Notes under the pieces: generated by a model
Databases searched by the model: none
Told to the model about the DNA's origin: nothing
What the model saw: only the letters and a program-made list of their open reading frames with translations
Assembly: GCF_003473485.1 (NCBI RefSeq)
Contig: NC_053043.1
Coordinates: 2,366,001 to 2,430,000, forward strand
Direction: 5' to 3'
Origin: Medicago truncatula
Lineage: Eukaryota > Streptophyta > Magnoliopsida > Fabales > Fabaceae
DNA: 64,000 bases
Shown here: positions 1 through 64,000 of the stretch, piece by piece
Numbering within the stretch: the stretch's first letter is position 1
Layout of the letters: each line of letters starts with the position of its first letter
Program-made: the position numbers and the translations under genes

Positions 1-35
1 TGTGATTAAGTAATGTGATTAAGAGAAATGGTTAC

Positions 36-234
36 CGGAGAAAGGGGAATGAGATGGAGTGGTCGAGTCTCTTCCAAGGGATGATGTATTCATGTCTCTG
101 AGAATGAATTGAAGAAGATGAAGCAGAAGTTCATTTACATAAAACAACGGCGGACAAAGGTTGCTGCTATGGCGGCGAGCGGTGGTTATCGTCGCCGCAG
201 CACGGAAATGAAACAGATCTGTCCCGGCACACAA
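36..234 (-). CDS. possible first exon of an unidentified minus-strand gene, cut by the window edge
   Basis: An open minus-strand frame runs from an ATG at 234 (a second ATG lies at 93) to a good splice-donor match (CTCCG|GTAACC, donor at 35). The gene would continue to the left of the window. The first residues (MCAGTDLFHFRAAATITTAR) are Arg/Ala/Ser-rich and could be an organelle-targeting leader, but I recognise no family. The sequence is more GC-rich than its surroundings, which supports an exon or 5' UTR. If the donor is not used, the frame stops at 19-21. Confidence 0.3.
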
Positions 235-312
235 ACTAACTAACTAACTCTTTCCCGCCCCAATGAATAAGCAAAATGTTTAATCCCTCGAATGTAACTC
301 TGAGATGTAGTT

Positions 313-502
313 TTTTTTTGTTACAAAAATTTTAGGGTGAGGGGATGGTGCCCCAGTCCAAGGCATGGAAGACCTTCGAACTCAAAAGCATTTACAATGG
401 TATTTACATTTACCTCCCTCCAAAGGTACTAGTGGAACTCGAACCCGGGTTCTCTCGGATTCAAGACCTGTCATTTTACCACTAGACCAAGCCTTTGGAG
501 TT
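313..502 (-). mobile_element. tRNA-derived SINE
   Basis: Read on the minus strand, the element starts at 502 with an A-box-like stretch (TTGGTCTAGTGGTA) followed by a B-box (GGTTCGAGTTCC), the internal RNA polymerase III promoter of tRNA-derived SINEs. It ends at 313 in an A-run. A 16-bp perfect direct repeat (ACTCTGAGATGTAGTT) flanks it at 297-312 and 503-518, the target-site duplication expected of LINE-mobilised insertion. No coding capacity. The intact duplication suggests a fairly young insertion. Confidence 0.85.
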
Positions 503-558
503 ACTCTGAGATGTAGTTGAATATTCATTTGAATTAGTTTTTTTATTGGTTAAAATAT

Positions 559-1415
559 GACTGGTGCTAGTCACACCAAAAAAAAAACAAATTACACTCA
601 AATTTATTTAAAATTTTACAATAATACTAAAATTGTCCTCTTCATGTAAATTTTTAAAAACCCATCTTTTATGATCATTCTGAACCCTTACCCCCTTTCA
701 TCCACAAATCACCATAGATGTGCAACCAATATCTGAATCAACATCTTTGTTATTGATCTGTACTATATTCATAAAGGTTAGTGAATTTCATGAATTTCAT
801 TTTCGATGAGTTTCTATTTGTTTATTGGTTGTTTTGGTATGAGATATGCCTGTCAATTTGATTTTAAGTGAGAGGTTAGTGTAAATTAAGTTTAGGTGTA
901 TGTATATAAAAGAGGTTAGTGTAATTTACGTATGTAGGTTAATGTAAATTCAAGTTTACGTATGTTCAATTTAGGTTAGTGTAAATTCAGTTTACTTACG
1001 TTCAATCTAGGTTAATCTAAATTAAGTTTACTTACGTTCAATTTAGGTTAATGTAAATTTGTTTACGTATGTATATAAGAGGTTAGTGTAAATTCAGTTT
1101 ACTTACGTTCAATCTAGGTTAATGTAAATTCAGTTTACTTACGTTCAATCTAGGTTAATGTAAATTAAGTTTGTAAATTCAGTTTACTTACGTTCAATCT
1201 AGGTTAATGTAAATTAAGTTTACTTATGTTCAATTTAGGTTAATGTAAATTAAGTTTACTTTTGTTCAATTTAGGTTAATGTAAATTAAGTTTACTTTTG
1301 TTCAATTTACGTTAATGTAAATTTAGTTAATTTGAAATTTTTATTTTAGTTAAAGGGTATATTAGTCATTCTGGGGTGTAACTTGTTTTTTTTTTTGGTG
1401 TGACTAGCATCAGTC
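559..1415 (+). mobile_element. MULE-type MITE with internal minisatellite, copy 1
   Basis: Terminal inverted repeats start GACTGGTGCTAGTCACACC and end with the complement (one mismatch). A perfect 9-bp target duplication (TTAAAATAT) lies at 550-558 and 1416-1424; this size is typical of Mutator-like elements. The left third is unique sequence. About 890-1320 is a tandem array of a roughly 36-bp unit (core AGGTTAATGTAAATT, CAGTTTACTTACGTTCAATC) with shortened variants. No transposase. Homologous copies lie at 14642, 22642 and 33180. Confidence 0.85.
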
Positions 1416-1842
1416 TTAAAATATACATAGATTCTACCAAATTTACTCTGCGCTCGCATAATTTAGTGTTACAATATGTATTGTTAGCATTGATCTTATG
1501 TTATTATATTAATTAATTAAAGATCGTTTTATGAAGTGATACAATATTAATTTATAAGACCATTTTAAGGAGTATGGATCCTCTTCATTTTCTTTTTCTT
1601 AAAGGAGGATACTCTCTATTTATAAAAATAAATGGAAAATCTCATTTAGAAAGATATACATACAAAAAAAGTTGTGGGTCGAACCATTAAATGAGGCTAA
1701 CCATCATTAATTATTTTTATAATATTTATGTGTTTTTATCTCTTCAAATAAAACAAATGAAGAAAGACATAAATGAAGATTTTAACTCATTTAGAGGAAC
1801 TATCCTTCAAAAAAAAACTCATTTAGAGGAACTAAAAATTTT

Positions 1843-2350
1843 GGTTAAATATGTTTTTGGCCTATAAATATAACAATATTTCGTTTTAGTCTTTCTAAAA
1901 TTTTCCTTCAACTTTTAGTACCTATAAAAATTTCAATCATTACTTTTGATCCCTAATTTTAAATAAATTTCTATATTTTTTTAATGAAATTATACATAAA
2001 TGTGTAGAATATTGTAAAAATCGCTCCTAAAAAATATTAAATTTTTTTAACAAAACATAAATTAAATATGAATTTTTAACCTTCAAAAATATATAAATTC
2101 ATATTAATCCATGTTGTGTTAAAAAAATTTAAATTTATTTAGGAGAGAGATTCTTATAATATTATAAATTTTTCAACAAAATTTTATCCAAAAATATGAA
2201 TTCTACATATGAGTTTACTTCAAAGGAATGACCAAAAGATGAAAAGTTATAAAGATGGAAAACTTTTGGGGAACTAAAAATTGAAGAAATTTTTTAGAGG
2301 ACTAAAACGAAAAATTGACATATTTATAGGGACGGAAAACATATTTAACC
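1843..2350. mobile_element. MULE-like MITE (GGTTAAATATG termini)
   Basis: The ends are inverted repeats: GGTTAAATATGTTTTTGGCC at the left and the complement of GGTTAAATATGTTTTCCGTC at the right. Flanks are near-identical (CTAAAAATTTT at 1832-1842, CTAAAAAATTT from 2351), a probable target duplication of about 10 bp with one indel. The interior is AT-rich and noncoding, and its arms fold back on each other (the 'cctataaaaatttc' and 'ggactaaaacgaaaaat' regions). Confidence 0.7.
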
Positions 2351-2362
2351 CTAAAAAATTTA

Positions 2363-3138
2363 GAATAAATACCCAAATTTGTCCTTGAATTTGCAAGGAC
2401 GAGCCAAATTTGTCCCCCAATTTCTCAAAATATCTCTAATTCGTCCCTGAATTTAATAGACGTCCGTCACATTCATCCATCCGTCAAGTTGGGATGTTAA
2501 CGATGTCGACTTGTTTTGTTAACCTCTCACAAGGCTTGCCATGTCAGAAGCCACACAAGCAGGACTAATTTGATTGAAAATGACAAAATTTTTAAGGACA
2601 AAATTGATTAATTTACAGAAAAAATGGTTGTTATACAACAGCTTTTTCTTCCCCAAATCTATAAAATTGAAACCCTAATTTTACAATTTGTCATCTAGAG
2701 TCCAAAATCCCAAAATTTCTATCATTAATTGATGACAACGTTCTTCCCCAATTCTAAAAACTTCAAAACCTGTTTTTTATTTTTATAAATAAATTGTCAA
2801 ATTAGGGTTCCAATTTAATAGATTTGGGGAAGAAAGAGTATATAACGACCGTTTTTCGCAAATCAGTGTTCCAATTTTCTGCAAATCAATCAATTTGATC
2901 CTTTTGAAAATTTTGTCACTTTTAGCCAAATTAATATCTGCTTGTGTGGCATTTGACATGTCAAATCTTGTGAGAGGTTTACAAAACACGTCAGCATTGT
3001 AAGTAAATATCTCAACTTAACAGAGAGACTAATTTGATTAACATTGACAACTTCAAAAATTAAGGTGATATTTCGATAAATTGAAGGACGAATTTGATTG
3101 ATACTTGCGAATTCAACGACGAATTTGAGTTTTTACTC
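2363..3138. mobile_element. foldback MULE-like MITE with ~380-bp arms
   Basis: Nearly the whole element is an imperfect inverted repeat around about 2740. The left end GAATAAATACCCAAATTTG pairs with the right end (complement GAGTAAAAACTCAAATTCG). Internal arms such as 'cctctcacaaggcttgccat' (2523-) and its partner near 2950-2980 also pair. A 10-bp flanking repeat with one mismatch (AAAAAATTTA at 2353-2362, AAAAAGTTTA at 3139-3148) looks like its target duplication. It abuts the 1843-2350 element directly. Noncoding; a transcript would form a long hairpin. Confidence 0.75.
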
Positions 3139-3569
3139 AAAAAGTTTATCATAGACATGTTCAATTTCCTCATTCCAACATGTCCCTTGAGTAGGTAGTA
3201 GCATGTGGTGTGGACCCCACACCCACAGGCCTCAAAAGGCACAAACCGCTTCTAAGTACAGTGTTTCACTTTGGGAATCTCTGAACTTAGATCAGAAGTG
3301 TTCTATTCTTCTTCTTCTTCTTCACTCATTTCATTCCTACTTTCTTAGTTAACTCTCCTCTGCAACACAAACAAAGGTAAGTAAATATTCTAACTTCTTC
3401 TTCTTTTTTTGCCTTTTTCATGCCTTTTTCTTTTTTATCATTTACATTTCCATTGAAAGGATCATCTATTTAATAAATCTTCAATGTTTTTACCGCATGC
3501 ATGCTGTTGTTTTCGTTTTCCCTGGCTGCTTTGTGATTGATATATATGAGATCTGTTTGAATTAGACTT

Positions 3570-3790
3570 AGTTGAACTTTTCTACTAGCATAAGCACCTT
3601 TGAATTTTGATATTATTTGAGCGAACTTATGAAGTTGGCTTATGAAAACAACTTGTTGTTTATGCGAAAACAATTGAACTTTATTTTATCTTTTATGAAA
3701 ATATATTTACATAAGTGCTTATCATGATAAGCATTTGTGTGCTATAAGCTGCAAATCAAATTTAGTTGTTTATCTAAAAAGGGTCTTAAT
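3570..3790. mobile_element. fragment of a 'CTTAT' MITE inside the FRIGIDA-like 5' intron
   Basis: This intronic stretch shares motifs (CATAAGTGCTTATCATG, TATAAGCTG, GTTTATCTAAA) with MITE copies at about 53180-53500 and 59436-59714 and with shorter pieces in other introns. The ends are worn, and no target duplication is clear. Confidence 0.45.
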
Positions 3791-3873
3791 GGTTGATCTA
3801 AAACTTTCTTTTTGTATGCTTCTTTTTTCTTTTTCTGCCCAGGATTTGAAGGGGTGATCTTTGTAGTTCAATA

Positions 3874-6800
3874 ATGGTTGTTAGGTCTTCTAAAAGAAAA
3901 AAGTTGCTGAATTTATATGACTCTAAGTCTGATGATGATGATGATGTACCTTTGAGAGCAAAGTCATTGTCAACTTTGAATTTGGGAGCAAGTAGTAGTA
4001 GTAGTAGTAGTAAATGTGATGACTCTGTTGAGAATAGGCATACTAGACTGCCAGCAAAGAGGCCTTTTGATGACAACATTCCCTCGCAAACTTCGGTTAA
4101 AAAATCAAAGTTGTCATCGTTTTCCATTAATCTCATGAAGAAGAGCATACTCGGATTAAGGAGCGTTGAGGAGGAAAAATTGCAATCCCTTGAGAGAGAT
4201 ATTGAGGAGTGCTCCAAAGAGCTTCTAAATAAGAAAAAGCAAGCTAGTGATGTTAGACAAACTAACCAATATTACGAGGAAATGCAAAACAAAATCGAAA
4301 AAGGTGTCAAAGATCTTGCAGCAAACGAAGAGCATGTCCGTTTCATCAAGGGTTTGATTAAAAAAAAAACACTTGAGCTCAAGAAAAATAAGAGACAGCT
4401 TCTTGCAGCCATGGATAGCAATAATAGAGGCCGTGGAAGATTGAAGGAAAAAGAGCTTGAGACTCTTTCACAAAAAATTGATGAATGTAATGAGGAAATT
4501 AAGACAAGAAAGGAAGAGCTTGATGCTTTGAAAATATCTGTTAGTCATAAAATAAAAGAGCTAATGTCAGAAAGGAGTAACATACTAAATGCAATGTCAG
4601 AGAGGAGAACTGGTCAGCTTGTTCAAATGAAGGACTTGGAGTCAACGAAAAAGCAATTTGAAGGTAGAGCTACGGAGTTTGATTCCAAAATGAAGCAGTG
4701 TGACCGACGAATAGAGGGGGTTGAATCAAATGAGAAGCTCTATGAAGGGCGGACAAAGGTGTCGGAGTCAAAGCAGGAGGAATTCGAAAGGCAGGTGAAG
4801 GAGCTTGAATCAAAAAAGAAGCAATTTGAAAGCCAGGAAAAGGTGCTCGGATTAAAAGAGAAGCTATTTGAAAGACAAGTAGATGATCTGGAATCATTCA
4901 AGGAGCATTTTGGAAGCCAACTGAAGGGACTCAAATCAAAAGAGAAGATATTTGAAAGACGGATGAAGGAGTTGAAGTCAAAAGAGGAACATTTTCAAAG
5001 ACGGGTGAAGGTGTTTGGATTAAGAGAGTGTGATTTTGAAGGCCAGGTGAAGGACTTCGAATCAAAATTGAAGCAATATGAAGGACAAGTGAAGGAGTTA
5101 CAATCAAAGAAAGAGGAATTTGAAGGCCGAGTGGAAGAGTTTAAATCACAAGAGAAGGACTTTGAAAGCCGAGTAAAGGGGTTTGAATCAAAAGAGAAGG
5201 ACTTTGAAAGCCGAGTGAGGAAGTTTGAATCAGTAGAGAAGGACTTTGAAAGCCTAGTGAAGAAGTTTGAATCAGTAGAGAAGGACTTTGAAAGCCGAGT
5301 GAGGAAGTTTGAATCAGTAGAGAAGGACTTTGAAAGCCGAGTGAAGAAGTTTGAATCAGTAGAGAAGGACTTTGAAAGCCGAGTGAGGAAGTTTGAATCA
5401 GTAGAGAAGGACTTTGAAATCCGAGTGAGGAAGTTTGAATCAGTAGAGAAGGACTTTGAAAGCCGAGTTAGGAAGTTTGAATCAGTAGAGAAGGACTTTG
5501 AAAGCCGAGTGAGGAAGTTTGAATCAAAAGAAGAGGAACTTGAACTAAGAGACGGTCAATATGAAACGTTAATAAAATCATTTGAAGAGGAAATTGAATC
5601 AGGTAAAAGCTCTTCATCTAGTTTAATGAGACATTTTAATTTCAACTTGATCTTTAATGATTTGATATTTTTAAATATATGACAGCTAATTATGCAATTT
5701 CATCTTTCACAGATGATCAACCAAGTCCTACCATTGATGGAAGAAGTTTGCAGTTTCTCCCAATTGAGGAAATTGATGAACTTGAGTCACATGGCAACGA
5801 CAGTCTAGCTAATCTGCTAGCATCATCATCAGATCCATCAAAAGATGTTTTAGATATAATCCAGAACCCCATCATTCCACAGTGTAAGGGAGAAAATGTT
5901 GTAATTATTGATGATCACCACATTGATCTGCTCGAACAACTGATGAGAATCTCACCACATGTTAAACCTCATGTGCGAGAAGAAGCAATGAAGCTAGCAC
6001 TTAAACTGAAAGCTTACATTGGCGAAAATACTGAAAATCCAGTGCCAGTTCTGGGGTTTTTGCTCCTTCTGTCAATTTATGGATTGGTTTCTTCTTTCGA
6101 TGAAGATGAAATTTTAAAGCTTTTTGGGTTTGCTGCTCAACACAAGATATCTGTAGAGCTGTTTGGGACTATGGGTTTGGCACATAAAGTTTCTGGTATG
6201 TTAGTTTAGAAATGTTTTGCTCAGAAACTAGTATCTCCTTTTTGCCTTTCTGCACATTGAGTCATTATACTTATTTTCTTCTCACTTCAAAGCGTAGGTT
6301 ACATCACGTGGTTATCAAATGTATAAATATTTTTGGATTGGGATTATAAACTATGGTATTAGCTGTTACTAAGAAATTGAACTGATATGGAATTGGCTTC
6401 TCGTACACATGATGCAAACCTTTCATTTTGTTTCCCCCGAAAGTTATTTCTGATTTGTTATAGAAAAGTTGGCATATTGGCTAATGCTTGGAAAATGAAA
6501 GACTTCAAATTTATATATCTTTCTAAACCAAGCGGTGAAAGAGTTTCAGTTAAGGATGCATTGTTTGGGAGAATTCGAGTTTGAATCATGGTTGGAACAA
6601 TCCTTAGTCAGGCTTTTCTTATATCTTGGTCGAACTCTGGATTACCAAGGCCCTTTTCCCTCAAGAACCGGAGCGTTAAGACCAAAAAAAACTATGCATA
6701 TGTGCTATTTTTTTAATGGTTTGAGGTGTTCTATTTTCCTCAATTTATTTTGAGATTTTATTCAACACCCGTATGTTAGTTTTGATGAAGTGAAATTTTC

Positions 6801-7215
6801 CTGCACCTTGCAGATTTTGTTCAGAATCTTATCATGAAGCAGCAATATATTGAGGCTGTTAGATTCATCTGCGCATATAACACAGCCACTAAGAATCAAT
6901 CAGTTGGTCTATTGCGGGAACATGTGCAGAATGCAAGATCGATTAATGAGAGCAGTTGCAAGGCAACCAACTCCATAGAAATCAAGGTTCTTTTTACTTA
7001 TTCAAATTATATTTTATGAAACATTCCATCTTCATGCACCTGGATGTAATTTATAAATATTTTCAATTTGAAATCAGGATAAGGCAAAAGACCAAGAAAT
7101 TGCTAGTCTGGGAACTGTTCTACAGTGCCTTTCAGATAACAATATGGAATCCGTGGATTTACTGAACGAGATTCACGGTAGAATTCATGAGCTAAATAGA
7201 GAGAAAGGTGAGTAG
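3874..7215 (+). CDS. FRIGIDA-like protein with long coiled-coil N-terminus
   Basis: Spliced CDS: 3874-5602, 5713-6195, 6814-6986, 7078-7215, all with GT/AG borders and matching phase, giving about 840 residues. A noncoding 5' exon ends near 3376 (AAAG|GTAAGT), with its acceptor at 3842. Residues 1-80 are basic with Asp and Ser runs. About 90-570 is a heptad coiled coil that includes a 14-residue tandem repeat. From about 645 (LLEQLMRISPHVKPHVREEA) to the end is the Frigida domain: GFLLLLSIYGLVSSF, then EAVRFICAYN, LLREHVQNA, and DKAKDQEIASLGTVLQCLSD. Arabidopsis FRIGIDA acts with FRI-like partners in a complex that activates FLC; the role in legumes is not settled. The C-terminus is uncertain because the stop lies just after a strong donor-like site (AAAG|GTGAGT at 7207), so the protein may continue into a further exon that I could not place. 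Confidence 0.85.
5160..5530 (+). repeat. 42-bp in-frame coding minisatellite in the FRIGIDA-like gene
   Basis: A 14-residue unit (KFESVEKDFESRVR) is repeated about eight times with very few substitutions (SLVKK, EIRVR variants). It corresponds to 42-bp DNA repeats such as 'gtttgaatcagtagagaagg'. The unit is exactly two heptads, so copy number can change without breaking the coiled coil. More diverged copies extend upstream to about 4640. Confidence 0.95.
6580..6675 (+). repeat. dispersed repeat tail in intron, shared with the aminopeptidase gene
   Basis: The stretch beginning GGTTGGAACAATCCTTAG and continuing 'cgaactctggattaccaag' recurs in intron 2 of the prolyl aminopeptidase gene at about 46490-46570. 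The pattern looks like the tail of a dispersed, possibly SINE-like, legume repeat; its 5' end was not defined. Confidence 0.45.
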
Positions 7216-9128
7216 CTTTTGTATTGGAAGTAGGACTGTAACCGAAGTTCGTAAATGAAACAACAGGATTCTGTGTTAAGTTTTGGGATTCAGTTGGATG
7301 TGGGTAGATAGATAGTATTCTGGTTTTGGAATGGTTAAGAGAATGATTATCTAATGTATTATTATGTTAACATCTAACAATTTATCTGATCGAGACACAC
7401 GGCGAAGGATGACAGTAACGACAACTGGACTGTACAAACAAACTGATGTAAAAATCTGGTGATACACCTCGTGTTGTACCATTTTGATGTTTTGATTATG
7501 ATGATAAGAGTTAGTTTTTGTTGTTCCAACAAAAATAGAAGAGTTAGCCTCAATTGCTTTAATTGCTTTGAAATATTGAGGTAACATTATGGAAAAAGAA
7601 GTCTAGTCTACAATCATTTGTAATGGAATATTGAGGCAATGTGGGACTTAATGGATTTCATAAGTTGACATACATACTACTAAATCATGCATTGGTGTTA
7701 TTGAATAAATATGAAGAATATGCAAAATGTGTCATTGAAAAAGGTAAACATGTGCAAAATTTGTAAATAATGTGTAATTGTAGTTAGTGTTGTGCCTTAC
7801 AAATATAATAATATAACCTGAGGTAGTTCCATACACTTAAATCAGGGGCAACTGTCATAAATTTAGATCTGATTAATGGATTTTGTAGTAACATTAGATC
7901 AGTTGATTTCCATCATTTGATAGATTGGATAAACCCCTTCAATAATCATCATAACTTCTCAACATAATATTAAATGGAAAATAGGGATTTGAGACATACC
8001 ACCTCCCGTCCTTGTAATAAAAAAACATTCATTTTTTAATTTCATTGAATAATTTATGTATCGGCTCAAATCGTTTTTTATCCCCTAAATTAAGATTAAC
8101 AATTGTTATCCAAACATGTAAAATTAGGCTAAAATTGCTTTTAACACCAATAAACTCACGTTTGAGGCTTGTAAAGTGAAACAGCAAATAGTTGATCTTG
8201 TACATTATAAATTATTGACATTGTCTAGTATTTTTTCTGTTATTCGACACACAGTATCCTAATTTATAAGACTAACACATTTTAGATATGGAGAAATGGG
8301 GAGTCTGATGTTCGAATTCTAACACGAAATAACATACTATATCTTATCTTACTATATTAAAACTGAATAGTTCAACAGCTTCAATATAATATATTTACAA
8401 CATGCATGTCATTGGCTATTCATCTGAGTCATGGCTCCTTGAGATAAGCCACTTCAATCTAGCTAGTTCTTAAGTTCCAAAAGGGAGCTTTTAGCATTTT
8501 GTTCATCAATATGAAGCACACAAAGTGAGAAGTTTCTTTTCTCCAGTTTCTAATCACATTTGGTTTTCAATGTTTTTTATGAAAACGTGGTTTAAAAAGA
8601 AATTAATTATATGATTGTGATGTAGCGATTTATATAAGTGTTGCTTTTGTGATGGTGGCAACTTAAAGATGTATTCCACTTCCATGCTTTGTAGTGCTGT
8701 TAACCATACCTTATTTGAAGAGGCTCACAAGTATCAGCTTATCTTCTACCTTTTAATGAGGTTCACAAGTCTCAGCTTAAAGATGTAATCCACTTTCACT
8801 TTTTCTTCCTTTCCTTTTCCAATACCACAAATACTCTCAGAGAATTAAGTCCAACAATACTAGAGAATATAGGAGTTATCTCATTGGAATGTAAAAGGAA
8901 TAATGGCAAGTAAAATGTAGAATACAACAGCAAGATGGATGTTCCTTCAAAAAAAAATAAAAAAAAAAAGCAAGATGGATGTATTCAATTTAACTAGTGC
9001 CTGACCAAAAGGGAATTACTGTTAAAGACATAACCGTGAAGCTCGACAAAAGAGTTTGCTGCTTCATAAATAGAATTGTAAAAAAAATGCAAGCATTGGC
9101 ACTAACAACTGATATTCTACCAATACAT
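7216..9128. other. intergenic, no gene recognised
   Basis: AT-rich spacer between the convergent FRIGIDA-like and pyrophosphatase genes. Small open frames here (for example minus 7351-7587) show no domain. A worn 'gatgttcgaattc' motif at about 8310 resembles a tRNA-like B-box of an old SINE. A short local duplication ('cttaaagatgtattccactt', about 8665, and 'cttaaagatgtaatccactt', about 8777) is present. Confidence 0.5.
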
Positions 9129-11528
9129 TTACACAAGTGACAGCTCTCCTGCAGGAATTGATCTCTTCACAAGTTTACTCCATGACTCATTGGTCTCTGT
9201 GATTACCTTAAGCGCGTAATCCTGTTCACAAAAAAAAAAGTTAGTAAATGATTTAAAGGAACATGTAAACTGCAAAACTCGGTCAAAAGATTAGTAACAG
9301 AAAGGAATTCATTAGGACAATTGTAAAGAGATTTGTGAAGTAAAAGTACCTTATTTACTGCCTGGTTGCCAAGACCAAATCTATTAGCAGGCTTCCCATC
9401 AGGTATCTTATAGTCTCTAAACCAGTCCCTAATAGCAGTGAGGGTTCCCTGAAGACAATCAAAGATTATAGACACCAATTAAGTATCACATCAAGCAATA
9501 ATTTTTCCATCTTAATGAAACTTTCGTTATGAAAGCAACTCCAGCATAGACATCAAGTAGTTAGGTAACGAAGCTTACTGGAAAATGCTTCTCAACATCA
9601 TCAACATCGTTCACAAGTGAAGCTTTTGGATCATCTAATGAAATTGCAACTATTTTCCAATCAAGTTCTCCTTCATCAATCATGGCTAATGCAGCTAAGG
9701 GTTTGACTTTGAGAACCTCTCCTATCTTCCCCTGCCTATCGCCGATCTCAACCACATCAACTACATACAGATTAACAGGAATTTTATGCACACTTGTTGC
9801 AGTCGTATTTAAGACAAAGATATTGAGACAACATGAGACAACATAATGGAATACCTGGATCGTTATCTCCAAATGCTCCTTCAACTTCATGGTTTGCAAG
9901 AGATGGATCTTCCCACGTTTGTGGAAGTAAGCCATAGTTCCAATGTATATTATAGCTGGAAAGAAAGCAAACGGTACATTTCAGAACAGGCTAAATATGG
10001 AACCAATCATGCCAAATTAACCAAGCAGAATTTTCAAGAGAAGACAAAATGATCAAAACAACTGATAAATGAGATATAACACATGCTCAAATTTTTCATG
10101 GTCGTATATTGACATCAGTAAAGAAGGCATATGTATGATATTTACATTGGCAATGTTCCATTGATAAAAGACAAAACCCTGGTTGGATTAGTGAAACAGA
10201 TTTAGCTTGAAACATAAAAGTGCATAGCCAAAGACAAATAATACAACCAAAAAAGGAACAGTATGAGCTTTGAAGTTGTCTCTCACGGGTAAAATCGAAG
10301 CTTTCCCTTTTTTGTATCCTGTTTAATGGGAGTGAAAGGCTCGTCAGTGGCAACCTCCATCTTTGCACTGGATTCTTTTGGTATTTCAACAATGAAGTTG
10401 AAGACACCATCACCTAGCTGCAATGGAATATCATGCCAGGGAGAAACCTGCAAATTTTACAAATTATATTAGTATGTATAAGTATACAGAACTACATTGT
10501 CCAGGGTAGCCCACGTTGCAGTAAACTCGCACTCACTTATAAAGCATCACTTTAATTTTTCCTTTTCTTTATGGAAATGTCAATAACATACCCTATACAG
10601 AATTATTAGGTTAATTGCACAAGTCCTAGCAACAAAAACTATGAAAATCTAACACTAGGTCCCTATCCTTGGTAAACAACTAACTCATGAAAGCCGAGGA
10701 AAAGTGTAGCACAACAAGGAAAACTCACACACATAAACATGATACCTAGGGTTTTAAAAAAAGGTCTGCAGCCGCGATGAGGCACAACATCAAGGTTTTT
10801 GATGTCTTCGCGACCGCGATCAAGCTTCTATGGCCACATTTGACTATTGTTTTCTGCAATACCACAGACTGCGATGCGACAGCGATTTAAATCCTTGCCG
10901 ACAATTCTGTCAGATTGTGATGTGCTATATATCAAAATTAGTTAACAATTAACACTTAACACAACACTATCACCTAACAACTGAACAATCAATTGATCTA
11001 TCAAAGTAAACACAACAACTACTAAGCAATTAAACAAATCCACCATTCAACAATTTATTTACTTAATACCACCACTATCATTCCATCAAACAAAAATCCC
11101 CAAATCAATGACATCATCAGCTTTCTATAACAATGATACAAAAAGGAATAAACTTTAAAGACCCAATATCATAATTTCCTAATTCTAAGCAAAACCCAAC
11201 ATCACAATTACAAAAAACTCCCCAAAACTCCAATACCCAAATTGATCAAATGAAAATATTGTACCTTTTTACCAGATTTGTCATGAAAGAAGACTCTATA
11301 ATCAAGGGTTTGTGGTTCACCTTCCTCCTTGACAGAAACCTCAGGGTAATAGATAGCCTTACAAGTATAAGACCTGGTAGTTCTAGAAGAAACCTTGAGA
11401 TTGTTGAGACGAAGAGCACGACCACCCAGAAATGGTTTCTTACCAAGAAGAGTGTAGGTTGAGTTGCTGGCTATGGTTATGGCTCTAGTGGTGGCTGCCA
11501 TGGATGCTTCTGATGATGTTTGGTTCAA
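9129..11528 (-). CDS. PPA6: soluble inorganic pyrophosphatase, chloroplast form (PPA6-type)
   Basis: Six exons on the minus strand, all GT/AG and in phase: 11528-11265, 10447-10287, 9955-9855, 9760-9579, 9448-9350, 9221-9129. The product is 299 residues from the ATG at 11528, or 289 from the ATG at 11498 (MAATTRAITI), which gives the more usual transit-peptide start. The enzyme hydrolyses PPi to two phosphates and pulls plastid biosynthesis (for example ADP-glucose formation) forward. Family I signature residues are visible: YRVFFHDKSGKK, then VSPWHDIPLQLGDG, EIPKESSAKMEVATDEPFTP, NYGLLPQTWEDPS, the metal-binding DNDPVDVVEIG, IDEGELDWKIVAI, and the C-terminal AIRDWFRDYKIPDGKPANRF. The N-terminal ~65 residues are Ser/Thr/Arg-rich, which fits chloroplast import. 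Nothing in the sequence suggests the gene is broken. Confidence 0.95.
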
Positions 11529-12639
11529 ACCTCAAAAGACAGTGGAAGTGTAAGTGTAAGTGTGAATGTGTATTTGTGTGACTCTTGTTTCTGATAGGCT
11601 TTTGATTGTTCTGTGTGGCACTGTCTCATTGTTTTTTTGCCTTTTTTAATTATGAAATGGAATCACTTTTTGATTTCAAGCGCGTGTGAGTGATTAATTA
11701 CCAAAAATATCATAGATTTGATTTCATTGCTCAAAAAAGTTCGAACCTTACCCACTTTCTTGTCTCTATTCATGTTTACTATGTCTATTATTGTGTATAT
11801 TCAATACATAAAAGTCTTTAATCACAAAATAATGAATTCATGATTTTCTTTCAATGAGTTGGTTTGGGAAGATGAAGATTGATTTGGAGGGGATTTGGAT
11901 GGAATACTTGTGAGACGATAATGCACTTGAAAAAAGATGATAATTAAGAGAGGGTGTACATGCAAACACTTCAACGATTAAGTCAGTCATTGATAGTGAT
12001 TTGATGTTTTAGGGTTTAAAGAATAAATATCTTAATTAGGGTTTAGATGAGTTAGTATTTAGGGTTGTAATGCAATGAAGTTGTTGTATTGTCGGTTGGT
12101 CCATTGAAAGATTAAAAGTTGATTTCAGACGTGGTTACTAAGAATGCGGATGTCACGCGTTCCAAAGTTATTTTAGTGATTGATTTGTAGCGTGTTTGGA
12201 TCCAAATCTTGTTTATTGTTTTCATTTGGACAATTGGCAAGTTACCTTGAAAAGTGGTGAAATGAGTTATGGTGATTTGATTTAGGGATTGTTTGTTTTC
12301 CTTCATTGAGACGCATGAGACCCCTAATGTGTACTTGATTGGCCTAAGATCATATGGGTAGCCATAGGTTGCATCGTTCTAGGCACCATGGGGACTATTG
12401 AGTGGATCGCCCGGGGGAGGGGAGTGCCTTCATTTTCCAACTTTCTCATATTCGCCACTTCTACATGGTTCTTATGACTTCGTCTATTTTCTTTCAAGAC
12501 CCGAAAAAGTTTCTATCTTCGGACACTCGTCATAGGGCTGTGGACAAAGGTAAATCAGTTGTCAACATCCAAAGCCTGTCGCGAGGGTTTGTAGCGAGTA
12601 TAAGGATTTCACCCTACCCATGTATGATTTTGAATTAAG
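11529..12639. other. intergenic; pyrophosphatase promoter side, otherwise nothing recognised
   Basis: Contains the upstream region of the minus-strand pyrophosphatase gene. No convincing gene further on. A GC-richer patch at about 12370-12640 has a short open frame (12402-12638) that I cannot assign; it borders the Ty3/gypsy fossil and may be part of it. Confidence 0.5.
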
Positions 12640-13300
12640 TCAACGATATGTGCATTTTGATTCATTTAAATGATTTTGAAGTTGACCTGCTTAACCATCT
12701 AGAGATGGATCCTTCCAACTCAATCATGTTTAACTATTGTCATTGATATTTGATAGATGTGTATTATGATTATAACAAAATACTTATGCATCTAATGGAC
12801 TACAAGAAAATGACTTACATTACAGGCAATAACAATTACTAGGACAAAGTAATATCTTTCGAGCTTAAGAACATAGGCACAACACATCAAATGATGATGA
12901 TGACCAATGTGTTACATAATCAAATTAGGGATATGTTTAAAGTTTGTATGGATGACATGATCATCAAATTGGAGGAAGAATTGAATCACACAACTTGCTT
13001 AAAAGAAGTTTTTTTTGTGAGGTTCAAAGATACAATTTGGGATTGAACCCCGATAAATGATACTCTAGAGTTCGAACATGAAAGTTTCTCGAATTCTACC
13101 TCACAAAGATGGGAATATAAGTCAAGGGAAAGGTTGAAATTAACATGTCTACTCAACCCTTTAAAATGGGAATTCAACAACTAAATGGAGTGTTAATTGC
13201 ATTATTCTAGTTCATCGCACATTTAGACCAACACGCTTTGCCTTTTTTACAAATTATTGAGAAAAGTGATAGAATTTGAATGGACATTAGAACATCTCCA
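12640..13300 (+). mobile_element. Ty3/gypsy polyprotein fossil (reverse transcriptase region)
   Basis: Conceptual translation in pieces resembles plant Ty3/gypsy polyprotein around the end of the reverse transcriptase and the start of the RNase H region. Clear cues are LNPDK, a LEFYLTKMGI-like stretch and a following FIAHLDQHALPFLQII-like stretch. It is old and heavily broken, with many breaks, and no LTRs could be paired with it. Confidence 0.6.
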
Positions 13301-14632
13301 ATACTGTTCCAGCCAGTGTTCCACAACTTCAAGAACCTGTTCTAAAGAAGAAGTGTCCCCTAAAAAAAATGATAAAAAGAAAAAAAATAAATATTTTATT
13401 AAAGTCAACGAAAAACTATAAAATATAAAACAAAAATAAAGAGAATAAAATATAAAATGTATTCATTATCAATAAAATAAATTTCTAACACGAATATTAC
13501 AATAAAAAAAAATCCAACACGTCTTATATAATTATTCAACCATTATTAAATAGCCCTTAAAAACATTATTAAATAGCGATATTTTTTTTATAATTTTTCT
13601 GTTGACCATAATGAAATTATTTATTTGTATTCTTTTTATCATATTACTTTTGTTTAAGAATATTTATGTCATTCACAACACACATTTATTTTCTATCATC
13701 ATTTTGTCACATATCAAATATTACATAATCATCATATTTTCTATTCTTTTCTCTATATTTTCTTAATCAACCAAACAAAATTTAAAGAAATTAAAGACCA
13801 CTTTATCCCAATTTATTTTCTCATAGTTCCTTTCTCATGGCTGAATTGAGTCTTGCAATATCTCTCATGACTCATTTGGGTCTTCACACTTTTTTTTACT
13901 AAAAGAAAAGTTGAATCTTAAATTTTTATTTTTTTTTACAAAAAATCTTCACTCTTATATTTAAGTACTTTCAACCAACTACAATTCTTTTTTTTTTTTG
14001 TAAAAAAAAATAGAAACATCAAATGAACCGACCAAAAAAAAAAACCAACAACATAGGATTGTTCAACTTTAAATCATTTCGTCAAATTTTCATGTAAGTT
14101 AATTTGTACTAAATAGTCTCTTGCTAAAATAATGATCTAATACATAATTATTTTTGAAAGATCTAATACATAATTATTTTTGAAAGATCTAATACATAAT
14201 TTTGTTTATACATTCACAATTATATGTAGTAGGATATTCTTTATCGTTAAGGTTCATTTAAAGTGAGTAATTCATGTTACAAGTTTTTTTTTTTTTTTTT
14301 TTTAAGTCAAACTATTCTATTAAAATTGATATTAGAAGAATCGAACTTTTTTTTTTAGGGAATTAGAAGAATCGAACTTAAATCTCAAGAAGAACAAACT
14401 CTAAGTTTTTAAGCTAGCACCACCGAACAATTTAAGTGGATTAAACTCACGTTATAAGTTAAAGTGAATAATATCAACTATTAATAAATAAATAAATTGC
14501 TTAAACTTATGTATATGCATAACAAATTATAAACGGTTAGAATATCTCATTGACAACAATGATCTCAAACAATAGTTGGTGTTCTCCTCTCGTTGTCCTG
14601 TAATAATAATAAACACATAAACAATTGGTTCC
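13301..14632. other. AT-rich intergenic DNA
   Basis: Low-complexity A/T stretches and short duplications (for example 'gatctaatacataattattt', repeated around 14131-14200). The 'gaacatctccaatactgttc' motif near 13290 resembles the end of a common plant MITE, but no partner end was found. No gene. Confidence 0.5.
14585..14626 (+). repeat. direct repeat, copy A (partner at 15673-15714)
   Basis: The stretch beginning 'ctcctctcgttgtcctgtaa' and continuing 'taataataaacacataaa' is repeated almost exactly at 15673-15714. The two copies bracket the MITE at 14642-15498. They are not its target duplication, which is only 9 bp, so they reflect a separate local duplication. Confidence 0.8.
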
Positions 14633-14641
14633 CTAAATTGA

Positions 14642-15498
14642 GACTGGTGCTAGTCACATTCAAAAAAAAAATAAGTTACACTCCAGAATGACTAATATAC
14701 CCTTTAACTAAAATAAAAATTTCAAATCAACTAAATTTACATTAACGTAAATTGAACATAAGTAAACTTAATTTATATTAATCTAAATTGAACATAAGCT
14801 TAATTTACATTAACCTAAATTGAACATAAGTAAACTTAATTTACATTAACCTAGATTGAACGTAAGTAAACTGAATTTACATTAACCTATATTGAACATA
14901 AGTAAACTTAATTTACATTAACCTAGATTGAACGTAAGTAAACTTAATTTACATTAACCTAGATTAAACGTAAGTAAACTTAATTTACACTAACCTCTTA
15001 TATACATACGTAAACTAAATTTACATTAACCTAAATTGAACATAAGTAAACTTAATTTACATTAACCTAGATTGAATGTAAGTAAACTGAATTTACACTA
15101 ACCTAAATTGAACATACGTAAACTTAAATTTACATTAACCTACATATGTAAACTACACTAACCCCTTTTCGTAAACTTAATTTACACTAACCTCTCACTT
15201 AAAATCAAATTGGGAGGCATATCTCATACCAAAACAAACAATAAACAAATAGAAACTCATCGAAAATGAAATTCACTAACCTTTATGAATATAGTACAGA
15301 TCAATAACAAAGATGTTGATTCAGATATTGATTGCACATCTATGGTGATTTGTGGATGAAAGGGGGTAAGGGTTCAGAATGATCATAAAAGATGGATTTT
15401 TAAAAATTTACATGAAGAGGGCAATTTTAGTATTATTGTAAAAGTTTAAATAAATTTAGATGTAACTTATTTTTTTTGGGGTGTGACTAACACCAGTC
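14642..15498 (-). mobile_element. MULE-type MITE with internal minisatellite, copy 2
   Basis: Reverse-oriented relative to copy 1. Left terminus GACTGGTGCTAGTCACATTC; right terminus complementary (GTGTGACTAACACCAGTC). A perfect 9-bp target duplication CTAAATTGA lies at 14633-14641 and 15499-15507. The array of about 36-bp units (AACCTAGATTGAACGTAAGT, AAACTTAATTTACATT) spans about 14725-15200. The unique arm (about 15210-15460, including 'tatggtgatttgtggatgaa') matches copy 1. Length 857 bp, the same as copy 1. Confidence 0.88.
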
Positions 15499-15672
15499 CT
15501 AAATTGACGACCAACGCATATGTAAGAGGAAAAAAGAAAATTTTATCCGTAGTTTAGAATCGCAGTTTAGAAGAGAAATAATAATAAACACATAAACAAT
15601 TTAATAAACACATATTATTATTTACTAAATTGTTTCTATGTTTATTATTATTTCACTCCTAAACTACAATAT

Positions 15673-15714
15673 TCCTCTCGTTGTCCTGTAATAATAATAA
15701 ACACATAAAAATTA
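15673..15714 (+). repeat. direct repeat, copy B
   Basis: Second copy of the repeat described at 14585-14626. Related A/T words ('aataataataaacacataaa') also occur at about 15588. Confidence 0.8.
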
Positions 15715-16215
15715 AAGGCTCAGGAGAGAAATATTTAATTTTCTTTTTATAGTATTCGTAGTTTAAAAACCAAAATCAAGCTCCCTACCCTCATAATGTT
15801 AACAATTTATTTGCCGAAACAATTTATATATAGAGTTTTGCTTTGACCTAAATTGAACTCTCCGCTAATGGATAATGGGGTTGATCCTTCTAATTAGTTG
15901 ATATTTAGACTTGATATCAAGTTTAATTTTTTTTAGGAGAGTAAACAATGTTTTTTTTAAAAGGAAGTAAACAATGGTTGTAATTGGGAAATTGTAAGAA
16001 AAGAGTGTTAATTGACCATCATAGATTTTCACCTTCAAAACATCATATCGTAGATTGGTTCTTTTAGATTAGTCGATTTTTTGATCGAATATCGAGTTTA
16101 AAAAAAAATAAATCATATTATTGATGTTTAACGAAGGCTTCCAAGTAAAATGAAACAAGAAATTCATGTACAGAATTACTTTAGTCTTTGTTAAGGAAAC
16201 CAAAAATTCACTTTA

Positions 16216-17320
16216 GGATGGTGTATTGAATTGGGATTTCGAAGGATTTTAAAAGACTTTTTTGTTATAGAAAAATCTTGAGGTATTCAATCAAGATTTT
16301 AAAAGATTAGAAATAATTTCGGTGGTATTCAATTAGGATTTTCATGAATTTTTAAAGAGTCCAACAAAATTCGTTGGTATTTAATCAAGATTTTTCACAA
16401 CTTAAAAATTGTCCCTTGATATTCAAAAACTTAAAAGATTTCAATGGATTACTTGGTAGAATGGATTTTCTGAGACTTTTTAGTTGAAAATTTTAAAACT
16501 AACAATCTCACATAAATATCTGAGATTTTTTGAGACTTTTTTTACTCTCATTATATGTTCTTTCATCAATTCTCCTACTTCATTTAACAACATGTGTTAT
16601 TGTTGATATCCTCCTTTCATTTTTTTCTTCTTTGAGTGAGCGTTATTATATTATGTCTGTTTTTTTTTTTTCTTTTCAGATTTTAAATTTGTTGTTTTCA
16701 TCGTTTTTATTTTCTTAATTAACGAAGTGGTTGTCATCGTTGATCACATCATTTTATTTTTTTTACTCAAGATCACGTTACCAAATATTTATTCTTTTTT
16801 TTCTTGCTGTTCTTACACCTATTAGTATCAATACGTTGTATAAAAAAATGTAATTAAAAAATACGTTTTTATTAGGCAATGAGTTTTGATTTTATTAACT
16901 AACCATTATTATTATATTAGTAGTCATCAATCTCATAATATTAAAAAAACTGTATATATTATTTCAAAAAAAAAAAAAAAAACTGTACATATATCTCGTT
17001 AATTGTTAAAAAGTTATTTCAAATTTAAAGTCATTTTGTTAGTAAAAGAAATTTTTATTGATTTTACTTTTATTTATTCAAACGCAATTGATTTGTTTAC
17101 TATTTTTATGAAATGTTAAAATTTCATAAAATCCTTTGAAATCCTTAAAAGTCGGTATGATAAATTTATTAAAATCTTGAATGTATAAAGTCTTTTACAT
17201 AAAAAGTCTTTCAAAATCTCAGAGAATCAATAGTAGTAGCACAATCTTACAAAATCTTTTAAAATCTTAATTTTTTTTTTTTATTAAAATAGTCTTTTAA
17301 AATCCTAATACAATACATCT
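16216..17320. mobile_element. non-autonomous TIR element, PIF/Harbinger-like
   Basis: The left end GGATGGTGTATTGAATTGGG continues into 'ggattttaaaagactttt', and the right end carries the complement ('aaaatagtcttttaaaatcc', ending at 17320). The flanking trinucleotide TTA is present on both sides (16213-16215, 17321-17323), as in PIF/Harbinger elements. Sub-terminal copies of the 'ggtattcaattaggatttt' motif recur inside the left arm. The interior is noncoding and T-rich. Confidence 0.65.
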
Positions 17321-17323
17321 TTA

Positions 17324-19430
17324 AACTTGGATGTGTCATTTTTTTTAATTATTACTACTTTGAAATTAACAAGCTATCTTTTATAGTTTTCAATTTTTCT
17401 TTACAATTTTGAAGAGGTGGGAACCGCCAAGAGAGATTAAAGTCCACCAACCTAAATTTCTAGAAGGGTGGGTTCTATGGCGTGAATAGCTCCATTTACA
17501 GCACACAACAGCAAACTTTTTTTATTTTTTTAAGCCAACATGTCCCAAAGACTTGACTCAAACCACATTCCCACTTGAAACAACATCATCCATTCGTGGG
17601 ATTGATTTGGTTTCAAGATTCAACTTAACAAACAGGAGAATTATTTACAAATATACTCCTATAAATTAATATCATACTTTATATTTTATACCTTTTTTTT
17701 TACAAGACTTTATATTTTATACCTTTTGATTATAACACCAGTACTATTTTTATTTGTCCAATTATTCATCAACTTATCTGTTCCCACTTCATAGGTAGGA
17801 AACGACAAAGTATATGTCACCAATGCAATTTTGAGTATCTATTAAATTATTGTGTGGACAATTTAATATGCCGGTTCCATGGTCCACACTATCCCTTAAT
17901 CATACATGCCTTTGGGGAATTGGCTTAAATTTTCTCAAAGTCAATGGAAAAAACTCTTGTAAGTATTTCACTATTTTTATTTTTTGAGTTAATTCTTCAT
18001 TGTACAAGAAGAGAAAAGTTGTGATAATTTGAGTTTGGTTAGAGGTTGAATAAGGTTTGATAAAAAATTGTTTCACTTAAATTTGATATTTTATTAAATT
18101 TCGGTCGACTAATCTAAACCTTTATATTTTAAGTAATTCGTTGTTCCTTGAATATATTGAAATTCATATTCAAATTATTAGAAATAGTGGTAGAGCCTAA
18201 CACAATCTCATAAAACCAGCTTGTAGGTGAATATTGTATGCCTCTACTATAAACACATTGTCGGACCACCTTCTATCCGGTGTGAGACTCTTAACATCCC
18301 CCTCGCGACCAACATTATTTGGCTTGATTCATGAATATAAATGGTGGGTGGTCCGATAACGAAAATCTGATAGCAGGTGACCCAATGAATCCTGAAAAGA
18401 CTCTGATATCATCTTAAAAATCTTGATTGAGCCTAACACATTGTCCGCCTCCACTTGTAAACATATCGTCAGATCATCTCCTATACTCTTACACAAATAC
18501 TAATAATATGCCAATCGAACCTCAAATATATATATATCATTACTATGTTTTTAAAGTTTCCATACATTTAAAGACTATAACCACACCGACACTAGACATC
18601 AAATTTTGGAAGTTGACAATTTACCAATTTTCTTAGAATATGCTTCCACAATATTTGGGTAATTGCTATTGATTTCTCATATGTGCTCTTGCTTATTAGT
18701 CATGAATTTGAGACAATCTTTGACCAAAGAGAATGAGAAAATGAAATCTAAGAAAATAACTTAATTAATTAGGTGGAAAAATGAAGAAAAGGGTAATAAT
18801 GAGTTCAGCTAATAACTTTAGAGGCTTGAGACGTGGCAAGAGGGACCACAATGGTCCTTTGATAATTTGTAAATCCTTTGATCAAAATTTCAATGTCTAG
18901 TTGGTGAAGAACACCACCAAAGTCCGCAAAAAAACAATTTTGTTTAGGTTATTTATTTGTCAGCTTGAAATAGGTTTCATAATATAAAATTGGTTTATGT
19001 CTATTAGTCCTTGATTCAAATATAGGCTTCTATTGTTGCATCAAAGCCAATTTCACATCCAAACCCGTGACCATATAATTATACAACTCTTCTAAGTTTG
19101 AAACAAATAATACAGTGAGGTCTAGTGAACAAAACAAAACTCAGGAACTTTCAAAGCATATCAATTCATATCTATTTATTAGTAAGCTTTTTCTCCATCA
19201 TATAACATTATTCAATAAATTTAGCAAACTGTTTTGAACTGAACCAAATTGTTTCAGTTCAATTTCAGAATTGTTAGTAATAGTTCAGTTTTTTTTTGGT
19301 TTGATTCGGTTCAGTTCAGCAGTTCAGTTCAGTTTTTTGTTTTAACCCTAAGTATATATATGAATGCATGCACATGTGAAATTAAAGTATCAAAAACTGA
19401 TCAGCTTTTGCTTCTAATTTCTTTTTCAGG
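17324..19430. other. upstream spacer of the bHLH gene
   Basis: No gene. About 18180-18440 resembles a dispersed plant repeat ('gtgtgagactcttaacatcc', 'gactctgatatcatcttaa'). About 19235-19345 is a cluster of short GGTTCAGTTCAGT-type words (such as 'cggttcagttcagcagttca'), a low-complexity patch just upstream of the first bHLH exon. Confidence 0.5.
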
Positions 19431-21301
19431 ATGAGTTCTCATATGGAGATTTCATCTATCAGAGGGTTACCTGAAATGGTAAGATATATATTTTTTGTAA
19501 ACACCTATTCTTGGAACAAAATTGAATCAATTAAGAATTTTCAAGTTAAAAGTGTGAATCATTTATCTATTATTATATATGTTTACATTGACTCACTTTA
19601 TTTTTGAACCATTTAACACATGTAGATTTTAAACATGGTATTTGGTTGATGAAATTTCTATGAACCTAGCTTCTGAATTTTCGTGGTAGCTAAGACTAAT
19701 TAAGAATAATGTTTTATGATTTCTGCAGGGGATAATGGAGGATCCTAACTTTCTCCATCACTTTAATAATCACCTAAGCTCTATTGATACCAATAACTTA
19801 ACTGCTTCTGCTTTTGGAGATGCTTTACAAAAGCATATTTTGTCCAATAATCCAAACTTTAACAACAAAACATGCATGGAGACTTCGCCTACCGGAAATG
19901 AAAGACCGGCGAAACAGTTAAGAAATAACAGCTGGAATTACAACAATAGTCCTCCAACATCAGATACACAATATGATAATTGTTGCTCTAATAATCTTCT
20001 TTCATTTGCTGATTTGAATTACACAAATCAGTTGGGACTATTGAAGCCTAAGTCTGAGATGGTGTGTCCGAAAATCGATAACACTAGTACTCTTGCAAAC
20101 ATGTTGATCACTCAAGGTAACTTGTTTGGGAATCAAAACCATGTCTTTAAAGCTGTTCAAGAGGCTAAAGATATTGAGAATCGTCCTAATAAACTTTCTC
20201 AAGCTCATGATCACATAGTAGCCGAAAGGAAGCGTCGCGAGAAACTCAGCCAACGATTCATCGCTTTGTCTGCTCTTGTTCCAAACCTAAAGAAGGTATC
20301 AAATAATTTTGTTAATGTACTATTATTGGTTATTTTTAGTTAATTATCAGGGTTTGAACTCTATACCTCTTGGTTAAAATTTCTTTAGCGTCCCTCAAAA
20401 TACCAACTAGCTCAGATGGAGGATAGTCAGATCACTAGAGACAGATGAAGACCTAAGATAAACTATTAAAAAAGATTTAGAGAATAATGAGTTGGATCCA
20501 ACTATGGTATATGATAGAACATTATAGCGTAATCCATGTCGTCGGCCCCACTTAGTGAGATAAGGCTTGGTTATTGTTGTAGTGTCCCCCTCAACTTACC
20601 AACTGAGCTACCTGGTTGGAAAGATGAGATTTGTGTTCAAATAATGCAGTGTCAATTTTTAAACTTAACATTAGATATACATATAGGTCTCATTTTTCAG
20701 TTTTCTGCATACAGATGGACAAAGCTTCTGTTCTTGGAGAAGCTATAAGGTACTTAAAGCAAATGGAAGAGAAAGTGAGTGTTCTTGAGGAGGAACAGAA
20801 AAGGAAGAAAACTGTGGAATCTGTTGTAATAGTGAAGAAATCTCAACTTTCTATGAATGAGGCTGAAGATCGTGCAGACACTAATAATAGTACATATGAT
20901 GAGACATTACCTGAAATTGAAGCAAGATTTTGTGAAAGAAGTGTCCTCATAAGACTACATTGTTTGAAGAGTCAAGGAGTTATTGAGAAAATTATGAGTG
21001 AAATTGAGAAACTTCATCTAAAAGTCATCAATAGCAGTTCCTTGACTTTTGGGAATTTCACCCTTGATATAACCATCATTGCTCAGGTAATTTCACTACA
21101 CCGTCACCAAATAATAATCAATAGAATATGTGACTTTAAAAGTAGTTAGGATGAAAACTAAATATTTTTAATGATCTCACGATTATGATTGATTGAATAT
21201 GGAATTTTTTTTCCCGCAATTTGCAGATGGATGTGGGATTTTGCATGACGGTGAAGGATCTTGTGAGGAAGATACGTTCAGCATATTCATCTTTCATGTG
21301 A
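19431..21301 (+). CDS. bHLH transcription factor, subgroup IVa
   Basis: Four exons, GT/AG and phase 0 throughout: 19431-19478, 19729-20295, 20715-21086, 21227-21301; 353 residues. The bHLH begins HIVAERKRREKLSQRFIALS (residues about 176-195). Helix 2 is ALVPNLKKMDKASVLGEAIR, interrupted by an intron after LKK. A leucine-rich coiled coil follows (YLKQMEEKVSVLEEEQ). The His-Glu-Arg basic residues expected for E-box binding are present (H-x-x-x-E-R-x-R). The C-terminus has the ACT-like region common in IVa factors (SVLIRLHCLKSQGVIEKIMS to VKDLVRKIRSAYSSFM). Arabidopsis relatives are bHLH18/19/20/25 and NAI1. In Medicago, IVa members TSAR1-3 activate triterpene saponin genes, so specialised metabolism is a plausible role, but this copy cannot be equated with any TSAR by eye. 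An alternative start is the ATG at 19735. Confidence 0.92.
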
Positions 21302-22641
21302 ACAAAGTTTCATGTTTTGTTCACTATAAATAAAACCATAAAGCAGTTAAATTTTATGCTCTTTATAAGTAATAATCATGTTTGCATGGTGGGTATAGTA
21401 TGTCATTGAATCATTTTCGAAAAATGTTTGCTCTGAAGGTTCATTTTGCAGAAGGGTTTTTTAGTCATATTTTTGCATGGTCAACTTGTTGACTGTGTTA
21501 TTTTTTATTCTGCTGTATTCATGTACCCTTTTGTTTCAAGAATGTAGAGCTTCTTTTGCCTTTCTTTTTTTGGGTAGAATTGAAAGGTTTAATTCGATCC
21601 ATTTATCTCTATTTCTTGCATGAATATTTTGACAAAACATGTCTTTGTTGTGTTTGTGTAACCTTTTACTGATTCTAAGTGCACTTTGATTAGTTTCTAT
21701 TTAGTAGTTGAATCAACTCCATTTTGATGGTTGAAGGTAATGTATATAATATATTTTCCTTATTTTATTTCTAGCCTTCTTTTGATAATTAACATAAATT
21801 GATGGATACATTATTCATAAACTATTAAATTCATAACATAACACGTCTCGCTCAATAATATTATGTAGGGGGTGATGTTCGAACCTCAAACACATCAAAA
21901 AACTCATAACATAAAATTAATCATTTCACTTGTGTGTACACCGATTCATTTTACGACTATCACTTTTGCGGGCCATGAGCAAAGAAACATTATTAGTACA
22001 AAACTCAAGAATTGAATTAATTTTATATGTTTTTGAAGAAGGAATTAATTTTATACCGCCCTTCGGTTAATAGAATATTTTTCTCTAGTCCTCTTTAAGA
22101 TTGTTGTCCATTTTCTGTCAAAAAAAAGAAAAGCTTGTTGTCCATTTGTTCTGGAATAATTCTTAGTGGACAAAAAAAATATTCAAATAATAATAATAAT
22201 AATAATCAAATAATATGTATTTTTCAATAAATTATATATTTATAATTATATGATATACATTTTTATGAGTTTGTCAAAACAATGTGTACACAGTCGACAC
22301 AAAGAGTTACTCTTTGCTTTTTTTCCTCCCTTGAACTTGGGTGGGAGCAAATAAATTATTAGCTATAATTTTTCTTAACAGAAATAAAATGAAGAGAGTT
22401 GGCATTTAGAGGGTATAAAATTACCAACACGATATAGACATTGCAAAAAACTTCCAATGCCAAACTTAAATATTAGTATAAAAGTGTTGTCTTAATACGA
22501 TATCGTATCTATTATCTTATACTTTTAGCAATGTACCTATATTCGTATTTCTTTATGATAATCTTAGACCCCACAAAAGATTGTGATCTTAACCTCTTTT
22601 TTGTTAATAAGGAAAAACAATTGTGATGACGATAACACGAC
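21302..22641. other. bHLH 3' region and AT-rich spacer
   Basis: Starts with the probable 3' UTR ('aaataaaaccataaagcag' near 21330). After that I see only A/T-rich sequence, a small (TAA)n run at about 22188 and an isolated 'gatgttcgaacctcaaac' tRNA-like B-box remnant at about 21870. No gene. Confidence 0.5.
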
Positions 22642-23697
22642 GACCGGTGCTAGTCACACCTCAAAAAAAACAAGTTACACCCCAGAATGACTAATATACC
22701 CCTAAGTTGAACATAAGTAAACTAAATTTACATTAACCTAAATTGAACATAAGTAAACTTAATTTACATTGAACATAAGTAAACTAAATTTACATTAACC
22801 TAAATTGAATAAGTAAACTGAATTTACATACTGAACATAAGTAAACTTAATTTACATTAACCTAGATTGAGTAAACTGAATTTACACTAACATCTTATAT
22901 CTAGTTTTAACGTAAGTAAACTAAATTTACATTAACCTGGATTGAACATAAGTAAACTAAATTTACATTGACATAAGTAAACTAAATTTACATTAACCTA
23001 AATTGAACATAAGTAAACTGAATTTACATTAACCTAGATTGAACATAAGTAAACTGAATTTACATTAACCTAGATTGAACATAAGTAAACTTAATTTACA
23101 TTAACCTAGATTGAGTAAACTGAGTTTACACTAACCTCTTATATACATGTAAACTGAATTTACACTAACCTAGATTGAACGTAAAGTTAACTAAATTTAC
23201 ATTAACCTAGATTGAACATAATAAGTAAACTTAATTTACATTGATATAAGTAAACTAAATTTACATTAACCTAAATTGAACATAAGTAAACTTAATTTAC
23301 ACTAACCTAGATTGAACATAATAAGTAAACTTAATTTACATTGACATAAGCAAACTAAATTTACATTAACCTAAATTGAACATAAGTAAACTTAATTTAC
23401 ACTAACCTAAATTGAACATATCTCATACCAAAACAAACAATAAACAAATAGAAACTCATTGAAAATGAAATTCATTAATCTTTATGAATATAGTACAAAT
23501 CAATAACAAAGATGTTGATTCAAATATTGGTTGCACATCTATGGTGATTTGTGGATGAAAGGGGGTAAGGGTTCAGAATGATCATAAAAGATTGATTTTT
23601 AAAAATTTACATGAAGAGGACAATTTTGGTATTATTGTAAAAATTTAAATAAATTTGGGTGTAACTAGTTTTTTTTGGGGTGTGACTAGCACCAGTC
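22642..23697 (-). mobile_element. MULE-type MITE with internal minisatellite, copy 3 (expanded)
   Basis: Termini GACCGGTGCTAGTCACACC (left) and GGTGTGACTAGCACCAGTC (right) match copies 1 and 2 in reverse orientation. The repeat array (about 22690-23420) is the longest of the family here and mixes full units with truncated ones (TTGACATAAGTAAACTAAAT and similar). The unique arm ('tatggtgatttgtggatgaa') is at about 23535-23575. No convincing 9-bp target duplication remains (TAACACGAC versus TTATTTTTA). Confidence 0.85.
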
Positions 23698-23854
23698 TTA
23701 TTTTTATGGTAGTGTTTATTTGTATGTTCGGATATTCTCTTAGGATAAATTTCAATTGAAGAATACAAAAAAGTCTTTTGAGGAAGTCTGTTTCAGTTCC
23801 ACACAATATTTATATCATTAGGTCTTAATTACATAACATATTTCATGATCTAGG

Positions 23855-24239
23855 TTTTTTTTTTTTTTTAAGAAGCTAAAATGAAATATATTATCGAACG
23901 CCTGAAGATTTCAACATAAGGAGTGCCAAAAACCCAGCTGAAAGAGTATCAAATACAATCAAAAAAATACGGGGAACAAAAACAGGAAAAACCAAAAAAG
24001 AGAGCTACCCTGTTACATAATAATTGTCAAGCAAGGTAAAGGATTTAAACACCAAGAATGGTAGGAGAAAACGAAACTAGGACGATTTGCTTTCAGCCAC
24101 CAGTAAAATTGAAGTTTAACTTTATCTAGCAATTGATTAATTGAAGCTTCTGTTTGGTGAAAAGTCTGAGCATTCCTTTCAAGCCAAATCACCCACACAC
24201 AAGATAACCATATAAAATGAAAAGCGATTGTTGTTTCTC
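23855..24239 (-). mobile_element. 5'-truncated LINE (L1-type), 3' end of ORF2
   Basis: On the minus strand an open frame ending at 24013 reads RETTIAFHFIWLSCVWVIWL, then ERNAQTF and LLDKVKLQFYWWLKANRPSF. This is the C-terminal end that follows the zinc-knuckle domain of plant L1-type ORF2 proteins. It is followed by a short 3' UTR and a 15-nt A-run (T-run at 23855-23869 on the plus strand). Only the last ~75 residues remain, the usual 5' truncation. The 5' limit is set by the adjoining MITE at 24243. Confidence 0.8.
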
Positions 24240-24242
24240 TTA

Positions 24243-24479
24243 GGATGTGTTTGGATAGAGGGTTTAGGAGGGGAAGGGAGGGGAGGACTCATTTTTCTTT
24301 TTTAAAATATTATAAAATGAATTTTAGAAAATTGAATTGACAACATGATTGATGATGATATAATACTTCAAAAACACTTAATTTATTTTAAAAAAACATT
24401 TTACATTGTTCGTAATTTAAAAAATAAAAGTGAACTCTCCCCTCCCATTCCCTCATAAACCCACAATCCAAATACACCC
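24243..24479. mobile_element. Tourist-like MITE (PIF/Harbinger type)
   Basis: Termini GGATGTGTTTGGATAGAGG and the complement of GGGTGTATTTGGATTGTGG, extending into purine-rich 'ggaggggaagggaggggag' against its partner. TTA occurs on both sides (24240-24242, 24480-24482). 237 bp, noncoding. Confidence 0.75.
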
Positions 24480-24883
24480 TTAATAACATTGAGGTAATTA
24501 AGAAGAGATTTGAGTTTTTAAAGGTTGTCATTGGAATCATGAATGCCCACGTTTGATACGTTCAACATATATATGACATTCCCGTATATAACTAAAGAAC
24601 AACATGTGAGTTGTAAGTTTAGTGAGAGTCTAAACACGTTATTGACCTTCAATGAGATATTGTATGGTTCCACAGTTTAAAGTGGGTTAAATTATGCATG
24701 AAATTTTTAATTTACTAGTGGGTTAAATGATCAATGTGGTAATTGTTTGTTTTTGCTATAATGTAGTTGACGTAATGCGGTAAATTTGGTGAATATATGA
24801 AATCTAATTTTGGTAATATTTGGTTGGCTACGCTACCTAATCCATTAACACAACTCTTTGTGAAAGGACCCAACGGAATATAA

Positions 24884-24968
24884 TAACCTAAAACGCCCGT
24901 TAATAACAGTAAAAATGTCGCTACGACAATACAGCACAACAACTTGGATTAAAAATCTAATTCTATAG
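24884..24968 (+). repeat. 85-bp direct repeat, left copy
   Basis: Starts TAACCTAAAACGCCCGTTAA and ends AATCTAATTCTATAG. It is repeated at 30632-30716 with only two differences by eye. The left copy abuts the left end of the composite element (24968-30555); the right copy lies 76 bp beyond its right end. Confidence 0.9.
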
Positions 24969-25287
24969 AATAATAACATTTATTATTTTATTTTGCAAAA
25001 ATTTAGCAAGTATTTTATTATTTGCATATTCACCCCATCTTAAATTAATGATTTTTTACAATTTAAACCATCACAATAATTAAATTTCACCTCTAATCCA
25101 ATCACTCTCCAAATCTCTTTTTTAGCTTGGCAAAAATCATTAAAAATTAAAATTATCATCCCTAGGAATCGAACCTGGGGACCTATTTAAAATGTACTCT
25201 GAAACCATTTGATCAATACATTTTTTATGAAATAATTTGGAATTCAAAATTATGTTATTAGTGAGCAAATTATTTTATTTTTATTTG

Positions 25288-26010
25288 CAGTGCCTTTATA
25301 ACCTAGCTTTAGTAAAAAAAAATCATTTTATGTGTGTATAATTATGAAGTAGTAAATTTTTCTTAAGAAAAATGAATTCATTCAATTGATTTTTTATATT
25401 TTAAATATCATTCTTTTTTATAAATTCATACTTTTATATAGATTCGATGACCTACAACAATGTTTCATTTGTGATCCACCGAATTATGATTTATTTTAGG
25501 TACTATCTTTCATTTGGATCAGATAAATTGTTTAAAGGTAATAATATTTTTTTTGCAAGATCTTATAAGTTATAACCTAGCTTTAGTAAAAAAAATCATT
25601 TTATATGTGTATATTTATGAAATAGTAAATCTTTCTTAAAAAAAATGAATTCATTCAATTGATTTTTTATATTTTAAATATCATTCTTTTATATAAATTT
25701 ATACTTTTATATAGATTCGATGAACTACAACATTGTTTCATTTGTGATCAAACGAATTATGATTTATTTTAGGTACTATCTTTCATTTTGATCAGATAAA
25801 TTGTTCAAAGGTATTAATTTTTTATTTTTTTTGCAGTGTCTTATAAGTTATAACCTAGCTTTAGTAAAAAAAAAAATCATTTTATATGTGTATATTTATG
25901 AAATAGTAAATATTTCTTAAAAAAAAAAATGAATTCATTCAATTGATTTTTTTATATTTTAAATATCATTCTTTTATATAAATTCATAATTTTATATGTG
26001 TATATTTATC
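25288..26010 (+). repeat. ~275-bp subterminal tandem repeats, 2.6 copies
   Basis: Units start near 25288, 25553 and 25836 (the last one truncated). Shared words include 'ataacctagctttagtaaaa', 'gaattcattcaattgatttt' and 'tatagattcgatga'. One inverted copy lies at 27826-27963 plus 29995-30178, split by the solo LTR. Each unit starts at the boundary with the terminal arm, so the array extends the inverted repeat. Confidence 0.88.
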
Positions 26011-26266
26011 CAAAATTGGCAAAAAATCAAAACATAGGGGGCTGTTTTGTATTTAAATTAGTTAGGGGTCCATAACCGCAACTTTTGGAAATATAGGGGT
26101 TTAAAAGTGCAATTAAGCCTATTTTATTTACTATTTTATCCTTTAATAATATTATATTAAATTTGAATTAGAAAAATGAAATCTCATTAAAATAGGAAAT
26201 ATACCACTACAACAGGAACAATACTATATATATATATATATATATTTTTTTTTTTGACAAAATACT

Positions 26267-26568
26267 ATATATACTATATATGAAGGGAATAGAGACTTTG
26301 GGCTGAATTTTTTATAATTTCAATTATACCCTTAAATAAATTTTCCTATATTAATGTTACATTCTTGGTGGTATTAAAAAAAGATAAGAATTTGTATTAT
26401 ATTTGTTAAACTACTGTGTTGTTGTGGTAAAAGATAAACATGATTTTTTTGGGTTTGTTACAATTTTAATTTCACAAATATTTGTACTTATAATTTTAAT
26501 CAAAATCAAAATTTCATATAAAATACCGTTCATAATTTACACATGTCACGTACCCGTTTTTTCGCTAG
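26267..26568 (+). mobile_element. Helitron-like short element (tentative)
   Basis: Starts in 'actatatatgaagggaata' and 'ctttgggctgaattttttat', and ends 'cgtacccgttttttcgctag' with a CTAG(T) terminus. It is followed at 26581 by a second similar 5' end (TCTATACTATATATAAAGAA, with 'cttttgggcaggatttttct'). TC...CTAG termini without target duplication or inverted repeats are Helitron features, but the 3' hairpin is weak. Confidence 0.35.
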
Positions 26569-26580
26569 TTATATATAGTA

Positions 26581-27825
26581 TCTATACTATATATAAAGAA
26601 AACTACATCTTTTAGCACTTTTGGGCAGGATTTTTCTTTCCAAAAATACCCTTATTTTTTAATACAAACAACACATGTAACAAATAAATAAGAATAAATT
26701 TAAATATTAAAACAAATGTAACAAACACGATATGTGTGTCTGGTTTTTTTTTCCTTTATCATTTAAAAAGTGTAACAAACTATATGAGTATATTTAATAT
26801 TTGCTTTTTTATTATTCCAATTATACCATTAAAACAAAATCCATAATCATCAATCAACAACAAGAAGATCCAACATTTTAAAAAATAAATAGATAAATTT
26901 AAAGGAATTTTTTTAAGATTCTTATGTTGTTACATAATATTTGGACAAGATTCTAATTCTCATTAATCTTTTTTCCCACGTCAAGAATATCTCTTTGCTT
27001 CTTCTGATTCATATTCATTCATTCCTTATTATTCCAATTTTTAACTCAATTCATCTTCCTATAGATTTGCATCGTTTTTGCTGAACCAAGAAGGACTGTT
27101 AAGCAGAAGAATTCCAGAATCATAGATGTAATCACAATAGTTTCAATGACAATGCTTAAAAAAAATTGATTTTTTTCCTAATCTATTTCTCTCAATCCCG
27201 ATCTACTCTCTATCCCCTTAAACCCTTTTTTCCTAAACTATTCCTTACCTCTCATGCTCTATCTTCTCCATCGGATACCATTTCCCCTTCTATCATCTTC
27301 ATTGCATTCTCCTCCTTCTCTTTCATTTTTGACTTCTCAATAAAAAATCAATCCCAGCTTCAATTTTTTATTGTCGAATTCGAATTCGAATTTGGGGTGC
27401 GTGGGTTCGATTGAGAGAGAGAGAGGGATTGAGATGATGGATATATAGACAACGGTGTTGATGGTGGTTTTGAAAAAGAGGTTTTGATGGTGGTTATCTG
27501 GATTTTCTCTGGATTTTTTTTTATGAAGGTGATGAATGAGGGGAGGGAAGAAGATGAAGTATGGGATATAATGCTAGATGTTGTTGGTTCACAGTAAGAT
27601 ACAGTGGACATGCATGATCTAACAATCCTTCTTTATTAAAAAAGATCAAACAGTTTATATTAAAAAAAATAATAGGATCTATAGTGGACCAGTGGGTTCA
27701 CCATAGATATTTGAGGTTAAAGTTAATTTATTTGGCAAACTGTGGGAAAAGTGAAGGACTAAAACGTGAGTTTTATTAATTGTGAGACCAAAATAAATCC
27801 AAAGAATTAAATAAGCCTTTTTTTT
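26581..27825. other. interior of the composite element, nothing coding recognised
   Basis: Begins with the second Helitron-like 5' end. A pyrimidine-rich stretch at about 27160-27360 and a GC-richer patch at about 27360-27600 (with 'gattgagagagagagaggga') carry short open frames on both strands that show no domain. I see no gene here; this could be filler captured from elsewhere. Confidence 0.4.
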
Positions 27826-28566
27826 TTTTTACTAAAGCTAAGTTATAACTTATAAGACATTGCAAAAAAAAATTAATACCTTTAAACAATTTATCTGATC
27901 CAAATGAAAGATATTATCTAAAATAAATCATAATTTGGTTGATCACAATTGAAACATTGTTGTTGTAACGCCCTAGTTGTTTTATTTAACTATTTTTGAT
28001 TTATGTGGAGCCTATATATATTTATATATGATTTTTGGTGAATTATGTGGTGTGTTGTTTTATTATATGGGTTATTTAATAATAATTAGAATAAGTATGA
28101 AATATTAATTATTTTGGAGTTTGGGGAGTTATTTAATACTTATTAAAATTAATGGGGTGTTAAGTGAAAATATAGGGAGTTAAGTAATGGGAAGTTAGGA
28201 AAAGAAAGATTAGAAGCAGTTGTACGTAAGAACTGACAGTTTGGGAGAAAGGAGAGAAGAGCAAGTAGAACTCAAGGAATCTTTTGTGCTGTGCAATTTT
28301 CTGCAATTTCTAAGGTAAGGGTGAGGTTTACTTCAAGAATGTAGTTATTGAATTCTGATTTTGTGTTTAACAGAGTTTTGGTGAGAATTGGGAATTTGGG
28401 GTTTTATGATAAAATGCGGATTTTGAACTTGTAAGCATGATTTTGATGTTATAATTGGTTTCTGGTTGCATAGAACACTTAATTATGTATCTGTAAACTG
28501 ATTTGGGGAGTGATTGGAAGAAAAATGGGATTTTTGGGTAAAACCAGTTTTCTGCCCGTACAGAAG

Positions 28567-28935
28567 TTCATCGCTCGCCTCGCGAGTAGCTGTGCTCGCC
28601 ATGGCGAGTGAGCAACTTCATAGCTCGCCTCGCGAGCAGACCAACTCGCCATGGCGAGTAGCCCATATCAAAACTTGATTTTTAAAAAGTTGTTATAAGA
28701 TGTTTTGGGAATGGTTTAAGGTACCTGGATGATTTTAATGATGAATGGTGAAAGTTTTAGGTTAAAAAGATGAATAGGGAACTTAGAATTGGGATTTGAG
28801 TGAGAAAATGGCATTTTTCCCGAGAGCACCTAATTTTCACTCGCCTCGAGTTCGCCTTGAACTCGCCATGGCGAGCAAGTAGTTTTGTGAACTCGCCATG
28901 GCGAGCAGATGTGCTCGCGAGGCGAGCTGAGCAGT
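28567..28935 (+). repeat. GC-rich palindromic cluster inside the solo LTR
   Basis: About nine short palindromes of two kinds, CTCGCCATGGCGAG and GCTCGCCTCGCGAGC-like, occur in an otherwise AT-rich region, in two groups (28570-28665 and 28840-28930). Confidence 0.85.
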
Positions 28936-29176
28936 TCCTGAGTGTTGAATTTCGTGCATGAATGGTAGTGATTTAATGTTGAAATGTTGATCATAGTTTC
29001 ATGTAATTATGCATTATTTTGATGGATTGGATTGCTGAATTAATGATTATTGATGATGATTGAAATGTATGCTAATTTCGAATCATACATGTTGTTTAAG
29101 TGGAGTCATATGGAGTTGCATTGCATGGTCAGTTGTATGTAGATATACACAAGTAGGTCCATTGCATATGCATAAA

Positions 29177-29286
29177 ACAGCGGTGAGGGCTTCGGTCCTG
29201 GAGTACTAGTTGCTCAACAGCGGTGAGAGCTTCGGTCCTGATGAATGCTTTAACCATTCAAAAAGCGGTGAGGGCTTCGGTCCTGT
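29177..29286 (+). repeat. three copies of a 20-bp motif inside the solo LTR
   Basis: GCGGTGAGGGCTTCGGTCCT occurs at about 29179, 29220 (one change) and 29266, spaced about 40-46 bp apart. Confidence 0.85.
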
Positions 29287-30631
29287 TTGGTACCACATGC
29301 ATATTTGCATCCATTGAGAAGTCTAAGGTGTTGTCTTAGCAGTGTTGTCATGTCATTTGCATGAGTCTTAGTTGTTGATTGTGGTTGTTACTTGATTAGA
29401 TGATGTTGTTGGTGAATATGTACATTGTATACATACTTGTTAAGTGGGTTATGATGATGTTGTTGTTGCTTGTGAATTAATTATGTATATTTGCAAGATG
29501 ATGTATTTGATGTTATAGGGTGTTAGATTCAATTGAAGATTTAATATCTATATTTATTGTTGTGAATCTCACCCCTTCTGCTTGAAAATGTTGCCCTTCC
29601 TATGGGTAACTTGCAGGTGATCCTGAGTAGTTGGTGGTGGCTCAATGTCGTGTCTAGGGCTCTGATACGTGGGATGAGAATTATTATTTATATTATTGTT
29701 GTTTTTCCTTCCTATGTATCAATTTTTGGAACTTGATGATGTGGCCCTTTGTTGGTTGATTTATTGTTGTTAGGCTTTATGCCAAGATATTATATGGGGA
29801 ATTTTAACCGTTGTTGTGGTTATTTGAAATGCAAACTTTCCGCTGCATGATTTTTAAAGTTATGGACGATGTTGAGTTAAATAGTTTTATTTTCTATTTA
29901 AGGAATTTTGAATTTGTGATGTAGCATGCCCGTTTGGTGCTTAACTCTGATGTATATTTGTTATTTAATTACTTTTGGGTAACGAGATGTTACAATTGTA
30001 GTTCATCGAATCTATATAAAAGTATGAATTTATATAAAAGAAAGATATTTACAATATAAAAAATCAATTGAATGAATTTATTATTATTTTTTAAGAAATA
30101 TTTACTATTTCATAAATATACACATATAAAATGATTATTATTATTTTTACTAAAGCTAAATTATAAGTCACTGCAAAAAAAAAAAAAAAAAACTTGCTCA
30201 ATAATAACATATTTTTGCATTCCAATTTAATTCATAAAAAATGTATTGGTCAAGTGGTTTGGGAAAACATTTCAAATAAGTGGGTGCATTCAAGTTTGAT
30301 TCCCACGAGTGATAATTTTAATTTTTAATGATTTTTGCCAAGTCGTTCAACTAAATTTGAATGAATGCATGATCTTTGGCATTAAATTCCAAATTTGATA
30401 AAAAAAAAAAAAGGAGAGTGATTGGATTAGAGGAGAAATTTAATTATTGTGATGGTTTAAATTGTAAAAAATCATTAATTTAAGATGGGGTGAATATGCA
30501 AATAATAAAATACATGCTAAATTTTTGCAAAATAAAATAATAAATATTATTATTCATGGAGTACACATGGAAAATTTTGATTGGTTTGGATAAATTGCCC
30601 ATGAGTTTTCAAAGGTAATTTAGAAAAAACC

Positions 30632-30716
30632 TAACCTAAAACGCCCGTTAATAACAGTAAAAATGTCACTACGACAATACTGCACAACAACTTGGATTAA
30701 AAATCTAATTCTATAG
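30632..30716 (+). repeat. 85-bp direct repeat, right copy
   Basis: Near-identical partner of 24884-24968. The sequence between the composite element's right end (30555) and this copy is 76 bp with no counterpart on the left. Confidence 0.9.
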
Positions 30717-32055
30717 ATTTGGAATATATGTATAAAACGATCATCAGGCCAGAATTAGTGTCGATATGAAAGCAAGGAGAATTAGCAGTCAAGAATACTG
30801 TCATTAGATAACTCAATAAAAGTTCACCAATTAATTCACCAAGAATTACACATATAATGTTGCAGCAATACTTTCATGAAAATTAAATTGCAAAACATCA
30901 AATAAGGGAGTACGTATACATTAAAACAGCTTAAGGCAATCCAAAACAGTCATGAAAGCCTGCCAAGTCTTGAACATGAAACAAATGGTAAATACATATG
31001 CTATGCGGACAATCTTGCAGATGGAATGGCATGAACAAACCAGCACTAAGTTATCAATTAACCTGCAATACAACAAATGATTTAAATGTGATCAAGGGTT
31101 ACTGTGTCTACAATAACATACCCAAATTAGGTTTACCATAACAGTTGTCAATTTACCTTAAACGCATTCAGTAACTTATAGGACAGAAAATACATTCCAT
31201 TGAATTAGGCATAATTTGTATCACATCATTTTCCTGAGCAACGAAAGCACACCCTCTATTTCCTACTTCATAGTAAGAATGCCCTGGACAATCACATAAA
31301 GAACTTAATATGTCATCTGCCGCCATTAGAAAGAAAAAAAGAAAGTCAATTTATACAAAATTTAGACATCAAAGGTTGCAGGGATAGCCATAGAACACTA
31401 CGGTGTTGCCGAAATTATCTGAGGAAGAAGACGGTTGGGAAATGCAAGGAGACGTACAGCTGAACTGAAACAGAAAACGCTAAATGCATCAGCACTCGAA
31501 AACAAAAACACAGTTGTCGCTCCAAATTCATCAAAACTAAACTCATCTCCTTCCCATGTAGTCAAAACCACCGATAAAATAACAACCATAACTACTAATA
31601 CAACTATCCGCTTAAAAAGAAACCTGCAAAATTATGCAGGAAAATAACTTGTAAGCTTTCCAAAGCTTCTAACCGGATACACTCAACTAAACCATATTAT
31701 GAATATGAAAAATTGAATGGTAAAATTATGAAACGGAGTACATCAATCGCACAAAATCAAAATGCAGGAAAATAACTTGTATTCTATCCGTATACACCGC
31801 AATTTGGAACCTGCTATTATTTTAAATAGCTCATGTTGAAAAGAAAGAACCAAAGACTAGCTTATTAGTTATTACAAATTATTTTCTGGTTTGATAGCAT
31901 TGCTACTAGAACAAAAACATATTTGGTTGTAGGAGATTTTGTGAGAAAACAATCTTCAAATCATGCACTACACTTTGTTTTTATAATTATTTCATTTCTT
32001 TACACGTTCAATCATTATATATAAATTGTTTTACTTTCCAAAATTAACAACAAAT
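30717..32055. other. intergenic; possible remnant or noncoding exons on the minus strand
   Basis: Less AT-rich than the block before it. Two minus-strand acceptor-like sites (TTGTATTGCAG near 31064 and TAATTTTGCAG near 31624) are present. The second opens a frame to 31398 with a hydrophobic stretch (IVVLVVMVVILSVVLTTWEG). No homology was recognised and no 5' exons were found, so no gene is called. Confidence 0.3.
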
Positions 32056-32129
32056 GGTTTCGTGGTGTAGTTGGTTATCACGTCAGTCTAACACACTGAA
32101 GGTCTCCGGTTCGAACCCGGGCGAAGCCA
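32056..32129 (+). tRNA. tRNA-Val (AAC)
   Basis: A complete cloverleaf. Acceptor stem GGTTTCG pairs with CGAAGCC, with A as discriminator. D-arm region is GTGTAGTTGGTTATCAC. The anticodon stem TCAGT/ACTGA encloses loop CTAACAC, with anticodon AAC at 32090-32092. The T arm contains GGTTCGAACCC. A T-run about 6 nt downstream serves as the polymerase III stop. No intron. It lies 365 bp upstream of the TIN1 start codon on the same strand. Confidence 0.97.
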
Positions 32130-32348
32130 TCATCTTTTTCGTTCTTGAAATTTTCTGTATATATCTGACAATAACAAAACGTCGTCGTATTGCACATAAA
32201 TTTCGTGGATATTATTATTACACGCCGATATCATAGCCGCATAATTAGAATTTACTGTAATTAATTAATTAATTATTTTTCTCACTTTTAACTATATCCA
32301 CGAATGTCCACCAATCATATTCCTTCTAATATAACTTTCTCCATTTTC

Positions 32349-32363
32349 ATTGGTCCACGTCAT
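32349..32363 (+). promoter_or_regulatory. ERSE-II / UPRE composite element of TIN1
   Basis: ATTGGTCCACG at 32349-32359 is an exact match to the ER stress response element II consensus ATTGG-N-CCACG. The overlapping CCACGTCA (32355-32362) is the complement of the UPRE core TGACGTGG. The site lies about 135 bp upstream of the TIN1 ATG. In plants such sites are bound by bZIP60/bZIP28 with NF-Y during the unfolded protein response. A further CCACG...CCAAT pair is at about 32298-32315. Confidence 0.85.
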
Positions 32364-32493
32364 CACCCCAGAACCTTCCACTCCAAACAAAAACTCACTA
32401 TTTATTTAACCAAAAAACAAGTAAAAATTACACAAACGAAAAAACACGAATCAATTTCATTGCATTCACAATAATCACTTCTGCATCATCACC

Positions 32494-35104
32494 ATGAAAT
32501 CGCTTATTTTCGTAATCGCTTTTCTTCTCTTTAATTCTTCCCTCGCTTCCGAAACCAATCCTCCATATCCCAAAGCTTTTTCCGATTTCAAGGAATCAAT
32601 TGTGAAAGGATTAGGGTTTAACGCAGATGACTTCAAGGTTACGGGATTTGATCCTCGAGAAGCACAGGTTGGGCATTCGGTAGAATATCAATTCGACGTT
32701 GAAATTGATGATAAAGTTGTTCCATTTAAGCTTCTTGAAGATACGAAACGTTGGGATTATGTTGATCTTCCCATTTTTAGGGTTGAGGAGGAAAATGGAT
32801 TGGTGGAAAAACGGGTTGACGGAAATGGGTTACCCGTTTTGGCTCCGTTTCAGCTTGCTGGACCAATGGAGATTTGGGTTCAGGATGCTAAGGATATGAG
32901 ACTCTCTCTCCCTGTAAGTGCTTTTCTCTAATTTTCTCTTAATTTATTTATTGTATCTTATAATTGCATTCATTATTCTTATGTTTTTAATTAAGTTAAG
33001 CTATTTAATTAACAATTTGTCTTTCAAAAAAAAAAAAAATTAACAATTTGAGAACCAAATTTGTGTTTTTATTAAAAAAAAGATTAACCTTTTTTGACTA
33101 AAATATTTAATTTTAATTGCACACATTGTGGTTATTTGGAGGATTAATCTAGGTGGTGTAATCATTATCATAATATCTAGAGTTTTTCTATTTACACCCC
33201 ATGTTTTTCTGGTTACACCCAAATTTTCTTAAATTTTTTTATAATACCAAAATTGCCCTTTTATATAATTTTTCTTAAAACCCTAATTTTATTCATTGTC
33301 AGTGAGTTTCACCCTCTTTCACCACACAAAGCGATCGATCAAACAATTTGATGTTCAATATCAATCTCCATAAAAATTAAAGAGTGAATCAAAATATTTT
33401 TCATCCATACTCAATTGGATATAAGTAAGTGAATTTCTTCTTCTATTTGCTAGTTTCAATTTTTTTCCTTCAACTGCAATGATGCATTGTACGATTACGG
33501 TTTTAATTTACATTGACAAGGTTAACTTAAATTCAGTTTAAGTAGGTTCATGTAAACTTAATAAACTAAGTTTACATGAACCTACTTAAACTGAGTTTAC
33601 ATGAACCTACTTAAATTGAGTTAACATGAACCTACTTAAACTGAGTTTACATGAACCTACTTAAACTGAGTTTACATGAACCTACTTAAACTGATTTTAC
33701 AAAATCGCAGAACAAGGAAAACACAAAATCAGAACTGAGAACCCATAACAAGAAAACACAATCGATTGAAGAACAACACTTGCTAACCTGATTTGCTTCG
33801 AATTTTCTTTGAAATCATGAATGGACGTGAGAAAGTATGGTTTTGAAAATCTTCGCAGAACACAATCGATCGATTGGAGAATTATGGTTTTGGAAGAAGG
33901 GTTTTGGGGTGTAACCAAAAAAGAAGGAATAGGCTTTTTGAAAATCAAATTTTATGAAAGGATAATCTTGTCATTTTAGGGTGCAACCATGATTAACTAG
34001 GGTGCAAGTAGAAAAATTCTAATATCTATTATGTTGACAAAAGTAAATCATTTTGTAAAGATTATGCAGTAATTATATGTTACCTTATGTGACACAGTGA
34101 CACTTAATTTCATTCCCTATATATATATATATATATATGATTGGAATTTATTAAAGAAATTTGTTTTTGTTTTGGTGAAATTGGGAAGATAGAAGGGTGT
34201 GTAGTGTATAGAGTAAGATGGTGTAGTTGAATGTGGATAATGTGAAATTGACTTGATGTTGATTTGGTATTTGCAGCATGATGTGGATGCTGGGGTGTTG
34301 AAGAAAGTCGTTTTGGCTGATGGTGCAGTGGTTACTGTGAAAGGTGCAAGATCAGTGAGTCTTCGCCATCCTCTTACTTTACCTCTGCCGTTAAACCGAA
34401 GCCAAAATGGCTTTGCTGCCGGGCTTCTCACGTTGGCTGAGCATCTCCGCCATGCTTCTCGTGGCCAAGATGCTCCCCTTCTTTCACTCCGGATTGTTGG
34501 TCCTACCTCACTTGAAGCCCCTTCCTCTGCATCAACTTCTTCTAATAACAGGTTGAAGCTTAAGCGTCTTGCACCTGGTCTTGTGGAGTTATCCTCTCAA
34601 TCAAAATCCAAATTAGTTGACACTTCCCTGTCTACCGTTGATCTCCAGGAGGAAGCCCCGACCCTCCTTACTCCTACCCAGTTTACCGCATTGTGGCCTC
34701 TTGCCTCTCTTAATGGATCAAATGCAAACTTGTTGGGTTTTGAGAGATTGTTATCTTCTGTGTTGGGTCCTAAGGCGAATGAAAAAGGTTCCTTCAGGTT
34801 GTTGAAGGCTGATGTTTCTGCTCAGACTTTTGTGAAGATAGGATTCCAAGCTGAGAAGAAGCTGAAAGAAGGAGATGGGATTAGTTTTGAGGGTTTCCCT
34901 GAATGGAGGACTAAGCCTGACACTGTGAGGTTGCATTTTGAGGTGCTGGCTAAAGTTGATGGTGATAAAGTCATACCTGAGAGAGTCATGCAAGTGAACC
35001 CTGTTGTCACAGAGGACAGTGTGGCGCCAAATATGCTGACTAACAATGGGACCATGTCAAAGATGCCACTCGTTCAGCCTCCGCCCATCCCCTTCGCCTT
35101 GTAA
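32494..35104 (+). CDS. TIN1: TUNICAMYCIN INDUCED 1 (TIN1) homologue
   Basis: Two exons, 32494-32913 and 34277-35104, joined in phase 0 at SLP|HDVDAG; 415 residues. A signal peptide is evident (MKSLIFVIAFLLFNSSLA), so the product enters the ER. The rest matches Arabidopsis TIN1, a plant-specific ER-stress-induced protein, along its length: YPKAFSDFKESIVKGLGF, PVLAPFQLAGPMEIWVQDA, VKGARSVSLRHPLTLPLPL, LSLRIVGPTSLE, KLKRLAPGLVELSS, SNANLLGFERLLSSVLGPKA, FPEWRTKPDTVRLHFEVLAK. Length is close to that of the Arabidopsis protein (about 424). The biochemical function is unknown; Arabidopsis mutants affect pollen surface structure. The ERSE-II/UPRE site upstream predicts induction by the unfolded protein response. 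The single intron holds a minisatellite MITE. Confidence 0.95.
33180..34019 (+). mobile_element. MULE-type MITE with internal minisatellite, copy 4 (diverged), in the TIN1 intron
   Basis: Left terminus GAGTTTTTCTATTTACACCC; right terminus complementary to GAATTTTTCTACTTGCACCC. A perfect 9-bp target duplication TAATATCTA is at 33171-33179 and 34020-34028. The left arm ('taataccaaaattgcccttt') aligns with copy 1 ('taatactaaaattgtcctct'). The array at about 33530-33700 uses a 25-bp unit (AACCTACTTAAACTGAGTTT plus ACATG), which looks like the 36-bp unit of the other copies minus 11 bp. Its orientation is the same as that of the gene. Confidence 0.85.
34114..34139. repeat. (TA)n microsatellite in the TIN1 intron
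   Basis: About 11 TA units just upstream of TIN1 exon 2. Confidence 0.9.
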
Positions 35105-36150
35105 ATCAGTGGCAAGGGTTTGATTTTTGTAAACTTTACTCAAAAGGAATTGTAGAGGGGATTCTCGTCTTGCCTTTGATATATAGTAAACGTCATAGTT
35201 AACACACTTGTACAAAATGCCGAGTAATGAGAAAGTTTTTTTATTTGTCCATTTGCTTCTGATTCTGATAAATTGTAATATTTTTCAACTATTCAGAGTT
35301 ACTATGGTCAAACAATTATTAACTTAAAATGTAGAATTTTATGTTATCAATATTTAGTTATAACTTCATGAGTTTAACTGTATTCTTAGTTTCTGAATGC
35401 AAGATTTTGTTTCTTTTCAATCAAATAGTTTAGCTCAAGTGATTTCTTTCATAAAGAACAGGAAGATAGCGACGGTTTGGTTGAATCCTTGCCACAAAAT
35501 ATTTGCCCTCTCAACATCGGGTTGTAACAGTGAGTAGTCGCTTTGTAGCAATCGCAAGAGTAGAATTCATTGCATTTTCTCATCAGGTTGGCAACTGTAT
35601 CTGGAGCAGCAAGTGCCAACCCCTTAACTAAAGGTCTTCAGTGTTTTTTGCATTTAATTTAAGACATCGTCCCTAGTCATTTCATGCTTGCTTTCCTATC
35701 CGGCAGGTATATTACCAAGTCCAGAGAACCACATATCTAGAAACCAGAAACATCTTTCTGTATGACTATGAACCCCTGCAGTTAGCAAAGCAAAAACTAA
35801 GCTCCATCATCAATTTATAATATCAGTCATTCCTGGCCTCTTGAAAGTTAAATTAGTGGACCATTTATAAATAACAACAATACTACCAAGGAGTTGGACC
35901 TATTATCATGTATTTAATCTAGTTTCTTTTTTACAGAACGTACGTAATCTAGTTAGTATTCAATTGCTGCTATAATGTAACAAAAGGGAGTTAATATCAT
36001 CAGCTAATAAAGGACCTAAGCTAGTTTCGTGAACATAAAGAGTGATATGTAAGGTGGACTCTAAAGATTGTTGTTGACTGATCTGATAAAGAAGGATAAT
36101 TACTCTTTTCCTTCTCTTCAAATGTTACTTGATCTCAATAGGACAGATTG
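35105..36150. other. TIN1 3' region and spacer
   Basis: TIN1 3' UTR first. About 35449-35640 holds a minus-strand open stretch without ATG (GLALAAPDTVANLMRKCNEF, then a Cys-rich tail) that may be an old exon remnant; no family was recognised. The rest has no features. Confidence 0.45.
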
Positions 36151-36277
36151 GCATGCATAGATCAACTAAATTGTTTACCAAAAAAATAAGGAAAAGGTTA
36201 ACGAGTGCTCCGGGCATGCTTAGATCAACTAAATTGTTTACGAAAAAAATAAGGGAAAGGTTAACGAGTGCCTCCGG
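36151..36277 (+). repeat. 63-bp tandem duplication
   Basis: Two units starting GCATGCATAGATCAACTAAA (36151) and GCATGCTTAGATCAACTAAA (36214). Each ends in the 'aaggttaacgagtgc' terminus of the following MITE, so a MITE end was duplicated together with its flank. Confidence 0.85.
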
Positions 36278-36418
36278 GGCACTCTTTAAGACCTTTATAT
36301 AGTAACTTTGTATGAAAACATGTGAAATCAATGTCTTGAGAATCAAAATATTTGACTTTTTTATAAATTAATTTCTTCTTTTAGAATCCTTAAAGAATGC
36401 TCCGGAGCACTCGTTAAC
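36260..36418. mobile_element. short MITE with GTTAACGAGTGC termini
   Basis: Left GTTAACGAGTGCCTCCGGGG; right end complementary (CCGGAGCACTCGTTAAC). About 160 bp, AT-rich core 'gaatcaaaatatttgacttt'. A second copy is at 45301-45425. Confidence 0.7.
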
Positions 36419-37135
36419 AAGATCTAAAAAATAAACGCAATGTAAATAGTACCCAATTTTCTCTTATTTAATATAATATAATCTTTCTTTTTGTGAAATC
36501 CATGTCTCCCATCATCATGCTTTGATCAACCGAAACTCCCACAAAAACATTGTGTGATTAAATACCTCACTCTCAAGGACAGCTGAATGAAGTATTTTTC
36601 CACCTTGTTTAACTGTGTTAGCTTTGATTTTGACCATTTGAGTTACCGATGCCTAAAATTCCACTATGTGTATGGTAAAGAGCACCTTTTTTTTTTTTAC
36701 TTGTTACATAAGTTATGGAGGCAAGATGAATAGGTAAAACACTCCAAGTAGTTGCCCTAGAAATGGGGCACATGACTATGTTGCCGGTTGGGATATGTTT
36801 GTTAATCGAAGGATGATGGTCAAAGTGAATTTTACAAAAATAGCGTGGAAGGTTATATCTGAAATAAGATAAGAGTGTTGGAGCATGATATTGTGGCGAT
36901 GATGTTAGGCATAATCGATGGACACATATGTAGAGCAATATCTTGAGAATAGTGATGGTGGTACCGAAACATCGTAGTGGTAGTTTAATCAACAATTTGC
37001 AGAGCCGTATCTGAGGCAGGGCGAAGAGGGCGACCGCTCTAAGCTCCAAAAAATAAGTACGAAATTTGGGCCCCCAATTTTTTTTAGGGGTCTATTAGGC
37101 CCTAAAAAAAGTTGCTTAGTTTTTTTGTAGCAAGT
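36419..37135. other. intergenic, no gene recognised
   Basis: A long minus-strand open frame (36618-37049) is His/Ser/Leu-rich without a recognisable domain and is not called. The sequence 'gccgtatctgaggcagggcg' near 37003 looks like the end of a dispersed repeat. Confidence 0.4.
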
Positions 37136-37144
37136 TTGATGTTT

Positions 37145-37288
37145 GAGAATTGCTCTTCTCCCATATGTTTTTGCTCATTCCCGTGCTACGAGAGGCAACT
37201 CATGTTGAAAATACACCTACGTATGTTAACTCACCTTCAGTTTTTTTTATGGGAATGGGCAATTATAAATGTGAGAAGAGTAATTCTC
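37145..37288. mobile_element. 144-bp MULE-like MITE
   Basis: Inverted ends GAGAATTGCTCTTCTCCCA and the complement of GTGAGAAGAGTAATTCTC. A perfect 9-bp target duplication TTGATGTTT is at 37136-37144 and 37289-37297. Noncoding. Confidence 0.85.
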
Positions 37289-37293
37289 TTGAT

Positions 37294-37298
<5 letters not shown>

Positions 37299-37330
<32 letters not shown>
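37299..37330. repeat. (TA)n microsatellite
   Basis: About 15 TA units immediately after the 37145-37288 MITE. Confidence 0.95.
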
Positions 37331-37332
<2 letters not shown>

Positions 37333-38184
37333 TTAGGTTATGACCCCAATTGTAGGTTCCCACTAGGCCACCAAAATCAGAGAAATGGTCCTGACCATTT
37401 GGATGCATTTGATTTGCTAAATAGCAACTACTGAATATAACAATACAAAGCAGAAAAACACAACACAAAACAAAACAAAACTAACGCATAACAAAATTTT
37501 ATGATATTGAATAATTTTTGGAGGACAAAAAACTATTATTGTATTTTAGACAACATATGCATGAGATAAAAAGTTGTGCTGTGCTTTAGCGAGGGACACA
37601 AAATTTCAGTTTTTGTCTTTCTCATGCTTCAAATTTGTCCTGCCCTGAAATAGTTTTACAAATTAAACAATATACAACTAAAATGTCTTTTCTTTCATTT
37701 TTTAATTGATCAAACGCACGCTTAATATATCGATAAGTTTTCTATTGTAGTATGCCTTTACGTGGCCCATTGGTATATCTAGTATTCTACCATTAACGTG
37801 TGCTACAGTTGCTTGTTACTTTTTTTTTTTTTTTTTTGAAGGAATAGTTGCTTGTTGCTTGTTAGTGTATTCAAGCACATGGTCCAAAGTGGAGCATATG
37901 ACTATAGGAAGAAAAGGTGACATCATTACTTCGTTAATTAGGCAATGAATAGTTTGTATATTAGATAAACGTATCATTCATTGTTTTGCATTTTCTTCTT
38001 CAATAGTAACGTTCATCTAACCCGAGCATGAAATTTTGCAATCAAATATTCCAGAACACTTTGCAGACCATGATAACAAAAGTTGATTTTGGAGAATAAG
38101 TTAAGATTTTCGATAGAATTCTATTATTTTATTAGAAAAAATTCACATTTTAAATTGAGGGTCTTGTTAACAAGTATTTTAAAA

Positions 38185-38312
38185 CATTTTTTTTTTGTCA
38201 AAAAGTCTATTGGTTAGAATTCACCTTTTTCAAGGTGAATAAGTGGGACATCTGATGTTCGAACCCCGACCCTGCATATAACAATACATGTCCCTACCAA
38301 CTAAAATAAAAT
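38185..38312 (+). mobile_element. worn SINE-like sequence (tentative)
   Basis: A possible A-box region ('tctattggttagaattcacc') is followed by a B-box (GATGTTCGAACCCC) and 'atacatgtccctaccaacta', a tail often seen in legume dispersed repeats. No target duplication was identified. Confidence 0.4.
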
Positions 38313-38402
38313 TGTCTTGAAAATACAAGTCAAGTACATATAAAAGTCATAACTACACAATTTCTAATGTGAAATTTACTGCTTTTGGATGTTTAAACAA
38401 TA

Positions 38403-38790
38403 GGCTTAAATATGGAAATGGTCACTGCAAATATCTGGCGTTTTGATTTTAGTCCCTATAAAAATATTTTTTTGGTTTTAGTCCCTGCAAATATAGAATA
38501 TTTGGTTTTAGTCCTTGGTATTTTATTTTAGTCCTTGTAAAATCATTTCATATTGAAATTGATCTCTATAATATTCATTTTAGCCCTCATTTTGAGGGAC
38601 TAAAATCAAATATTCTACATATTACAAGGACCAAATCCAATATGAATCAATTTTACAAGGACTTAAACAAAATATCAAGGACCAAAATCAAATTTTTTAT
38701 ATTTGCAGGGATTAAAACAAAAAAAATATTTTTACAGGGACTAAAACCAAAATGTCAGATATTTGCAGGGACTATTTTCATATTTAAGCC
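38403..38790. mobile_element. 388-bp MULE-like MITE with long inverted repeat
   Basis: Termini GGCTTAAATATGGAAATGG and the complement of GGCTTAAATATGAAAATAG. A perfect 10-bp target duplication TTAAACAATA is at 38393-38402 and 38791-38800. Its arms carry the 'ttttagtccctgcaaatata' words that also occur in the Pack-MULE arms (54508-55733), so the two belong to one terminal family. Noncoding. Confidence 0.85.
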
Positions 38791-38829
38791 TTAAACAATA
38801 TCTTAAAGACATTTGTTGACATTTTTCTT

Positions 38830-39030
38830 AAATTTATTAAATAACCGATGTATTTGACCTATAATATAAAGACGGAGGAAAATACATGTCAATACTATAA
38901 CAACAAAACTCACATTTTAAATTTATTAGATAAACAATGTACCTGACCTAATGTAAAATATAGGAAAAATTCACATTTAAAAATTTCAGATAACTAATGT
39001 ATTTGACTTATAATATAAAGACTGAAAAAA
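38830..39030 (+). repeat. diverged tandem repeat, about 3 units
   Basis: Imperfect units around 'gtatttgacctataatataa' (38850), 'gtacctgacctaatgtaaaa' (38939) and 'gtatttgacttataatataa' (39000), each preceded by 'cacattt(t)aaa'. Confidence 0.6.
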
Positions 39031-39033
39031 GTA

Positions 39034-39210
39034 CTTCCTTTGTATTTTTTTACATTTCTTAAGAAAAGTTGTTAGTGTAATTAATGTGTCTATTTTGCTT
39101 GTATATTTAAGGAAAAAAATAATAAATGCATCTAATAAATTTTTTTGACAAATGATCTATATTTAAGAATAAATTTTTAGTCAAATAAATGCTTTAAGGG
39201 ACAGAGGGAG
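39034..39210. mobile_element. Stowaway MITE (Tc1/mariner type)
   Basis: Ends CTTCCTTTGTATTTTTTTAC and the complement of CTCCCTCTGTCCCTTAAAGC, matching the Stowaway CTCCCTCCG terminus. A TA dinucleotide is duplicated on both sides (39032-39033, 39211-39212). 177 bp, noncoding. Confidence 0.85.
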
Positions 39211-39212
39211 TA

Positions 39213-40685
39213 CATATTAACACGCCAATCTTCCTTAGAAAAAACACAGCAGTCTAAAATATAAACAAAATTTCAGCATAGGTAATTTCAAATATAGTAC
39301 AATTTTAATTACCTTGAAGAACTTTCAAAAGAAAATACTACATACTGTAATAAAATCCTCCTGTAAAATAATGTCGGTTTTAAAGGAGTAATTGATGAAT
39401 TAATGATGGATCCAATAATGGACCCAAAAGTTCAGAAGCAGGTAAAGGGGGCATTAAAGTCAACTTTTACGGTCACAGCCCCCAAAGCTGAAATTGAGAC
39501 ACATTGAATCTTGTCTTATACTGCCCACTAATCTCTATGGTTAATGGGGTACATAGAAAATTCGCTAATAAGAGACCATTCTGGTACATACAATTGGCTC
39601 ATCATTCCAATCAAGTCTTTCAGTCTTTGTATCCAACTTGAACTTGAAACCCTTTGACTCAATACTTTGCTAAGTTACTTTGCAATGATTTTACTCCATT
39701 GTTCATATTAGTTGCCTTCTGGTATATATTTTACAATTACTTTCTTATCTAATACTCAAATAATGTAGCAGTGGAAGGATGATACAAATCCACGCACGAT
39801 ATATATTGTTTCTCTCAACAACCAATTAGTCCTCTTACCCATACATAAACTAATCATGCCCATGCACGAGTACAGTTTTATAAGCACAAATTAATAAAAA
39901 ACGGGTCTTGCTAGTCACTGCTCTAAGGGTACTGATTAAGGATTCCATTAATAAAAACTTTGTCTTGGAGATATAAATCTTTACTTTTTTCTTGACAATG
40001 ATTACACCACTTTTTAATACAAAATTACTTATTTTAGTACTTTAACCATCGCCTCAAGAACAATGGTTAGTATTTCCCATAAAAAATATTTTAGATAAGT
40101 GAAAACAATAATAAAATTTGAGTTTATACCGAGGACAAAGTTGTAGTTACCATATATAGTTTATAATCTTAATTTTTTTCATTCTAGTCATTCTTTTTAA
40201 ATTAAGAATTCATCTGTTATGGACTTACGGTGAGCTTAACTCAATTGCAAGTTCCAACGCCATACTAAACACATGTTAAGTTGTTTGACAAAATCATATT
40301 TATAATCTGTATAATGACTGACCGTCGTCTACATGATCATAACTTAGTTGACAGCGAGCAACGTTGTAATATGTATGAATCGGGATTCAAACACCAAATT
40401 TTTCAATTATTAGAAAAGAAGTTGGCCTATTTAACTCGTGCCTAGCAATTAGCACATGAATGAATAGCTGAAAGCAATGAAGCACCGCCCAATCATGTTT
40501 GAAGCATTTGACTCCGACACTCTATTCATGTTTGCGTGTCTAGCTTTTTTTTTCTGCATGCATGTTACTAATAGTCTAATACTATACTTTTCTTTGTCTG
40601 AAACCAAACCTTAAATTTCAACTCAAAACCCACCCATTTCCACCCACTTTCCTCACTCTTATTATCCTACTCATCAAACACTAAC
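39213..40685. other. upstream region of the receptor kinase gene
   Basis: No gene or clear transposon. The last 150 bp are pyrimidine-rich (CCCACCCATTTCCACCCACT at about 40629), consistent with a 5' UTR leading to the ATG at 40686. Confidence 0.5.
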
Positions 40686-43600
40686 ATGCCAACAACTCAA
40701 CCACCCTCCACCGCCGTCATGTTCACCGGAGCTCTTTTCCGTCACTGGTCACAACCCATTTTTCTCACCACTCTGTTTTTCCTCTGTTTCATTACACACT
40801 CACATTCAAATGAGCTTCAATATCTTATGAACTTCAAATCCTCAATACAAACTTCTCTTCCAAACATTTTCACTTCATGGAACACATCAACTTCTCCTTG
40901 CAACTTCACCGGAGTTTTATGTAATTCCGAAGGTTTTGTTACACAAATCAACCTTGCTAACAAGAATCTTGTAGGAACTCTTCCTTTTGATTCCATTTGC
41001 AAGATGAAATATCTTGAGAAAATCTCTTTAGAGTCTAACTTTTTGCATGGAAGCATCAATGAGAAGTTGAAAAATTGTACAAACTTGAAGTATTTGGATT
41101 TAGGTGGAAATTCATTCAATGGAACAGTACCTGAATTTTCATCTTTGAGTAAGTTGGAATATTTGAATCTAAATTTAAGTGGAGTTTCTGGCAAATTTCC
41201 ATGGAAATCATTGGAAAATCTTACAAGTCTAACATTTTTAAGCCTTGGTGATAATATATTTGAAAAAAGCTCTTTCCCTTTGGAGATTCTTAAGCTTGAA
41301 AAATTGTATTGGCTTTACCTAACTAATTGCAGCATCTTTGGTGAAATTCCAGTTGGTATTGGAAATCTCACTCAGCTTCAGCATCTTGAGCTTTCTGACA
41401 ACAATTTATCAGGTGAAATCCCACATGATATTGGAAAGCTTAAGAATCTAAGACAGCTTGAGATATATGATAACTATTTGAGTGGAAAATTTCCATTTAG
41501 ATTTGGTAACCTTACCAATCTTGTTCAATTTGATGCTTCTAATAATCATCTTGAAGGTGATCTTTCTGAGCTAAAGTCATTGGAAAATCTTCAATCTCTT
41601 CAGCTTTTTCAGAACAAATTCTCAGGAGAAATTCCACAAGAGTTTGGAGATTTTAAGAATCTTACAGAACTTTCTCTTTATGATAACAAACTCACTGGTT
41701 TTCTTCCACAAAAGCTTGGTTCTTGGGTAGGAATGCTATTCATAGATGTTTCAGATAATTCACTTTCTGGTCCTATACCACCTGACATGTGCAAGAACAA
41801 TCAGATTACTGATATAGCACTGTTGAATAACAGTTTCACAGGAAGCATACCAGAAAGCTATGCAAATTGCACAGCTTTGGTACGTTTCAGATTAACTAAG
41901 AATTCACTTTCAGGTATTGTTCCTAGAGGTATATGGGGGCTACCAAATTTGGAACTTTTTGATCTTGGAAGGAACAAATTTGAAGGTTCAATTTCATCTG
42001 ATATTGGAAAAGCTAAATCTCTAGCTCAACTGTTTTTATCTGATAATCAATTCTCAGGTGAGTTACCAATGGAAATCTCAGAAGCTAGTTCTTTGGTTTC
42101 AATTCAGTTAAGTTCGAATAGAATTTCCGGTCACATACCGGAAACTATAGGCAAATTGAAGAAACTAACTAGTCTTACTTTGAATAACAACAATGTTTCT
42201 GGTATTCTACCTGATTCTATTGGTTCTTGTGTTTCTCTTAATGAAGTAAACTTAGCTGAAAATTCTATTTCTGGTGTAATTCCAACTAGTATTGGTTCTT
42301 TGCCTACCCTTAATTCATTGAACTTGTCTTCAAACAAGTTTTCTGGTGAGATTCCATCAAGTTTATCGTCTCTAAAACTCAGCCTTCTAGATTTATCAAA
42401 CAATCAGTTTTTTGGTTCCATACCAGACTCACTTGCTATTTCAGCTTTTAAAGATGGTTTCATGGGAAATCCTGGCTTATGCAGCCAGATTTTGAAGAAT
42501 TTCCAACCATGTTCATTGGAATCTGGTAGCTCGAGGCGAGTTCGAAACCTTGTATTCTTTTTCATTGCTGGTTTAATGGTTATGCTTGTTTCATTAGCAT
42601 TTTTCATCATCATGAGACTAAAGCAGAATAACAAGTTTGAGAAGCAAGTTCTTAAGACTAATTCTTGGAATTTCAAGCAATACCATGTGCTAAACATCAA
42701 TGAGAATGAAATTATTGATGGAATCAAAGCTGAGAATGTGATTGGAAAAGGAGGGTCAGGGAATGTTTACAAAGTTGAGCTTAAAAGTGGTGAAGTATTC
42801 GCAGTCAAACACATATGGACTTCAAATCCAAGAAATGATCATTACAGAAGCAGTTCAGCAATGCTAAAAAGGAGTTCAAATTCACCCGAGTTTGATGCTG
42901 AGGTGGCAGCTCTAAGCTCTATAAGGCATGTGAATGTGGTGAAGCTATACTGTAGTATCACAAGTGAAGATAGTAGTTTGCTTGTGTATGAGTTTTTACC
43001 AAATGGTAGTTTGTGGGAAAGGTTGCATACATGTAACAAAACTCAGATGGTGTGGGAGGTTAGGTATGATATTGCACTTGGTGCAGCTAGAGGATTGGAG
43101 TACTTGCATCATGGTTGTGATAGACCTGTTATGCATAGAGATGTTAAATCAAGTAACATATTGCTTGATGAGGAATGGAAGCCAAGGATTGCTGATTTTG
43201 GACTTGCTAAGATTGTGCAAGGAGGTGGAAATTGGACTCATGTCATTGCTGGAACACTTGGCTACATGGCTCCTGGTAAGCATTAGTTCAGATAAACACC
43301 TTAATTAAATGTTTATGGCATAAACAATTATCATATAAGTGCTTATGTATAAGTTGTTTCTATAACAAAGATAATGTTAATATTTTTGGCTATTATACAT
43401 GAAAGTTAACCATGTTAATATTTTATTATGACAGAGTATGCCTACACATGTAAGGTGACAGAAAAGAGTGATGTATACAGCTTTGGAGTAGTACTGATGG
43501 AGTTGGTAACAGGGAAGAGACCTGTGGAGCCAGAGTTTGGAGAGAATAAGGATATTGTAAGTTGGGTATGTAGCAACATTAGGAGCAAAGAAAGTGCACT

Positions 43601-43784
43601 TGAATTGGTAGATTCTACCATTGCAAAGCATTTCAAAGAAGATGCCATTAAGGTGTTGAGAATTGCGACGTTGTGCACGGCGAAAGCTCCATCTTCAAGA
43701 CCATCAATGAGAACGTTGGTTCAAATGCTTGAAGAGGCAGAACCATGTGCTCCATCAAAAGTTATTGTTACCATAGATGGTTAA
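40686..43784 (+). CDS. LRR receptor-like kinase, LRR-XI, RLK7/HAIKU2 type
   Basis: Two exons, 40686-43275 and 43435-43784, joined at APE; 979 residues. A signal peptide (hydrophobic FLTTLFFLCFITHSHS, about 26-41) precedes the LRR N-cap with W-x-x-x-x-x-x-C (SWNTSTSPCNFTGVLC). About 20 LRRs follow (GEIPxxIGxLxxLxxLxLxxNxLSG pattern), then one transmembrane helix at about 621-645 (FFFIAGLMVMLVSLAFFIIM). The kinase has glycine loop IGKGGSGNVYKV, Lys in FAVKHIW, HRDVKSSN, IADFGLAKI and APEYAYTCKVTEKSDVYSFG, an active RD-type kinase. The intron position inside the APE motif is conserved in this subfamily. In Arabidopsis HAIKU2 controls endosperm and seed size, and RLK7 perceives PIP peptides in stress and defence. 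By eye, features such as RQLEIY and LGSW lean to HAIKU2, but orthology is not settled. An alternative start is the internal Met12. Confidence 0.95.
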
Positions 43785-44113
43785 ACCTTTTCCAGCAAGA
43801 GTTTTCTATCAGCTGCACACTGCACTCATTTTTCCTCTATGATATAAGCTAAGCAAGACATACCGTGAGGGAGTGAAAGGGTGATAAATAGTTAATAGTA
43901 AATACTAGTATAAATGTGTATGCATAAGGTGCAACACAAGTATTTTTTAGGAGGCCATCCATCGTAGTAAACACACTAGTTTTTTAGTGCGATCATACCA
44001 ACAATAATGTATCGAATTTGATCAGAACTCCACAAGTAAACACGTATGGACAAGAGTAGCACTAAGATGTGACCATGTGGAAAGTCCTAGTGTTGCCTGT
44101 TAGAGACTTTAGT

Positions 44114-44151
<38 letters not shown>

Positions 44152-45300
44152 TCTTATTTGGCATTCGACATGATCTTATCTTGTATATATAGTAGTCTTA
44201 TTTATCTTTATCTATGGTAAAATTTTCTTATGTCTTCTCCATTGAGCAAGCTCTAACTGCAACATCTTGAGTTCATCAAACAAACTATTAACATGATCAA
44301 TACTAAGGAGATTTTTGTCCTTCGTCTCATCGCTTTATAAAAGGCCATCAACGACTTCTTAGATGCTCTATAGTTTTTCAATACAAAATATCAAATGGAT
44401 GAAGAATTTTTTGAACCATACCAAACAATAATAAATGAAATGGTTCACACACAAATACTCCTACCTAATAAGACATGTTACATGTGACCAACTTCCTCTG
44501 TAACATGTAACATTCTACACGGGACCATCAATTTTGTCAATGGTCAAATAAAAGCGACCCTAAAATTCAAGTCTTAAGATAAGATAAATAAAAAATATAT
44601 TTAATATAGAAGTTGAGAAGTATATGATCTTATGATGGTTATCATGTAGATGTAGGAACTCAACTCGGATTATGTAATTTTGGAGTTAGATTCAAAGTTG
44701 GTGATTGTATCGGTCATATGACTATGGACGAAGTTGAATTTGAAGCATTCTCGAATTTAGTAGGTTACTTTGGCCCCGTTTGGTTTGAGCTTATTTTAAA
44801 CTTATGAAAAATAATTTATGTAAATAAATAAATTTTTATTTTAATCTATAAGTTCTGACTAACAAAAATTGTATTTTCATAACCCATTTTTTCATAAACT
44901 ACCTTAAAAACTTATAAACAATACATAAAAATATATTTATTTGCATAAGCTGTTTTATATAAGCTCTAAAATAAGCTAATCCAAACGAGCCCTTTGTCTT
45001 GTTTTAATTCTCATGTGAATTTCACATAGAGACAAACCAACATAGTTGTTCATAACTTAACAAATGCAATCTCTAATAATGCTTGTTTAAAAGGTTTTCA
45101 TTCATTTGTTAGTCACTTTTACAAAAAAGGCTAAAGTTGGGGATCAAAAGTGTTATTTTAAAAGTTGATGGAAGAAAATTGCTAACTTAAAAAAGTTGAG
45201 GGACCAAAATGCAATCTAACCAACTCATAAACACATTTGAAAATTGAAAGGAAGAAAGAATAAAGAGGTATGATAAAAAAAAATAAAAATAAAGGAAAAT
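43785..45300. other. spacer between receptor kinase and aminopeptidase genes
   Basis: Holds the receptor kinase 3' UTR, a (TA)n run at about 44118-44148, and a MITE at 44772-44992 listed separately. Nothing coding. Confidence 0.5.
44772..44992. mobile_element. MITE with GGCCCCGTTTGG termini
   Basis: Left GGCCCCGTTTGGTTTGAGCT; right complement GGGCTCGTTTGGATTAGCTT, both continuing TATTTTA. Flanked by TTT on both sides (possible 3-bp duplication). Its interior has CATAAGC/GCTTAT words like the 'CTTAT' MITEs. 221 bp. Confidence 0.65.
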
Positions 45301-45425
45301 GTTAACTAGTGTCTCTAGGGTTAAGATCTTTAAATGATAACTATATGTGAATCAAAATCTTTGATTTTTTTATAAAATTATTTTTCTTTTAGAATATTTA
45401 AAGAGTGCTCCGAGCACTCATTAAC
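45301..45425. mobile_element. short MITE with GTTAACNAGTG termini, second copy
   Basis: Left GTTAACTAGTGTCTC; right end AGTGCTCCGAGCACTCATTAAC. The core 'gaatcaaaatctttgatttt' matches the copy at 36260-36418. It lies about 90 bp upstream of the aminopeptidase start codon. Confidence 0.65.
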
Positions 45426-45515
45426 AATACCCAAAAATAAAAAATTTACAAAGATAACCAGTACAAACATGTGAAATTTACGTAGGCACTACCAAAAAGA
45501 CGTTAATAACAGAGA

Positions 45516-49862
<4,347 letters not shown>

Positions 49863-50715
49863 AGTGACTGGACAACCAAGTAAAAAAAGTGCAGTTGGTT
49901 GGAGACTAATCAGATTCATCCTTATGTCTGCAAGGAAATAAATTGTGATGCCCATGTTTTGCAAAAGTTGCCTTCATCATTGTCACAACAGAAATGCACA
50001 AGAATTTTAATGCTTGTGATCCCAGCTTTGTGCTGGTGGTTTGGGTCATTCATGACTTCGAGTTTGAATGATTGTATTGAAATAGACTAAGCGTAAAAAT
50101 TACTCTTTGATGTATAGGCAGCCAAATTACATGTATTTTTTGCACAATTACAAACTTGTATATGAATCATCAATCTGACACATCATTACACAACTCAAAA
50201 CTGAAGCTAATAGCAGTATTAAAAAAAAAGTCATCTATCTCGCAGGTTACAAACTTACAACAAACACATCATTTTCTTCAATTTACCAAAACCGCACTCA
50301 ACAAAGTTCAATGATTGCTAAAGTTTGCCTTCATCAATACACAAGAATTTCAATGCTTGCGATCCCCAGCTTTGTGATGGTGGTTTGGATCATTCATACA
50401 CAAGAATTTACTAATAAAATTGTATTGAAATCAACTAAGCTTAAAAAATTACTCTTTGATTGAAATAGAAGGCCACCAAATTAAATGTTTTTGTTTTTTT
50501 GCACAATTACAGAACTTGTTATTATCATTACAAAATACAAACATAATCGTATATGAATGAAGCTAATACAGAATAGCAGTATAAAAAAAAATCATCTATC
50601 TAGAGGTTACAACAACAAACACATCGTTTTCTTCAATTTACGAAAAGCACTCAACAAAATTCAATGATCATATTGAACAACACCCTCCGTTCACCAAGCT
50701 CTACTATGTTCATCT
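49863..50715. other. 3' regions of two convergent genes, with a local duplication
   Basis: Between the aminopeptidase stop and the minus-strand TPX2-like stop. The stretch at about 49955-50290 is repeated in altered form at about 50315-50640 (shared words 'aatgcttgtgatcccagctt' / 'aatgcttgcgatccccagct', 'tcatctatct', 'aacaaacacatc'). So the aminopeptidase 3' UTR is partly duplicated in tandem, with a period of about 360 bp. Confidence 0.7.
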
Positions 50716-53700
50716 CTAAGTTGGTTTCCTGGTGGTGCAGCTCTTAGGCACATGGAGACTATGAAACTTTGGTTCCTTTGGGACAGTCAAAGTTCTCCTT
50801 CCTTGCGAACAAGATGCATCATTTTTACGTGGCTTTGTTGTGTCCTTTGGTTTTAGAGTGTCTGAACGCTTTTCAGTAATGACACCTAGTTTACAAGCCG
50901 TTCCAAGAACTACTTTTTCTTTCTTCTTTGACAAAACACTGCAAGATACACTTTTATTAGTAAATTTCCAATTCCAAAGACAATAGATTGAAAATACGAA
51001 GCTTTATTCTTAAATTTCCAACCTTCTAGGCATCACAACATTACGTTGCATCATTTTGGATTTTCTTTTGAAATTTTCATCCAGATCAATATGTTTCTGA
51101 AGTTTAGAACCAGGATTTCTGTTAGGTGTTTTAGCAGATAATATAAGTTGCACTTTGCTGTTGTAGTTGTTGTCACTATGAATGTTTCCCTACACAATAT
51201 TTTGAGGAAGTTTCAGCCACTGTCTTTAAAAAACACACATTAAGCAAGCAGTAATTCAGGTGCTTAGCAATAAGCAGGACCTTATGTGCATTAACTTACA
51301 GTTTGATTTTGTTGAGTTGTTTGGTTTGAATTCTCGCTGCAACTGCTATAATAGTCTTGATCACTTTGTGCTGTACAAGTTTCATTCTTCTGAAAGGAAG
51401 ATAAAAGAAAAGGCAAATTTTAGATATACAAAAGCAAATAATAAAAGGTTGATTGAGGTTCACAATGAAACTTAATTGCTTACATTCTTATGTTTCTTTA
51501 TTGCATTGCCATCTTTAGCAGTGATTTCTTTCAAGGGTGATGTGATTTTTTTCTCCAGCTTTGCTTCTTTGAGAATTCCCCTTTCCTGCGGCATACAATA
51601 CATCATAAATCACACGCTAGATGATTTCAACTTACTTCTAAACTAAATAAACCAATGAGAACAGAAGCCCTTACTTACATCAGTTCTGAACTTAAACGGC
51701 TTAGGATTTGTGGGCTTTAATTTTCTGTATTTTACAACTTGAGAACCAGTTGTTGTCGATGTAGATTTCTGTTTCAAGGTCATAAAGATTATCAATCAAG
51801 TAGGTGGGAAGTTAAAACAACATCAGTGAGATTCTAAACTAGGCCAAACCTTATGTATTTTTCCATCCTCCTGCTTGCTTTCAAGAATGTTCTTTTTGGA
51901 ACCGTCATTGATGGTGCTTACATCTCTGCGGCTACAATTTTTTTAATGATTACTTTAAGTTTAAGAAACTAAAAAAAAAGCCGGCATAAAACATACTTTG
52001 AGACAAATCAAATTACTTACATATTCTCACAAGGCGCTGAAGAGTTTTCCTTGTCATCATTCTCATTAAGTTGAATCTCATTTTCTTTATCATCAGAAGA
52101 CATTGAACTTCCTACAGCCTTTCTCTTTTTGGCTTCAGGAATTCTTCTCTTGTGTGAGACTGTGATCCTTTTCTCTTCATTTTCACTCTCTTCAATAGTT
52201 TTCTTCTCTTCATTATTCGAACTTGACAGTGAGGTAATATCATCTCTAGAAACTTCTGACCGAGTTAGAACTGAACTCTTCTCTTCTTCGTTTGAACTTG
52301 ACAGTGAAGTAACATCATCTCCAGAAGCTTGTGACAGAGTTAGAACTGAGCTCTTCTCTTCTTCTTTCGAAGTTGACAGTGAGGTAATATCATCTCTAGA
52401 AGCTTCTGACAAAGTTAGAACTGAACTCTCTCCTCTTTCTAGAGAGTCACTCCTTGATTTTTCTTCCGTCTCCAACTCACTAGAGTCACTTTCATGCGGC
52501 ACGGGAACATGGTTTTTCTCCATAGCTTTCGCTTTCTTCTCTTTTAGACATTTAACAGTGTTATTTTCTGGTTCGTTTCGATTACTAGAATACAATGAAT
52601 CAAACACACGGCTTTTAACCTCTCGTCCCTTAAATTGCACCTTTCTAGAGGAACCCACTGGCAATGAGTTGTTACATCCTTCTCCATTCTTCTTCACTCC
52701 ATTAAATTCAAGCTTCTTCATTGCAGAACACAATGCTTTCATGGATGTTTTCAATTCCACAGAACTCTTTGTCCCAACCACCTTCTTTGGTGAGTTAAAA
52801 ACCAATGCCTTAGCCACTACCCTGCTCTTAGGCTTCGACACAGCAACAGTCAATGATTTCTTGTTCTGAACACTTCTAAACTGTTCCAAATTAGAAACCT
52901 TCTTTTGATTCCTTGGAGTGGTCAAAGCCTTACTCACGGAGGGTGATTGCTTCACCTTGGCTTTTGGGGTTGCAGCAACCTTAGAAAGAGGTTTGACAAC
53001 TTTCACTTTATTCTCAGTCACCTTGTGTGACAATGAGGAAATGAAATCCATTCTTGACATCCTTGGCTTTGCAGGAGCAGTATTCGGGCACTTCAAATTC
53101 GAACTGAAAAATAACAACAGCGAAAAATTGTGTCACTTTAAAGGCTCTACTACACAAGATTTTTAGTCCAATCACATCAGGATTCTTGATATTGTTTATG
53201 ACTAGCAGCTTGTTTTGATCGACTTATTTGAGATTATCTACCGGCATAAACACTTATTATACCTTTTGTGAGAACTAATGGAAACCACTTATGGCATGTT
53301 CATAGCTATTTTCAGCTTATTTCCATAAGCTCTACAGGATAAAATATGCAAACAACTTATAGATTATATGAAGACAATTTGACTTTGTTTCATCTTTTGT
53401 CATATAAATGGCGTATGGCTTATAGACTTATGCTTAAGCACTTATATGAAGAACACTTAAAGGGCATAATTGAGCTGTTTATCTAAACATAACCTAGATT
53501 GCATTTGAAAACCATTTTCAAAACCCCAACTTTACCTACTATACTAAGAAATTATTTGAAAAATTTGTTCACGATACAAGTGTTAATAGTTGGCTACCTC
53601 GCTTCTCTTTCTCTTCGATTCAATGCTTTTCTAAGCCGAACATTGGGGCTTCTAGCTGCCATAACCTGAAAATCCAACACAAATTTGAGAAATACTCGTT

Positions 53701-54155
53701 ACACATTACTCATTACTAATTAATTGTTCTTATGACCAAAACCAAAATCAATAAAGCAAGTCAGGTCTAGAAGATACCCGAAGAACAAAATTCTTGTAAA
53801 TTGCTTCAGAATCAAACTCTTCTTCATGCTTTTGGTCACATCCTGAGAATTGAGTTCCAATTATCAAAATGAAAACATCTACAACACTGCATATCCAATG
53901 TGAGACACATATGTGAATGTCTGACACGGACACATGTCACTATTGTGTCTGGTGTCTGTGTGAGTGCTTCATAGATGAAAAATAAAAAAAATAATTACCA
54001 AAGCGAGCGCAGAACCAGTGACGGTCATCATCAGGACGGCGTTTATCAGGTTTGGTGAGGTCGACAAACTTAGGTGCTTCGATCTTCTCGTAGAAATCGT
54101 CGTCAATTTCTATTTCCTCTTCTTCAATTATAGGCAAGAATCGATTTTCTGACAT
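50716..54155 (-). CDS. TPX2-like, Lys/Ser-rich basic protein (probable microtubule-associated)
   Basis: Ten minus-strand exons, all GT/AG with consistent phase: 54155-53999, 53842-53778, 53665-53598, 53103-52021, 51931-51850, 51768-51679, 51585-51484, 51389-51300, 51189-51023, 50938-50716; 708 residues. The N-terminus is acidic and conserved-looking (FYEKIEAPKFVDLTKPDKRR), followed by CDQKHEEEFDSEAIYKNFVL and MAARSPNVRLRKALNRRERE. The middle (from exon 4) is basic and low-complexity, with a threefold 26-residue repeat. Towards the C-terminus KPTNPKPFKFRTDERGILKE with ELEKKI-like residues resembles the TPX2 signature (KPFKLRTDER), and the tail has RTLTVPKEPKFHSLHVPKSC. TPX2-family proteins bind spindle or cortical microtubules. 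The family call rests on these short motifs; the gene model itself is firmer. Confidence 0.75.
52200..52430 (-). repeat. threefold ~78-bp coding repeat in the TPX2-like gene
   Basis: Units encode SSVLTLSEASRDDITSLSTS, SSVLTLSQASGDDVTSLSSS and SSVLTRSEVSRDDITSLSSS, each followed by an Asn/Glu/Lys linker (KEEEK, NEEEK, NNEEK). In frame, acidic and Ser-rich. Confidence 0.9.
53180..53500. mobile_element. 'CTTAT' MITE in an intron of the TPX2-like gene
   Basis: Within the third intron (53104-53597). Shares 'cagcttatttccataagctc', 'tttcatcttttgtcatataa' and 'tgtttatctaaacataacct' with the MITE at 59436-59714 in opposite orientation. Ends are worn. Confidence 0.6.
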
Positions 54156-54507
54156 TATTTTGTTAAGAGCGTTACAGTAACACAGTGTTGTTTTTGTTTT
54201 GGTGTTGTAACAACAAGTTTAGATTGTTCGAAGAATTTTAAAGTCCCGTGTAACTAGCCGTTACGATTCAGACAGGCTGGTAAGAGAATAAAAGAAACGG
54301 TATTCAAGGGTTCTTTTCGTCATTTCGAGTTCAAATTGGGCTTGAGGTTGGACTCGACCCGAGACCAAATGATTTCTTTTTACACTTCTCAATATCTCTT
54401 GGACCCCGAAATTCTGTTTTTATCTATAATATATACATAGCCGAAGGGTTTGAAAGTTATCTTCGGAAAACTGTTTTACCCGTAATGTATATGTATGATA
54501 GATACAT

Positions 54508-55733
54508 GGCTAAAATATGCTTTTAGTCCCTGCAAATATAGAGAGTGTAAGTTTTGGTCCCTGGTAAAAAAAAAATTTGTTTTTCATCCTCGTAAAATTT
54601 TTTGTTTTTTAAAAAAGTCCCTGGCCCGTTGAAGCAGCCATCTGTCACTATGATGTCGACGTGGCACACGCTGACTGTGCATAAGTAGCCATGTGGCATC
54701 TGATGTGGCTTTTATCAATTAAAAAACAAATTTTAAAATTTCAAAAATCATTTTCAGTATTTAAAAATAAATAACTTTATTTTAATTGAATTAAAAAAAG
54801 ACATAAAAGAGAAAGGGGGAAAATCTGAAACTCCCAAATTGCGTCCTCTCTTCTCATCTCTCCTAAATGGGTTTGTTGTTCCTTCGAAGTGTAATCAGGA
54901 CAAGTTTTTTGTAGAGGATATTGTTGAATTTGGTTGGCAGTTTAGGTTGGGGTTGGAAGCTGGATCGAAGCCTGAATTGCTTTTGGCTTTGAGCTGTTTG
55001 TGTAAAGGTAACAGAGAAGCTTTTCTGGTTTGTAATGGATTCAAAGACAATTTGGTTGGGAGGAAGCTTGCTTTGAACGGTGTTATTGCTCTTGAGCAAG
55101 AGGAAGAGCTTAATATGGTGGTTGAGATTAGCAACAAGCTTTATATTCGTCTTGAATTGCTTGCTGATGGTGTTGGGGAAGCTGCACAAATTTATCTATT
55201 GCTTATGGGTTAGAAGAGTATGTTGCAGAGCTATTGTTCATGCTGTGTAGTTTTTTTACGAAAAATAAATAAAATAATTGAATCTAAAGCAAAAGAAAAA
55301 TGTTGTTGTTGTCCTCCACCTGCTTTTTTCTCTCTTGAATCTTGATTCCTTTCGAGTTTCAATCCCACAAAGCAAATGTTGCTGTTGTTCATTCAGATTT
55401 GCTCTATACTGATTAATTTTCGAAATTTAATTACATTTCAATTAAATTAAAGCTTTTTATGTATTTTAAATTTCAGAAAATCAATTTTCGAAATTAAAAA
55501 ACCCTTTTTCTAATTTTAAAAATTGTAATTGCCACGTCAGATGTCATATGGCCACTTATGCACAGTCAGCGTGCGCCACGTCGGCATCAGTGTGACAGAT
55601 GGCTGCTTCAATGGGTCTAGGGACTTTTTTAAAAAACAAAAAATTTTGCGAGGATGAAAAACAAAATTTTTTTTTACCAGGGACTAAAACCCAAACTCGC
55701 TATATTTGCAGGGACCAAAAACATATTTTAGCC
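54508..55733. mobile_element. Pack-MULE with ~202-bp terminal inverted repeats
   Basis: Inverted repeats 54508-54709 and 55531-55733 (ends GGCTAAAATATG and CATATTTTAGCC), highly similar throughout, including 'ggcacacgctgactgtgcat' against its complement 'tgcacagtcagcgtgcgcca'. A perfect 9-bp target duplication TAGATACAT is at 54499-54507 and 55734-55742. The interior carries captured host coding sequence (arginine decarboxylase) and no transposase. TIR length, 9-bp duplication and cargo fit a Mutator-like Pack-MULE. The insertion lies just upstream of the TPX2-like gene (start at 54155). Intact ends suggest recent movement. Confidence 0.92.
54872..55245 (+). pseudogene. captured arginine decarboxylase fragment inside the Pack-MULE
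   Basis: The plus-strand frame starting at 54839 encodes [80 protein letters not shown] and [13 protein letters not shown]. These are in the order of the N-terminal PLP-binding barrel of plant arginine decarboxylase (the first step of putrescine synthesis). Relative to the family as I recall it, a short stretch after NGFKD and a larger block (about 60 residues, including the FGLTTxQI and HFHIGSQIPS region) are missing. After the stop at 55211-55213 the homology resumes in another frame (EEYVAELLFMLCS). The pyridoxal lysine and the C-terminal domain are absent, so it cannot be an active enzyme. Confidence 0.85.
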
Positions 55734-55742
55734 TAGATACAT

Positions 55743-57790
55743 CCCAAAAGTTTCGGGAATTATCTTCTAGAGTGGTGAAATAATTATCTTCCTTTTATGC
55801 ACAAAATATAGTGGTGATCGTTGATGTTTCTAAAAGAAGCTTTTTGATGACAGTCCATCATATCACATTTTTAGAGTCTTTTTAATTAAGTTTTAATTCT
55901 ATTTTTATTAGTTTAATATTTAATTTAAAGTTATTTTGAATAAATTATCAATTTTGATTGATTGAGTCGAATTGTATTTTATTATTATTATTTGTCAATT
56001 AGTGACATGTTTTGAAGGCCAAGGAATGAAAAGAAATTAATGTGCTAGCATAATGAAGAAAAGAAGGTATGAATAGAAACTTAATAGCAAGTTACATGCA
56101 TAGTAAAAGAAGTTGGGTTGTGACCCGAGAAAACATGAAGCAAGAGTGTTAGAAGTGAATTCTTTGCAAGATTTGTTGAGTGAATCTTGTCATGAATCTT
56201 CGTTTTTTCTTCCATTTTTGCAAGGCTATTATAAAAGTAAGTAGCTAAATATATCCTTTAGGGTTAGAGATGCTTGATCAAGTTAATATGAACTCTTTTT
56301 GATACTTAAATATAGAATCATATAGAATACACACAAACTAATGATGTGAGAGATACCGGATTGAGCCAAGTTATAAACATTATTAGTTATGCTTTTGTCT
56401 AAACATCAACTGTTTAAGAGTTATGATGTGAGAGATACCGGCCATTGGTTTTTGTAATGTTAACAACTGATATATTGTCTCTGATGGAATTTGCAGGTGG
56501 ACAAGTGACAGTCGTGACGAGTACACCTAGGAAAAGAATAAAAGTGCTTAAAGAGATAGTTTTCTTTACGTATATTAAATTTATTTTTATCTATTTGTTA
56601 ATGTGTTATTTGTATTAAAAATCAAAGGCATTTTTGAAAAGAAAAATTCAGCCAAAAAAAGCTAAAAGGATAGTTTTCTTTATGTATAGTATATTTGTAT
56701 TAAAAATCAATGACATTTTTGAAAGAAATAATTCAACCCAAAAAAGCTGGGATAATTTTCTTTATATATAATATAGATCTTTAAAATTGATCAATTTGTT
56801 TTTTTTAATAGAAAAACCCAGTTTAATAAAATCGCTAACAATATCATTATTCTATAAATGTATTAAACACTAATATATTGAATATCAATTTTTTAAGAGA
56901 CACGGAGTAAATTTCATTGATGTTCTCTTCGATGTCAAAAAATATACACTCCTCGCTTATCTTATGCAAAATTTATTGGAAAAAATCGAACTACACTCCA
57001 TTTGAAAGAAGTTTAAATTACCTATATTTGATCTTTTATGTTAAAATGTACGACTCCTTCCCTTAATAATATTTTTTAATATTTTTCAAAAATAATAATA
57101 ATAATATTTTTAATAGCCACACGTCGAAAATCTAATATACAAAAATTATGTAGAGAAAAATGATATTAGAGGTCCATTTTAATATAATCAAAAAAAAAAT
57201 TTTGAAGGAATATATAATCAAAATTTAAAAGCATATTTTTCTCTATTTTAATTCACAATATCATTAACATGTGATTTTCCCCTAAAAAAAATCATTAACA
57301 TATAATTTTAAATCCTATTATAAACTTTGAAAGAGTACAATATAAAATTAATTTCTTAGAAAAGTTACTAAAGCCTTTTTTTTTTGTGTACATTAAATCA
57401 TATAAAATATGGCTACTTAAAAATGAATTTTTATTTTGAATCTTTATATCCATAAAAATGTATTTTATATTTTGAATCGTTATATTCATAATAAAATACT
57501 GAAATTAATATTGACATTCTATAAAGAAATAAATTATTTTTATGGTGACACATAGTTAGTAAATATTATACAATATTTATTTTAAAATGGATTAAAGCAT
57601 ATCACATACTTAATTTTTAATAGATAAGATTGTAATTCAAACATGTTTTAAGGAATGAGAGTTTATTTTACTACGTAGTTTTACTTTTCAAAGGAATAGA
57701 ATGTATATTTTAAAATAAAAGAGTGTGGGGCCTGTAATTGAGGTTTGTTACAAAGATATGAAATTACTACTATTTGTTATATTGACGGTA
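55743..57790. other. AT-rich intergenic DNA with Helitron-like repeats
   Basis: No gene. About 56545-56776 holds two to three imperfect tandem units ('gatagttttctttatgtata', 'ttgtattaaaaatcaatgac'). Read on the minus strand from 56776 they start TCTATATTATATATAAAGAA, the same Helitron-like 5' end as at 26581. The tentative Helitron call has confidence about 0.35. The rest is A/T-rich. Confidence 0.4.
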
Positions 57791-57799
57791 TAAATGATG

Positions 57800-57990
57800 A
57801 GTTTTGGCGTAAAGATAAATTTAATTTGTTGTTACGTGGTCATAAGTTCAAGTCTTGGGTATTTTTGAATAAAACGTAGCAAGGTTGTATACAGTACATC
57901 AATTAGTTAGACCCCTTCTCAGACTTTGCGTGTGCGGAAGCATTAGAGAATTGGGGTGCTTTTTTATTTTTTATTTTTTATTTTATATTT
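57800..57990 (+). mobile_element. Au-type SINE, diverged
   Basis: B-box-like GGTCATAAGTTCAAGTC at about 57838, then 'agcaaggttgtatacagtac', 'agaccccttctcagactttg' and 'cgtgtgcggaagcattagag', followed by a T-rich tail. This order matches the Au SINE body (AAGGCTGCGTACA, GACCCTTCCC, CGGGAGCTTTAGTGCAC) and its poly(T)-like end. The 5' end and target duplication are not certain. Confidence 0.7.
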
Positions 57991-58940
57991 TGTTGATGTA
58001 ATTGAAAAATATAAGCAACGTGTTATAATTTGGTGTTATATATTGTCATTGAAATTGAATTTTGATTATCTCCCTAAGTTTCACTTTACTTAACCAACCA
58101 ACCAATATTGTGCAATATTGTACATGAGTTTAATTATGGTGCAATGATTGTGCAAAGCCAGTTTACACAATCATCTAATGGTCTTGTGCCACATCATTTA
58201 CTTTTAAAAGGTGTTATTTAAATTATAAAAAAAGAAAAGAACAAAATAAATCCGGTGTGTTACATTCGTGCAGGCATCTTCGTCACATTCTCGCAACTTC
58301 CAACTCTGCAACTCTATTGCTTCTCTCCCTCAATACAACAAAAATCAATCGATTCTTTCTCTTTTTTCAATAGAAGGTATCAAATATTTCTAATATCCTA
58401 CTTTCTTTTGTTCGTGCGAACGAGGTGAACACGACTCTCAATAAATAACCTTCGTTACGACCTGAGAACCATCTTGGAAGAAGATTATGCAAGTGTTGGT
58501 CTGAGACATTATCAACAGGTGAAGCGTGGATACAGACACGGACACCAGACACAACATAATCATTGACATGTAATAATTTGAGAAAATTATATAATTAAGT
58601 GTAACTATATGTGTTGGTGTGAGACACGACTCATGTCCGACACCGAGACACGAGTAATCCGAGGAGTATATGTGTTTCATTGTTCAATTATAATATTCAT
58701 ATACAAAAATAGATAAAAGATCATAAATTTAAAAATTAAGAGATCATAAGAAAATAAAAATATGAATTTTAAGCTTGAAAATTTATATGCAAATGGTTCA
58801 AATGACAAATTTGAAATGAAAATGAAAATAAAAATAAAAATAAAAATAAAAATAAAAGACTAAACTCTTGCCTAAAATTAAAATTAAGTCATCAGATTAT
58901 GTCAAAAAAATAAATATAAAATTCATGATCTTTTGAATAA
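57991..58940. other. intergenic
   Basis: A pyrimidine-rich, less AT-rich patch at about 58260-58400 could be a transcript start of unknown identity. About 58515-58660 contains 'gacacggacaccagacac' and 'gtgtgagacacgactcatgt', words shared with about 53895-53960 (a dispersed repeat). An (AAAAT)n run lies at 58818-58857. Confidence 0.45.
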
Positions 58941-58944
58941 CGAG

Positions 58945-58996
58945 CGTTGAAGAGAACAGCGATCCCTTCGACGGTGCCACCGTAGACAGAGACAAA
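58945..58996 (+). other. probable noncoding 5' exon of the Lys/Ser-rich protein gene
   Basis: GC-richer stretch ending in a good donor (ACAAA|GTAAGC at 58997), about 1.07 kb upstream of the ATG at 60069, which itself follows directly after an AG acceptor (ATTAG|ATGG). Inferred only from composition and splice signals. Confidence 0.45.
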
Positions 58997-59435
58997 GTAA
59001 GCTTCTTTCCGACCAAGTTTTTTTTATTCCCAATTTCGAATCTTTTTCTTCCCTAATTTAATGGGTCTTCATCAATTTCAACTTTGGTGTTTTAATTCGC
59101 CTCTAATTCTTCCTATCTGCAAAAAAAAAAACTTAGTTTTTATTTACTTTCATATCTTTCTTCGCTTCAATTTACATCCTTTATATCTTTGATTGAGTTC
59201 GTATGGTGGTAGAATTTCAGGGTTTAATGAAATGTTTGATTTTGCACTCTCTGGGTTCAATTTTAAATTTTTGTTTTTTATTTTCTCTTTGATTTGATGT
59301 TGAACCCTAATGTGTTGGAAGATCAAAATGGGTCGAATTCATCATGTAGATGAATATGCTATAGTTTTTCTGTGTAATAATCATCATGGTTCATCAATAT
59401 GTTGAGGGCTGAGGCCTTTCTTTAATGTGAATTTG

Positions 59436-59714
59436 GGGATGTTTGGATAAACAACTTATTTTCAGCTTATAGCACAAGTTCTTATCATGTTAAGTGCTTA
59501 TGTATAAGTTATTTCTGTAGCAAAAGATAAAATGAAGTTAAATTGTTTTGATATAAGCTATAAGCTGTTTTTATAAGTTATATAAGAGAACTTATGAAAG
59601 TATGCTGAAATTAGCTTGTGAACAATGACAAAAGCTGTTTTAATAAGTTCTTCCAAGCAGTTTCACAAAACTTATGTTAGTAGATAAACTCAAATAAGTC
59701 AATCTAAACATGCC
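59436..59714. mobile_element. 'CTTAT' MITE, best-preserved copy
   Basis: Ends GGGATGTTTGGATAAACAAC and the complement of GGGCATGTTTAGATTGACTT, both continuing TTATTT. The interior is rich in CTTATAAG-type words ('gtgcttatgtataagttatt'). Lies in the 5' UTR intron of the Lys/Ser-rich protein gene. Related sequence occurs at 3570-3790, 43330-43390, 49030-49095 and 53180-53500. Confidence 0.7.
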
Positions 59715-60068
59715 CTAATACTTGTGTGCTACATTTTATTATAGCCTAAATGTCTTAGGGATTTGGATACAATTTGAAATAGAGAAAGGTATCTCTTTGT
59801 TGGGTTTTTCACTAAACAATGCATAATAGAAAAAGCGAACAGACGGACAATGTCTGTCTTTCCTAGTATGAATAGAAAAGACAGAATGGTATTTGTAGTA
59901 GAAGTAATAACCAAAAGCTTTTTGGTTCTTTGAAAAGATTTCTTGCATTAAGAACTCTGAGAAATTTGGAATATCTGAAGATTTTGTTTCTGAATTTGTT
60001 TATTTCATTCGTTTAGTCAAAGTCTCATTTTGAGTGTTCCTTACTTTGTTTTTGGCCAATATGATTAG

Positions 60069-60577
60069 ATGGATTTGGAGACTGAAAACAGATTAGCTGC
60101 TATGCTTATGAGGGAAGCAGCTGAATTGCGGCGGCAGTCTGAAAAAGAGGGTGTTCTGGCTTATCTTCAAAAGCCTAATGTAAGGAGTCGGCCAAACTCA
60201 CGTTTTCTCACTGCTACCGTACGTGGGGTACAACAAGGTTCTTCCTTACTGGCTAATTTTAGATAGAGTTTGGTTATTATTGCTCTATATCCCTATGTTT
60301 TATGGGTGTGCTTTCGATGAAGGTTTATCGTTGTATGGAAACTGGAAATATTCTTAATAGATTTAATCAGTCTGTTTCTTTGTCGTTGTTCTTTGAAAGT
60401 TTTATCATTATATGAGAAATGGAAAATATATTTTATAGATCTGTCTTTTGATCTATTTGGTGAAAGCTAGGTATGCCCTTTGAGTTTCAAACAGTTCTTA
60501 TAGTGTATCCATGGCTTATTCAAGAGAATCAAATATTTTGATATATTAAAGAGAGATTCATAGGACGTATGGGCTTG

Positions 60578-60609
<32 letters not shown>

Positions 60610-63600
60610 TATGTATAGAGATCATTATTCACTTCTTTTTGGTTTTGTGCCAAAAATCAAGGGTTGGTCTGAGTTATTTTTAAGCGGACATTCTTCTCAT
60701 TAGTGTCTTTTTTTAAGAGATTTCTCTTTAGTGTCTTTACACGCAGTCATGCACTAATGTGTGGGTCAAGTTTTAACAGGTATCGTATATGACTGCTTTC
60801 CGCCCTAGGTATACATCCAGTACATAACTGGTGCACTTGAGGTGCTTCCTTACAAAGTTATGGGACTTGGATCCACTAAAATGAGGGTTGTAAATTATAT
60901 GGACTAGCGAGGTTACAATCATTGATTAGGAAATCTGTAGTTGAGATTATGATAAGATACATAAACATACATGCATATACATGGTAAACTAGGAAGTTGT
61001 TACAAACTTACAATTCACTCAAATTTTCAATTAACAATTACATTTTCAGACTTTTCATACTAGTGCTCCCCCTCATACAAATATTTGGGTCATAGCAGTG
61101 GACGGGAATAAGTCTCCTCTAGTTTGATTCACAAGGGGGAGAGTTGGAAAAGTAAAACTTATTTATCAAACCACGCCAACATTGATAGGGAGTGAAAATT
61201 CAGGGAGAATGGATTTTGCCCCCCCTCCCCTCCTGGCCATTTCACCCAACTAAACACTACTAGAGGAGCCAAACCACTGTTTATCTATGTCCCAAGGTCA
61301 CAACATAAGAAATATTTATTACTGTTAAATTATATCTAACTACTTGAATAAAAACATATCAAATGTTTTTTGGATTTTCAAGCAAATTGTCATTTAACAG
61401 GTTGTATTTTAATTTTCAAATATAGCTGAAGGGCACAAGTTAAGAAAACGTTTTCTTTAAAAATATTTATACGATATTTCAATATGGCTTAGATACTATC
61501 ACAATAAGCCAATATGACTCCAGTACTTGCAGTTTCATGCAAAGCCAAAGCACAAATTGTGACTAATGGTTTGATTGGACGCAGAGAGAAAATGGCTAGC
61601 AAGAAAATGAAGCTTAGGGAAGTTAGAGAGAAAATGAGATATGATGATAGTTACTACTATTTATTAATATCTCCCCATAGTGGCAATCTGTAGTAAGCAT
61701 CACATTATTATTCAGGGTAGTCACTGTCGCTGCTGCCATAGTGGCTGAAATCGTATTAAATCATGAAGTTGAAGCCCGAATATTTTGCCCTCAATTTGAA
61801 TGTTTTTGTTATACAAAGAGGAGTTGCCGTTCCTTTGTTTAGAAAAAAAATAGGTTTGAAACCCTTGTTTGGTTCTTTACAAAAACACATACCTCTTGGT
61901 TATACACTCATACTTTGGTGTTTTCAAGCCACACCTCTACTCCTGCACTTTCTGCTATGATCTTCTTCGTGTCCTCTGTTCCACACCCACCTACTGCTCT
62001 AGTCGTCTTTCTTGGTTTGGTTCCCTTTCATCTGCTATGAAACCTCTATTTTATCGACCTTTTAATTTTTTTCCTTTTCTTCATTTAGATATCTTTCCAT
62101 TTAGGGGGAAAAGGATTGATTGTTGTTGTTGATGTAGATATCTTGCCCTCTGAATATATAGCTTCAATTTTGAGTTTTTATTTTTTAAATTTGAGTTGTC
62201 ATAACTTAAATATGTGTAATATAAATTTTAAGTGTAGCAGTCATATCATTATCTGCTATCCGGCTAGAGCAGTTTTGGTTTTGCCTTACACACGTTGCAA
62301 TTTGGGATTCATAACTATAGGCTATATATAAGTAGGATGGAGAGAAAAAGGAAAGAAAGAATTACGAAAACTTCTCTCATTTGGTTAACTGGACAGTTGA
62401 GAAGAAAAACAAAATTATTGTGCAAAGACTATTATGTTCTTTTAAAGTAATGGCAAGGGCTTAACTGGGTCAATTTGTCATTTCAAACACAATGTAATTG
62501 AAGCACCCCATGTCGAATATGAGACTTCTTTTCTTGAATATTTGTGACATTAAAATAACCATGATCGTATATATGCTGACCTCATAGTTTATCTATATTA
62601 ATGGAACTGAATTTCTTTTGGTGCTTTCTACCAGCAAATCGAGCTGTCGAAGTAAATGAAATGTGGCGAGCGCGGGAGAAAGAATTGGAGCTAGATAAAC
62701 GAGTTACAGGCTCATCAAAAGATAAAAGAAGTGATGACAAAAGGCATATGGATCATAACACATCAAGAAGCGCAGAAAGACACGCCGGGGATGATAGAAG
62801 CACTAGTGCCTCTGCTTCATGCTCAACTAAAAATGAATACGGGCATACTCAAGAAGGTTTAAAGGATGAAGAGCTTGAGGAGTTTCTACACTCAAGGTAT
62901 TATTACTCTCTTATACTTTCGGATATTTTATCTGCATGTATGAATGCCTTCAAAATATCTACTGTTGAGTAAATTGACAATTCAGTCCTTGAAACTATAA
63001 GGGATGGCTATTCAGCCCCTCAAATTTACGCAATAGCAAAATAGTGTCTTAAATTAAAGAATACTATTAATCAGTCTAGTCCCTGTATCAAAATATTTCT
63101 TTATTGAACATCCATCAAAACCAATGAAAGACATACATATAGAATTAAATAGTCTTTTGTTGCATCAAAACAAGTGTAAAACCTTTAAATTGTGGTGCAA
63201 AATTTGAAAAAAAGACTAAATTGATTGATATTTTTAAATTTAAGAGACTAAATTGCTATTTCACAAATTTGAGGAACTGAGTTAACTGATTGTTACAATT
63301 TCTAGGACTAAAATACCTATTTATTTACTTATAATCTGTCTCTCTTTAATTTCTTTAAAGCTGAGGAAACTCCATTTTGGTGCAGGAAGAAGCGAGGCAG
63401 AGGTGCTATTGGTCCAAGGATGGATGAGACTGGACCTTACCTTCCTCCTAATCCTGATGAAGAGCCTTCTACTAGTCCGGATTTTAGGGAACACCGTGCT
63501 ATTTATGGTCCAAAGAGGCCTCCATCGTTGCAATCATATGAATCTTCTAAGGAGATACTTGAAGGAAAATGGAAAAAGAGGCAGTCATATGAATCTTCTG

Positions 63601-63917
63601 AGGAGGAGCTACATGAAAAAAAACGGAAAATGAGGCAGTCATATGAATCTTCTGAGGAGGAGCTACATGAAAAAAAACGGAAAAAGAGGCAGTCATATGA
63701 ATCTTCTGAGGATGGGCTACATGAAGAAAAACGGAAAAAGAGGCAGTCATATGAATCTTCTGAGGATGAGCTACATGAAGAGAAACGGAAAAAGAGTAAA
63801 AAATCTCATCATAAAAGCCACTCGGACAAGGTGCATTCTAAGAAGCACAGGTCCAAAGAGAAATCTAAGCATAAGAAAAGGAGAAGGGAGGAGAAAACAA
63901 GTAAACATCGACGCTAA
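60069..63917 (+). CDS. conserved Lys/Arg/Ser-rich nuclear-type protein of unknown function
   Basis: Three coding exons, 60069-60237, 62635-62896 and 63386-63917, in phase (QQ|A, SR|K junctions); 320 residues. The N-terminus is the conserved part: MDLETENRLAAMLMREAAEL, then VRSRPNSRFLTATVRGVQQA and NRAVEVNEMWRAREKELELD. A Ser/Asp/Lys-rich middle follows, then HSRKKRGRGAIGPRMDETGP with YLPPNPDEEP, and a C-terminal array of an 18-residue repeat ending in a KSHHKSHSDK and KKRRREEKTSKHRR tail. Several nuclear-localisation-like basic clusters are present. I know plant proteins with this N-terminus only as uncharacterised; the RS/KE-rich tail resembles splicing-associated proteins, but no catalytic domain is visible. 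The 2.4-kb second intron is transposon-like in part. Confidence 0.85.
60580..60606 (+). repeat. poly(T) run
   Basis: About 27 consecutive T in the intron of the Lys/Ser-rich gene; possibly the A-tail of an unrecognised minus-strand retroposon. Confidence 0.8.
63529..63795 (+). repeat. 54-bp in-frame coding minisatellite
   Basis: The unit QSYESSEEELHEKKRKMR (18 residues) is repeated about five times with small changes (SKEILEGKWKKR, SEDGLHEEKRKKR, SEDELHEEKRKK). DNA words such as 'cagtcatatgaatcttctga' recur every 54 bp. Confidence 0.95.
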
Positions 63918-64000
63918 GGCTATTCCGCAATCCGATATATTCTCAGAGGTTGTTATAACTAATAACCTGCTGAAACAGTTGATTGGGATGAAACTAATGT

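Follow-up and report, generated by a model that had tools for sequence, protein, structure and literature searches.

Short, probably Mutator-like elements of Medicago truncatula with an internal array of a conserved palindrome

Four array-bearing elements in the window

The stretch of DNA analyzed here (the window, 64 kb) covers positions 2,366,001-2,430,000 of contig C2 in the 430 Mb genome of Medicago truncatula. A search of the window with the terminus GACTGGTGCTAGTCACACC, allowing up to three mismatches, gave six matches against 0 expected from 100 shuffles, and these were placed at both ends of three elements (559-1415, 14642-15498 and 22642-23697). The three elements have this terminus in common and are referred to as family A.

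Element 1 (559-1415, forward strand, 857 bp) ends in GACTGGTGCTAGTCACACC on both sides, with one mismatch at the 3' end, and is flanked by exact copies of the target-site duplication TTAAAATAT at 550-558 and 1416-1424. Its 5' terminal inverted repeat (TIR; 559-597, forward strand, about 39 bp) pairs with the 3' TIR at 1376-1415 on the reverse strand, which was located by the terminus search and by its reverse match (93%) to the 5' end. Between the arms (about 310 bp on the 5' side, about 90 bp on the 3' side) lies a forward-strand minisatellite with the 36-bp unit TAGGTTAATGTAAATTNAGTTTACTTAYGTTCAATY (873-1328, delimited by TRF at 935-1328 together with unit scans), which makes up around half of the element and runs mostly in one orientation (13 unit hits one way, 1 the other).

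Element 2 (14642-15498, reverse strand, 857 bp) is flanked by the exact duplication CTAAATTGA (14633-14641 and 15499-15507), and its minisatellite of 36-bp units (14729-15142, reverse strand) has 11.6 copies according to TRF. Element 3 (22642-23697, reverse strand, 1056 bp) lacks a target duplication in its flanks, TAACACGAC and TTATTTTTA; its minisatellite (22707-23420, reverse strand) was found by TRF to contain 25- and 61-bp variants as well as the 36-bp unit. Element 4 (33180-34019, forward strand, 840 bp) has termini beginning with GAGTTTTTCTATTTACACCC, which differ from those of family A, and exact copies of the duplication TAATATCTA at 33171-33179 and 34020-34028. Its array (33513-33701, forward strand) consists of a single forward unit, followed by 25-bp units in the opposite orientation (33562-33701 by TRF; the inversion of the first unit was seen by eye).

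The original prediction, made from the sequence of the window, described a tandem array as the interior of each element and perfect 9-bp duplications around three of them, and both statements were borne out, with element 3 as the one that has no duplication. It also took the four elements to be copies of one family. This holds for the elements at 559, 14642 and 22642, while element 4 belongs to a related family, termed B, whose relationship to A is described below.

A tRNA-Val (AAC) gene is located at 32055-32131, 1 kb from element 4. Other tandem repeats in the window have periods of 42/84 bp (4721-5531), 75 bp (52202-52437) and 54 bp (63530-63796); these periods are all multiples of 3, and the three are perhaps coding repeats. 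A further tandem repeat of 273 bp (25296-25997) has 2.5 copies with 92% matches.

Family A in the genome

The exact 19-bp terminus of family A occurs at 160 sites in the genome, and a 29-bp motif at the junction of the 5' arm gave 236 matches at up to three mismatches; control searches (with the reversed pattern in the case of the terminus) gave 0 for both. Family A is thus dispersed to hundreds of sites. From 100 of the 160 terminus sites, 76 regions were planned and 40 were fetched, 20 with both ends exact and 20 with one end exact, and in 38 of these 40 the two ends lay no more than 4 kb apart. Together with seven elements found by overall similarity and the three window copies, these gave 48 two-ended A elements for scoring. 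Locus L001 was excluded from the counts because it repeats element 1.

In 39 of the 48 elements the 9-bp duplication is perfect, and in four it has one mismatch; the five others include L043, in which the duplication is present with a shift of 2 bp. When flanks were re-paired at random, perfect duplications numbered 0.8 per 48 on average and never more than 5. The duplications are AT-rich (0.88, compared with 0.74 in the flanks), with a TTA...TAA-like target. The TIRs are about 40 bp long, match in reverse between the two ends at 84-95%, and contain no array. Two pairs of loci with duplications in common (L004/L014 and L011/L029) were considered as segmental copies and rejected, as their flanks differ.

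The length of 46 of the 48 elements was 544-1103 bp. The other two, L033 and L046, are unusually long because of nested inserts and were omitted from the length statistics. The element at L033 (about 725-2641) holds an LTR-like insert of about 1.9 kb with TG...CA ends and ACGTG flanks, and that at L046 (about 338-1919) an insert of about 1.6 kb with the ends GGTACCG...CGATACC and TAG adjoining on both sides. The remaining two of the 40 fetched regions, L035 and L045, are partial A copies in which 158 and 203 bp were matched, and a dyad scan found no array in them.

Array units were present in all 48 two-ended copies, with 4-20 unit hits per copy. The mean arm distance among A copies was 6.2%, and array length showed no relation to it (Mantel r 0.02, p 0.39, 46 elements). 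L015 and L004, for example, have arms that are 0.8% apart and arrays that differ by one indel of 170 bp. Among 19 pairs compared, the larger array indels were mostly of 11, 25, 36, 49, 62, 85, 121 or 181 bp; others measured, e.g., 9, 100, 110 or 332 bp, and two pairs had no indel. Changes in array length are therefore mostly steps of a unit or part of a unit. This indel pattern and the lack of relation to arm distance indicate that change is faster in the arrays than in the arms. The genome-wide check of terminus and duplications thus agreed with the predicted mobile family, with its 9-bp duplications and variable arrays.

That these are mobile elements of the Mutator-like kind is considered highly probable. 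The 9-bp duplications, the TIRs and the many short copies fit the MULE-MITE label of the original prediction, and the assignment to Mutator is based on duplication length and termini only, as no transposase with these ends was found among the candidates scored. Of the candidates for the profiles PF10551 (150 of 923 scored) and PF03108 (150 of 430 scored), none could be placed within one element together with a terminus or junction from the lists. This comparison was made by eye against incomplete lists, comprising 100 of the 160 A termini, 100 of the 236 junctions, 100 of 581 B termini, all 11 termini of a subfamily A2, and 40 scored of 554 arms of type A3.

Two neighborhoods were examined as possible exceptions. 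At L035 the partial copy (9343-9500, reverse strand) consists of the first 158 bp of A followed by other sequence, and about 9 kb inwards, at the edge of the fetched stretch, there is a PF03108 match on the same strand (311-1057). Between the two, no dyads and no second terminus at up to five mismatches were found. The neighborhood looked incidental, but a very long element may extend here past the end of the fetched sequence. At L059 a B element (268-1088, 95%) lies some 360 bp upstream of open frames (1450-3699) that are split and carry a MULE domain (1.3e-30). This gene, which we take to be FAR1-like, was rejected as an autonomous partner, its proximity to the B element likewise appearing incidental.

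The domain DUF1985, presumably that of the VANC proteins of Arabidopsis, gave no match over the cut-off in this genome when all 64 of 64 candidates were scored, and one below it (31.3 versus 35.1 bits). A literal VANC homologue is thus unlikely, and any such protein would be of another kind.

Related families and the 15-bp palindrome

The palindrome GTAAAYTNAGTTTAM is likewise arrayed, between different spacers, in those copies of four related groups (A2, A3, B and C) that were read. Groups A3 and C were found through terminus variants, and A2 through clusters of exact A units on contig C1 that had no listed A terminus or junction (L065-L067). These clusters were examined as candidates for free arrays, and all proved to be elements with altered termini: one further A copy and the subfamily A2. 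One end of L066 lies beyond the fetched stretch.

In a search with element 4, 40 of 721 candidates were scored; 39 of these rows were near full length and, besides the window's own copy, were 93-97% identical to it. The B-type terminus occurs at 581 sites at up to one mismatch, those of group C included. When a shift of a few bases at the ends was allowed, a perfect 9-bp duplication was found in six of 11 B elements (ten fetched copies and element 4), one mismatch in two, and more in three. In the A, A2, A3 and C sets, perfect duplications were present at L061, L062, L064, L065, L067 and L069, and none was found at L060 and L063. The flank of L070 is a simple TA repeat and is uninformative in this respect; L066, L068 and L071 were outside the scoring.

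The 5' arms of single representatives were 89% identical between A and A2, 82% between A2 and A3, 78% between A and A3, and 84% between B and C. Across these two sets the values were 64% (A3/B), 68% (A3/C), 66% (A2/C), 59% (A2/B), 58% (A/C) and 56% (A/B). The maximum in five shuffles per pair was 55% for A/C and 51% for the rest, with A/B at 49% or less. Taken by themselves, the A/C and A/B relations would thus be weak, and it is A3 that links the groups.

Despite this divergence of the arms, the dyad was found at 14-23 sites per kb in the arrays of all five groups at up to one mismatch, and any base shuffle gave at most one site (arrays of 12 of 46 A, 11 B, 4 A2, 2 A3 and 4 C elements). No 8-mer was common to the top 25 lists of all five groups, because A and A2 have GTAAATT and the other groups GTAAACT. 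Eight 8-mers appeared in three or four of the lists, all of them within the dyad or at its edge, and the frequent spacer words differed from family to family. By eye, the 25-bp unit of B corresponds to the 36-bp unit of A without an 11-bp linker, save for three bases.

At L068 (minus strand), an A3-type 5' arm and a dyad array appear by eye to be followed by helicase-like exons, and no 3' terminus was found within 2.7 kb. This may be a truncation beside a gene or a case of gene capture.

The sequence of the units themselves was also compared. The first scan had selected units by similarity to the consensus, and in a repeat scan 168 A units (59 distinct) were taken with no similarity condition on the unit itself. 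In these the dyad GTAAATTNAGTTTAC was near-fixed, with a free center base, and the linker varied in parts; the GTAAA...TTTAC dyad that had been noted in the window is thus the most constant part of the unit. Among the nine common unit types, none of the 14 positions in the dyad arms varied, compared with 10 of the 22 other positions (nominal hypergeometric p 0.0025, which ignores linkage of variants between positions within unit types). Private changes numbered 16 over the 15 core sites and 46 over the 21 remaining sites, and 37 of these 62 fell on G or C. Since private changes are fewer in the core and many affect G or C, part of the contrast between dyad and spacer may reflect mutability rather than selection.

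Origin and possible role of the array

In the first 34.1 Mb of contig C1, none of 22 clusters of exact units was seen as a free-standing array. These clusters were drawn from 100 listed of 1,230 exact-unit matches, a search that arrays of diverged units would escape. The 15 clusters that were read all lay inside elements, one of which had an end beyond the fetched stretch, and for the other seven an element was inferred from the adjoining 5'-junction motif alone. The original prediction had suggested that the arrays travel as mobile cargo and seed new minisatellites. They are indeed spread over the genome with the elements, but no array was seen outside an element in this sample, and therefore the seeding of independent minisatellites is not shown. 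Moreover, every two-ended A copy that was read has the array, as do the copies examined from the four related groups, and it thus seems to be a long-standing part of the element and not a cargo acquired recently.

Our preferred explanation, to which we assign a probability of about 0.5, is that these are non-autonomous Mutator-like elements whose dyads have been kept as clustered protein-binding sites. MITE-sized elements would have been moved in trans by a Mutator-like transposase. The array may have lain in a non-coding region of the autonomous ancestor (a promoter or an intron in the 5' UTR), as is suggested by the splice-donor-like sequence AAAGGTTAGTG, seen by eye at the end of the 5' arm just before the array. 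The 15-bp palindrome would be a putative site for a dimeric protein (the transposase, an accessory protein or a host protein), and selection on elements that were still transposing might have kept the sites clustered while slippage or unequal exchange altered the spacers and the number of copies. As a working analogy we take the arrayed motifs to which VANC proteins bind in Arabidopsis VANDALs. Taken separately, the maintenance of the dyads by protein binding is held tentatively, at a little short of an even chance.

Passive hitchhiking is nearly as likely as this protein-binding reading. A minisatellite that arose once in an ancestral element could have been copied along with no role for its sequence, its length being free to drift through slippage, unequal exchange or post-excision repair. 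Such an account agrees with the free variation of array length and its independence of arm distance, with private changes that track base composition, and with the tandem-repeat MITEs described from animals and one bacterium. It is less easily reconciled with a dyad that is common to groups whose 5' arms are 56-68% identical and whose spacers have changed in length and sequence, or with the lack of any array-less copy among the 48 two-ended A elements. Alternatively, the structure of the DNA could itself sustain the arrays, with hairpins of single-stranded dyads driving slippage and template switching matching the half-sites to each other, and no protein partner. In support of this, the B array folds as single-stranded DNA better than dinucleotide shuffles (z -4.38, 0 of 200), and in the centroid fold of the A array three dyads form GTAAA/TTTAC stems of 5 bp with loops of 5 nt. 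Taken whole, however, the A array folds only slightly better than its shuffles (z -1.67, 12 of 200; arm -0.43 and flank -0.69 as controls), and its dyad carries a near-fixed mismatch (position 15 is T in all units and the opposite position 19 is G in 97-98%), which correction by template should remove. We therefore regard this explanation as improbable; it overlaps with the others, and the odds given to the readings accordingly do not sum to one.

The nature of the elements could also be questioned, because foldback and Helentron-like (Pearl-type) elements typically carry tandem arrays, either internally or at their ends, as described in reviews and in papers on Tetris and Galileo. The elements studied here differ from these in several respects. 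Foldback elements have long TIRs built of tandem repeats, whereas the TIRs here are about 40 bp long and free of the array. The arrays are internal, and those of A lie mostly in a single orientation, as in element 1. To our knowledge, Helentrons leave no target duplication of the kind found in most A copies. An origin of this type is very improbable.

Compared with known systems, the protein-binding reading has its closest parallel in the VANDALs. VANC21 is reported to bind a 9-base motif that forms arrays in the introns and upstream sequences of VANDAL21 (PMC5735166, PMC10398659), and related copies differ through gain and loss of repeats in these VANC-target arrays (PMC5735166). Common to VANDAL21, VANDAL6 and the present families are a short motif arrayed in non-coding DNA, gain and loss of units, and array units that evolve together (PMC5735166, PMC10398659). 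VANDALs, on the other hand, are described as having degenerate TIRs (PMC10398659) and VANC genes, whereas the elements studied here have TIRs of about 40 bp and a motif that is palindromic, and their host gave no DUF1985 match above the cut-off.

MuTAnT, a group of 218 Mutator-like copies from the same host, also includes short non-autonomous elements (PMC4486113). For MuTAnT, TA microsatellites are the reported target of insertion, whereas here a tandem repeat lies inside the element (PMC4486113). MITEs with tandem repeats of variable copy number are described in animals (Xstir and miDNA4 of Xenopus, lepidopteran (GTCY)n elements, those of Donax bivalves, and Pearl-type elements); these belong to other superfamilies and hosts, and the excerpts available make no mention of a palindromic unit kept across diverged families. 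BrickBuilt of Porphyromonas gingivalis likewise has a 23-nt minisatellite within a MITE, and is a bacterial element with 19 copies in one strain (PMC4596501). Searches of the open-access literature showed no report of the present family, nor of any Mutator-like group in plants that carries a conserved array of palindromes. MITEs with internal tandem repeats are already known, and what appears to be new here is the presence of such a palindromic array in Mutator-like elements of a plant.

A bolder form of the protein-binding reading, which we consider rather doubtful, is that the array serves as a movable platform on which a putative palindrome-binding protein of a Mutator-like system lands. 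The VANC-target principle would then have been invented independently a second time, and at least five element groups would have kept the site as the sequence around it diverged. If this were true, clustered sites would provide sequence-specific anti-silencing or an enhancement of transposition.

Tandem arrays in transposons are usually taken as by-products. The 236 junction sites of family A represent many dispersed arrays of one dyad, with varied copy number and similar arms, and so constitute a natural dose series, which is suited to asking if a protein is recruited by clustered motifs and if these affect methylation or mobility. With this family it could also be tested directly if free minisatellites are seeded by transposons, and the family would supply multi-allelic markers based on insertion and repeat number.
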